Shown here one piece after another: positions 1 through 64,000 of a stretch of DNA of 64,000 bases (its first letter is position 1; each line of letters starts with the position of its first letter). A model generated the notes under the pieces. That model did not search any database. It was given only the letters and a program-made list of their open reading frames with translations, and had not been told where the DNA came from. A program made the position numbers and the translations under genes. The stretch spans positions 372,001 to 436,000 of the forward strand of contig NW_026570259.1 of assembly GCF_019649055.1 (NCBI RefSeq). The letters are read 5' to 3'. This DNA is from Paramacrobiotus metropolitanus. Lineage: Eukaryota; Tardigrada; Eutardigrada; Parachela; Macrobiotidae.

Positions 1-196
1 ACATCGTCGTCGTACTCACATTGTTGTGAAACGAAAAACTGTTTTTACGTTGACGACCAATGCTGCACCGCAACAGGCGCACAGATAAAACAGAACATAA
101 CAAGTAAGTACTTACCTATCTATACCTGTTATTACTTGTTATCTCTTACATTACTTTACGCATGCTTTGCTACCATCGAGGGGCTACCGCTTATCG

Positions 197-205
197 TGCC
201 ACGAG
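197..205 (+). repeat. Left 9-bp target-site duplication of foldback element
   Basis: TGCCACGAG lies directly outside the left terminus of the inverted-repeat element and recurs, same orientation and without mismatch, at 996-1004 directly outside the right terminus. Seen in the sequence. A 9-bp duplication is the size reported for Drosophila FB foldback elements and falls in the range of Mutator-like elements. Confidence 0.85.
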
Positions 206-995
206 GGCCCATGCTCAAACTCGGACTTGGACTTGGACTACTAAAACTTGGACTTGGACTTTACTTGGACTCTAAAACTCGGACTTCACTTGGACTCTAA
301 AACTTGGACTTTATGACTTGGACTTGGAATTAGGCGTTTCTTATGTTTCTTATGTCTTCTTACGTTTCTTCATGTTTTTTTAGGTTTCTTAGGTTTCTGA
401 GGTTTCTTAGGTGTTCTTGGGTTTCTTTGGTGTTCTTAGGTGTTTTAGATCTCTTAGGTTTCTCAGGTTTCTTAAGTTTCTCAGGTTTTTTAGGTGTTCC
501 TAGGTTTTTTAGGTCTCTTAGGTTTCTTAGGTTCCTAAGGCTTCTTAGATTCCACAGAATACCAAAGAATACCTAGATAACCTAAGAAATGTTAGTAACT
601 TCAGAACCTAAGGACACCCAACATACCTAAGAAACCTAAGGAAACCAAAGAAGCCTCAGAAACCGGAGAAACCTAAGAAACCTATGAAGACCAATGAAAC
701 CGAAAAAACCTAAGAAAGCTAAGAAACCTAAAATACCCGAGAAACCTGAGAAAACATGAAGAAACGTAAGAAGACATGAGAAACGCCCAAATCCAAGTCT
801 AAGTCATAAAGTCCAAGTTTTAGAGTCCAAGTGAGGTCCGAGTTTTAGAGTCCAAGTGAAGTCCGAGTTTTAGAGTCCAAGTGAACTCCAAGTTTTAGAG
901 TCCAAGTGAAGTCCGAGTTTTAGAGTCCAAGTGAAGTCCAAGTCCAAGTTTTAGTAGTCCAAGTCCGAGTCCAAGTCCGAGCTTGAGCGCGGGCC
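206..995. mobile_element. Foldback (FB/MULE-like) non-autonomous transposon
   Basis: A 790-bp imperfect palindrome. The left end GGCCCATGCTCAAACTCGG (206 onward) matches the reverse complement of the right end (GGCCCGCGCTCAAGCTCGG reading inward from 995), and the match continues through ACTTGGACT-type minisatellite units. Inner arms switch to a second minisatellite, TTTCTTAGG units at about 340-560, mirrored by CCTAAGAAA units at about 600-780. The symmetry centre is near 600. No transposase is encoded. The only long reading frame (343-576) is a translation of the repeat. Long tandem-repeat-built terminal inverted repeats with a 9-bp target duplication are the hallmark of Drosophila FB elements. 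Relation to FB or Mutator-like superfamilies is inferred from structure only. Confidence 0.85.
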
Positions 996-1004
996 TGCCA
1001 CGAG
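996..1004 (+). repeat. Right 9-bp target-site duplication of foldback element
   Basis: Exact direct copy of the left flank (197-205), immediately after the right terminus of the foldback element. Perfect identity suggests a fairly recent insertion, while the minisatellite arms have diverged. Confidence 0.85.
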
Positions 1005-1875
1005 TACTCGTGCTTAGCGCAACTGTCGCACATTACGATCATCATTAAAAAGGCGTTAATTACCAAGTGGGGAGGGTTCGGCTCCCCGTCTGCAGAGCTC
1101 CAGAGTCTGTAAATTTCATTACAGACCTTGAGAACGCTCCCTGTTCTTTGATTCGATTGCGCAACCGGTTATAGCCGCAAATCGGTATTTAAGTGAAAAA
1201 GAAACAGAAAACTGTCTACAAGACGGCCAATATCGCGAAACAATACTCGTACGTATTGAAATGTGTCCCTGTGCAGAATTTGCTCGTGATTAGTGACCGT
1301 AAATATTTGACGACCGCGTGGCGCTTGTTGTTTGAACTGACTAGTGCACACTCTGTCGGCACAACCGAGAGTCCACGCCAACATGCCACCGTTAACGACG
1401 CTTACAGTAAGTATTCGAGCGCTCATAATCATTACCACAATTCTTCTAGGCAAAGGCACTCGTTCCACCACTCGTTCTCTCAAGTTAGCTTGGGAGAGGA
1501 AGTATACGAATTATTATTAATTACAGTAACCGTCAGCAAGCAAAATTTACACACATTAATATTTTTCCAACCAGACGATCAGCAAACTGTAAAAAGATCC
1601 TGAGAGGTATAAAGTGTGTAGAACCACCGTATTGTTGCTTGTAACGATGAACTAAACGATAAAAGATAGGAAATATTCAGCGCCGAAATTCCAACTAGCC
1701 AGTGCTAATAAAGAAAAGGAAGGACTTTTAAGTCAGCTGCACTTTTTGGTAACAGTGTGGCCGACACATTTGCAACAAATTTTGATGTACGAGCATTTTT
1801 CAAAGGCCTCGGTCCTGGAGTACATTTAGTATGCCCCTTTAGCACGTTTTGGATTCCGCCAGTCAGGGACGTGGC
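1005..1875. other. No well-supported gene
   Basis: Overlapping open frames of 136 and 104 codons exist on opposite strands (about 1170-1603), but neither starts at an ATG, shows a known motif, or joins to a neighbour by a convincing splice. An AATAAA-like AATAAAG occurs near 1708 on the + strand. The stretch probably holds the 3' flank of the minus-strand gene to the right. Confidence 0.4.
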
Positions 1876-4827
1876 TTATTTTGACTTCTTTTTCGTTTTT
1901 TTGCCATCCGTTGATTTTTTCGCCGATTTTTTCTTGTTGTTCTTTGACTTCCGGTTATCTTCGATATCGCTCTGAAAATGCAGCGTTTCGAGTTTACAAT
2001 CAAATCAGTTCAATATGGCTATTAGAAAATTTCTTATTGTTGGTGCCTAGAAAGAACCCTTCCGCACAAAGTATTGAACTTCGACACACTGGCTACCACT
2101 GTGGGTGAAAGTACTATTTTTTGCTTGCCTCGAGGCCATCATCAGAAGCATCCGCGGTGCTACTCCCGTATCTAGTGATCTTTTTCTCAGTTATCGTGAC
2201 TACCGTTGCATGTGGCGAATCCGTATTCGTGCTAACAGATGGCAACCATTCTTCTGGGGAATCACGTGGTCCAGTAAGAAGACTGAATCGTTTGTTTGGT
2301 GTCCCTGATGTACTATCTGTACTCTGACGTGATGGAGCCGGCAGCGATGTTTCTTCACCTTCGCGTCCTGACTGTACTGTAGAGCGCCGACCAAGGGAGG
2401 ACTGCCGCGAAGATTTCTGTTTTTGCTTCCCTGAAGACTTCTTCACCTTTCAGATAATTTGCACACCTTTTCAGTTATGAAGTTAAGCAGTACTGTGATT
2501 TCAGATAGTTTGACAATACTTTCGCGGCCACAGCGTCCTCGCCACCAAATTCTGATTTTTTCTTCCGCCGAAAGAATCCACTAAATTTCGAGCCGGACTT
2601 TTTTGGTTTCTGCAAATCTTGCTGCGATTCGTGTGGTCCACCATACCTATCATTGTAGCTTTCCATCTCTTTATCCCGTTTCGATTTCTTTTGTGTATCA
2701 TTCTGCAGCCAGTGATATAAACCCTTAATATGACAATCATATCACGAGAGTGATATACTAATCACCTTGCTGGTTTTTGCCTGTGGCGACGAGCTGCGGC
2801 GGGATTCCACCTGCCAAGACTCTGGTTGATCCAGAGAGGACGCACGCGGTCCACTGTAGATCAGACTAGATTTTTTTCGCGTCTCTAATAACTCTGCGAT
2901 AACATCCGTTTCTCGTGGCTGTTGTGCACGGTCTAGTGCTGTAGGGCATGCCAACGTTGCTGGTGGTGGTGGCATCTCGCTTTCGTTAAAGTTCGGTGGT
3001 AGTTTGCATCCTCTTGAACTTCCGCTAGGTCTTCGCATGTTTTCGGACATACTGTTTTCTCTAGAGTTTTCAACAACCGATGACATCCTATTTACTGCTT
3101 GGCTCTGCTTTTGCACAGATTGTGAAAAGCGTGGTTGGCTAAGATCATGTTGTGATTCAGTGATCATACATCCTCGTTCGCTGGATGAAAACGAGGACTT
3201 CCTTCTGTCGGCAACGACGGAGCTGCGAACGGGCGTTTCACTCGCAAGTGATTTGTGAGCAGTCGATGACCTTTGCCTTGTGTTTATTAAATCCGTTTCC
3301 GTTAGCTTTCTGTCTTGCTGGGTTGCGGTTGATTGCTGAGCGAGAGACTGCTGAGCAGTTGATGATCTTTGTCGTGAGTTCATTTCGCTCTGCTTTCTCT
3401 CCTGCTGACTCAGTTGCTTTTGGTCATAGGACTGGCTTAGTGACGTTCGTGGCCATTGTGGTGCCCAGTGTTGTTGTTCAGTCGCTGATGAGAGCAGGCT
3501 TTTGGTGTTCTGCTTGTCAAGATTGGACTGATTCCGTTTGCAGGTGCGTGGTTGGACGTTTCGGCAAGGATCCGGCGTTTGCGGACATTGAGTAACCTTG
3601 TTCTTAGGTTCTTTCCCAACAACAGACCATCTAGGAATAGGCCCATTTGGGCCATCGGCCACCAGCATAGACTGCCGGGTGAGCTTTACATCGTCCACTA
3701 TTGATTTCCTTTCTTCAATCGATTTGGTCTTTTTTCCTCGCTTCTCCAAACTGGACACTATGCTTCCGTCAAATCGTCTTGGTAAACTGTCTTCGGTGTT
3801 TGAAAATCCCTCACTTTCAGAAGTGGGAGCCTGGGAGGATTTTCTTGTAGTTATATCAATAACTGCACTGTCTCTTGTGGCTTTCGCTGGAGCGGCAGAA
3901 GGCCGAGATGGACGCGTTGCACGCATGACGTCATGGTCCTTTACAGATGTTCCACGACTCAAAGAGGCATTGTCTCCGGCGGCTAGATTTAGATAAGCAC
4001 TCGTTCTGCAAGTTGGATGAGATGCTGTGACAGGCTCCAGGTTCTTAGTAATGACCTGTGGTTGAGATGTCGGCTTCCTTTCATACTGGACAGTCTTCCG
4101 TGGGACAGATTCCGTGCGCGTGGATCCTGTCATTTGAGTTCAGTTAAGTAACAAACAGCCCTGCTTAATGACGTGTTCTATTGTGTCAACGTAGCCTGTT
4201 TGGAACTATGAACATGCACGACATATGCTTCTAATACAAGCACATATTATTAATGCAAATACCATGCAAAACGTACGCCGAGGTCCCGTTGGTTCCTTTC
4301 TAACTGCATCGTCTTGCTTAACCTGCGAGTGCGAACCTATTAACAATAGTCATAAACCCAGAGATGGTTTGGAAATCTGATGTAGCGATGTAGTACATGA
4401 TCGATGCTCTGACACCTTCTGTTGTGCAGGGTTGACAGGATTCGTCGGCATTGTAGTTTTCAAACCCAAATGGTCCGACGTCTACAGAAAAACAAACCTA
4501 GAAATCATAATAAATTAATAATATTCTAAGATTCGGTTGTTACTACCTCTTGCTCTTTCTTCGAGCTTTCGTTTAAAATGATCGGCAGAAAACTGATTTA
4601 TGTCAGCTGGATTTTTCTGCACGACTTCGCGAGCAAGATCCTCCAAGATGCACTTGAAACCAGGTGGAAGTTCAACTTTATACTTGTACCCCGTTTCAGA
4701 AGCCTTACGTTGAATCTCAAAAGGATCTACGGAACCGCTGCGCCTGCTTTCTCTAAGCATATTCAAGGTCAAGGACTTAAGGTCATTAAAAGAGCTACCG
4801 TCGAGCGGCAAGCCACAGCGAGGTTTA
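1876..4827 (-). CDS. RIIa-domain, Ser/Gln-rich disordered protein (ciliary/sperm docking protein)
   Basis: Minus-strand exons with matching phases: 4827-4547, 4481-4323, 4126-2766, 2702-2520, then a segment from 2446 leftward, and a probable last exon 1971-1876 (ends in a Lys-rich tail and TAA). The first exon encodes LPPGFKCILEDLAREV followed by NPADINQFSADHF. This is the RIIa dimerisation/docking signature of PKA regulatory subunits, CABYR, SPA17 and ropporins, whose PADINQFAA-type core is diagnostic. The remaining roughly 650 residues are low-complexity Ser/Gln/Thr/Arg sequence with RRKKK-type basic clusters, probably disordered. By family, RIIa dimers bind amphipathic helices of AKAPs or radial-spoke proteins, often in sperm flagella. 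The 5' start is unresolved: exon 1 begins at an acceptor in phase 2, so an upstream ATG exon is missing. The junction between the 2446 segment and the last exon is uncertain. Orthology to CABYR or another named member cannot be decided. Confidence 0.75.
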
Positions 4828-6033
4828 CTAATTATGGAGCACTGTTAGCGCCACCCTATCAGGAGTGTTACAAAGAAAAGCTATAAGTGCTTAACCATAT
4901 ACAAAAAACAAACCGCTTCTACCTATTAGCCCATAAATCCTAAGCATCAGAATCTTTAATGTTTTCGGCTTTTGTTTTTCTTTTCTTTGTAACATGGTTT
5001 ACTATAGAAACGTAGCAGTATCGCTATTAATAAGAAGCGTACGAACATGATGGGATCATGATACTAGCTTGTTATTCCCGTATTATTTTTGGGATACAGG
5101 ATGCTAGTCGACCTTTTTCGTCGAAACGATAACTATCAATTTTAAAAACTGGTTACTACCGCTCTCAATTGTGACAGTTGCATTTGCAATTCGATTTTTA
5201 CGGATATTATTTTGCTCACTTCGCGTATGTGTGTTGATAAACTGCCACGGCTACATTAATTTCCATAAGAAAGTTTTCGAATGTAATCGTTTTTATTAGC
5301 AAAAACTTCAGTTAATGCAATTCTGTCCATAAACCATCAGAATCTATCAAAGGTGTCTTAAAAAACAACTGACACCAAAGCACCGCGCCCCATGGGTGAT
5401 GACCGGTGACCAATTTAGAAAACGTGTACGCCAAACGACCGAAAAATTATGAGAACAATCGCTTAATCGGAAAACATGTTCATACGTAGTGTTAAGTACT
5501 TTAAACGAACGCATTCGTGTGAGTTGCTTATCGATTCAGTAAAAATTAACCAATTACATAAATTTTAGGCAGTTACATCTTCTGATCTGAAATTATAGTG
5601 CGAGTATCGATTGTCCTACGGTCCTACCTAATAGAAACGATCTATAGATTTTTCCTTCGAAATCTAGAGTCGAGTAATAAAAAGCCGTACTACGCTATGT
5701 ACAAGGTACCTATACTGTTTGTGCTAGTACATGCAGACAGAAGTACTTACGTTTAAATCATTTGTTTTTTCCACGTACCACGACGTTTTTTGTAATGTGG
5801 TACTTATTTTCTTACTTCTGCTAGTGTATCTGGTTCGCGAGAATTGTTTCTACCTGTTAAAAAAAGACGATCTCTATGGCAACCCCTGTTTACTTCTTTC
5901 GCAATTGCTTCAAATTCAACTTCTTTCTTTTGCGCTCACCGTCGTTATTTTTCCTAAAAATTTACAGTACATGGAAGGCCTTGTTTCTCTTTCTGTCTTT
6001 TTGCTATACGTTCAACGTACAGTCTAGCGGAGA
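4828..6033. other. Intergenic; no gene seen
   Basis: Divergent interval between the RIIa gene (-) and the 6034 gene (+). It should contain the unresolved first exon of the RIIa gene and promoters of both. The open frames at 5731-6109 overlap each other, lack family resemblance and look like chance. Confidence 0.4.
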
Positions 6034-6576
6034 ATGGAGCAGGCTGTGGATATCAGTTTACATGCACCAGCAGGAATCACCGAGAAAGCACCATCACCAA
6101 CGCAGGTGAGCTCACAACTGGTCACATCGGCTGTATTGCCGAAGGCAAAATGTGACCACAATGCAACTGAAACAGGTCCAGTGAATGGTAATGCTCTCAA
6201 GGAATTCAACAAGACGGAGGAGGATAAGCACGTTCAACGTCTTTCGGTAGTGTGCCGGGAGAAATTCGACTGTCCCTGCTACTTAGTCCGCCCGGGGCCT
6301 GAGAACGAGGAGAATGAGGTAACGCGGAAGACCTTTAAGGACCAAGCGGTCGATCAAAGCAACCACATACCATACTCAGTGGCGAAGGAAATGGCACTAA
6401 CGAGAGATGCCTCCCAGCAAGCGGATAATAACGGATTGCGGGTCATGGATGAACGGGACCGAGTAGCGTTTGCCATGTCCCATGTACTCGGACGGCAACG
6501 AGAAGACACTACCACCGCCGCTAATCATGGATCGGTTCGACGTTCATTGTCGTGTCAGCGATATGATCGTCTTTAA
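6034..6576 (+). CDS. Uncharacterised 180-aa protein
   Basis: A single uninterrupted frame from ATG (6034) to TAA, followed 184 bases later by AATAAA (6760-6765), which supports a real transcript end. The product is polar and acidic/basic mixed, with no predicted membrane segment, signal peptide or recognisable domain. It contains a few Cys (CDHN, VCREKFDCPCYL) that do not form a known metal-binding spacing. The start is the first ATG in frame, and an upstream coding exon cannot be excluded because an acceptor-like TCTAG sits just before the ATG. I do not recognise the family and assign no function. Confidence 0.45.
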   Translation: MEQAVDISLHAPAGITEKAPSPTQVSSQLVTSAVLPKAKCDHNATETGPVNGNALKEFNKTEEDKHVQRLSVVCREKFDCPCYLVRPGPENEENEVTRKTFKDQAVDQSNHIPYSVAKEMALTRDASQQADNNGLRVMDERDRVAFAMSHVLGRQREDTTTAANHGSVRRSLSCQRYDRL

Positions 6577-7167
6577 CTTGGTGTTCTGTTGTACATAACA
6601 AATTTTGTAAATGGTTTGTTCACATGTACGATGGATGGATTCGAGTCAGAGAAATGTGTATTGATCAAGCGACGAATTGTTAACATAAAATGGACAATGG
6701 TTTAAGACTAAGAGCGATAATCTGTAATTCAGACGGCTAAAACTAACTTTAGAACGCGCAATAAAAATTTCTGATAATATCTTCGGTATGACTATGGACA
6801 ACTTAAACTATATGAGTTTACAAGGGTGATCACTGATCAGAGGGTGACCCTGGCGCACAACTTACGCAAATTAATCAAGATTATGAATACGCAACACTGT
6901 CGTAGTATAGTAAGTATTAACTTCATTCGTAGCTAAAAATAACCTGGTAGCACCATTTTGTTGATTTGCACTCATTTTTGCTATACTGTTTCTACAGTAA
7001 CATGACACTTTACAAAATAACAAAGATTTAAAAAACAAAACAACCCGACATTCACTACGGGCACTTTGTCCAGTAACTTTGGAACTGCCAACCCGGGAAT
7101 TCGACTACATCTTGTAATATGTAAACAAAACTTCAAAGTAGTCAAGTAATGTTGCGCGCTTGCAGCG
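6577..7167. other. Intergenic 3' flanks of convergent genes
   Basis: Lies between two convergent genes (6034 + and 7168 -). Apart from the poly(A) signal at 6760 I see no coding or structural feature. Confidence 0.4.
6760..6765 (+). promoter_or_regulatory. Poly(A) signal AATAAA
   Basis: Canonical hexamer 184 bases after the stop of the 6034-6576 gene. Confidence 0.45.
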
Positions 7168-8028
7168 TCACCGTTGCCATTCTGACGTCAAACCGGAATT
7201 ACGGCCCTCGTGATAATTGCCACGATCGCTTGTTACGCCGGAATTTCGGCCATCGTAACTGCGGCCATAACTGCTGTTTCTGGACTTGCGTCCATCCGAC
7301 GACCTTGACCATCGGCTGGGAAACTGTCCAGAAAGGGCTTCCTTGATTGCGGCAAATTTGGCATCCACCTCAGCCTTTAAACAGTGCAAGTCGTCGGTTC
7401 GCATAGCACAGCCTTGCTCACATCCGCTAAGGCGCTCGTGGAAATGGCCTTTGAAATGACTGTGCTCTTGTTCTTTGACGTCGAGTTTAGTGTGAATTTG
7501 TCGCAGATTTTCCAGCACCCAAGTGCGCATACAGGCAACTTCGGCCGTGAGCGAAGTTACGGACTGTCGCAAGGCCGCATTGTCAGTTTCCGAGTCTACC
7601 TTAAAATCACTGATTTCCCTTGAAAAATTTTGCACTTTTTGTTCAGTTCGCGCTACCCGGTCAATCAGGCCCTTTTCTAAGTCTTCAACTTCCTTGCGTC
7701 TGGTCAGAAGCCCATCGCGTAATTTATCTGTTGAATCGCGCACATAATCCATTTTCTGATCAATGCAGTTGACCTTTGGCTCTAAATCATCCAAGCGCTT
7801 CTTCATCGCTTGCACCCGCGATATACGCATCCCCATGCTGGTCTCCATGCTGGCCGATGGAGCGGAGGTAATAGCGCCTCCACAGGGCGTACAGGGGGTG
7901 GCTGGGCACTGGTAGGGTATAATGTCTGCTCCCGGATAAGGATCTCCATCGTTACTAGCATAGCCGCGCTGGGATTGGAGGGAAACTCGGGTACTTCGAT
8001 AACTCGATGATGGTCGATCCCTGTTCAT
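7168..8028 (-). CDS. Single-exon coiled-coil protein, about 286 aa
   Basis: Uninterrupted minus-strand frame from ATG at 8028. The N-terminal about 75 residues are Ser/Arg/Pro-rich with a CPATPCTPCGG stretch. Residues about 75-225 have regular heptads (MKKRLDDLEPKVNCIDQKMD, then LRQSVTSLTAEVACMRTWV), predicting one long coiled coil. The C-terminal about 50 residues are a Ser/Arg/Asn/Gly-rich tail with repeated SDGR/YDGR/SDRG-like units. No catalytic motif or membrane segment is visible. It is head-to-head with CFAP43 across a 740-bp gap, so a cilium-related role is possible but is inference from position only. Family not recognised. Confidence 0.65.
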   Translation of the reverse strand: MNRDRPSSSYRSTRVSLQSQRGYASNDGDPYPGADIIPYQCPATPCTPCGGAITSAPSASMETSMGMRISRVQAMKKRLDDLEPKVNCIDQKMDYVRDSTDKLRDGLLTRRKEVEDLEKGLIDRVARTEQKVQNFSREISDFKVDSETDNAALRQSVTSLTAEVACMRTWVLENLRQIHTKLDVKEQEHSHFKGHFHERLSGCEQGCAMRTDDLHCLKAEVDAKFAAIKEALSGQFPSRWSRSSDGRKSRNSSYGRSYDGRNSGVTSDRGNYHEGRNSGLTSEWQR

Positions 8029-8768
8029 CACCGTTCATGGACTGGCAACATTGGGATTTTCTAAGGAGCATCGAATAAAATAGTACAGTATTTTATGCTC
8101 AACTATACCAGCGTCAGCTGTCGTAACGGGATTTTTTAGGAACCTCAGTTGCCATAGAGCGTAGATCGCCAAACACTATCTCGGAAGCGACTCTTTCAGT
8201 CGTTTCAAAACGAACAATCATCCAAAGAAACAAAATGACTGAATCTGAGAGGACCTCGGCTCTAATGTTCTAATTTCTTCAAAAGAAGCAAATTTCGCGC
8301 ACATTGAAGCTTCCTTAATCAACGAACACTAGCAAAATCACAAAATGACTGTTGCTACGACGTAAACCGTACTAGACAGTCACAAGATCGATTGCAAACA
8401 CCGAGTGTCACGGAGTGTAGTCTGAAATTTTGTACAATCCTAAATTCACTTCCCATGATACCATCACCATCAGCACGCACATATTTGCCTCATTCAGTGA
8501 AAAATATTTTGAAGTCCATATAAGGACTGGATTATCTTTGAATTATTTTCAAAAATCCCTTGAGGCCATGAAATGTAAATGAACTTTGAAGCCAACTACA
8601 TAGTTCTCACACTCCCGGAAAATGATTAATTAAAATATCTGTCAGTCCAGACTGTATCATAGGTGCAGTGCTTGACGGCCTCTTCATGGTCGATATTCCT
8701 GTTCACAGCTGATTTAAATCCACATGCCTAGCATTTGATGAAATTCGTCTGCACTGGGAGAGACCGGG
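8029..8768. promoter_or_regulatory. Shared head-to-head promoter region (coiled-coil gene / CFAP43)
   Basis: 740 bp separate the divergent start codons at 8028 (-) and 8769 (+). GTTGCCATAG at 8148-8157 matches the left half and core of the RFX X-box (GTTGCCATGGCAAC), but the right half-site is poor. X-boxes drive ciliary genes in animals. The interval is a plausible bidirectional promoter; the X-box call is weak. Confidence 0.3.
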
Positions 8769-11700
8769 ATGACACTAAGTCCGGACACAGTGGGCACTAC
8801 CATGTAAAATCGAATACAACTTTTTGGACTTCGCTTTCGGCGGTCGTTAACTGACACTACTTGCAGTTTCGTCAAAGGACCGCTCGGTGCCGACTTGCAG
8901 TTTGTTAACAACACTGAATTCGGTTATACCTGCGGACAGTGTGTGCGCTTTTTGTCCACATCAGATCTGCATCCTCGACAGAAGCCTAAGGATAAATTAT
9001 TTCATATACCGTTTCGAGAGTATGGCTTTCTCAGGACTGTTCCGGGGAAGGCCTTTTTCTCGCTCACGGCACTTCAGCGTAATCCATTGGTTTTCATATA
9101 TAAATATCCGGAATTCATTGAAGTGTCCCGGATAGACGGTACATTTTCCGAAGGATAATGCACAATGTAAAACACCTTTCCTGCTGTAATAATCTTCCCG
9201 ATAGCTTCTCTTACAGCTGTTTTCTAGAGATTGCCAATCATACTGTCATTTATTCTAGATAATACCGTTGGTGAACTTCTGGATGTTGCCTTTACGTACA
9301 CCAAACTTTTGCTGATACTCACTGGACAACCAGAATGCCAGATAACGATCTGGTTTGCCACCTTACAGCTTTAACGATACTGGAGCAACCTATTAAAAGA
9401 AATTTTTTGCAGGAACTGGGACACTCAGGTATTCGTCTCCAAGTATATACAGCGCGATCTGTACAGCCCAAACCTGCATCTTTCGTGTTCGCCTTGCAAC
9501 TGGCGGGATTTCTGTATAACAAGCGATTCATCCATCAGAATTTTCACAATCGATCACGGCTTGCCGGAAGAGGACAAAGGTGCTCCAGTGACCTGCGAAC
9601 GGTAACGAGTCCCTTGCCTTCTTGCACTGTACAACAGTTCTACATACCGCTGCATTTAGACCGTTTATAATCCCGTACGATGATTCCTCTCAAGCACGCC
9701 AAATTGGTGACCTTTTCCAAAGCGTCCATTCATCCAATCCAGCGGACTTTCTGGGCCTGGCAGCGATAGCGCAGGTGCCTCCTAATGTGTCTGAAAGCTT
9801 TATTGATGAAGTCTTGGGACGGAAAAGATTCACTCCGACATGTCATTCTTGGCACGTAGATGGCGCACTGTATATTGGTACTCTAGAGGGAAAACTATTG
9901 TACTTCAACCTGCACCACGGCGTTGCCCATCCAAATGTGTTAAGTTACACGCAGGACTACGGTGCACCAGTAAAACAGATTCTGTCGTTCAAAGAGGGAA
10001 CTGTGGTGCTTAGCGGAAATGGCGACGTTGACGTGCTTAAGCAGCATTCTCCGACCGATGTCAGCCATAATCCCATTATTCGACTAGAAGAAAATTTCAC
10101 ACAAATCTGGAGCAGTCCGTCGCGTGCGCAGTGGCTGGGAATAACAATAAACTTCGATCTGATGATGTTTCATCCATCCGGCACGTTGGACAAACATCTA
10201 CTTAGTCGGGATGAAATCGCTCCTTACACGTACCTGGAAAAATTCCATGATGGCTGTTTTTTATCAATACAAGAACCCGGCGTTTTGAAAATTTGGAACA
10301 ATGACAACGAAGCGTTACTGAGCCTTCAGTTATCCGTTCAAGTAACGGTCGCCGCCATCTGTCCAGCCTATCGTTGTATCTGCCTCGGCACAGATGTTGG
10401 CTATCTGTACTTTGTGGACTGTTTGAAATCCGCGCAAAGCGAATTCCCCCGGATGGTTCATAAAATGCGATTGTTTTCAGCTGCCGTAGTGAAACTGTTG
10501 TACAATTCTACAGGAAAAATTATTTTCGCTGTTGGAGAAAATGATCCAATGGCGCTAACGATCCTCTCTGGTTTACCATCTCGAAAATGGAATGTTATGG
10601 GAATCGTTAAAATGTCCATGGCGGTGGATGGTGTGCATTCAGTTTATTCTAACGATGGCTCCTTTGTGCTAGTAACGTTGACCGATAAGCCGAAAAAAGG
10701 AGCAACAGATGTGGTAACGTTTCAGTTGACCAATGCCTTGTTACAACAACCGGATGATTATTTGGCCAGCCCCCTGCATGATTTCGATGACACCAAATTG
10801 AATCTTCGCAGACTGAAGCTGAAAGTGCCTGTGGTAGCTATAGAGCTTGAAAGCCCAACGTCCGCATTTCTAGTGACATCTACAAAGCATTTAGCACACG
10901 CTTCTACTACTGACTGGATGAAGGCCCCTGATTTAATCAAACTAACCGAATCTTTGCCGTTTCCTATATGTCACCTAAAATTGTTTCCTGGTGCAAAATA
11001 CGTCCTGACCTGTAACAAACAAGGAACCACGGAAATCCGATTAACCGACGAGAATTTTACACTCCAGGTGTTCGACACTCTGCTTACCGGCACTCCGAGA
11101 TTGGTGATCATAAAACAACGGGGTTTAAGAAATCGCGTGTTCATGTTAACGGCTGAAGGGAGGCTGGTTTGTCGTTCACTGCCTGTGGTCAATGAACTGG
11201 TGACCGATGTCTGGGTTAAGCAAACCGATGAAATTCGCATAGAACTGGAAGCTTTAAGTGGACTTTCCGTTCTTGATAGGGACTTCCTTCTGCCATTAAG
11301 TTCTCCCGTTCCAGTCTTTTCAAGCGTTTCGGAAGCAGAAGAGGAGCCATGGCTTGAGATTAAAACACGCTTACATTTGGAAGACAAAGCTGTGAAAGAT
11401 TCACTCCACGCTGAAGGTCTGAAGGAACAATACGCAAAGCTGAAGAAGAAACTGTTAGACCTATATACCAAAAACACGTGGAAAATTGGATTGGAACGGT
11501 TGGCCGAAGTATCTTTTGAGTTGCTAGATCCTGGTTGGATAACTTCAAAAAAAAGACAAGAAAGCGAGATAATAGATGCTAAAGTTCGTGCAGCACTGGA
11601 GATAATCGAGCAGGAGCTTTATAAAGAGCGCCTCTTAGCACGCTATTGGAACCCCTTAGACACCAAGCTGCGTGGTCTACATGGATTACTGAGTGACCGC

Positions 11701-14376
11701 ACCATTAAAAATTTTCCCATTCGCCAACGCGCACCGAACGTGAAGGTAATGGAAGAAAGGGTACGATCGCACCGCTATTTGTGTCGATATCTTGACCACT
11801 TTCGTGGTACAAACGCGAATGAAGACAACAGAGAATCAATGAAAAATATGGACGAGAACGCAGTGTTTGTAAGCGGCCACGACTATGTCAAGCAGACCAT
11901 ACAATTGTTATGCAAAGGTGACGAGTCGCAGGCAGAATTATTTAGCTTATTGTACGACGATGACACGATCACATCCAGATTCCAAAGGATCGAACAGCTG
12001 CTATTGCTGCGCTCGAGCGGAATACTGATCAAAGAAGCTTTTAACCGGCGTTTTGATACACTTCTGAACGACAAAGTCCAGCTCTTGTCGGCATTGCACC
12101 ACAACTACGAGTTAATTCAGAAGGCCGTTGCAAAAGAAGCCAGTGAAATGCACCATCCTAACATGCCAAAAGTTGAATTTGCACTAGCCAGCGACGAGAA
12201 TCCCGGGCATGAATTGTACCAAGTAACCGACGAGCAGATTCTAGAACGTATGAAGCGGACCCAAATTTCTTTACCGTTCTTTCTGGACGTTAATGATTTA
12301 AACTATCCGCTAATTATGCAATCCCGTCAAAATGCAGCAGCCAACGCAGCACGCACTCGAGCCAAAGCCAACGCAGGTGGGATTTGACTAAAAGTAAAAT
12401 TTAAAATAAACTGTGAACGCTATCGTTTTATTTTCAGTAAATCTTGGAAAATCTCTTTCGGCTCTGCGTATCGCTTCCCATCAGCCGAAGATCACTATGC
12501 CAGTAGAAGAAATTCTGATTAATCCTGATGAATTAGCGCGGTCCTGTGATAAAATGATTACAACTTTCGAACAAGACTTGGAAAATTTGCAAGGGTTAAA
12601 AGAACGGGCAGTATTTGCAGCTAGCTTACTTGACCTCCGAGCTATGTATATTAGACAGCGCCTTCTTCATTTGGAACAAGTTAAAGCCTGGACCGCCGAC
12701 ATACAACACCGCTGGGAAACCACCACCAAACTTGCTGACTACATTAAAGCGAACGGCAGCCGATCTCACAAAATGATGCAGATAATTCGTCAACAATACG
12801 AAGACTGTGCTCGCAAAGATGCGGCACTGGACTTTTCTATCAAGCGAGAGCTACATGACCTTTCCGATCTGGATGGAAAACGGCTGGTGTCCATGTATCG
12901 TAAGCGACCACACCTCTTTCGCGGATTAAAACAGGCGACATATTTTGAAGGACAGATGTGTCGCCCCCGTACTGCTGAGCTAAAAGAAAAGGTCACAGAA
13001 GAATTCTACCATAGTTTACGGATGATTGAAGATCCCGAGCAAAGACCAGAGGATATTGATTACAGAATTTGGCATAGATACTGTGAACATCGTCGCAAAA
13101 AGATGGAATCGGAAATGGAATTCTGGTTGAAGCATATGGAGCTAGAACTGTATCAGGGCTTGCATTACGATTATATAGAATTAGAGAGAGCATTGCAAAC
13201 GGAAGTTGAGAATGCGCAGTCGCAGCTGGGAGAAGTCGAAAGAAAGCAAATAATGCTAGAAAAGAATACGGATCTGGTTCTTACTGTCACGCATGGGCAA
13301 ATCGAGGCCGAACTTGCACCATTCCAGGAATTTAACGAGCGAGTGATCTTGATACAACCGAAGCATATTCAAAACATGAATTTGCAGCTGCAGGTAAAGC
13401 AGACGCTTGCGGTTAGTAGCTGCATAAGCAGCACAGTACAGGTGCAGAATTAATTTTCAAACGTTACCGTATATAATTAGTTTATGTTTCTGTTGCAGAA
13501 CGGGTGCCGGAAAAAAATGAAAGTCTTGGAACAAGTTGTTAAATTTCGGGAAGCTATACTGCTGCTTCAGTGGGAAAGAGAAGTGCAAATGGAGAAGATT
13601 GTGGATTACCAATACGAAAGGAATTTTATAAGCAGTCAAGTTGCTCCGCGAGAGATTCGCAACGTGAGAATTTAGCTATTCGTTTTCTCATTCGTTAAAA
13701 CAGCTGCAATCCGACCTGTTACAGATGGTAGGGAAGGACCTAAACGAGTATCGCGATCAAACCTATCTAAGGTTGAAACAGAATCTGAGACAGCAAAAAG
13801 CGGTAAAAATACGTGTTCCAGCTATTTGGAATGTAATTTTCAGAACTTAATAGTTTATGTTTGTGCCCAGACATTCAAAAGAAACCTGGACTTACTGGAA
13901 TATAAGTTACAACTGCTGTACAAGAAGTTGGTAGCGCTGGAAAACGAGCGACACAATGCGGAAGCGACAATGCGGGGTTTGTCATGTGAGCTGCAGGAGC
14001 GCCAGGCAGTTGCCAATGACATCGGTAAAAGAATGATGAATTAAAAATAAAAAGCCAAAGTTTCCAGCACACTATTTTGAAATGGTGCTTTGAAAGGTTT
14101 GATTCCGTTGCAAATTAGTGGCATCAAATTATATTATTTATAATTGTATGAATAAATATTACCGTTATTGTTGCAAAATTTTTGATATCTGGTGATTTAG
14201 GTGTGCAATCTGATGTCATCGAAAGCGAGACCAGGCGCAATTTAATATGGCGAAGATTACGTATTCAGGCAGCCGTGAAGCAGCAGAAGAAACGAATGGA
14301 ATTTTATAAGGAAGAGCTCTTTCGTTGGCAGAAAAGAACCTTTCCTGCCATCTACCAAGACAAACGGAATCCCTGA
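8769..14376 (+). CDS. CFAP43: CFAP43, cilia- and flagella-associated protein 43
   Basis: Ten exons, all phases consistent: 8769-8803, 8867-9138, 9259-9352, 9413-9601, 9660-12376, 12438-13393, 13499-13663, 13704-13802, 13871-14024, 14201-14376, giving 1618 aa (human about 1665). Residues 1 to about 560 form a degenerate WD40 region. Landmarks are FVKGPLGADLQFVNN and GYTCGQCVRF at the first blade, LTGQPECQITIWNW, the CNWRDFCITSDSSIRIF strand, and TCHSWHVDGALYIGTLEGKL near residue 256, which parallels the CFAP43 THC/MHCW..LYIGCEEG strand. From about 600 onward it is charged coiled coil ending in RTFPA, as in CFAP43. By family, CFAP43 with CFAP44 tethers the inner dynein arm f motor head to the A-tubule, and loss causes sperm flagellar defects. 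It acts in the axoneme. The start is the first ATG in an exon that splices in frame through AT|GTAAAA. The gene is complete and shows no lesion. Confidence 0.95.
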
Positions 14377-14429
14377 ACTGGCAGTCGTTTTCGCTCTGTT
14401 TGTTTGTATGGCTGGTGACTTACTGTGTT

Positions 14430-14435
14430 ATTAAA
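14430..14435 (+). promoter_or_regulatory. ATTAAA poly(A) signal of CFAP43
   Basis: Variant hexamer 54 bases after the CFAP43 stop. It lies upstream of the opposite-strand signal at 14463-14468, so the two mature 3' ends probably overlap. Confidence 0.35.
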
Positions 14436-14462
14436 AGAAAGTTCTCACAAAAATCAGTTTCG

Positions 14463-14468
14463 TTTATT
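14463..14468 (-). promoter_or_regulatory. AATAAA poly(A) signal of CNGK
   Basis: Canonical hexamer on the minus strand, about 116 bases after the CNGK stop codon and inside the 3' flank of CFAP43. Confidence 0.5.
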
Positions 14469-14583
14469 AGTATTTTTGCGTGCATTACAGTGATAAAATT
14501 TTTAAACACAAGCAAAAAGAGTAAAATTGTGAAAGAAGGTGCAGTTGCTCCGAAATAACATCCACCCATAACCGCACTTTCAA

Positions 14584-17500
14584 TTAATCCAATTCCACTT
14601 TTTCTTCTTCCAAAAGATCCCTTAATCGTATTCGATTCGTCATGCATATGTGGCCCATTTGAGCGGAATACTTCGATACCACCTAAGCGAAAATTCCTTA
14701 CGGAAAGCTTTAGTTAGATGCATGACATTCAGTCATACCTTCTCAAGATCGGTTCTTGTCAAAACATAGACTTCGCAGTTGTCGGTGGCTCGCACAGTAC
14801 GAGAAGCCGGCCAATCGATAAGCAGCGCCTGCCAATTAACATTGCTTCCTCTCCGCAACACTCCAATCTCCACACCGCTCTCCACTTCCACCACTTCGCC
14901 GCGATGGAGAAAGTACATCTCCTCCACTAAATCGCCTTGCTGAATAACGTAATCCCCGGGCACAAATTGCACTTGGTGCAAACATGTGCTAATCATCCGG
15001 AGAAACGCATCCGATGCATCTCGAAAAAGTGGTAGCTGAAAAAACGTTGCTCTACTTAATTTGCGTATATGCAGTGGTAAATATTTGCCTTACTTCTCGC
15101 AGATCCCGTTGATGTACCGCGAAACAGATCTCCGCTCGCAAGCAGAATGGCGCATCATTCAGAACACTGTTGATATCATCCACACCTTTGTCCGTTTTCC
15201 ACAGATAATCGAAATATTTTTGTACTCGGTCGATGATTGTGCTATTAGCTTGCTGGTCTAACAGGTAAGTCTTAATGGCTTGAAAGCGGGATTCGAAGTT
15301 CTGCCGGCTGACCTCAAGGTTGGCCAAGGTGGAGGCAATATCCCCCACAATTATACCGAACAAAAACTTTCCCGCCACTTGGACAATACAGATGAAGATC
15401 CTCTCTAAATTTGTCGTGGGGACAATGTCGCCATAACCGGCTGTCGTGGCGGTTGTCGTGATCCAGTATAAAGTGACAATGTAGCGGCTACCGGGATTGC
15501 TGTTTTCCAGGTTGACCTTATTTGTCCATGCATTCTGAAAATCACAGTTTCCATCCGGACACGCGATGTAATAAGCCACACAGCAGAAGAAATGCAGCCA
15601 AAACAATAGTTGCGTGAAGGAATAGGTCAAGCGGACAAAGAGAATACTGATATCTAACTCCGCCAACCAACCGTGGAAAAATATCAGCACACGGTACACC
15701 ATTGGCGGTACTTTAAGCAGTCTCAAATATGCCCATACTTTTCCGCGAATGTCAACTGGTGCAGCCAAACTGAAGACTTCATATGGAAAAGATATCAACA
15801 GATCAACCAAAATACCGTGCTTTAAATAACGCTGGCGAATTTTCTTTGGGTTGAGTACTTCGTTTCCGAATTCATCCAGAAAGCCAGTTCGAAATTTCGC
15901 AATGATATTGATAAGAAATACCGATTCTAAGACGTAGTGTACTGCATATGACCGATCAGTAAACGCCACTTGGTACATTATTAGCATCGATAGAATCATG
16001 CGAATCATATTAACAAAATACTTGCTGAAGTATCGGATGTACTTGTCGTCCGATCGGAAAATATGTTTAGTCATCAAGCGCAACCTTTGACTAGTGGGTA
16101 CTTTCTTCTTCCGCACAGCAGCCAATGAATCTCGAAATCGATGACGCCGGGCTTGAGCAGCAGTCTTCCCAGCTGCATTCTTCTGGTCATCCTCGGCCGT
16201 GAGATTGGAAAGAATATCTTCTACCAACTTTGCTTTAACATCAGGAAAGTGCTCTAGAATTGCATCGAATTCGGCTCGAGTAACGTAATAAAGGTCACTG
16301 TTCTCCGCTGCCCGAAAACTCAACCGGGACGTTTCATTACGGAAAAAGGCAACTTCTCCAATCATCCGGCCTGAACGAATTTGCTGTGGCGCTTTAAATC
16401 CGCTACTGTAGTGCACTTCAATGCTGCCTCGGTACATAAAAAACAAATCTGTTCCGACATCATCCTGACGGATGACATACTCCCCTTCCATTACGTACAG
16501 CGGCTTCATTATGGTCGCCAGCATTTTCTTGAAACCAGTTGGTGTGTTCTTGAAAATTGATACTTGCTCGATCACCTTGCGGTAAAGCTGCAACGCTAAT
16601 TCCGATGTTAGAGAAGGCGGCAAACCGGCAATCAGAGTCTGCGGATCAATTCCGTGGGTACGTAGCCACAGATATTCGTAATATCGAACGATTCTGTGCT
16701 TTAACTTCTTCGACAAGTGCTCGTGGTGCATATACTGTTTGATACATTTCAAGCGGTCGAAAAAGCGAGAACGTCGCGCATCGGAATTGGCTTGTGCAGC
16801 AGCAATACTGGCGATGATGTAATTGAAGAAGATATACCCAGCAATCATGGTGGAAAGGAATATGAAATGTTCCGACTCATTCGTGGCACGGATGTCGCCG
16901 TACCCAACAACGGTTACAGTAGTAATGGCCCAGTAGAATCCCCCGACAAACTGATCCCAGGGCAACGTCGTACTATTGATACCAGCTAGTGATAAATATG
17001 AAGAGTCCATACAGACCTTTGACGTTTCGTTAAAAATCACTGATCCGTTGTCGTACGTTGTAGTGTCTAATAACAGACAGTTGGGTAGGGTTAATTTTGT
17101 GTAAAAATTATCCATCACTTATGCTCTTTGATGCACCTACTGCATGAAGTAACGTTGAATCCACAAGTTGATGGTGTGCACTGCACTGTATACGGCATCG
17201 CCGTAGCAAACATTACGAACAAAATAAAATAGTTGAGGAATTTTATTAAGAATGTGGTTGACTGGTCCTTTTTTATATCGGATTCCTATAATAAGAAAAA
17301 ATTTAAAAAAAGGCACCGATAACACCATAGATCTTCCTTACATAGAAAGCGAAAGCCTGGGGTACTCGGTACACTTGCAGTATCCGGTTCATTCGCAAAT
17401 AAACAGCAGCGTGTAACAGGTCCGTTCTTAGAAGTGTTCCTCCGCCGGTCATCAGTAAGCCCAGCTCAAAAGGAAACGCTGCCAATAGATCGATCCAAAA

Positions 17501-20500
17501 ACTGGAGCGCAGGTAGCGCCTCGCGGTCATATACGGATGTGTGACCAAGATGTTGGTCTCGTTAAAGTACTGAACGTGGAACTTGATGTAAATGTCCACA
17601 AACGCATAAATGTCGCACAGGTATAAGATCACGAACAACCAAAGATCGAAGAGCTGGTAAGTGACTTGCATTAAAACCAAGACAAAAATGACCGTTGCTT
17701 CTATCAAACGGATTTGCTCCCAGATATAGAGAAACCGTCCATCCACAGAAATAGTGCGGTTCATCAAAAGGCGATAAAGATACATGGTCAACGGGTGAAC
17801 GCTCAATGAGTTAAAGTCATCGCGGAAGCGAAGTCGCCGTTTTTGAGTCTCGCTCATTTTGACGGGAGACTCCTCTCGGCGCTTCTTGGATAACGCTTTT
17901 GCTAGTCGTGCTGCAACATAATCATCCACACACGATAATGCCAATCGTAAACTTGTAAAATTCATAATAATGATTAATCCATATGTTAAAGAACGTAATA
18001 CCTGCGCCGCACATATCGGCATAGTACTTTTGATCATGTGCAATGACTTTCATTTGATGCGAGAACCATTTGACAGACGATGCCACCTTATCAAATGCCG
18101 GACGGGGAATGGTTAGAACTTCACAGTGAGTGATTGTTTTAACGCTGACAATCTCATTGTGATTGAATAAAAACCCAATTTCTCCAAAATACATTCCGGG
18201 ATATAGTTCGCTGATAACCATACTGGGTTGTTCTGGATGAAAAATCTGACATACTCCACGACGAATCACGAAGAGCTCGTTAATTAAGTCACCATGCTGT
18301 AAAACAATTGTCATAGCTAGCATGATAATCATTGCCGGCTATGAGTAATACTACCTGAATTATGTATTCGCCTGGCGGGAACAAATATCTTCTAACAGCC
18401 GGCGCAAAGTTTTTTAAGATATTCTCCTCGATGTTCTTGAAAATCGGAACACCAGCCACCAAATGGATGAGATCCTCGACTTGAATCTCTTCTGTCAAAT
18501 GCTCTGGCAAATCTGCAGTCATGCTTTTCACACCTGGGATGTCTTCACCCTTGCTGATTGTCCATAACAGCGCTACCGAGTCAATTGCTCGTCGTTTCAC
18601 CAGTTCTGCCATCCTGTTATATTCCATGAAACCCTTCAGAGCGAACAGCCTCTCCTGAAATTCCACCCGCGGCCCATCCAGATTAGCCAAAGTTGCCGTA
18701 AGAACAGCCAGGCAGTAGCCGTACATGAGCATTCCTATCAGCATGACCACGTTGGCTAGAAACTGTTCCAACAGGTTTCGAGGGAAAATGTCCCCATAGC
18801 CGGCACTGGTCAGAAGCGTAACTGCATAATACATGGCAGCCGAATAACGGTAATCAAAAGTGAAGTCAATGGTGATATTGGGTGGATCGGCCGCGGTCCA
18901 TGATTCTGCCGGATCAGTGGGGCAGTGCTCCGGTGAGCACGTGCCGGCAATCAAAATGGAAGCACCCAACTGACTGCTTAATATGATGTAGATACAGAAC
19001 TTGATGGTCCGGATGGTGGCCATGGATGTTGCCAGCTCATCGCTTAGCCGGTCGAAAAATTTCGGAAGTTTGAATGCTTTAATACAACGATTCAGTCGCA
19101 AATACCCAAAATAGTGCATCTGTCGTTCATAAAAGTCCGCATCGCTTTCGGTGGGATCTTGTTGCAACGCCACGGTAAAAATTTCCATCGGAATGATGGC
19201 TAGAACATCCACCCAAAATGACCAAGACCCCAAATAACTGAATGCCATAGCACGATGATTGGAAATATTTCCGTTTGGCGTGATTATCTGGGTGAGGAAA
19301 CCAACAGCGAAATCGATGTATAATACGATATCGATGAAGTACACGAGGACAAGAATTCCGGCACCACCAGTGTCATCCAAAAGATTGTTGTAACTCTTGA
19401 AAAAGGCTGAGTATGTACCCACAATGAAGGTGCACAAGATCATAGCCACAATAAAGCGATCCCAAAAATACAAAAATATTCCGTCAGGATCTAGGCTGAA
19501 ATCCAAGAAAGTCTGCTTGGCATGATGGTACCTAAGATGCCGTGGTTAGTTGTCACTTGTGGAAACTGAAATCTGACGATGGAAATTATGCAGCTTGTGT
19601 TTAACCAAGTTTTACCGGGCAATTATTCGTCCTTTGAAAGCACTCGTATGGAAATCCACCAATTCGTCCATGGGATCTCGAATTCTGAACAGTTCCATCG
19701 ATTCGGACACGCGCAGTCTTTCCTGCGGTCGCCGAATTTTCATGGCTGACATTAACGATCGGATATTGGTGCCCATTTTCGGGGTCAGCTCCTCCAGTTT
19801 GGTGGCCAGGTCTTTCTCTTGCTTTTTCATACGCGCTGACTCATTCGTGTCGCTGCCGGCGAGAATACCTTCCTGTGTTTGTTGCTGACTCATGCCTGCT
19901 CGTTCTTCTGCCCTCCGCTAGAAAAAACTGCTAAAATAGTAGCGAAGACAGCAGCTGCAGTACGAGCGGATAAACTTACCCGTAGTTCTTCCGCAATTTC
20001 TGGATATGCTTGCAGACACGCCATTAGATCTTCGGTTCGCAGGATCACTAAGTCGCAGTGTGCAATTGCCCGGACGGAGTATTTTCTCGGCATACGAGTT
20101 ATTAAATTAATTTCCCCAAATACCTTGCCTGGTTTCAGCAGAAGTATCGGCACTTCGTTCTCATCATCGCTCAGAACTTCAAGGTGACCTTTCTGCACGT
20201 ACACCATGAGGTTACTCAGTTCGCCTTTCTTCATGACAATCTGATCGGGTAAGGCTAGCATGGGACGGAACTTCAGGCTAAGCATTCGTAGAAAACTAGC
20301 GTTGATATTCTGGAATAGCGGTGATTTATCAAAGATTTTTCCAGTTAGCTCCAAAGAGATTTCAGAACGCAAGGCAAAAGGCAGCTGATCGAAGAGTCCA
20401 GAGCTCGACATACCGCGGCTTCGTTCCCACAAATAGCGGTAGAAGTTGTTCACTTCTCGCACTAGCTCACTGGGTTGATTCTGATCCCGCAAGTAGTTCG

Positions 20501-21709
20501 TAATAGCGGCTACACGCATTTTGTAGCGAAACTGATTCACGTCAAGATTGGTAAGCATGGAGGTCACGCCGCCCTGGATGATGCCAAATAAGACGAGCGT
20601 ACCAACCAACTGAGTGCAGAGGGCGAAGAACTTCTCGCTCAAGGAAATTCCATGTACTTCGCCTAAACTAAAAACGCCGTAATGAACAGTCTAGGATAGG
20701 CAATCAGTGACGAATATTACCCGGTAGTGGTAGCGGTAGTAATGGTCCAGTATAACGAGTACATGTAGATCTCCGAAATCGTTGCATTGATGTGGACAAA
20801 GTCGGTTGTTCCCAAACCATGATCGAATGTGCCTGCGTAAATGTTACGATTGGGAACGGCAATCTTGTACTCTGGGTGAGTGATCTTGTCATCCGCGGAC
20901 GTGCCACCAGAATAGATCCATGATGGTGCTGAGCAGAGGTTCATACCGTCGCGAATATTACTCCATGTTGAACACGGGATCAAATACCAGATGCAAGCCG
21001 TCATGTGGAGAGTCATCCACGATAATACCGTGTAGTATATACTGCGTATAATGATCATATTTGCGCCGACGTGGGACTCCAGAAATCCAAGGTACTACAT
21101 AAGTCAGAGCTTGGATACGAGTACACAGATTTCAGGTGGGAATTTATTTTCCATGCACTTCCTATCAGCACTTACCCTGAAACCGCGATAGCCACATAAT
21201 AACCGATTCAACCTAAGGAACGCCAACACCGGCATTGTATTTGTGCTGGCTACGGCCACACAGACGATATCCGTTGGTAAAATCGCCAGGAGATCGACGA
21301 TCATATAGGTGTGCATGTACCAGTCCAATCGTGATTTTCCTTTCCGCATCTCAGGATTGCGAAGATCATGGGCGTAAAAGCGAGTGACCTTGCCAATAAA
21401 GTCGGCGCAGTTGAATACATCCAAAACATAGCCCAAAATTAACAGAGCAATATCGTACGGACTGAATGCCGCACAAAAGGATATGACAGTAACGTGCAAT
21501 ACGGAGCCGGCAGCCATGACCCCATCCCATAATTTGAACCAGTAAATACGCCGCTCCCGTCGCTCGTGAGCCAGCCATCCCCACTCGATCTCTTCCATGG
21601 CACCAAGCTTGGTCTGATTTCCCTCTTCGGCTTCATCGGTGGGAATGAGGGTTCGCTTGATGGCTTTTCCATGCTTTCTCACAGCGGTGCCAACTTTATT
21701 GTTGGGCAT
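14584..21709 (-). CDS. CNGK: CNGK-type channel: four CNG-channel repeats in one polypeptide
   Basis: Minus-strand exons 21709-21176, 21094-20721, 20667-19980, 19917-19616, 19531-18355, 18296-18002, 17910-17342, 17285 to about 17140, about 17109-15094, 15035-14739, 14682-14584, about 2160 aa. Four consecutive units each contain S1-S4 helices with an Arg/Lys-bearing S4 (such as FLRLNRLLCGYRGFR, YLRLNRCIKAFK, YLRMNRILQVYR), a pore helix and filter, a C-linker and a cyclic-nucleotide-binding fold. Filters in order: GLGE (split over 20722-20721/20667-20658), GYGD (18790-18801), GYGD (16894-16905), GYGD (15427-15438). Repeats I and II are joined in frame by the exon at 19917-19616, and phases match at nine of ten junctions, so this is one gene. 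By family, the sea urchin and zebrafish sperm CNGK channel has exactly this four-repeat design and mediates a K+ conductance; in sea urchin, cGMP binding to the third repeat opens it. The junction between exons 8 and 9, in the extracellular turret of repeat III, does not resolve cleanly. Neighbours CFAP43 and CCDC39 fit a flagellar role. Confidence 0.92.
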
Positions 21710-22402
21710 TATGGGGCAGATTAGAGGTTCTAATTTTCATGCAGATGTTCCTTTTGAAATCAATTCTATTCCAGTTTATACGAGTACTGTATATGAAGTG
21801 GTTTCTGTTTTTTTTGCAGTTTTACTATTCGAATTGTTGTATCGCAAGTCGAAACCAGACTTAAAAATCGGAATTAGAAAGAGTTAAAATCATTTGCAGC
21901 AAAGGAAATAACTGCCAATCTAATTGCTATAAAATCATCAAACACGTTTATGGCAGCATTGCATCAATAAGATAGCTGAAAAGGTTAAATCACAAACCCG
22001 CATTGTTTCTTTTGGAGTTTGACAATTTTTATTATTATTTTTAAAGTCGCTACCCAAAGCCTCTAATTAACGTACTCACTATACTTATATAATAATGGTC
22101 AAGTGTAGCAGTGAACGTACTTTTGGCAGATGGATTACGTCATCGCATCGGTGAGCAGTAATTACAGTTGCTTGGAAATTTTTCAGCAACAACAAAACAG
22201 CATTGTAACATTACTTCAATTTACAACACTACATATGTTCGGTGGTTCGAATTTACGTTCATGCTGCCCCTTTTAATATCGCCATATGACATTTCCTCTT
22301 CATCATTGCCCGAACTTTTAGCATTGCAGGCCTTGCCATACGCATCGCTTCAGTTCTGATTGTATAGGCTCTAGAGCCCTGTTATTCGAATTGGAAGCCT
22401 AC
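21710..22402. promoter_or_regulatory. Head-to-head promoter region between CNGK and CCDC39
   Basis: 693 bp between divergent start codons. TTACGTCA at 22135-22142 is a CRE-like octamer (reverse complement TGACGTAA), a site class bound by CREB/CREM-type factors in male germ cells. GTTGCTTGGAAAT near 22170 is only a weak X-box half. No coding exon is evident; short open frames at 21639-21887 and 22168-22359 have no support. Confidence 0.3.
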
Positions 22403-25400
22403 ATGTCAGTTGAACCCTTCATTATTCCGACCATGGAGCAGTCTGGGAGATATGATACCGAAAACAAGAAATCACCAGCCGTTTCATCCGTCTCGGAACA
22501 AATAGTATCGCCCGTGCAAACCGAAGAACCAACGCCCTGGACGAATGAACGGCTGCTGGAAAGCGGACGCAACTCGGATAATCCCGAGTATCTCATGGGT
22601 CATCCGCACAGTGTCGACCTCAGAGAGGGTGGCGTAGGTGTTGACGTGCACTCCATCGGTTTATGGGATGAAGAAGTCCTTGCACTGGAAAAGCAAGTAC
22701 ACTTAAACCGTCTTTTGGCACATCTGAACTCAGTAAAACGTAGAAATTCTTTCTTAGCTGGCCGAAAAGCTGGAGCGAGCGGAACAGTATAGGGAAAATA
22801 TGGAGCTCTTGAAAACGAAAAAACTTCGACGGAAACATTATATCGAAACTCTATCTACGCAGTTTCGTTCACTGCAGGTACTTCTACCTTTGCGGATTCG
22901 TCTGGGCTTAACATTCTCTGGAAATTTCTTGTTTGTTACTTTTTCTATGTTAAATTGTTAAATTATAGACGATATTTGCTTGTACAGGGCATAAAGGCTT
23001 TGAAAGAGCAGGAAGTTAGTGCTGCTCAAAAGCAAGTGGAACTGAAGCGACGGGAGACCGCTCACATTCGACTGGAGACGATGCGAACTAAAAACGAGAT
23101 CCAACATCTAGTTCAACGATTAGATAACGATCAGGTGCACGTTGTATTACTTCGTAGTTTGTACTGCCAGAAAATTGTACGCTATTATTATAACTGATTA
23201 TCGTTTACCCAACTTACGTTTACCCAACTTCTGAAAAATGTACGTTTACCCAACGTTCTCAGATACTGCTCATAAATGAATGCTTTTTGGAGTTTCGATT
23301 ACGTTGGTTCATCAAAATTCTGTGGTGTGTCAACTGACCGCTGCTTCCTCCGCAGACGATGATAGGTCGCTTAAAGAAGGAAATCGACGACATGCAAACG
23401 GAAATCGATCTGGACAGGGAGCTTATGGGCACGTGCCTAAATTACGCCGAAAAACACCAGGTGGAGTTCAATATGCTGAAGCAGTACTCGCTAGAGGACG
23501 AAGGAAAAATTAAAGAGTGTCGGTACCGCGTAGGCCGATTAGCTCTGGAAGACGAGGAGACGGCTAAGGAACTAGCCGGCATCGAGGTGGATGTGAAGAG
23601 TTTGCGACTGGAAGTGTCCAGGCTAAAAGAGAACTGTCAAAGCGTAATCCAAGAACGGACGGAAAAGACGGATAACTGGGACCAAATCAAGAGTAGAATA
23701 GCCGGTGCTGATGCCGACATGAAACAACAGCAGGAGGTATGTTATATCGGATGTTAAAAAAACAGAACTCACCAGTCAGTCACTAGTAACAAATTTCAGT
23801 TATATACAGTTATTCGCAGGTTATTCGCTCTGATTAACGGTAAAAGTTGTCAGCTTGTTTTGGTTCTGGAACGCGTTTTTGGTCTTTCGCCATTCATCCA
23901 AGTTGCAGTTCAGTGGTTGCCTCAGCATACAGAGTACTGTTATGCGATTCTGTGTGCAGGAAATAGATGCACTGGAGGCTAAATGTGCGGCAAAACAAGA
24001 GGCTCTGCAACGACAGAAAGACTTTTACGACTCGGAACTACGTAACAACCACGAAACGCAAAAAAAGATGGAGCTCACGGAGTCCAATGCCCAAAAAGCG
24101 CGAGAATATGTTTTTGAGATGGAACAGAAGAAACAAGAATTTTTGGATCAGGTGATACCATTGTTTCCTCCAAATAATAGGTAAATACACGAACTTATAC
24201 TAATTTTTGGTATTGCGTAGATCCATGTGATGGATAACGCTTGCTCCGCAAAACAACGGGAAATACGTCTGATTCAGTCTAGTATTAACGGTCTCCGTAA
24301 TCAAACTCGAAGCGTAAAAGAAGACATAAAGCGGTGGCAGGATCTAACAGCCGGTGTGGAAAGCCGACGCCGAAACCTCTCGGACCAAAATCTCACCGAC
24401 GAGGAGCGTCTGCAAGAGCTGAACAAAGCGTTGGACCAACGCGAGATGGTAGTCCGGTCAGCCGAACAGAATCTCGTTCGTCTGCGCGATCAAAACTTTA
24501 AGGACACCCAAAAAAACCTGGAAGCTAAAACACTGCTGGAGGCTATCATTTCCAACATTCAAGGCAGCAAAGTGTACATGGGCAGTCTGCAGCGTCAAAC
24601 AAGGCAGAAGAACGGCTTGGCTCGCAACCAAGCCCAGCAGATGTACGAACTACAGTATAAGATAACGCAGCTTAACCGGCGAATCTCTTTCATGGAGGGA
24701 ACAGATGTCGGGCCACCTGAGAAACCGTTAGGGGATATGAGAACGCTGAGTGCCAAGCAGGACAATCTCCAGAAAGAAATTGGTCTGATGCAGAGTCGGA
24801 TAATGAAACAAGACGAAATGATCAAATCACTGAAGAGAATTGTTGATCAGGAAGAAACCGATAAGACAAAAAAGGAGACAGCCTTAGCAGAGGTTATGCT
24901 GTATCTGCACACTACTCAGCGAACGTTGGATCGAGCGCAAAGCCGGAAAGTGGTAAGGCTGAAGCGTTTTAATAGCGGGCCGGCGAAATTGTGTTAAGTA
25001 TATTTCCGTTTTGTTAGGAAGGAGCGGCCGAGCTTAGTTCATCACGATTAAAGCTTCGGTACATCGCGGATAAAGCAGAAGAGAAACTGGACAGGGTGAC
25101 AAGTATTTCCATTCGGCAAGCTGAATTGGGCGGTGTAAGTACTGAAACAATGCAATTTGGTCATATCACAGTAGGTCTTTACTCGGATATTCTGGTGCGA
25201 TCTAGCTTTTTAAAGAACGCATGGCAATGATCCAAATGGAGCGCGAACAGTATAAAGCCCAGACCAAACGCATGGACGAACAGCGCACTTGGTTGACCAA
25301 AATGCTACGGGAGATGGAGAATCATCAACGCGGCATCAAAACTCGATTTGAACTGCTCACCATGCCGGTTGCGTTGGATCAGGATGAAAAAGACGCCGCT

Positions 25401-26573
25401 CGAGATGTCGTACAGATTCAAGCGGCTCTTTTTGTGAAGGTAACGGATTTTACTCTTCGGTACCGATTAATAACAACTGAGAAATATATGCTGTTTCAGG
25501 CAGCCAGGGAGCGTCAGGCCGTTAACGACCAGAAAGCACAGCTTATTCAAGACATACAGAAAGTCATGCAGGATAACTTTCGACTGAGACAGTTTTACGA
25601 GAAGTTTGAGAAACAGACCGGACAAATGAAGACTGAGCTTTCTCAAGTTGCAGAAACCAGTACGGGGTTATCAGTAAAGATTGCTCACACTGTGAATACT
25701 TTCATATTGAGCAGTGTACCCACATAACGTCATACTGAATTTTGACCACAGACGAAATACAGCAAAAGCACGATGCTGTTAACAATGAAATCGGATTTTT
25801 GCGAGGGAAACTACGAACCCTTGAAAACCAAGCCTACGGATATCAGGAAGAAATCAATGTACGTATCAAATGCATAAGATGAGCACGTATACTTAACTGA
25901 TTCTGGTACAATGTGTTAAACATAGTCATAGTGCTATAAACTGGATACCGGTATGCTGTTTGCTTAAACATGATATGCTATTAGAATCTTCGTAATACGA
26001 AGGAAAAGATGCTCCAACTGGGAGAGCAAATCGAGCACAGCATGAAGCAGGACCAAGAAGATACAAAGAAATTACAGGAGGAAATTACGGAACAACGTAA
26101 ACGGTTAGGACGAACTGTCAGCCAAAACGACGCCATGCACAAAGCTATCAAGCAGGCTCAACCGGACAACGTGGCTCAGATAAAAGTACAGATAAAACAA
26201 TGCACGCTCATTTACACACTCTTTCCACAAGCGTTAAACTCATGTATTTGGGCAACAGGCTAATATTGACATTAATGTCCGTACCGATGTGGAGCGTCTT
26301 CTGTTCTCAACTATAAGTCGATTCCTAAATGGAAGACCCGATATGATGGAATTAGTAGCAGGCTTATTTCAACAGGTTAGTGACAAATTTAAGAAGTATG
26401 AGGTGTATCTTTGATACGGAGTTTATACTGGGTGTCGCAGCGCAATTATTGTGATGCGTTTGTTTGTTCAGATGGCCGTGCAGATGTCTGAAGAGCTGAC
26501 AAAACTGCTGCTGAAGAAAGGTTCGGAATCAACCGTATCTCCTGGCTTCCGTGCGTCTATGGTTAGAATTTGA
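22403..26573 (+). CDS. CCDC39: CCDC39, axonemal 96-nm molecular ruler subunit
   Basis: Thirteen exons, every phase consistent: 22403-22696, 22758-22877, 22988-23134, 23356-23736, 23960-24151, 24221-24952, 25018-25132, 25216-25439, 25500-25659, 25752-25858, 25985-26185, 26259-26375, 26472-26573, giving 963 aa (human 941). After about 80 variable residues the protein is coiled coil to about residue 890. Matches in order to CCDC39: GLWDEEVLALEKQLAEKLE for the N-terminal WEDG..NKLLEDQLSKL; LMGTCLNYAEKHQ..LKQYSLEDEGKI for the AWLEES..LQKYAQQDDNKI block; ERTEKTDNWDQI for ERQELIKQWENTI; and KTRFELLTM for KNRYEILTV. By family, CCDC39 pairs with CCDC40 along doublets to set inner-arm, N-DRC and radial-spoke periodicity. 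For intron 1, a 25-nt intron is also possible (donor after 22736), but the 61-nt choice gives the better alignment. Complete, no lesion. Confidence 0.92.
23202..23254 (+). repeat. Three copies of CGTTTACCCAAC within CCDC39 intron 3
   Basis: Exact 12-mers at 23202-23213, 23217-23228 and 23243-23254 in the intron between exons 3 and 4. A small local tandem duplication with no known role. Confidence 0.6.
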
Positions 26574-26583
26574 TGCATATATT

Positions 26584-26589
26584 TTTATT
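26584..26589 (-). promoter_or_regulatory. AATAAA poly(A) signal, SLC13 gene
   Basis: Minus-strand hexamer about 270 bases after the SLC13 stop, only 11 bases from the opposite-strand CCDC39 stop codon, so convergent 3' ends may overlap. Confidence 0.35.
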
Positions 26590-26658
26590 TCTGCTACATA
26601 TTTCATAGAGTAGTAGAGTATGTCTGTGTTTGGTTGTGGTGCCGCCGGTTCAGTTTTG

Positions 26659-26664
26659 AATAAA
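26659..26664 (+). promoter_or_regulatory. AATAAA poly(A) signal of CCDC39
   Basis: Canonical hexamer 86 bases after the CCDC39 stop codon. Confidence 0.55.
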
Positions 26665-26861
26665 TCTCGTGATGGCACGGCAAGTATCGTCCCTGCCATA
26701 CAAGTCAAAGGCGTTTGGTCCGGAGATAAGTTAGGCTTCAGAAAAGCTACTTGGAGTTCATTAATTTGCTTATTTTAAAAGCTGAAGTTTATAACTGCCG
26801 TGTGAAAAATAGCATCCGTTTACACTGATATACAAACAACGTACCGTAATTGGACAGAACC

Positions 26862-29368
26862 TTATGAGACGGTATTGTTAGTCATAGCTAGAACGCTGGA
26901 GATGTTATGACGGGCGGCTAATCGAGTCTGCGCCCATAAAGGAAGATTCTTGCCATCAAATATTAACGATCCAAATAGTTCAAGACTGATAACCAGAAAT
27001 ATGATACAAGCAATCTTTGGTCCAACTCCAGCTCTAAACATGTCCCACATCGTAACTGTTCCATAGCCATACACGATAATAGTGGGAAAGGAGCAAATGG
27101 GTATCATGAATGAAAACATGCTGGCCATCGTGGCCGCCAGCATATAATAAATCGGATTGACTCCAGAATCCTCGGCCTAGATGAGCATAACAAATTCTTT
27201 GGTCAACTAAGCATGCTTCCGGCAACATAAACGTACGTGTCGTTTCCGACTTACCACATTTGCCAGCACGGGAACAAAAATCGCACATATGACGGAGTTG
27301 TTTGTAAACTCTGTCAAAAAGGAGGCCAAAACGCAGATGACGGTTACGACAATCCAAGGCGATATTCCATGCAGATCAGGAATTAAGCTTCCTATCGATC
27401 GTATCAAACCTGACACCTGCAATGGTCAAGCGGCTTCTTTCAACAGCGTTGGTCAGGCATTTTGAATAAATGTGTACCTCGGCCACATGTGTTACGGCTG
27501 CGACACCGCCGGCAAACATCAGCAAATCCCATGGAAGCTTGGCTTGAGCTTGTTTCCAAGTCAGCAACGGCCGGTATTTCCCTTTCTTTAAGTCTTTATA
27601 ATCAGCCGGCAGCACAAAAAGCAGCACACAGGCTAAGAGTGCCGGGACCGAATCCGTCGCATAACTATAAGCACCAGCATCAAGTAGGATACGGTTTCGC
27701 GTTACGTTGCCCGTTGTCTTCTCTTATCTTACCCTTGCTTAAAAAGCGCCGCCCAACCGGGAACGAACTGAGGATTGCGCGTTAACCATAACACCAATAA
27801 AACGGCAAATAGTATCAACACAGAGACTTCCTCGTGTCTGGAATTACCAAAACCACGATGGAAAATAGAACATTCAAGACATGAAAACGCTGATGGAAAT
27901 TACCGAATGGGGCCCAGTTCTTTGAGTTTGTGATCTAGAATAGCGCGCGTTCTCTTCCTCATTGCTTTATGCTGCTCGGGAGAGGCCTGATAGTTTGCAC
28001 TTTTTAACCATCCCGGTACAAAGAGTAAGCATAAAGCAATCCAGGTTAGGATTAACGCCCCAACAGCGACAGGACCACAAATTAGAAAATAAGTCAGGAA
28101 ATTCAAGCCGGTTTCCGTTCCATAGTACCTAGCAAAGTAAGCTACCTTTGTCTGGAATTCGTTGATAAGAATGTGGGCAGACGTACTTTTCTAAAGTCAT
28201 TCGGAAAAGAATATTCGGATGCGATCCGATCAGTGTAGCCACTCCACCGATATTAGCGCAGAAGGCCACACATAGCTGCAAAGCTTTGGAGAAATCCTGA
28301 TCCGGAGGTTTGCCGGAAACGCTTTCTGCTACCTCTACCAAAGTGGACTCGCGTTTGTTCATTAAGGGATCCATAGATGCATCACCATTCTGAGAGACCT
28401 CGCTGTTGCTGGCGGGCGTTGGTATAGTTTCCGCATCGAGTGATTGAGTGTCTTCCTTGGTCACCGGACTAGTCAGCGTTCCGGAAACGGCCATTGCGAT
28501 TGGTAGAATCATCACCGTTACCGCTACAAAAATGTTAGTACTACTAGATTGTTTCCATTTAAATAGTTGTACGATTACGGACAAAAATGTACATCAGGAC
28601 TCACGAGCAACATCGTTTTACATGCGATTGCTACCTGTGTTAGCCATCCACATTGATAATCCTCCACTTATTACCGCAAAGCCAAGAATCAGCCTAAAAT
28701 AAAAGATATTAACTAAACCCGAACAAAATAGCTTTACACATTTAATCATTTCACGATGGACAAATACATGTGGCATATGTGCATGAATGACATATGTAGC
28801 GGTTACGCACCTGGACGGGCTTACTCCAATGCGTCGAAGGGTCAAAAGGGCAATTCGTATGCGTGTTTGTCGTTTCAATGGATATTGCCATTACAAGCAC
28901 GGAGATAAACAAAAAATAGGTATCCTAAATTACAGCATAAAAATTTGGTTCGTGATATAATACGAACAGAATACCGCACTCCGTTTAATACATAATATCG
29001 GGAGTTATGCTTCAATCTGTTTAAGGTACATACATTGGTAAAAGAGCGAGATATTTCCGGAACTGTTTGCACGCCGATCATTGGCATGAGAAAAATAGAA
29101 AACAGGATGGTCAATGGAAGCGGTAGTATTTCGAAGACCAGAAAAATTGAAGTGACCAGAAGAATATAAGCTCCCTTGCCGCTCTGTAATGGATGCGATT
29201 GATTGTCCGGTTGTTTATAATTTTCCGTTGGGTTTTTCTTACCTCGGTTGGCCATGTTACCAGAGGTAATATCAAGCATAGCAGAGGTACGGATATAAAT
29301 GCTACAATCTTCCAGTACTGTCGCACATAGTTAAAGGTGTTGCGCATCTGGATGCGACTAAAGAACAT
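26862..29368 (-). CDS. SLC13 family Na+/di-tricarboxylate transporter homologue, one apparent frameshift
   Basis: Ten minus-strand exons: 29368-29243, 29183-29034, 28924-28811, 28693-28635, 28523-28187, 28128-27904, 27837-27733, 27664-27478, 27416-27255, 27176-26862, about 592 aa, the usual SLC13 length. Family landmarks: ILPLPLTILFSIFLMPMIG (helix 2-3), RIRIALLTLRRIG, LSMWMANTAV, FCANIGGVATLIGSHPNILF, NPQFVPGWAALF, LPWDLLMFAGGVA, LASFLTEFTNNS, FMIPICSFPTIIVYGYG. By family these plasma-membrane carriers couple Na+ to succinate, citrate or sulfate uptake. Oddities: the substrate/Na+-binding SNT tripeptides read ANT and NNS, and the usual PPN near the end reads FPT. Exon 3 is 114 bp where both splice phases demand one base less: the reading frame starts as DTYFLFISVLVMAISIE and must shift by one to reach RIRIALLTL. 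The cause may be a sequence error, an inactive allele, or a pseudogene. The rest is intact. Confidence 0.88.
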
Positions 29369-30323
29369 TTTATTAATACTGTCTTCCACAATCCAGTCCA
29401 ATAATATTTTTAAAAAATAGGGATTTGCTCTGGATCATTGAAAATTAACTCAAGGCCAATCTGGATTAACCAGGGAAGTTAATTTCCGAGCGTGACAGCA
29501 TTGTCATGAAGATTATACCAAATTTTACGCCGCACTTAATAACCAAGTTAAAATATTGCGCATGCAAATCAATATTGTAAAGAATATTCGCGGCAGGTTG
29601 TCCGTTCGTTTCCAAAAATTCAATTCAGGTGCACAAAATTATGATTCTCCGTCGGTTTCTTTATCTCGCGTGTCCTTATCTCATTCGTAGGCAATTAAAA
29701 GTATGAGTTTATATTTCTCGCGGCGTTTATAATTCAGCACCACAAGTGCATAATCAATAACATTTCCGGTCAATGCGAAGCTTATCGTGTTTTACCGGCG
29801 CTGCTCTGGAATGGTTGCCAGATTGTAACTGACGCTTGAGTGTAAATAGTGACGGTCAAAGCTCAGCTGGTTTGATTCAGAATGTTGTACTTAATTTTGT
29901 TTATTATTGCTCTGTTCTAAGTTTCAGTTTTATAATGATACAAAACGCGGACAGGACAACTACAGACAAACACTACAGAAACTGGTTAACATCCGAAAAA
30001 GCACCTGTTGCTGCCACTTCCGGAGTCCTATTAATTTTATTATAAAACTATTAACTTTTTTAACAAAAATTGTTAACTGCATTAATTATTATCTGTTGCG
30101 CTTAATTAAGAAAGACGATCGAAAAGTGTTTCTAAAAACAAACTATCTTAAAAAAAAATTAATATGATAATCTTATCCGTTAGAGCGCAAGTTGTAGTTA
30201 GCAGCGGATCAGTTCTGATAATTTGCTATGGATATAGATCCCAAAATCTAATCGAACACCAAACTCGTGCGGCACTCTCTTCTTGACTTTATTCGTACTT
30301 GCGTTGCGCGCAAGATATGCATA
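29369..30323. other. Intergenic, AT-rich, no gene seen
   Basis: Upstream flank of the SLC13 gene. Open frames at 29836-30167 lack motifs and splice partners. No RNA gene recognised. Confidence 0.4.
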
Positions 30324-30580
30324 CGAGGACAGGCTTAGTATTCGCGATCACCTAAAAATCTAGCGAGAATTCGCGATCACCGTGCCCGGGTTTTGCAGAA
30401 CAGCCAGTCACCAGCCAGCCACCAAGGGAAGGCAGTCCAGTGCCACTCCACACAGCCACGGGACTGGACTGCCTTCCCTTGGTGGCTGGCTGGTGACTGG
30501 CTGTTCTGCAAAACCCGGGCACGGTGATCGCGAATTCTCGCTAGTTTTTTGGGTGATCGCGGATACTAAGCCTATCCTCG
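30324..30580. repeat. 257-bp near-perfect inverted repeat (118-bp arms, 21-nt loop)
   Basis: Left arm 30324-30441 and right arm 30463-30580 are reverse complements with about five mismatches; the inner 70 bp, running through the CCCGGG and CCAGTCACCAGCCAGCCACC segments, are identical. Each arm holds a direct duplication of ATTCGCGATCACC (30340-30352 and 30369-30381 on the left). No coding capacity beyond a spurious frame and no clear target-site duplication at the flanks. Either a foldback/MITE-type element or, if transcribed, a long double-stranded RNA hairpin precursor. Confidence 0.85.
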
Positions 30581-31426
30581 CAATGTTAACGGCTCTCGTT
30601 TTTACCGATATTACGTACGAGTACTTGTAGTCTTGTACAGCATTAACTTCTCAAAGGTATATCTATATAATAATTAATTATATGCTACATAAATTTATTC
30701 AGCATGGACTGTGTGGTCGTAAATAATGACTACCTAGTGATTGTGAATTACTAAGGCAAGACCAGCTGATTTTTTGCGAGTAATACTTAGGCACTTCCGG
30801 TTTAAGTACAGTACTCTTTTGCACATTCATATCATGTACTTTTTGCTTCACTATAATGAATTGGACGAAATAGAAGTCTTATGTACCAGATTAATTATAT
30901 GACGTATGATCGCATAGAGTGCGAATTATACAAGGACCACACATCATATGCACAAATCTTAACCTTTTCTTGCACTTGCGTCGCTAAAAAAAGGTGACGA
31001 AACACTTAAGCCGCACCACCCAAGCCACTGATTATTTGAGTTACCACCACATATATATGTATATATGCGCGGCTCAAAATAATACATAGAACTGTGTATG
31101 TTTAATTTGACTGTGTATTTATTTCTTGAAAATTGTTCGCTAGGTTTATTCACTTTCATTGTACACAACTGCACATGTGTCACCTACCTGCACAGCGAAA
31201 GCGCAGCCCGCGCAGTCTTGCTTCGATTGGCATTTGGCAATAAGCCTGCCAGCGGCATGCACCAAGATTAGGCCATGGGATGGACATAGGCATTCTGCAG
31301 ACTAGCAACAAGTGCTTACGTCTTCCTCGTCCCAAAGCGTACCAGTACTTGCTTTTCGACGCTTACGCTCGACAGAAGCACTGCGACGGAGTTTAAATTT
31401 TACAGTTATCTTTTCCTGCTGTAACA
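30581..31426. other. Intergenic; no gene seen
   Basis: Contains an ATATATATGT-like tract near 31055, a GTACAGTAC motif (30806-30814), and the putative promoter and 5'UTR of the 31427 gene. The minus-strand frame at 30959-31183 has no support. Confidence 0.4.
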
Positions 31427-34106
31427 ATGGCAAAAGCAAAAACTCCAAAACCGAAATCAAAAGAGAAAGGCAAATCAGCCCCAAAGAAGGGAAAATCCGA
31501 AAATGCTAAGGCCAAGAAGGCCAAGCCCAAGAAGGATGACAAGAAAAAAGATGAACCCAAGAAGACAGAAAAGAAAAAGGGGGACGGGTCCAAGAAGACT
31601 GATAAGAAAAAAGGTGGAGGTGGATGGTTTGGAGGTGGAGGAGATGGTAAAAACAAGAAAAAAGATAAAAAAGGTGGAAAAGATAAGAGCGACAGGAAAG
31701 CGAAAGAAGACCGAGCTAAGTCTCCAACAGAATCGCCTAATGGCTCACCGAAAGGATCGCCTAAACGCTCTCCCAGCCCAACCGTACGTGGTCGTTTGCT
31801 GTGTATTAATGATGCTGCAATTTGTAACAATTCTTGCCCCTTTACAAAATGCTTAGAACTGAAATACTGTTTTGATATCCACTAGGGTGACACGTCGAGC
31901 CGAAAGTTAAGGTTTGACAGCGCAGTACGAGTGAAGGAGATTCCAGATCGCTTTGGAACACCATCACAAACATCGGCAACGGGCAGTCGTCCATGTGTGT
32001 CACTACGCAGTTTTCCCCCAGAAGGCTCTGAGCTGGATACCAGTACGAAACCTAAATATTCGGATCCCTACTTTGGATCCAAGGTGTCTTCTCGCATTCC
32101 GTGTCCTAAGGAATCAGAAAAAAAGGAACCCGATCTGTACTCAACTAGGTCGATGACCTTAGATGAACCTGGTCCAATTTTTAATCCAAATCGATGTCCA
32201 ACATACTCCCGCGAAGAACTGATCTCGCTAATAGAAACCTTAGTACTGGGCATCAATGACCGGGAATCACTCAAAACGAGGTGGGTGAGTCGGCAGATTA
32301 TTTAGAAAGCTGCAATTTTCTTATATCTGTACACAGACTGTCACAGACGTCTCCTTCAGATATGACGAAGAAAACACGCGTCTGGCCATGAACGCTGAAT
32401 TCTACGCGGATAAAGAACTAAATGCTCGCTCAAGACTTGAATGTCTGCGCAATAAAACCAGTGAAATAGATAATGCGTTGCGCGAAAGTGTCGATCTTAT
32501 GAGTCGAAATTATGTACAACTGACAAGGGAGCGGAAGCGCATTGCAGGAGCTATAGATCTGCGCGAAGACTTTGACCGGCATCTCCAGGACAAAATTTCA
32601 ACTAACACGAAATATGTTCAGGATTATGCCATAATACTGGGGAAACTACAGGGTCTGCTGGATGATTCCTCCATGGCCTGGTTACAAAGAGAAACAATGT
32701 TGAGTACTGAAAGTGAAGCTCTGGAAAAGTTACACGGGTCTGTCGAAAAAGAGAAGCGAAATCTGACAAGCGAATTGCACAAATACCAAGCGCTTTACGT
32801 CTCGCAATCAACACAAAACGGTAAACTGGGAGAGGTGGTGGAACGCGAACTGGAACGCTACATGACAAAGCAACAAGAAGTTCTGAAGTATAACGAAAAG
32901 AGGGTCAAAGCTTTAGAAGGTTGTGTTCGTACCATGCAGCTCGACAGAGAGGTCATGTATTCCGAGATAGCCGAACAACGAAACCGCTTAAAGGATATCC
33001 TGGAAAATCAAGTAATCAATCTCATGAACAAGGTCCGTTACTACAAGGATGCGCTGCGCGGCCTGGAAGAAGAGTTGAGCAAGGTCACTTGCAGAACCGG
33101 TGCGTCAATAGTATTCATAAAATTAAAAAAAATGTCAGTGCGACCCATACCAGTTCGATCCATAAAAAACGTCAGTTCGACCCATCTAAACAAGATGACG
33201 AGAATTACTTTGCACTTTGCAGTTACTATTGATTATTGAAAAGAAAAACTTCCTTTCAGTAAAATTTTACGAGCTACCTTTTAACCAGCTGCTACTTTGT
33301 GTCTTTGTAACAATCTGCTTTCTTATTTCGTATTTCTTATTTCTTATTTATTCTTATTTCGTTTTTTCCTCCTTGTAGAGGTGAATCTCGGCAGCGTTCA
33401 CAAAAATTTTTTTGCAGAAGGGTTCTTGGCCGTATCTGATCAACTGAAAACCTACGTAAGACTTGTCAGCAATATCGATGTTCTGGATTTTGCCAATAAA
33501 GTACAATCCGCGAAAGCTGCCTGTGATGAAGTTGAAACGGCATGGCGAACAAAAAACTGTGAACGTCGAGATTTAACCGACATTCGCAGACTGTATGTCG
33601 ACCGACAGCGACAGAAGATGCTGGCTACGGAAGATGAGTACTTCCTTATGGAACCGGTGGACGTCCCGGGAGCGGAATCCCATACCAACTTTCAGCGCTC
33701 CATAGAATGCTTCTTGCCAGAAGGTTCTACATGTTACCCTAAGAGTGGTCCGGGTGAGCGACCGCCTCCACGGGCCATCCAGATGGAAATCATGCCTGCT
33801 CCCCCACCGACAGAGGCCCCAACAGAAGCTAGCTACAGGTCCGCTGGTGAAGATATGTCGACAGGGGGAACAGACCGGCCATTGGATGTCTCGCGTAACG
33901 ACGATAGCGCGTCCACTCGGGATTGGGATGCACGATCTATGGGGAAGAAAGTGATGGGTGGTGTCAAAGCCGTTATTAGTGTACCAAAGAAAACCGCGGA
34001 TGTACTAACATGGGGTTTGCGGAAATTTGGCAACTTGGCGCACTTGCCCAGTTTGCCGTTCTCGTTCAGTCACCATCGCTTCAGAAAGCGACAAGCTGTG
34101 GGGTAA
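31427..34106 (+). CDS. Lys/Pro-rich N-terminus plus coiled-coil protein, 739 aa
   Basis: Four exons with matching phases: 31427-31783, 31886-32280, 32360-33099, 33379-34106. Exon 1 encodes 119 residues of extremely basic low complexity (KPKSKEKGKSAPKKGK-like, a GGGGWFGGGG insert, then SPKGSPKRSPSP repeats). Residues about 250-520 form a long coiled coil (for example LTRERKRIAGAIDLREDF and LERYMTKQQEVLKYNEKRVK). The C-terminal third is a second helical segment and then a Pro/Ser-rich linker ending in a basic tail, RFRKRQAVG. The Lys-rich start followed by coiled coil recalls basal-body and axonemal coiled-coil proteins such as BBOF1-type (DUF4515), but I cannot align it confidently, so the family is left open. 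The ATG at 31427 begins the only long basic frame. Confidence 0.75.
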
Positions 34107-34704
34107 ATGAAGGGTAGGGTTTCATGCTTTGAACTTTTACTGTAGGAGTTCTCATTGTGCTCCCTCTCGGGTTGGCCTATGGTCATTGCTTCTTTCCTAC
34201 TTTCCTAGTTTTCTCCTCTGACTGCTCTGACATTTTGTTCAATTCGATCGGTTCTCCTTAGGGTTTGAATTGTAACTTGGCTAAGTTCTTTTTGTGTTTG
34301 CTTAATGCCCTTCTGTTAATCTTTATGCCTGTTGGCCTTCCGGAGTCTGCTGTCGTTGCTAGTTTTCATAAGTATGCTTGCGGATTAAAGGTAGTGGTTT
34401 TGTATGCTTCCCAGATTCTATCCAAATTCGTTAACTTTTAAATCCCCAAAAACGGTAGCATGTTGAACCAAAACAAATGCGCCACGTATTATTTTCGCTG
34501 TATCCAGACGACAGATTGTATGAAGACGAGTACGACACGCAACTGACATTAAGATAATTAACTAACTTGTAATGTTAACACTACTGATTTTAGTCGCTAG
34601 AAGATTGTACTATTACTCATGAGCACACCGAAAACCCGTGCGTAATGTCTTCCGTATCATCCTGCAGTATTCCGCGCATTCTGTACTATTAGGAAAAAGA
34701 TCAC
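34107..34704. other. Intergenic / 3' flank
   Basis: 598 bp, T-rich, between two + strand genes. No coding exon, RNA gene or clear poly(A) hexamer identified. Confidence 0.4.
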
Positions 34705-37700
34705 ATGGCTCAAAGCCAGATGATCCATGGCGTTCCAGACCACCACAAAGAGCCAGTTTTGTTGCCTAGCCAATCGCACAGTGCACCAGCTTCGAAAAAC
34801 CTTCCGCCTCAAATTGTTTTGGAGGTGTCGAAAGAAGATTTGCGTAACGAAGGAGGAGACGTATCTGCTACCAGTCTTGCCGACAGCAGGAATCCACCCA
34901 AAGAGGTGTCATCCGCAGTTTCTAATTTGTTTTATCATAGATCAGCTGCAGAATTAGCACGTTCTCAGGACGATTTCACTGCCTCCAAGACTCGAGTTAC
35001 TGGTTCAAACTTTTCAGTAAATCATGAAGGAACTAAAGTCCAGTCCGCTCATTCAGTAGCAGATAATGAGCCCTCAAAGTATAGCCTCCATGGACAGCCG
35101 TCAGTCGTGCGCTCGCAATGGTCCACGCAAAATCTACCGCAAACAGCCTCAGTGCAGTCGCACGCCAGCGTACACGATGCAGCTCGTTCAGAGTATTCGG
35201 AGTTGCCTAAACAAACCGCTACGACCGACCAGAACCGACGAAATGAAAAGTCTGAAAGCAATGTGGTTCTGCCGACCAGACACCATGCTGTTGGGAGTGC
35301 GAAAACCGCTTCCTCCATTAATCCATCTGCTCACGCTCTGCACGAGACGAGGTCACAACTACATTTGGAAAAGTTGCATTCGACTGCACCGTTAGACAGT
35401 CAAGTTCCACCCAGTCAGGCGCTGCATAAAACAGCCTCCGTAACCCATTTTGAGAATCTTAACACTAAGGCGCATTCGGTGGAAAAAGGTCATCCACAAG
35501 AAACGCAGGATGAAATTACTGAACAACCGGTTAAAATTCCGGAAGTTTCCGAGCCACATAAGGCAGCAAATGGAAACCCAGCATAATGGGACCGTTCTCT
35601 GAATAACGAAAAAGCGAGGCGAAAAACGCAACGAAAGTCCGCAGACGTTCAAAGATGGACGTTATAATGGATCGTATTGCGCCGCCGGGAACCGGAATTA
35701 GTAACATTGGTGATCTTAAACCGAATGCAACGTGGAAATGGCGCAAAACATGGTGATCTGAACTGGCACGTTTCAACCGCAACCAACTTCCAGCGGGATT
35801 GAGCAGCAACGGCAAGGTTTTTCAACCAACTCTTTTGCCAGGCGCAAATGTACCGCTGCAGATCCGCCAGTACTTTACAGTATTCGGCCATACCGGCGAC
35901 GACGCCTCTGTTCCACTGTTCAATAAAAGAGCCTACGCAGCCTTGACTTCTGTGCCGCACGCAAAATGGCTGGATTTACACAAATTCCCACGACGACATC
36001 GCCAAAGTTAAGATCACATTTTGATCTTTGGAATCTTACACGCGCAAAGGACTCCATTACTGATCGAGTTAAACCAGTTGGTGGCACGGTGAAAAGGTAT
36101 CCGATACTCGATAACAGTCGATGGAATGTGAATTAAATGATGCTACAAAAATCTACTAATCATACGGTCCCTATTGCAGCATTTATACTGTCAGCGGCAT
36201 CGCGATTGAGCATGTCACCGATCTGCAACCAAACGGCTATTACGTAGCTGTTGGTCCTTACGAAAAATTCCATCCGTTGAATTACGAACCTGCCGGTCGG
36301 CATGATCATTTCCTACCAATGTCTGCTAAACATCCAAGTGTATATACCAAAGACGCAGCAGCAAGGGCCAGCGTGGGAATGAAGAGAAGACGAACATTTA
36401 TTCTCCGACTGAAGCGGAAGTCAGTTAACCAGAGTAATACAGGACAACATAGCGAAATCGAGCAGCCCATGACTATTCAGGCAGAGACTGTCCCGGAAAA
36501 TCAACCTCACAGCGGTTCAGAGCGAAGGTTGCATACTTCTGGGACAGGGCTAGGCGAACACCAACGTATAGATCTCCACTCGGTCAATCTCCCACCACAT
36601 TCAAAGCATTCGGCGCACGAACAACAACAACACGACAACAATCAGTTTGGTGACCCAGAATCAGAGATACTCGTTCACATGCGCCATGAAAACGAGAAAC
36701 CTCATGGCGTGCCATCAGTAACAGCCGAACCAACAGCACGAAGTCAGCATTTGCTGGCTGAAACTAATTCACGAACTAATCAGTCTCATCATTCACTGTC
36801 GCAGCCAAAAAGTGAAACCGTGGTGACCACACTAGAACCATCACGTTTACAACTACCCAAAGGTGGCTCGCATTTTTTGTCGCCAAAGCCATCCAAACAT
36901 TTGCGTACATCTAGTCAAAAAGACCTCCACTCCAGTCAAATGTCCGGATGGTCCAATGCTAGCAATTTTAGAGTAAGAGACTTGAGCAATAGTGCAACAA
37001 CATAGAACGCATCCGTAGTACGTTAAATTGGAATATAAGTCTAGAATTTTCATACTATTCACAAAAAGTTGCACGATTTATATTACCGCAGAACGCCCTG
37101 GATGGTCAGCTAGCCGATGGCTCTCATACTTCTATCAATAATGCGGATCTGCACTCTTTTCACGTAACCGGCCCGTCTCAGACATCAGTGGCGTTGGGAG
37201 GCGGCCATCCGGCTAGCTTGGTGGATCTAAAGGACCCCGCGTCCAATCAATCAGTAATTAGCGTGCAACCTGTGCCGTCCGAGGCACGAAACAAGGCAAG
37301 CAAAGAACATTCTTCGTTATCAATGAGACAAGTTGACAAATCGTCAACTAGCATATCCCCACTGGAAACATCGCCATCCCAGCAGTCACAACGTGTCGAA
37401 CCGTCAGAATCCGCGATCGAGGAGAACCGTTTGAATGGCTACGAAAATAATGTCATATCCAATACTAGTGTGGCTTCCTACTATTCCAGAGCTTCGGCAC
37501 AATCGAAAGCTCCTTCCGTAGCGAATGTTCTTGGACGACAACCACATAGTGACCATGACATCACAAGCGATAGCAACGCACGTGTGCACGTGAACGATGG
37601 CAATGTTGAGGAACAAACCTTGGACAAAGCCGTTGAGGAGAGTCACCAACCTGTCGAGGTGGCACCCCCTATGACAGATGAACCACCACCTACAGCGGCA

Positions 37701-37739
37701 GAATCGAAAGGTCGAGGTTGGTACCGAGTATTGAGATAA
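34705..37739 (+). CDS. Doublecortin (DCX) domain protein with long disordered regions
   Basis: Exon 1 starts at ATG 34705 (about 290 residues, Ser/His/Gln/Ala-rich, no fold). Between 35590 and 36110 several short coding segments are visible but I could not fix all splice sites. One near 35630-35730 reads RIAPPGTGISNIGDLKPNAT, like the end of a first DCX domain. Another ends at an AG|GTATCC donor with KLRSHFDLWNLTRAKDSITD and VKPVGGTVK. It joins in phase to 36180-36972, which begins IYTVSGIAIEHVTDLQPNGY followed by YVAVGPYEKFHPLNY. Together these form a clear second DCX domain (tubulin-binding ubiquitin-like fold). The final exon is 37092-37739, and both downstream exons are again Ser/His/Gln-rich. 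By family, DCX proteins bind and stabilise microtubules; DCDC2-type members act in cilia. Exact orthology cannot be assigned. Confidence 0.75.
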
Positions 37740-38363
37740 TGCACCTTCATAAGCTCGTGCGGTCAACACCATTATTGTACACTTGTGAACCGTAACAGCA
37801 ATAGCCATGCGGTTAGCATTGTGCGAACCGAAAGGTAAAGTAATGGTTAGTCGACAGCAGGGCTAAATTAAGCTGTGTCGATAACACCGTGGTATTAAAA
37901 TAGTCACTTTATGAGGCGATGAAAACCCATAAACTGAACTCTGCGTTTTTTTGGCAGATGCAAAACCTCGCCGGAAATCTAAACTCGGGTGTTGTTAAAA
38001 GTGCGCCTTCTTCGTCCTTTGTCTACAGTGACATAGTGATTTTTCTCTGACCCTATCTGTGATCTGCATTCTTTTGAGTGTGTTAAATTTATTGTGCATA
38101 GCTCGTCTTTACTGCGTGGTTAAGTACTGCGCGATTTTTGCCTGGGTACAGGCTCTAATAAAGGATACAAATAGCATATTTTTCAGAATTTCACGTCTAG
38201 TTATGTTAGGAAAACGATTATGAAAAATTTGATTTAAGGAATTAAGAGGCTGTTTTAGGACCAACTTCGGGAAGCGGCGCCATAGAAGTAAAAAGTGCCG
38301 TAAGTGCCGCCTCCACATCAATTTCGAAAAAAATCGTTTTACAATTTCGCCACGGTACAGTAT
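37740..38363. other. Intergenic; no gene seen
   Basis: 3' flank of the doublecortin-domain gene and upstream flank of the next gene. A missing 5' exon of the 38364 gene may lie here, but no signal-peptide exon could be identified. Confidence 0.35.
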
Positions 38364-39313
38364 ATGTGCCAAAACAATGAAGGACACACATGGCACATTG
38401 ACACAGCACATCCCTTTAATCTATCTTCCAGTCTTTCAAAGCCAAAAGACGAGTTGCGAAAACCCACAGGTACCTGTGACTACAGTTTTACCATAGATCT
38501 GCTTAAGTGTAATCGGCAAAGTGTTATCATTATCCATGGCAAATCTTGCGATCAGAACAAGGAAGTGTCTTTCCATCGTTATAGTCTTTCTTTTTCATCA
38601 AAGGGAAACAAATCCTGGAGTTTTGGCGAACACGGATCGCTCGTTACTTTTATCAAATTTGACACAATCAAAAGATTGTATGTGGGTCTATTCGTTTGTA
38701 ATTTTACGCGTATAGAGTTGAGACCCGGCATTATACTACGCACAAAGGTTCTTTGCCTAAACTTAATGGCCCACCAAACTTTGGTCCAAACAAAAAACCC
38801 GGTTTAAATAGTAGTTGAGCTACAGTCCAGTGCGGAAACATGACACTGATGTAGAGCTAGTGTGGAATGCACCAAAAATTTGGGTGGGTTAAATTCACGG
38901 TGAATGTCTCTGAATTAAAAATCAGGAGCAGCCAACAAATTACAATATTATGGAAGCCTACGAACAACAGTCTGCAGACTTATCTGGACCATTTTTATTT
39001 ACAAACAGCAAGAAATCAAAATAGTTCTCCACGTAACATGCGTTTCAGATTGCTTTCAATTGCAGGTCTTTGGGACGGCTCGCCACCATTCTGCGTTTCC
39101 AGTTGTGGACCAGATCGCTATGTGTTGGCAGAATCCTTGTGCGGTGGATCATTTGGTGAAAACTTGTTGATGTGTTGCTACTCTGGACACAAAAAGCTAT
39201 GCTGCCCACTTACGCATCGTCAGATGGAGGAAGACCCGGACATGCAATTCATGTTTTACCCATTCACGTACTGGCAGCACCCTGGGACATACCCACCGTA
39301 TGAAGGGAATTAA
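38364..39313 (+). CDS. Uncharacterised two-exon protein with Cys-rich C-terminus
   Basis: Proposed exons 38364-38801 and 38861-39313, joined in phase 0 (CCG|GTTTAA donor, GAGCTAG acceptor), 296 aa. The middle has alternating hydrophobic strands (FTVNVSELKIRSSQQITILW, then TYLDHFYLQ) that resemble a beta-sandwich. The last 75 residues carry paired cysteines (FCVSSC, SLCGG, LMCCY, LCCPL), suggesting a disulphide-bonded secreted domain. No signal peptide is visible at this start, so a 5' exon is probably missing. An AATAAA at 39536-39541 supports a + strand transcript end. I do not recognise the family. Confidence 0.4.
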
Positions 39314-39535
39314 ATGTTGTTCCGTTTATGGCTCGTACCTTTGCCTAATTTTGCTTAATGAGTTGATTGTCGATGTGTACCCTAAGTGGAATTATTTTTC
39401 AAGAGGTGTTGGTAATTACCTAACAGACCGATTGTGTAACTGGAGTTTTAAGAAAACCTATTCGGAGCAGCTGCAGTAAAAATGTGAACTTACAACATAA
39501 CCAATTTTTCAACATGTTTGGTGACTATATGCGCA

Positions 39536-39541
39536 AATAAA
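39536..39541 (+). promoter_or_regulatory. AATAAA poly(A) signal
   Basis: Canonical hexamer 223 bases after the stop of the 38364-39313 gene. Confidence 0.4.
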
Positions 39542-39670
39542 CTTGCAGGTACAGTATGTACAGACTCTGTACGCACGTGCTGTACACGTATGTATCTTAA
39601 ACAGTAAATTTAGAAAATAATCGTCCAGAATGTAATTCACAATCAGCAGAATGAGGCAAATGCTCTATCA

Positions 39671-39676
39671 TTTATT
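39671..39676 (-). promoter_or_regulatory. AATAAA poly(A) signal, Pmp3-like gene
   Basis: Minus-strand hexamer about 240 bases after the stop of the Pmp3-like gene. Confidence 0.4.
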
Positions 39677-39912
39677 CAACAAACCAAACCATTTGCATAA
39701 GCAACAAACAATCGCGCTGCAATTTTCCTCAGCATGCAGTTACCGTACAGTACAAAAATCCAGCTGGTCCGGTGTGTGCTTCCCGTTATCTTCCGTGCAC
39801 CAGAACGAGTTCGATGCCAGGAGCCAATAGCGCCAACAAATAAAATATTATTTAAACAAGACATTAGTATCGGATTCTAGTTGTCCGATTTCATGTCATC
39901 TTTCCTGGACAT

Positions 39913-40265
39913 TCATTTTAATATCAGGTACAAAGCATATAAAAGCCCTGCAAATTGAAACAGTCATGGTTTAATATTCGAAGCATCACCGGTTTGCAGA
40001 AGCAACATGATTATGTAAAGAGGTACGGCTCGGCTAGAAGATTGAATAGTGTCATAAAAGATCCAAAAGCGCGTAAGCGACCTTTTGCAAATCGCTGTTG
40101 TCAGTAATTATTTATAATAAAGTTTTGGCAATACTTACCTGGAAAAAACAAAAAAATCGTCAGAAGTAGATCAATCCAAAACTCCTGATTGCAACCTTTC
40201 AGGAGATACACCGCCAGGGGTGGAATAAATATAGCCAAAATCACCAGTATGACCTTTTCAACCAT
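39913..40265 (-). CDS. Pmp3/UPF0057 family small hydrophobic membrane peptide, 53 aa
   Basis: Two exons, 40265-40139 and 39947-39913, joined in phase 1 (CCAG|GTAAGT donor, TTTGCAG acceptor). The first exon encodes ILVILAIFIPPLAVYLLKGC and then EFWIDLLLTIFLFFPG. The second completes LLYALYLILK and a stop. The P-P-L-A-V turn, Lys-Gly-Cys loop, two membrane helices and PG-[IL]-x-[HY]-A-x-Y end are the full Pmp3/RCI2/YqaE signature, and 53 residues is the family size. By family these proteolipids sit in the plasma membrane and affect membrane potential and tolerance of salt, cold or desiccation in yeast and plants; the animal role is unclear. Too short and split for simple ORF detection. Divergent from the 40626 gene. 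Confidence 0.9.
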
Positions 40266-40625
40266 TTTCTATTTTTCGACACGAATGTTTTCAGTAGTAT
40301 TTAACCACCACTCATGAGTGTAGAAGCAAGAAATGGCAAAAACCCCACAAGTTGTTCAAAAGTTAACTTCTCAGTGTACGTCTGCGCTGACCACTGCCCT
40401 TCCATGAACGAGCGAAGACGTCTCAAGAAAAACAATTCGTTTCTAAGGAACTCTGAATGTTTAAGTAAAACAACGAACTTCACAATGTCTCAGTAAAGGA
40501 ATTACGAATACGACAAATATTATGGGAAAACTGATCCAAATCAGCATTGAATTACTTGTGGACAAGGTGACATTTCGCTAACGCCGTACGTCAGTAATTG
40601 CAGCAAGGTTTTACAATGTTATTAG

Positions 40626-43329
40626 GTGTCCTCCCCAGCTGCTGATTTGTCGGCCGAAACTTTGGCAAGTTTGGATATAGAACTTCTTGGGAAAAAAGCT
40701 TCGACAAGTGAAATTCCGCTCGATTTTCCTTTACTATTCAATCAGCGTATACTATTTAAACGGGTAATTGTTCCAGTTACCCGTACATATCTGTTCTGTT
40801 TTGGGCTAACTAAACTTTTTTGTGTGGAAATGCAGACTTACAAACATGGCACCATTATGCGAGCGCTGGAGCAGTTATATCGTAAGAAAAAAAAAACTGT
40901 TTTAGAAAGATCTTAGAAAGTCAACGAGGTTCATAGAAACATTTATTAGCCAAGAATAAATTTATATAAATTAGCCCAGAAATAAATTTATTGGCGAAGA
41001 AACCCAAGAATTTGTTGACTCAGAGCAGGCTAACTAATTAAGCTAACTAACTAAGCTAACGAACTGATTATTAATTAACTAAACAGTCATTATCCAAGAG
41101 GAAATTTTTTTTTTCTACAGACTGTTTATTTACTTTTTTTCCACACATTTTTTTCTACAGACTGTTTATATTATAAAGTCCGTAGGAAAAAAATGTAGAG
41201 CGCTTCCGTCGATTGTAAAGAATGAAATAATATGAGTGAGCTTGTATATTCTCTGCGCGAGAGCATAGTCTATCTACATCTAATTTGTCTTAGATGATTT
41301 TTTGCCAAGCATTGTCCCAAACTAATTGTACTTTATCGTGACAATTTATTATTGTTTTGAATTATAGTTGTCGTTGTACTTACTACGTACTTGGTGGTTC
41401 AGATGACCGTATGGCTGTACGACTGTTGCGCCGCAGCCCGCAAGAAACAGAAGGCCAAGTGGTGGCTCGATTCGACGACAGCACCGGGAATTGTCTCTTA
41501 AGCTCAGATGTTGATCCGTGTTCCGTCATAAACCAAATCGAAGGCCAGAGTTTAGAACTAAGAACGTGCGTAGAAGGATTTGTAAGTACTGTTGGTTTTT
41601 TATCGTACTTCTGAAAATTAACTTCTTAGATAATTATTATTGAAGTTAGGCTGCTTAGAGTCATATAAAATATAAATATATGTTAATTCTGAATATTAAT
41701 TCCGGTCATAACCAAAGAGCAATTAAAGAGCCTTACTTTGGTCGTAAAGAAGTACCACATAGAAAGAATGATTACAACTGCACTTACGTACATTAAACCG
41801 AAAAAGACATCACAGTACCACAAACCAAAAATTAAAAAGTGTCAGCATTGATTTGTTGGTAGTGTTTCAGACCTCGTCTGAAATTCCAGTCTTTCGTGAA
41901 TATTCGGGAGATTGCTGAAAAGCCGATAGAGGGGGTTTCCGCCTTTGAAGGTACTGAGCCTAGTGCCGGAAGAGCAAACTACGAACTCCCGGCTGGCAAA
42001 GATGACATACCAAACGTATGGAGTTTCCAACACCTTACGTACGATTTCTAATTATTGATTTGCACATCATTGTTACCTGCCTGGGATTTAAAAATTTAAT
42101 TCCGATTTTCAGTATGAGGCGGTGCTGCAGCAAATGGATAGTTGTGCAAAAGAGCTGCAGGCGCAGCATATCACAGGAAAAGGTGCAGCTGGTAACACTT
42201 ATCTCTACGGCGAAGGCACGACCAGTCAGACCAAGCCGCCATTCGTTGTGCGCCATGTGAGACCGAAATGACTTGCTGTATTACGAGTTTGACGTGGTCA
42301 AGTGAGCCGCGTGCCCTTTAACCACATTTTCTGCTTTCTGTCACGAACAATAAACCGACAATCTCTAACACGGCTGTGAATTTAGATCGATGATAAACTG
42401 TTTAATCGAATTCCGAAGTTGCATAAGACAATGAGCCAAGAAACGGATCAGATGCTGGCTCATTACCAACTGGACCATCCATCCGACACCGCCATTCAGA
42501 AGATTCAACCGGGCAACGTTCCGGTTAAGGTCTACTGGAAGCTGCGACGCGATTATGAAAAATCCCATTTTGGCAGAACTAGCAATAAGCAACCTGGCAT
42601 CCAGGCGAACATCAAACAGATCAAGATGCCCGCATTAAACAGTATTCGCGAATCACCTGAAAGAACTAACAGACAAAATATGAACAAGGAGACAGTAGCC
42701 GCATTAAGGAGTTCCTTAACCAATGGAAGGAAAGAAGGGGATAACCAATTCGATCAAAAATCGACTGAAACATCCGAACCGGTTTCATTGGATGGACGAC
42801 CTCATACACTGGCTGAAGTGAAGCAGTTTATTAAACAAACAGGAAATAAATACGAACCAGACAAGGCTGACCATGAGCCAGGGTGTCCAGCCAGTCATAA
42901 GCCCAAGCGGGAAGTGACTGGCGCAGGTGATGACGTGGACATGGCCGCAGTGTATCGCGATTTCGCTAAAACCTTGCATCGGGATAGAATGGAAAAGATA
43001 TGTCAAGAACTGCAGCCAGAAAAAAGAGAAAGGGTAAGGAATTGAACGTTTCTTCAACTGGATTTACAGGGAAATGAATTTCTTGAACGTGCTAATAATA
43101 TACCTACAACGAAAACACAATCTTAATCGACCAAAGCCAGTCGAAACTAAAAACAATGATTATTTTTTATGGCTGATTTCTTTAGGTTTGTTCTCCCTGT
43201 TCCACAAAGTCTGCAGAAATTTCATGGCAATCCCCCCATGAACGAACTGGTCGAAGATCGAAAACTACTGGTAACACGTTTACCATGGAAAGGGACATGC
43301 TGTGCTCAAACAAAGATTACTTATATTGA
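40626..43329 (+). CDS. Uncharacterised multi-exon protein, at least 432 aa
   Basis: Six exons in consistent phase: 40626-40763, 40836-40881, 41403-41581, 42113-42256, 42386-43033, 43186-43329. The first listed exon starts at an acceptor, so the initiating ATG lies upstream (candidates near 40405 or 40483) and is unresolved. The predicted product is soluble and mostly helical in its first half (ETLASLDIELLGKK, TIMRALEQLYR, YEAVLQQMDSCAKELQ). A Gln/Lys-rich middle is followed by an acidic-basic helical tail (AAVYRDFAKTLHRDRMEKIC). There is no membrane segment, signal peptide or known catalytic motif. Intron 2, about 520 nt, is unusually long for this window. Family not recognised. Confidence 0.6.
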
Positions 43330-43715
43330 GAAACGACGTGTGCAAGCCCGGAACCCTTGCTGATGTCTTAGATTCACACATTGTTTTCTTATCAAAACTC
43401 AATGTTAACCGGAAGACGAAAAATAATTATTGGAACAATAAAATATTTCGTCAATATTCCGGTAAAATATGTTCTTGGTTCATGAGCCGTGACTCGCCTT
43501 AAAGGATCTCTCGCAACGGAACAAATCATGATGTCAGCGTAAAACTTGTCACAACCAACATGCCACCACTTCCTAACAACAATGAAACATCACCCTAATT
43601 TTCCACCGGCATAACTGTAGCGGCGCTGTCTGACGTTGCATCCTTCAAGACACACGCGTCCGGCGCACTTTTCTCACCAGCCACCATTACCAAAAGTGAG
43701 TTGCTTGAGAATTTA
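43330..43715. other. Convergent 3' flanks; no gene seen
   Basis: 386 bp between the stops of the 40626 gene (+) and the Pro-rich gene (-). An AATAAA on the + strand near 43438 could serve the 40626 gene. Confidence 0.4.
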
Positions 43716-45685
43716 TCACAATTCAACTGCCCTTGCGGCGTAGTACAACGCCTTCTTGAGATCAATTTCCTCTTGTGTGTACAGTCCATCCGCTCGGTTG
43801 AGATCAATTTTCGACAACACTTGCATCCACGACGGAGCTTTGGTTGGCATCGTTGTCGTTGGCGGCTTAAACGTAGGCGGTATAGCAGATGGTGGAGGAG
43901 GATATCCCATTAACGGCGGTGGAGACAATGGTGGTCCGTAAGGATTGGGTGGCGGTGGGCCAGCAAAGGGTGGAGGAAACATTGTCGATGGGGGTGGCAT
44001 GAATGCCGGTGGGAGAGGCGGAGGCGGTGGCGGGGGAAATTGAGCAGGTAGAGGCATGGGGTGTTGCGCAAATGTTGGGGGTCGGTTCGGGTCAAAGTTG
44101 CCGTAATGGGGAGGCGGAGGCGGCGGGGGTACGGGGAGGTTCCAAGGATGTTTGCCGCCAGTGTTCTGTCGCACTGGTGCCATTTGCTGGTCAGTGGACT
44201 GCATGTCATCCCATACTTGGTATTGTCCAGCGCCGCTTAGTTGGGGGTTGGCCAATAGTGGTGGTGCGGGCTGAATCACCTGTTGCGCAAATCCGGGTTG
44301 CTCTACAATGCCCACACATCAACCGGAGATGTCGTGAGGTCACATTTAAACGGGCCAAAAATTCGAAAAATATGACATGCTTTATTAATTATTGCATTTC
44401 GCACCTGCTTGTTGCATGTTGTAGTTCATCCTTTTAAGGTTTGCCACAGCCACGGCTGGATCAGCGGCTTCGTTGCTGGATAGCTGGGATGCCGGCTGTG
44501 AAACCGGAACCAGTCCAGTTTCCGTAACTTTTTCTGTATTTTCCAGCGTTTGACCTGCCTGAAGAGCCATCTGTGGTTGAAGATTTGAATCGCCAGCTCC
44601 AGCTGCATTCGGCATGTTTTGAATTGGAGTTTCCGCCGATATGGGATGTGTTTCGGGCACATATGGAGCAGGTACTGCAGGGAAATGTTCACCGGGTTTG
44701 ACCTCATATGCCGAAGAGTCGACAGCGGCCGGTGCGGCTTGCTGGGGCACATTCAGTGCATTGGTGTTGAGGGCACCGGCAGGCACACTGGCAGCTTGAA
44801 CGTGGGGAATTTGTCCGGTTGGAAGCGCTGCGCCAGAAGGTTGTTTTATAGGTTGTGGAGGTTGCGCAACACCTGCACATATTAGGAAGAAAAAATAACC
44901 TTGTATTACAAAACAGTCATCCCCAGCGAATCGCCAAAAATTTCTTTCATCTTCAGCATCAGCAGTTTCAATAAATGGTATTGTTTCAGTTAGAATGATA
45001 GTAGAAAAACCTAAATAACCAAACGGCCTTCGTTGGTTGTTTAATATTTTGGCTACTGGGTAGAAATTTTTTTTAATATTAGCTTCAGTTTATCAAACAG
45101 AGCCCGATTAACGAACAGAATTTGCTGATAAAAGACGTTAATCTGTTTGGCACCGTGTAATATTATGTCCAAATAAACGGAATGTGTCGATTCTGTCTTA
45201 AATATTTAATAAATTTGTCCTACCATTCGGAGAATGGTTAGCCACTGCGGACAACGGTATAGCTGAGGCAAAAGGGCTTAAACTCAGATGAAAAAATATA
45301 GAAAAGGACAACCATAAATTTCGCATGGATAACCGTTAGATGGGGATTGGTGACCAAAACCAGTGATGAAGTGATCCGGCTTATTCACTGTTCAACGGGG
45401 TGTGTCCAAACTTAAATCATGAAGTACGCAGAAAATTCGATATGTGTTAGGAATACATGAATTCAAAGCGAGCAGGAAGTATATTAAAAGATTCATAAGA
45501 GTATCTCGAAGAAATAAAGCGATTTTGATGGAATGACTAGACTAGATGAGCTGATGACGGACGTTTGAAGTAAGCATTGCTTTATGCGTAAAATAATAGA
45601 GAACAAAACATAGTTTCCAAGGGAATGGATACATACAAAGTGCAGTAGTTGCAGTCGTCAGTAGAGTCAGACACAGGTACTGCAT
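43716..45685 (-). CDS. Secreted proline-rich protein, 367 aa
   Basis: Three exons in matching phase: 45685-45637, 44872-44405, 44302-43716. Exon 1 encodes only the signal peptide MQYLCLTLLTTATTAL, with cleavage predicted just after the exon junction. Residues about 18-170 are Pro/Ala/Gln-rich. Residues about 200-330 hold polyproline blocks (PPPPPPPHYG and FPPPPPPPLPP) and MPPP/PPPFAG-type repeats. The last 40 residues switch to a compact helical end, MQVLSKIDLNRADGLYTQEE, which resembles a degenerate EF-hand loop (D-x-N-x-x-D-G, then E). A signal peptide plus polyproline suggests an extracellular-matrix, cuticle or eggshell component. That is inference, and no named family is recognised. Confidence 0.75.
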
Positions 45686-45746
45686 GCCGGCGATTATCGG
45701 CGACGAAGAAACAGTATTAAAAAGAATCGGTTTAAGAACTACAAAA

Positions 45747-46704
45747 TTAACAACTGGTAAGGATCGAGTAAGACGTTTGATTCCAGTCCACGCTGTTCAA
45801 CGATTCGGTTAGCGCACGACAGTTGACGGGAAAATATATGGTTTCGTCATCCACAATCAAAGGTGACTGTCCAAACCGTTTCATGGTAATCCAATCCCGA
45901 AACCACTGATATTCGCAGTTACAATGGAATTTCATCAGCTGTTCTCTCTGTAAAGGCCATTAATTTTATAATTCGTCGTATATAAATATATTTAATGCAA
46001 ACACATTACTGCAGCTGTCAACGTGCTTGGGGAATGCGATTAGTCAGGTTACTTAGGTATTAGATTGTTATTAGTACTAACTGTATTAGATTTCGACGTA
46101 CGTATTTTGGTAAGAAATTATGGCTCTCGTCACCATCCCACCACGCTTCTAAGGCCAGTGTCGACAAACTTGGCAGATCGGAAAATGTGCCCTTTTCCAT
46201 GGTACGAATAGTCGATGCGAAAAATGCAATTGTCGTTAGTGATTTTTTGGACGAGAAGTCTGCCTTGTGCAAAATCATTCCATCGCATTTTTTTATTCCA
46301 AAAAAGGTCAGTTTCGAGGCATGTATCTTTGGAAGTATGCCGGTAATGCGTGATGACCGGCAAGTCGATACATGAAGAAACAGAAGTCGAGCCGAAAGCG
46401 ACGATAACGGCTGAGGCTTGAATAAGGCACCGTCGAAAATCTTCAGACGAACTGGCTGGTTTTGCGCAGAAGGAGCAATATTTCTTAGTCCAAAACTTAA
46501 ATCCGTAGGTTTTGCTGCTTCAGGGCAGTCCACATCGTATCGATCCTCTGGTGATCCAGATTCTTCCGGTTGCCAACGGTTCAAGATAAGGAAGCTAGAC
46601 AGCTCTGTACCGACTTCGCAAGCCGATACGCTGCCGTTGGGCGAGCTGGATGCTAAACATAAGTACGAAATAAGTACTGCGTTTAGTGCAAAAACTGACC
46701 ACAA
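45747..46704 (-). CDS. Leucine-rich-repeat-like extracellular protein, N-terminus incomplete
   Basis: Two exons are clear: one ending at 46102 (TAC|GTACGT donor) and 45947-45747, joined in phase 0. The last exon is an LRR C-terminal cap: KFHCNCEYQWFRDW with a later PVNCRAL, giving the CxCxxxWxxxW plus Cys spacing. Upstream, MEKGTFSDLPSLSTLALEAW is a typical LRR unit, preceded by about two weaker ones. A hydrophobic stretch, VFALNAVLISYLCLASS, looks like a signal peptide, but no in-frame ATG precedes it and the visible frame begins about 46704, so a short 5' exon is missing. By family, LRR ectodomains mediate protein binding. With so few repeats, its partner cannot be inferred. Confidence 0.6.
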
Positions 46705-48074
46705 ATTAGTTGTAATTGTATACCGACTATATAAATCAGTCCAGTAAATCGCCGCTAACTATAGTGCGTGATTAAAAGCGCTGACTGCCAGTTCGAATTT
46801 GACCAGTCAGACGCATGCACAGTACCTGTGCAACATCCGGGAAGCAGTAATAACCATCCCAGATACGCACTACGGACGTCCATTTGGGATTTCTTCTTTC
46901 GATCCAGCGCAACAGAGTAAAGATAAAATAATATTTTATTCAGGAAGGACCTGTACGCTTCAAGAACCCGAACATGTCAGTCTAAGTTAAATGCAACCGA
47001 TTTGACAGAACCAGTCCGATAGGCTTGTGTACAGTCTAGATCTATCGGTTTGCGTGCAATTTGTTGGGGAAGTACCACCTGTTGATTTATCAAGTTGGTG
47101 TTATCTTGATTTATGTGGCAATACGTACGAACTTTTAAAATGTATATAGCTATACAAGCAACAGTACGGCAGTAAGCAGCATGTGGCATTGCTTTACTAC
47201 GTGAAATGATTTTTTCTGTGGAAAGTCCTGAATGCCCGAATACATAGAGCGACTTTTCCGGTTACGTACAGTACAACCTCATTATTGCAGAATCAACTGC
47301 TCCGATGCCGCATGCGGCATCTGTATTGTCAATGCCGCAGTTTCCAACATTGTTCTGTAGACCATATTCGTTTGGTTTAAGTAATATTCTGATTGGCAAT
47401 TCATGTTTTTATGTATGGTGAAGATGCGCAAATCTCGTTTATTTGAAGGGGTTATATCCTACGTCTTACTGTCTTGGTACCTGCAGAAACTGTATAACGT
47501 TAAGAAATCCTTGGTTAAACCTTGTAAAGTGACAACGTTAAAAAGTGTTTAGCCGCTTCAGGTTCTCAATAAGTGAAGGTAGCTTATAGCCTTATACTAG
47601 CATAGTCAAACCGACTCAAACGTGAAAATTTCTGGACGGCCAGCTTCTGAAACTACACGATGAGATGACAGGGAAAGATTCGATGAAAAAAAAGGCTGAT
47701 GATAAAACATAATTCCGTCGATATCATATCCAGTATCGCTGTACACATACTGGAAATTATCATTATGTATTTCAAAGTGATTGTCGTGTCGAATACATTG
47801 ACAAAACTATAAGAATATCGAGTACAGCAAATCCAAGAGCGCATTTAACTCGACATTTTTTGCTTCGATTCAAACACTCGAACTCCCATACTATTACAAC
47901 TAAAATCAGCGTCCATCATGTCGAAAGCAACATTTCTGACAAACGGACATGGCAAACCCCGACAACCGAAACGCCAAACACAAGCACAATTCCTCATCCT
48001 CCCCCGGGCGGCTACGTTTATGCATCACAGAAACCAGTTAACACCACAAAAGATTCGCAGCACAGCATGTCCAG
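46705..48074. other. Intergenic; no gene seen
   Basis: The ATG at 47182 (-) opens a signal-peptide-like MLLTAVLLL that could be an upstream exon of the LRR gene, but splice phase does not match. A GTACAGTAC motif is at 47266-47274. The + strand frames at 47860-48199 overlap the RB1CC1 3' end and have no support. Confidence 0.4.
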
Positions 48075-51000
48075 TTAGTGTGGCTGGGCATCAATCTGTC
48101 CGGCAGACTGCAGAGAAGCTGATGAACTACCGCCCACCGGCGGCTGTGGCAAGGAGCCGGCGGAGGTCACTCGCGTGCCGAGTCCCGGTTCGCTGTTAGG
48201 CTCGGCTAGCATGCCGGTCACCGACCAGGCCTTCGCTCTGACACGGTAGAATTTGGTACCGATTTTCAGTCCGTAACGATTGGGCACCTACATTATAAAA
48301 ATATGCAAACATAACTTTAAATCTACAGCATACTTTCGCTGCAACGAGCAATCCAAACTATTCGGGCAGAAATGGTTCTAATATTGTCCTTACAAAATCA
48401 ACATTGAAAGGAAACATTTCTAAATCACCGCCCCAAAAATGTGAAAATTTGAAATAACATTGAAACATTAGCCCGTTTATATGATAAAAGTAAAACAAAT
48501 TTAATATTAAAAGTAGAACTATTCATAACTAATTTTTAATCAACGCAAGAAGATGCTCCTAGAAATAAAAACACCAACCGTATGTACCTTTTTCGTGAGA
48601 ACATATTCTTTCCCAAGAACTTCACCGACGCTCCAGGTGCGCATTTCTCCAGATGTTCCTGTTGGGTTACCGCCACCTAAACCAGAAAATCATTGTTATT
48701 AATATACAAAACAACATCATCCCAGCAGCTGCGACCTTGTGATTCCGGCTGTGGAATCGATAGTCCCAGTTCACTCTGTGAGTCGGTGTGCAAAAGATAC
48801 AGAGACCGCTTGAAAGGCAAGTAAGCCGCAAACTGGCGGAAATCCCAGTTAAACACGAACAGCACCAAATCGCCAACGTTGCATCTACAAGAAAGGGATT
48901 TTCCGAATTTTCCATCCATATATCCCATTAAAGATGGAGTAAGAACTTACGACGATAAACTAATCACACTTTGTGGCGACTGCAAACCCATAGCCCCGCC
49001 TCCCAGCACAAACTTCTGCCGGGTGAGCGGTTGGCTGCCACTGGGACACGTGCACGGTCCAACACAGCGACAAGCCCCGGGTGTCACCGGCGCAACCGAC
49101 ATAGACATGGAATCCATCATAGCGGCACCAGTGAGCGAATCCTGTCGCGGCATCTCACCCATCCCGATAAAACTCGGCAATGGACTCATCACAGGCGGCG
49201 AGGAGGCGAGCTCAGCGGCCTCTTTCGATTCCAGCAACGCACGCAGCGTCTCCATTTCCGCTTCTTTCTCATTTAGCCGGTTCTGTAATTCCACGATGCT
49301 GGATTCCTTCTCTTTTATACGAAGATTCACATTGCTTTCAGCATCTGTAAGCCGCAAATCGACTATATGAAACAGAATAAAAGTATGAAAGTGAAGCCGC
49401 AACAAACCGTCAAGATTTCGTTGCAGTTCATCCTTTTCATCGCGAAGTTCCGTAAACTTCCGTTCACTCTCTTTTAATGCCTCCTGCATTTCCAATAATA
49501 ATTTTTGTGCTGTTTCCCCTTGTAGGCGGTAGGATTCTGCTTGAACGGTCAAGTCAATGTTCTGTTGTTGTAGCTTTTCCAACGTCTCCTTTGTCGCCGT
49601 ATTCACCGTTTCCATATTCGCCCATCTCTCCGCCATGTCACTGAGCGTCTCGTTCAGTCCAGAAGAGCAATCCTCTTTGAATGTTGTCAAATCATTTCGT
49701 AACACATCAAAGATTCTTTTTAAAGCGAACAAGGAGAGCTGAGCGGTGTTGCTCATGCCCTTAAGGTGGTCAACTTGGTTCCGCATCTCTTCCAGTTCCG
49801 CTTCTCTTCGATCCAGAATACTGGACGAGAAAGCAGCAGCAGTTGTCTCTAGTGTACCATCTTTGGCAGGACCTTCGCTTTCCGGAGATAAAGTTGAATA
49901 GAACACGGAAGATTCTTCCGATTCCGTACTTTTCGACCGGAAAGGTAGATCGTCCTGGGAGCTACTACCACAGTGTACAGACTAAGTCAGCCAGCATGTA
50001 TAAAGACAGATTCCTACGAAATTTTTAAATGTACCGTAAGTATTCCTCGAATTCCGGTAACCTAAGGCGCAGGTTTTCCAAGTCATCGGGAGTAAGAGAC
50101 GGAAGGGCCGTGTCGAAATCCACTGGGGGACTCGGCTGCAATCGCGCAACAAGATAATGCAATAACTTCTACCTGACTCGAAAATGTTAGACTCACCGCA
50201 AACTGTGGAGGGAGAATGTCCAAACCAGGAAAGAGGCTCAAAAGAAAATGCTTTCCATGTTGTGCCAGAAAGCCTTTTCGAGCGTCGGTTTCTTTTGTGT
50301 GTACGGCAACTGCTTTCTCGGATACACCGCGGGCCCACTAAATCACCAAAGGAAGCGATTAAATAACAATGATGAAAGATATTTCAATAAAAAAATAATT
50401 CAAACGGCAAATTAATCCCTAATAAATGATTCCCTACAAATTTTATATAAAAAATACAAAAACGGTAATTTACTCAAGAATTTTTGATAAGAGCGACGAT
50501 ATCGGATTGTATGCTTACCTGGATGAATTCACGTGCGTACCGCTTCCGCCTTAACACCTCCATAACGGCCAGAATGAAAACCTGCGGCGAAGAATTGACC
50601 TGATCCACCATAAGAAGAAGCCGCCTTATCCGTCGAATATTTTCAAAGTAAATCCGAATTTTATCATCCACTTCCGACACGCGATTTTCCACAACCACAA
50701 CCCACCTAACGCACATGGCTGTTAAAAACGACTTCAAAGATAGGAGAAGAACCGAATATGAACATACTTAAGGCGAGAATGAAGATGTTTGCAGAGCTCT
50801 TGCTTAGCGCTTAAGCATCGTCTTCGCAGCTCACACAATTTTACATGGCCTCGCAGTAGTTGAGCAAAAGGTTCGGTGGAGGCATCCGACATTTCCTTTA
50901 ACATCTGGTTATCTTTTGCACCGGAACCAGTCATTCGACTTTGAAATTTGAAAAGTATCTACGATTAAACACAGCTTACTGCACAATCCTTCGTCAAACG

Positions 51001-53281
51001 CAAAACAGCAATGCACCTCCGCAGTTTCCTTCTGTTCCAAAACCAATTTCTTCGCCTCGGAAAGCAGTTGATCCAGGCCGTACAGCCGTTGATCTAATCC
51101 TTTAATTTCCTTCATTGTGGTATTATTACACGGTTCCACTACGTCCTTTGATTCCTGGTCCACTTCTTCCAATAAAGCTTCGTCAAACTGTCATACAAAG
51201 TCACTATTCATGTTTCTGTGAGCGAGTATCGAAAAACAAAATACCGCTTCAATAATTTTCCGACATCCTTCGGCGACGGCATGCAGACTATGCTCAGGGT
51301 CCTTTGCGCTGATCCAATCAAGCACAGTGATTTCGTCACTTTTCCACGGTTCTACAGTGCTTTTCGCTATGCTCAGTCCATCGACGGTCTCGGTATCGCC
51401 ACTAGAATCTTTCTCACCAGAGACCTTCTCATTGTCTTGGTGAGTCAGCCGTAAAAGTGACGGAAAGAGGGTAATTTTCCCGAGAACTTCCATAGTCTCG
51501 GTTAACCTAACGCCACACATATCATTTCCAGTTAACCACATAAGCGTGAGTCATTTATTTTTTACTTGTCGAGCTTGACGACATGTTCGTCCCGTTTTTC
51601 CAGATATCCCACATAAGCGCTCCGGAAGCGTTCCAGTCGTTTCAAAAATGCCCTGGGTAATACAGAAATATGAAAACACGTTGTCAGAAGCATCGCATCA
51701 AAGAATCCACGAAGCTTACGCTATAACATCTTCCAGGTTGGCCATCACAGCCTGCCATCCTTGATGCTGTAGATGCTGCTCCTGCACAAGGGTGGTGCAT
51801 TGTTTGTTCAACTCCCGAGCATACTCGTGGTATTGCTACAACAAATCAACAACTATAATGACATAATGGCAGCAACAACATCCAGTGAAAGAGTACAACG
51901 ATGCAAACCATCATTCTCAAACTTACTTCACGCTGCAGATAAACAAGACCGAAAAACTGTTTAGAAATTGTAAAAACCCTTCATCAAATATCTGCATTTA
52001 ACTTGGAAATAAGTATCTTAATATAAATTTCCTTGCTAAAATTCGAATATTCTCCTAATTAATCTGCAAACTACGTACTTGGGTGTATACTGGTTACTAT
52101 TTTAATAAAGCTGGTTGTAAGTTTAGTTACTAATTATTATTCTACACACTAAATACTTTATTGTTCACAATGAAAACTGGTACACTCTACAGGCGCACAA
52201 CGAATGTGTCGCAGCGGCGAAGGGATGAACAGCTCAAAAATATATAAATAAAAAGATTAAATGTAATTATGTAACGAACACATGAAGACCATTACAGACC
52301 AATCGAAAAGCAAGAATTACAAGAATAATGTGACGAATGCATACCTGCGCCAGCTGCGTTCTAATGGAAATAGAGTTGAGATTGGTAGGCAAGGCAAGGA
52401 CGTTCTCCATATTTTCCCGGGCTTCTCGTTCGTCTAAAATTAGTTGAAACTTTGCACTCCGGTAACTACTAACGATGGCTAACGTAAAAAATTACTGATA
52501 TTTGGTTGAATCGTCAGCTGACGACTTTATTTTCAAACAGTTCGGTGCAGCTATATAACCCTCGCATTATTAACAGGTAAATAATTTCCAAAACATATTC
52601 AAAAAATAAGAATGATTATTTCCGAAAACCCAACCAAGATCACACTCACCAGGCACATGAGGAAGGTGTTCCGCCGAGAATTCAGGCACTTGATCAGCTT
52701 CGATGGCGGCCCGATTAAAAAGAAATATGGGATTCGTATCCTACCGAATCCAATGAAAAAATTGGAATTCAAATCATTCAACATCGACAGACGCATGAGA
52801 AATTTTTTCAATATTTTTTGGCTGTTTTTACCGTTCCCGTTCCTTGATAATGGGCGACCCGTTTATCATCTTGCAGACAATCTCCTCCGCTAATCAGCAG
52901 CACCTGACTATCGGCTGGTATTCCCGTTCTCTGCGGGTTCGACAACACGCTCTTCAGATTCCCCACACTGACCACAAAAATTAATTAACTTTCATCAGAT
53001 AAATATATGCTTCGGGGCTCGGGCTAGTGACTACCTACGTGTCTCACTATCTTAATAATCTGAATTTAAATTTATAAAAAAATAAGATTGCTTTTAAATT
53101 AAAAAAAAACATCCCGATTAGCCACAGGGACGGGTAGGATTACGACTCATTACGGCTAGCAGCAATTACGAAACGCGCTCTGATTATCTGGAAAAGGAAA
53201 GTGGAACACTCACGTGTCAACAGCCACATCCACGTTGAGCGTGATGATGATGCCCCGTTCCACCCAAAATACATAGAGCAT
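48075..53281 (-). CDS. RB1CC1: RB1CC1/FIP200 (ATG11-like) autophagy scaffold, 1033 aa
   Basis: Sixteen exons, all phases consistent: 53281-53214, 52967-52832, 52740-52650, 52433-52345, 51835-51720, 51652-51566, 51506-51245, 51187-51000, 50938-50768, 50705-50519, 50337-50197, 50135-50035, 49964-48951, 48884-48736, 48676-48588, 48287-48075. Landmarks in order: MLYVFWVERG and LISGGDCLQDDKR with DTNPIFLFNR (N-terminal ubiquitin-like fold); ISIRTQLAQ; EQHLQHQGWQAVMANLED; TVLDWISAKD; IKGLDQRLYGLDQLL; SAKQELCKHLHSRLKW; FILAVMEVLRRKRY; a coiled coil of about 250 residues; then the C-terminal Claw domain CNVGDLVLFVFNW, SLYLLHTDSQSELGL, IGTKFYRVRAKAWS. By family, it scaffolds the ULK1/Atg13/Atg101 kinase and binds FIR-motif receptors through the Claw. 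It is shorter than human (1594 aa) because the central disordered/coiled-coil part is reduced. A 45-nt in-frame segment at about 49371-49415 may be an optional intron. Confidence 0.95.
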
Positions 53282-54324
53282 CTTCACGGAAGATAGGACA
53301 CAACACAACAAAATACCCGAAGATCAATCTTTAAGCTGCCTTCGATATCATCAAATGGAAATTGACATCCACACTGCAAATAAAGCAAGGAGCCATCAAG
53401 ACACAACAAGGCAAGAGCTTCGTAACCAGAGCTTGGTCGGATTACGAGACCAAGAAAGGATCAAGTGTTTTATCCACTGATGCAGCGTACTTCGTGTTCG
53501 TATGCTTTCGTACAATTAGGGTTAAACTCGTAGCTTCCTTCGAACTTACAAAATTTAACAAGCAATAGGCGAAATTTTCAAAACAGCAACCCTGAATGAC
53601 GATGCAAAAAACACGATATTTTCCGAAAATTTCGCAGCCATCCAGAAATGGCAAGAAAATGTAAAATTTGAAAACCTGTTTATGAGTTTCTTCGTGATCA
53701 AGCTCGTTGAATAGGCTGTGCTCTGTGTCTGTGCAGACACTGGAGAGCTGAACTATATGCCCCAGTTTCTGCTGTGTGTTGAATGCATGCAAGTTCCTAA
53801 GTTGGGCAAAGCTTCGACACGCTGCTGGTAATTACATAATAATCAGGTATAGTACGTGCTGTATGTCTTTGTGCCTGTACTGCCTGGTGGCTCGTTCCTC
53901 ACCATCAGCCTTCGCTTGGTGTTGTGACTGTTTTAAAATTTTACAGTACGCTTTACTGCCTTTACATAAAACGAACTATTTGAAAAAAAAATAATTTTTG
54001 AACTTTCATTCAGTTTCTTTCGGATATTCCTTTTGCAGCTCTTTGCTTTGTATAACTTTTGTTTTCTGCGGAGGTGTTTGGCTGTCTTGTACTGCAAACA
54101 GCAAACCGCAAACGAACAACATTCAAGAACATTATAAATCTGTCATTGATTTGTTTAAAGTTGGGTTTAGTTTGGTTTGAAACTTTGATGTTTGTTCGTA
54201 TCAGCGAATCTCGGAGTTGAAGTGTTGACGGTGTTGCTTGCGTTTAGTTCCCAGTTTTATTGCTCGCATATCAGGTTTCCTATCGGGATAGTCAGATAGT
54301 GGATGTGGGCTGCAGGATACAAGA
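53282..54324. other. Divergent intergenic region
   Basis: 1043 bp between the start codons of RB1CC1 (-) and the DUF547 gene (+). Open frames at 53362-53792 on both strands are mutually overlapping and unsupported. No regulatory element recognised with confidence. Confidence 0.4.
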
Positions 54325-55626
54325 ATGGGTACTCGGTTTTCAAAATCTGCATCCCCATATATCCTCAATCAGCCAAAGACCGTCACAGCTTCTCCCACTT
54401 CGGACTCGGAGGCAGCGACCACAGCAAGCAACATCCTGTTACTAGCGGAAAGACTGGAGCAGTGCATGCGGCGCCTGCAAGGATGTTTTTTATCAGCTGA
54501 CGGTAAAGCGATGGATTATCTGGGAATGAAGAATTCTCCACAGTTTGTTGAGTTTGTGAATTGTGCCGTGGAACTGCAGCAGGCATCCTTGACACCTTTG
54601 TCTGGTGTGAGCAACGAGAGCCTGCGGAAAGCCTTTTTCATAAACATCTACAATCTAATGACAATGCATGCGTTGATAGAATTGTCGGCCCGTGATACAG
54701 GCATTCCGCGCAGCATGTTAGACGTCAAGGATTTCTGGCGGAGTTTTGAGTATAAAATTGGCGGTTTAACATTTTCCCTGGATGATATCGAGCACGGGAT
54801 TCTGCGCGGGAATAGACCGCATCCGCGTGATCTCTGGAGCAGGTGCGTAAAAAAAATTAGGCAATGCGATCTTTCCGTATCAGTTTTGACATTCAGTGAA
54901 TTTGATTGCTTATTTTTGCCTTTTCTGAGTTCCTGCTTATTTAAAATTACGTTACATACAGATAAACTGGCAACTGCATGAGTCTGCATCCACCGTATAC
55001 AGTAATCAGCTCTATATCATTAACTATGATGTATCACGTGGATGCATTTTTTCTTAACCACTTTTGAGTCAGTAAATTGTAAGCAAATAAAAAATAGCTG
55101 CTATAACCTGTTTATTTTTATGTGCTGTTTTTGGTTTTTATAATTCGTTGATAATTTGATGAATCTTTAGTTTTATAATTTAAAATTATCTTTAGTTGTA
55201 ATTAACTGAATATCCTGCAGGTGCTATTTCAATGCCAAGGACGAACGAGTTCCTTTGGCGTTGTCCCAGTGTGATCCACGCATTCATTTCTGCTTAAATT
55301 GCGGAGCACAGGCATGTCCGCGGGTCTCCGTTTACAGTGGAACGGACACCGGCAGCTTGGAATCAGCTCTGAACGGCGCCGCGAAAGCCTTCTGCGCGGA
55401 GAATATCGTGCTGGACGGGACACGCAATGAAATCCACTTGTCAAAAATCTTCCAGTGGTACGAGCAAGATTTCGGCAGCGACCGGACGGGGATGTTGGCC
55501 AGGGTTTCCGGTTGGTTGAATGACGATAAGGAGGTACAGCTGCGTGCGCTTATGTCGAAGGAAGCCAAAGTTATCTTTGTTCCTTATGATTGGAGAGTTA
55601 ACAGCACAAGCCAGGCTGGTGCTTAG
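54325..55626 (+). CDS. DUF547 domain protein with predicted N-myristoylation site, 307 aa
   Basis: Two exons, 54325-54842 and 55221-55626, joined in phase 2 (AG|GTGCGT, CTGCAG). Residues about 90-190 carry the DUF547 core: KAFFINIYNLMTMHALIE, then a D-V-K-D-F-W and FSLDDIEHGILRGNRPHP block. Exon 2 continues with SQCDPRIHFCLNCGAQACP and the C-terminal EIHLSKIFQWYEQDF, both conserved in the family. The protein begins MGTRFS, fitting the MGxxxS N-myristoylation consensus, so membrane attachment is likely. The biochemical role of DUF547 is not established. Length and order match animal single-domain members. Confidence 0.88.
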
Positions 55627-56839
55627 CTGTTTTTTTCTCTGCTGTGATTGCATTTTAACTGTGGTAACTGTTTGGCGCGTCATTACTGCTGTTGTCGAAT
55701 TTTTGCATTTTTAACAGTCTGTGATAATAGAAAATTTTTGTTCTCTAAAAAATATTGAAACAATTTTTTAAAAGTGTTCTGTTTGCTTGGTCGATAGAAA
55801 TGTGATCTTCTCATGTGTTCGTTGTTTGAGTTAAAATTAAACTGGGGCAATCGAACTGGTATTGTTGCGGTTTTGGTTTTTTATGGAATCTGAATAGTGT
55901 AACAAGTTTAGTGGAAAATCAAACGAGCCCGCAAATTATCGGCTTGCTATGAACATACTTTACATTAAATTTTAAGGTGCTATGCTATATGAATGGTGCT
56001 TAGGTTTGTTGCTGGGCAACAAAATTAATAGAATTGTTAGTGGTTGAAATGCAGTTACTGAATGGAAAGTGTTCAAATTAAGCGAGTAACTACTTTATTC
56101 TAACAGTAAAAGAATTGTACAGTACAGTACTTGTTAAACTGTAGCACTCTCGACTTGCCGTCTGGCGATGAAAATCGAACGGTGATTTCCGCAGCTGCGA
56201 TTTACAATTTCATCAGCCGGTCTATTTAGTAGTTTTGCAGTTTTGCTTAATCATTTAATTACGAACTGGAGCGAGTTGGTTCTCATTATTTTTGGTTACA
56301 AAACGTTAAATTGTTTAGGAAATGCTCCTTATAATTGAATTTTACAGTGCATATCGGTCAGTTTTTACATGAGATAATGGTTCAGTTTTTATGGCAAAAA
56401 GTAAAGTTGCTGATTTAGCGGCAGCACGACAGCGGGTTGGTAAGATTTGTCCTATACTACCGTAGTCTATCCTTGACCTGGGGCTCCCTTTTTAATTACT
56501 GTAGTAATTGTTGGGCTTCATTCGACGATACTGCAACCCAAAAACATTGCCTTCAATAAATATCTTATGGCTTAGACTAGTAGTCTTTTCACACTGCGCT
56601 GAACTGAAAAGGCGAAATATTCATGACTGTGCTTATTATACAGCGCTTCGGCAGTCCCTGCAGTTTGCCAGCACAGCCGGAAATCGTAGAGCGCGCGCAC
56701 CAATAAAACGTCGGTCAGTGTAGAAATTCGGAGAAAATTTACTTGCGTTTTGTGATCCGATCAATCTGTCCAGCATTCGCATTTCGCACTATATGCCTTA
56801 TTTGCGCTTGATGCGATAACCGTATACTAGATCGACCTC
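55627..56839. other. 3' flank of DUF547 gene and upstream of SLC44 gene
   Basis: Contains two overlapping GTACAGTAC motifs (56117-56130) and AATAAA at 56555-56560. A short frame from ATG 56391 ends at a good donor (TTG|GTAAGA), but its phase does not match the SLC44 exon. A 5' exon of the SLC44 gene may lie here. Confidence 0.4.
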
Positions 56840-59800
56840 ATGCAGATTCTCGTCTTACAAAGGAGTTGCACGGACATTCCCTGTCTGGTGGTCTTCCTCG
56901 CGTACATCGTGGGATGGGGCTTCGTTGCTTACTATGGTAAAGTATGAACTGTTGATAGTTTCATTACGAGTAAAAATAAAGTAAGCATGCGCGATAAGAT
57001 GCTACTACTGTATTTCTCTTTCGGTGTACTGTACAATACAGTACATAATTAATTCCTGTGCACCATTACAGCCTTCACAAATGGACTGTTAGCCCGGGTC
57101 ATCCATCCAACGGACAGCCACGGCCAAGTGTGTGGTCAAGACGATGCCCTGTAAGCAATATCTATCAGTCTTAACTGTTTCCGTTGAACTGCGTGGATTT
57201 ACATCATTATTTTCTTATTAATTTTCGTTGTAAAAACATTTTTGGTTCATGTAATCTGTTTGATAGAACAAGACCGTACCTCCTGTACTTCGATTTGACA
57301 CGATGCATGGACCCATCCGTGATCATTACCGGCTGCATGTCCCAGAGCGTATGTCCAGTGTCACCGATTATTCCTCGCATCCTGCACGCTACCAACCGGC
57401 TCACATGCGTTTGTTTAGGTGTGCGTCACCCATTGTCCCAACACTACATTCACCCTGCTGACCCTTTTGGAATCCGTCATATCCGCCCCCCTTGAGCCGC
57501 TGAATCTCAGCCAGCTAATCTGTCAGGATGGTGTGGAACTGGATTCGTTGAAAAGATTGTCGGTTGGTACGGCAGTTATTTTCATGAAACAGTTATTGCT
57601 TTTCAGCGGATCATCATGTGGTGCACGACCTGTACACTTTACTTAACCTCCGCTTCTGCAGAAACCACAGCAAGCGGATGCCGTGACACTGTTAGTGAAG
57701 AATCAGCAGTGCGCAGCGTACTACCTACCCAGTGGACCCATTGCCGGGCGCTGTCTGCCGGGTCTGAAGGAGAGCGCCGATGGACACGCGGTGGCCATGT
57801 TTTCCGAGGCGGATGGATCGCTGAATGTGGACACGAACCAGACCATCAGTGTGCAGAACGTCTTCAATGCCTCCACCTGGGTGCATCTCTACGCGGAAAC
57901 GCAGGAGTACTTCAAGAAGGTGGTGGTGGATTTTCAAAACTCGTGGCGAGTTATCGTCGTGTAAGGATTTGAGTTGCTTAAGCTGTGCGTCGTGGAATCA
58001 GTACCTTTTCAACTTTGTATACCATGTGTTCTTACTAGCGGGCTGGCTTTCTCGGTCATCATCTCCATGGTGTGGATCATTGCGCTGCGCTGGATTGCAA
58101 AACCGATGATCTTCCTGTCCGTTGTAGGAATTCTCGGCGGCCTAGTGTATGGTAAGCAGGATGCTGTATCTTAAAATAATACTTTGATTTACCTCATTCA
58201 GAAGTTATGATATTTTATGACGACTGGTGATGAATTATTAGACAATTTCATGTGTCTTACCATTAGCACGTGTTGAGTGTGTATCTGTACAGTACCCAGT
58301 TCAGTGCGCGTGCTGTCACAAAAATATCAGTATACAATACGTCATCTAAATTTTGAATATTCTCCTCTTTTTATCTGTATACTTGTACGAATATGGTACT
58401 ACTCGTACTTTATTCCAGCCGTGTATATGTGCTATCAGCAATACAAGCGGTTGGCCGCCATCGACGCAGCGATCGACGAATCAGCGGGAAACACTACTAC
58501 AGATACCGGAAGTAACCTAACAGTCAGAAATATCGTGGAAAATGTGGCAAAGGGCGGCAGTGCGAACAACATAACTGGAATGAGTGATAAAATTATCAAA
58601 GTAGAAGGAATATTCTGACGGACAAGAACACATGGCTTGGTTTCGGTAGAACCGATCGGATACCATTAATTAAGAAGGCTGAAAGCCTTGGGCGAGTATC
58701 TGACTCTAATGCTTGCAGGAATCGCTGCCTTTGTGGTTTTCGTTATCTTCTTCTTGGTTGTCATCTTTCTTCGTAAGCGCATTGTGACTGCGACGGCGCT
58801 TCTCCGAACGAGCTCCAAGTAAGAGATAAAAAATGCAGCTCTGTGATATGGCGTTTGTGAAATTCAGCCTTTTCGATGCAGGGCAGTCAGCACGATATTA
58901 TCCTCCCTGATTTTTCCACTTTTCCCTCTGATACTCCAGTTCGTGATCATCGGAGCCTGTTTGGCTTGCTCTGTGTAGGTCATCCAATGTGTACGTATTT
59001 AATAATTAACGCAGTTTGTTATGTTTCAACTGATTACTTCACACAGATGGCTGACGGCCACTGGTCAACCGATTGGAGCCATTTATAATTCTACGGTGAA
59101 TGCGCCTGCAGGATTGCAGGAGAATGAAACATGTGACCCGAATGTAAGTAAGGAAAGACAAATGATTTCAGCTAGTCTGTAAAATACAGTATAACTGTAC
59201 ACGTATACTTGACGTTGGCAATCTATGACAGACTATTTGTATTACAGACGTTTCGTGAGAACCATCCCAACACGACAGCGAGATGCAAATTTCTGTATTT
59301 TGAAAAAGACCCGTGAGTGGAATATTACGTTGTTTCCTACGCGTGTGAGTGAATGCTAGCAAAATTGTCCATATATCTGTACAGGAATCTGATTTACTAC
59401 CAAATCTACAACTTTTTTGGATTGCTCTGGGGTTACTGCTTCTTCTCGGCCCTGGGTCAGCTGACACTGGCTGGGGCATTTGCCATGTACTATTGGGCGT
59501 TCAACAAGCCAGATGATATTCCCGATCTTCCGGTGGCCTCTGCCTTGTACCGAGCGTTAAGGTAAGAATTTTCAGGTACTATGGTGTGAATACAATTTAG
59601 CCATAGTGGGTGTACGTTTCGAAAACAGATATCATACCGGTTCGATTGCACTGGGATCGATGTTGGTGGCCATAACGAAGCTGTTGCGCTATATTCTCCT
59701 TTATATCCAGAAGAAAGTGAAGAAGACGGATAACTGGTTCACAAGGTTCATTCTGAAGTAGGTAAAATTTCCTGTATGAGATTGCATTTCAATCAGGGGT

Positions 59801-60888
59801 AATTTGATGACCTTGATCAGTACAGCCTTGTTCGGTGTAAATACAGAATTTGTGCTTGTTGTTTCTACTGTCTGGAGAAGTGCATCAAATACATCAACAA
59901 GTATGCTTATATAATGGTAAGCGGGGTTTATTTATTGAGAATACTTTCCCAATTTGTCCTTTAAAATTCAATAATTAAATTTTGTGTTTTGACTGCAGAT
60001 GGCAATTTTCGGTACAAACTTTTGCACTTCGGCCAAGAATGCCTTCAGCTTGTTGCTGCGGAATGCATTACGGTATGGTTCCTGGCGTGATGTTAACTGC
60101 ACTCGTACCACGACCAGAATTTTATATACTGATTTTTATATGATCTTCCTTGCAGGGTTATAGTCGTTGACAGTGTGGTCATATTCTTTTTATTTTTTGG
60201 AAAACTGGTAATTGTGGGAGCCCTGGCTAGTGGATTTTATTATTTCTTATCCAACCAAATCCCTGGACTGGAGGCATATGTTCCCGCTTTGAACTTCATT
60301 TATGTCCCCATAGTGGTAAGTTACTGGAAGGGATATGGACACTTGCGTAATTTATTTGCAATGAGATAATTATCTGTTTTGAATTTGGATTTACAGACTA
60401 TTGTAATCGGCAGCTACATTATTTCCTCGATGTTCTTCGGTGTGTATACCATGGCCATGGATACCATGTTGTTATGCTTCTGTAAGTTAAAAACAGCTTT
60501 CGCCCGATTAAAATGTCTACATTACAGTTTACCAGGTTCCGTATTAACTCGAAAAGTGTTATGCTGCATTTGTGTTGCACATTTATTCTGCAGAGTTTAT
60601 TACTTTCTAAATTGCACCAGAAACGAAAGTTGAATTTTTAATTTTTTGCCTCTTCGTATGAGTTAGCAAATGTTATGTTATCCGACAAATACTAGTATTA
60701 TTCTACCGTTTTGAGAATGTTTGGATTTAACTTTAGTGGAAGACCTGGAGCGAAACGACGGATCCGAGGACCGGCCATATTATATGACTAAGAGCCTAAT
60801 GAACATTTACTCGAAAACGAACCGGCTTAAATCCTCACTGGACAGCGACGATATAACCGCAACAGGAAAAGTTGTGGACAAACCGTAG
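56840..60888 (+). CDS. SLC44 choline-transporter-like protein (CTL)
   Basis: Nineteen exons: 56840-56936, 57072-57150, 57267-57348, 57419-57562, 57662-57960, 58039-58151, 58419 onward, a segment ending 58645, 58719-58818, 58882-58974, 59047-59143, 59248-59312, 59385-59561, 59629-59757, 59847-59916, 59999-60072, 60156-60315, 60397-60481, 60737-60888, about 700 aa. Landmarks: RSCTDIPCLVVF with the first helix; HPTDSHGQVCGQD; RPYLLYFDL; a large extracellular loop with cysteines; FLRKRIVTATALL; LGQLTLAGAFAMYYWAFNKP; YHTGSIALGS; FYCLEKCIKYINKYAYI; FGTNFCTSAKNAF; MDTMLLCFLEDLERNDGS. About ten membrane helices. By family it transports choline or related cations at plasma or mitochondrial membranes. 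The N-terminus may be short by one exon. Frame breaks near 58595-58625: the exon from 58419 runs in one frame and NILTDKNTWLGFG in another, implying either an alternative donor (CG|GTTGGC near 58450) or a 1-nt change. Confidence 0.95.
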
Positions 60889-61122
60889 ACAAGGCCAAAA
60901 GAAATGGGTAGCTTTCCGGTGAACAGTCTATGGTTGTGCAATGTTTTCCTAATTGTTAAAAATTAGTAGACGGTATCAGAGCGTGTTCCTTCTGGTAAAT
61001 GTTGATCGTGAGGCTTTTTTATAAGGCACCGTTGTTCATGCGATAAATACTTTAACTTCAGCATTGACGGAAGTAATGACATTAACATGGATATTTTTAT
61101 TAATATTTCAATTTCTCCAAAA

Positions 61123-62900
61123 TTAGAAATCACTGTCACTCAGCGCATCTCCACAAGCAGCCGGCGTCCGACACCTGCTGGAGATGACGGGCAGGGTAAC
61201 TTTCGATTTTGTCGCTACGGGACGATTGCGTCGAAACGTCGCTGACACGTTGTGCGATGAATGTTTTGGATTCCCTTTTTGTGTTTCCAACACAACTGCG
61301 GGATGCCTGCTCGTGGCTTCCTCGTTGTCATCGATATTCATCAGATTCAGTGGAGGTATCCGGTTCTGCCTCTGATTCTACGAAATAACTTGTAATTGAA
61401 TCTTGAGCTTAGATCGGGCATCAGAGCGCTTACCAGTGACTGCGGAAAAACTGAGATTAATCCGGCTTTCGGAAGAGAAATGGGAAGAACGGTATTTGAG
61501 GCAGACGCTTCCACTGAAAGGTCACCAACGTCATCCAAGCCACCGTTGGTCGTTTGACAGCACATTTCTTCCGCTTCGTATTCCGTTGTGTGTTCACTGC
61601 GGATTCTTGACTGGATGCTTTCGATGAACTCGTCCATCGTTGGTGTAGTCGTGCCGGAAGTCGAGGTGTTTTGACAGTGCTTTTGCATCACCTGAAAGAA
61701 GCGCACGAAACACTTTACCGAGGGCCGACTTACAAGAACTTTGCACCAATAGATTTACCTTATCGATTTCGTCCAGCATGAGAACCAGCTCGGAATGCCT
61801 TCTGAGGGACATCACATACAACTGGTATGTGTCGTTATATGATGCGCTTACATGGTATAATTCTGCGTTCGGCTTTCGGCTGAAATAGTGATTGCCGCTG
61901 TAACTGACACAGCGTTTTCCACAGCCGTGCAGTACGTGAAGTTGTAAAAGCTGTGGTTACCTTCTTTCAAAATCGCTGAGACGCTGTAGAAGCTCGTCCT
62001 TCTCACGTCTTCGCAGGATGATTTTCTTGTTAAGTTTTAGTCGTCGAGGTTCCAGTTCCAGGATTTTTAATTCTGTGGCTTGCAGTTCTTCCTGCGTTAA
62101 AAACAAAAACATGTTCCGACAAACGATAAAATAAGATTCTCGTTTCCTGTAACTTGTAAGGACATTGTCAATTGGCGAGATATTTCATAAATCGATACAC
62201 AGCGACAGCGTATTCGCATGTAAAATGCTGAAAGTGAAAGTGTACTACATCGAATCACACCTCTCTTAACAGGAGAGCATCGTCCAGTTCGTCCTCGCTT
62301 AATTCTCCTAAGTTGGCATCCAGCAGAAGTAAATGGCGGGCCTATCAACAGTAATATAGTTGCGCAACTGCACAACAACACATTAGTAGCTTGGAACTAA
62401 CAGTAAGCGAACAGGAGTTTTAGGAGAGGGAAAAACATGTAAAACCACCAAGCGGACCTTATCCCAGCACTCTTCCGGTGTGTGAGAATTATCTCTTAAA
62501 TGGAATTCGTCATCTTGTGATTGAATTAGTTCTTCTTCTCCTGATATCCAGGAAGCTGCCTACAATGTAAATATCTGTAAAATAAAGAGCGGCTATCGGT
62601 AGGTCAATTCGCTTATTCTGCATTGATAGTTCGGCAGCTCTTAGCTTGATGTATTTTGGCTATTGACATTCTGAAAACTGGCACATCAGACTACATCTAG
62701 AAAGTGGATTTCGATATCATTACGCTGCTTCTAAAACAGTGCTCCCTGTTTACCAATGACACGGGATACGTCGACCGGAGAGCGTCAGTGGTTCGCAGCG
62801 CCGACAGCCTGTCCGTCCGGAAACTCTTAAGGGCGTTCTCCTGACAAATATTGCGTACGGCGCAAATGCGATTTGCATAGTCCCTTCCCGTGGGCAGCAT
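61123..62900 (-). CDS. Uncharacterised coiled-coil protein
   Basis: Eight minus-strand exons in phase: start about 62900 to 62754, 62559-62458, 62341-62261, 62091-61961, 61879-61852, 61821-61759, 61691-61434, 61377-61123, about 355 aa. Segments: GRDYANRICAVRNICQENAL; an acidic stretch, GEEELIQSQDDEF; LLLLDANLGELSEDELDDAL; a strong coiled coil (LKILELEPRRLKLNKKIILR and REKDELLQRL); a short helix, SLRRHSELVLMLDEID; then a Ser/Thr-rich disordered C-terminus. The ATG at 62900 is the first in the frame, but an acceptor at about 62950 could add an upstream exon. The YANRICAVRN patch vaguely recalls the end of kinesin motor domains, but no motor is encoded upstream, so I reject that assignment. Family unknown. 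Confidence 0.6.
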
Positions 62901-63677
62901 TCTTCCTCCAAGCTGAACATTGTTATCAGTCAGCCAGCTGTGTATACGAAATTCATACAATATAGATGTGTAAGACGGCGGAGCACTTCGCAAAAGTGAA
63001 ACTTTTAACAAACAAATAAATCTGATGTGGCTCGACGAGTAATATTACAAATATAAGATTGTATATAACGCTTCCAAGATCATACCTAATCGCTTTGTTG
63101 AACCTCTGGAACCCTTATTGCAGGAAAAAGTAGTAATTTTATAGGTTTTTTATATTCGTTCAATTAAGTATAAAAATTGATATAAACTTAATTACATTCA
63201 TATCACATAATTATGGTGTTCATTGTAACACCGTATAAGCAAAAATTCATGATTACGGTATATCAGCTAATGAAATGACGTATGTACTGGTTCACGCTAG
63301 AGTAGCAAGCTAAGAAATAAGAATTGAATTACTTGCAAATTAAATTTTTGTTTTAAAAACTGTATTTTTACGTGTCACAGCATTATTTAAAATTTTATAA
63401 AACTAGTTGAAGGTGGAAGAAAAAATCGGAGGGCAATTCTGACTTTACGAGGTAGTTAGCCGTATTGGCTGTTTAACTATCACACTTTTACTCCTTGATG
63501 CTTGACCAATTTATGTATCACTGATCGCATTTGTCTCTTTCTGGAATCACCATCTCATTTATTGATAATAAACGTTAACGTTTTTTTTTGTTTTAGATTT
63601 TAGCATAATAGACCAACAATCTGTTTCCACCAAGCTAAATGAATTACACAAGAGAACGGCTTATCAGAGCTCAACGT
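62901..63677. other. Intergenic, AT-rich; no gene seen
   Basis: Low-complexity A/T-rich DNA between two minus-strand genes. It includes the unresolved 5' end of the 61123-62900 gene. No RNA gene or repeat array identified. Confidence 0.4.
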
Positions 63678-64000
63678 TCAGCTGAGTGGCGGTATTGCAG
63701 CTGCCTGAGTAGTACTCGTATTTTCGTCATTTTCCTTATTTCTTTTGGTTAGCAACAACTGATCGAGTTTACTAGAGCCGTGTCTTATCACTGCTTCCCG
63801 GTCAGTCCGCCCATCGCTTTTTCGTAAAGCGGGTTTGCCAACAGCACATTTCTTAACGCCTCCATCCACAGAGTGGCCTCCGCTCGTTCGGACAGAATTT
63901 AGCGGCGGCTGCATTTTTGTTGGAGATTCTATTTTCTCCGGTTCCGAAAACAGTCGGGGATGCTTAAGAAGCCGCTTTACGCTGGCCTCGCTCTTCTTTT
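63678..64000 (-). CDS. C-terminal fragment of a gene running off the right edge
   Basis: Open minus-strand frame from the window edge to a stop at 63678, about 107 codons with no start inside a reliable context. The sequence is basic and Ser/Thr/Lys-rich (SVKRLLKHPRLFSEPEKIES, ending in an Ala/Ile/Pro tail), probably disordered. An internal ATG at 63914 exists, but the frame continues open upstream of it. No domain is visible in the part present, so the product cannot be named. Confidence 0.45.
   Translation of the reverse strand, partial: KKSEASVKRLLKHPRLFSEPEKIESPTKMQPPLNSVRTSGGHSVDGGVKKCAVGKPALRKSDGRTDREAVIRHGSSKLDQLLLTKRNKENDENTSTTQAAAIPPLS

Follow-up and report, generated by a model that had tools for sequence, protein, structure and literature searches.

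Four consecutive channel units, each with a 6TM segment (S1-S6) and a cyclic nucleotide-binding domain (CNBD), lie on the minus strand of a 64,000-nucleotide stretch of DNA (the window) from the tardigrade Paramacrobiotus metropolitanus. Do they belong to a single gene, is that gene a relative of CNGK, the four-repeat channel of sea urchin sperm, and can the physiology of the latter be carried over to this animal? A sequence-only reading of the window had proposed one polypeptide of roughly 2160 residues, in which nine of ten exon junctions keep phase. The gene model bears this out, with a small correction in length. The gene, here called copy A, has a single open frame of 2150 residues, running from an ATG at 21709 to a stop at 14584 (Table 1). 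All ten introns (81, 53, 62, 84, 58, 91, 56, 74, 58 and 56 nt) are GT-AG and in phase. The nine junctions hold, and the tenth is also in phase by way of intron 8, whose donor (TGCA/GTAGGTGC) and acceptor (ctgttattag/AC) are normal and whose size is in line with that of the neighbouring introns. Candidate introns of 19-36 nt here either are too short or break the frame and were rejected; one of 74 nt fits.

The four proposed units are confirmed by this model, by Pfam and by a paralogue described below. Every repeat of copy A scores above the gathering cut-off for both Ion_trans (44-62 bits; cut-off 25) and cNMP_binding (46-56 bits; cut-off 27.5). Copy A thus has features that characterize a CNGK: a single polypeptide carries four homologous 6TM units, each with its own CNBD; the four repeats recur in the paralogue. 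An AlphaFold run on the exon encoding repeats III and IV, with two sequences, gave a pLDDT of 34, too low to be of use.

Table 1. Features of copy A and its flanking genes, in positions of the window
Feature	Position	Strand	Details
CNGK-type gene copy A, complete	14584..21709	-	2150 aa, 11 exons; in-phase GT-AG model and paralogue with matching architecture
Exons 1-6	21709-21176, 21094-20721, 20667-19980, 19917-19616, 19531-18355, 18296-18002	-	
Exons 7-11	17910-17342, 17285-17141, 17066-15094, 15035-14739, 14682-14584	-	
Intron 8	17067..17140	-	74 nt, phase 1; paralogue intron at roughly equal position
Repeat I (S1-S6 and CNBD), aa 50-531	19983..21562	-	Pfam Ion_trans and cNMP_binding above cut-off
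Repeat II (S1-S6 and CNBD), aa 641-1107	18051..19509	-	Pfam
Repeat III (S1-S6 and CNBD), aa 1174-1644	16219..17761	-	Pfam; phmmer to SthK, 3e-38
Repeat IV (S1-S6 and CNBD), aa 1699-2130	14647..16056	-	Pfam; top PDB matches SKOR, SthK, CNGA
Filter of repeat I, TTGLGE	20658..20728	-	Split by a phase-2 intron, kept in paralogue
Filter of repeat II, SAGYGD	18790..18807	-	
Filter of repeat III, VVGYGD	16894..16911	-	
Filter of repeat IV, TAGYGD	15427..15444	-	
Cassette of CNBD I, FGE...PRK	20067..20120	-	Canonical Glu and Arg kept
Cassette of CNBD II	18135..18188	-	Glu at Arg position, both paralogues
Cassette of CNBD III	16309..16362	-	Ser at Arg position (paralogue: Ala); also phmmer alignment to SthK
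Cassette of CNBD IV	14787..14837	-	NWQ for FGE, Ala at Arg position
CFAP43 coiled-coil exons	9592..13450	+	Axonemal, convergent with channel gene; Pfam CC_Cfap43, 47.5 and 66.6 bits, cut-off 27
CCDC39-like axonemal gene	22403..25727 (extent approximate)	+	Head-to-head with channel gene; phmmer to 8j07 CCDC39, 2.1e-15, query residues 96-642

That four separate adjoining channel genes have been misjoined, or that a recent tandem array is being read as one gene, is scarcely credible. The introns, at 53-91 nt, are in phase; those in the linkers measure 84 nt (I-II) and 91 nt (II-III), and repeats III and IV lie within one exon of 1973 nt, so that no space is left for separate genes, promoters or terminators. 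In addition, a whole-genome search with the copy A protein located a second full-length gene, copy B, with its four repeats in the same order, on another contig (G000:C40:975.2-984.4 kb). Modelled by spliced alignment, copy B encodes 2143 aa in 15 exons and is 57% identical to copy A across 2158 aligned positions, repeating the entire architecture. The presence of an independent paralogue of this kind elsewhere in the genome excludes chance as the origin of the four-repeat layout. Five introns occur at the identical residue and phase in the two genes, including the one which splits the filter of repeat I. Changes between the copies in linkers I-II and II-III are well above the second-position level at third codon positions, indicating that these linkers are translated and under coding constraint. 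Linker III-IV varies freely between the copies, yet it is intra-exonic in both. Synonymous change between the copies is saturated, and the duplication must therefore be old.

The relationships among the repeats were examined in a tree of copies A and B, SthK and, as modelled from the P. metropolitanus genome, 11 CNGs and an ERG channel. Every copy A repeat pairs with its counterpart in copy B, with 100/100 support and 54-64% identity. In contrast, repeats within one gene are 19-25% alike (19-27% for out-of-register comparisons overall), no closer to one another than to CNG or ERG. The sequence-only reading had named clustering of the repeats as a lineage-specific array as the outcome that would count against it; the in-register pairing and the low similarity between repeats of the same gene instead rule out such an array, and with it a recent tandem duplication. 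The 11 in-genome CNGs form a clade of their own (100/100), separate from the repeats of copies A and B; unlike single-unit CNGs, these two channels do not group with CNGA/CNGB and do carry GYG, in repeats II-IV. The deep nodes of the tree are weak: the repeats do not form a supported clade, repeats II and III are grouped at 89.8/88, and the published pairing of CNGK repeats, in which I is closest to III and II to IV (PMC7576140), is not recovered.

These weak nodes, in a tree which holds no CNGK reference and in which the repeats form no supported clade, leave some room for convergence with CNGK: tardigrades may have assembled a four-repeat channel of their own out of CNG or KCNH subunits. Such an origin is nevertheless improbable. 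The repeats differ from one another as much as from CNG and ERG, the in-genome CNGs stand apart as a fully supported clade, and synonymous change between the paralogues is saturated, all of which indicate that the fusion is old. Moreover, CNGKs span choanoflagellates to fish (PMC4749565), which makes vertical descent the simpler account. Searches for outside CNGK sequences found no relative in viral contigs or prokaryote genomes, and no such sequence is among the PDB matches listed. As judged by its sequence, copy A is an old fused channel and not a local tandem array.

In both copies the selectivity filter of repeat I reads GLGE, and those of the other three repeats read GYGD. GLG is found in the second pores of some K2P channels. 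Described CNGKs carry GYG or GFG (PMC4749565), and the filter of repeat I distinguishes the tardigrade channels from that of the sea urchin Arbacia punctulata (ApCNGK, or tetraKCNG), with which they otherwise share K+-type filters. The residue preceding the filter of sea urchin CNGK is Thr in three of the four repeats and has been linked to Na+ block (PMC4749565). In repeats I-IV of the tardigrade channels it is instead T, A, V and A (copy A) or V, I, T and T (copy B). With pore Thr in one of four repeats in the former and two of four in the latter, the copies do not conform to a clean freshwater/seawater split under the proposed link between this Thr and salinity.

The phosphate-binding cassettes of the CNBDs were compared by gapless alignment with SthK and the in-genome CNGs. 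CNBD I is the only one of the four, in both copies, to have both the canonical Glu and the canonical Arg, and from these residues it is predicted to be the likeliest cyclic nucleotide sensor. Sea urchin CNGK is gated by cGMP through CNBD III (PMC4749565), the Arg of which is lost here, suggesting that, if copies A and B do sense cyclic nucleotides, the gating site has probably moved to CNBD I. The main alternative is that a different cue gates the channel, for example intracellular pH as in zebrafish, with the CNBDs serving a structural role. This is a real possibility, if somewhat short of a likely one: the canonical Arg has gone from three of the four CNBDs in both paralogues, CNBD IV is also without FGE, and the CNBDs of zebrafish CNGK look largely intact and yet that channel is pH-gated (PMC4749565). 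Retained ligand binding is, on the other hand, in keeping with the presence of the CNBD I Glu and Arg in both copies and with the 62% identity of their repeats I.

Architecture, filters and CNBDs together indicate that copy A is very probably a CNGK-type channel. The fused architecture put forward in the sequence-only reading is thus well supported, whereas direct transfer of sea urchin physiology is complicated by two details, the GLG in the repeat I filter and the missing Arg of CNBD III. Like ApCNGK, the tardigrade channels have four 6TM-CNBD repeats per polypeptide and occur in a genome with sNHE and CatSper; unlike it, they are encoded by two genes and belong to a limnoterrestrial and not a marine animal. 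Zebrafish CNGK (DrCNGK) likewise has four repeats, comes from a non-marine animal and is without Arg in CNBD II. However, DrCNGK is pH-gated, has a 42-residue insert in the C-linker of repeat III and functions in a fish without CatSper (PMC4749565), while the tardigrade has CatSper genes and has lost the Arg of CNBDs III and IV as well. Animal CNGA/CNGB channels share the 6TM, C-linker and CNBD arrangement but have a single repeat without the GYG filter and fall in the separate clade described above. The likeness to four-domain Nav/Cav channels is one of layout only, in that four 6TM repeats are linked; Nav/Cav channels are without CNBDs and have another filter.

The genome encodes at least 11 single-unit CNGA/CNGB-type members (L026-L036, L058-L061), some of them with unusual pores. 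The pore loops of L030 and L058 are acidic and contain glycine, and L058 (contig C229) and L060 (C42) are seemingly near-identical copies.

A CNGK-type channel is in itself of a known kind, described from choanoflagellates, sponges, cnidarians and deuterostomes, mainly marine, and from freshwater fish (PMC4749565). What appears to be new is the phylum, as no report of CNGK in tardigrades was found in the open-access literature (which is not proof of a first report), along with the GLG of repeat I and the restriction of the canonical Arg to CNBD I.

In sea urchin sperm, CNGK hyperpolarises the cell, sNHE alkalinises it and CatSper admits Ca2+, in series (PMC4749565, PMC6660944). As judged by gene content, the P. 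metropolitanus genome encodes much of this cascade. An sNHE/SLC9C1 gene (G000:C39:255.7-261.2 kb, L057; 3e-106, next family 3e-56), whose exons encode exchanger, voltage sensor and CNBD, is located on the same contig as copy A, about 125 kb away. A CatSper-beta C-terminal domain is encoded at G000:C261:33336-34055 (L042, L056; Pfam 2.3e-29, PDB 1.3e-16). At G000:C29:985.8-987.6 kb (L052) lies the gene for a CatSper3-like channel that has a single domain and a pore reading TTDNW; the match spans the length of CatSper3, although Cav channels score higher when summed over their four domains. An HCN N-terminal domain is also encoded. Model searches of the genome for CatSper-delta and CatSper-gamma, run with no positive control, gave nothing, and absence is not implied.

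The four 6TM-CNBD repeats would form a pseudotetramer around a single pore, presumably K+-selective. If expressed in sperm, the channel would on opening allow K+ efflux and so hyperpolarise the cell; hyperpolarisation would activate the voltage-sensing Na+/H+ exchanger sNHE and alkalinise the flagellum, which may in turn enable Ca2+ entry via CatSper. The sNHE, CatSper-beta, CatSper3-like and HCN-type sequences make this reading more plausible, and sperm are considered, with fair confidence, the most likely site of action for the channel. Male-biased genes in P. metropolitanus are enriched for cyclic nucleotide biosynthesis and ion transport (PMC11191345), and in Paramacrobiotus, sperm released to the outside swim towards the female and gather at her cloaca (PMC10127009). 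The axonemal genes reported earlier as adjoining the channel are real, CFAP43 and CCDC39 flanking copy A, and offer a circumstantial hint of a role in sperm; no recognised axonemal domain was found among the neighbours of copy B. Given the cascade partners in the genome and the motile-axoneme genes on both sides of copy A, a function in neurons or sensory cells instead of sperm is unlikely, though its probability is not negligible.

A more speculative extension, which we regard as doubtful, is that an ecdysozoan has kept the CNGK-sNHE-CatSper cascade with two ancient CNGK paralogues, in which CNBD I would have taken over gating from CNBD III and the pores would differ at the Na+-block position, yielding two differently tuned sperm K+ channels. 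P. metropolitanus can be cultured, has a published genome and RNA-seq from both sexes, and its sperm have been filmed; it would allow the CNGK-sNHE-CatSper series to be tested in a non-marine ecdysozoan. Copies A and B, for their part, form a natural experiment on two questions: the identity of the gating CNBD, and the proposed link between pore Thr and salinity.

Several other features were observed in passing. On the plus strand, the window contains exons for a DUF547 domain (54292-55623) and a coiled-coil protein whose N-terminus is very rich in Lys (31.4-34.1 kb); a weak doublecortin (DCX) match, under the cut-off, lies at 36160-37002 of the window. Elsewhere in the genome, a lipocalin search turned up only an ordinary FABP. 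A query with a relative of SAHS1 did locate genes of the tardigrade-specific SAHS family, which agree with the eutardigrade identity of the host: two exons at C3:460 kb match Ramazzottius SAHS1 (4e-24), with only SAHS chains reported.
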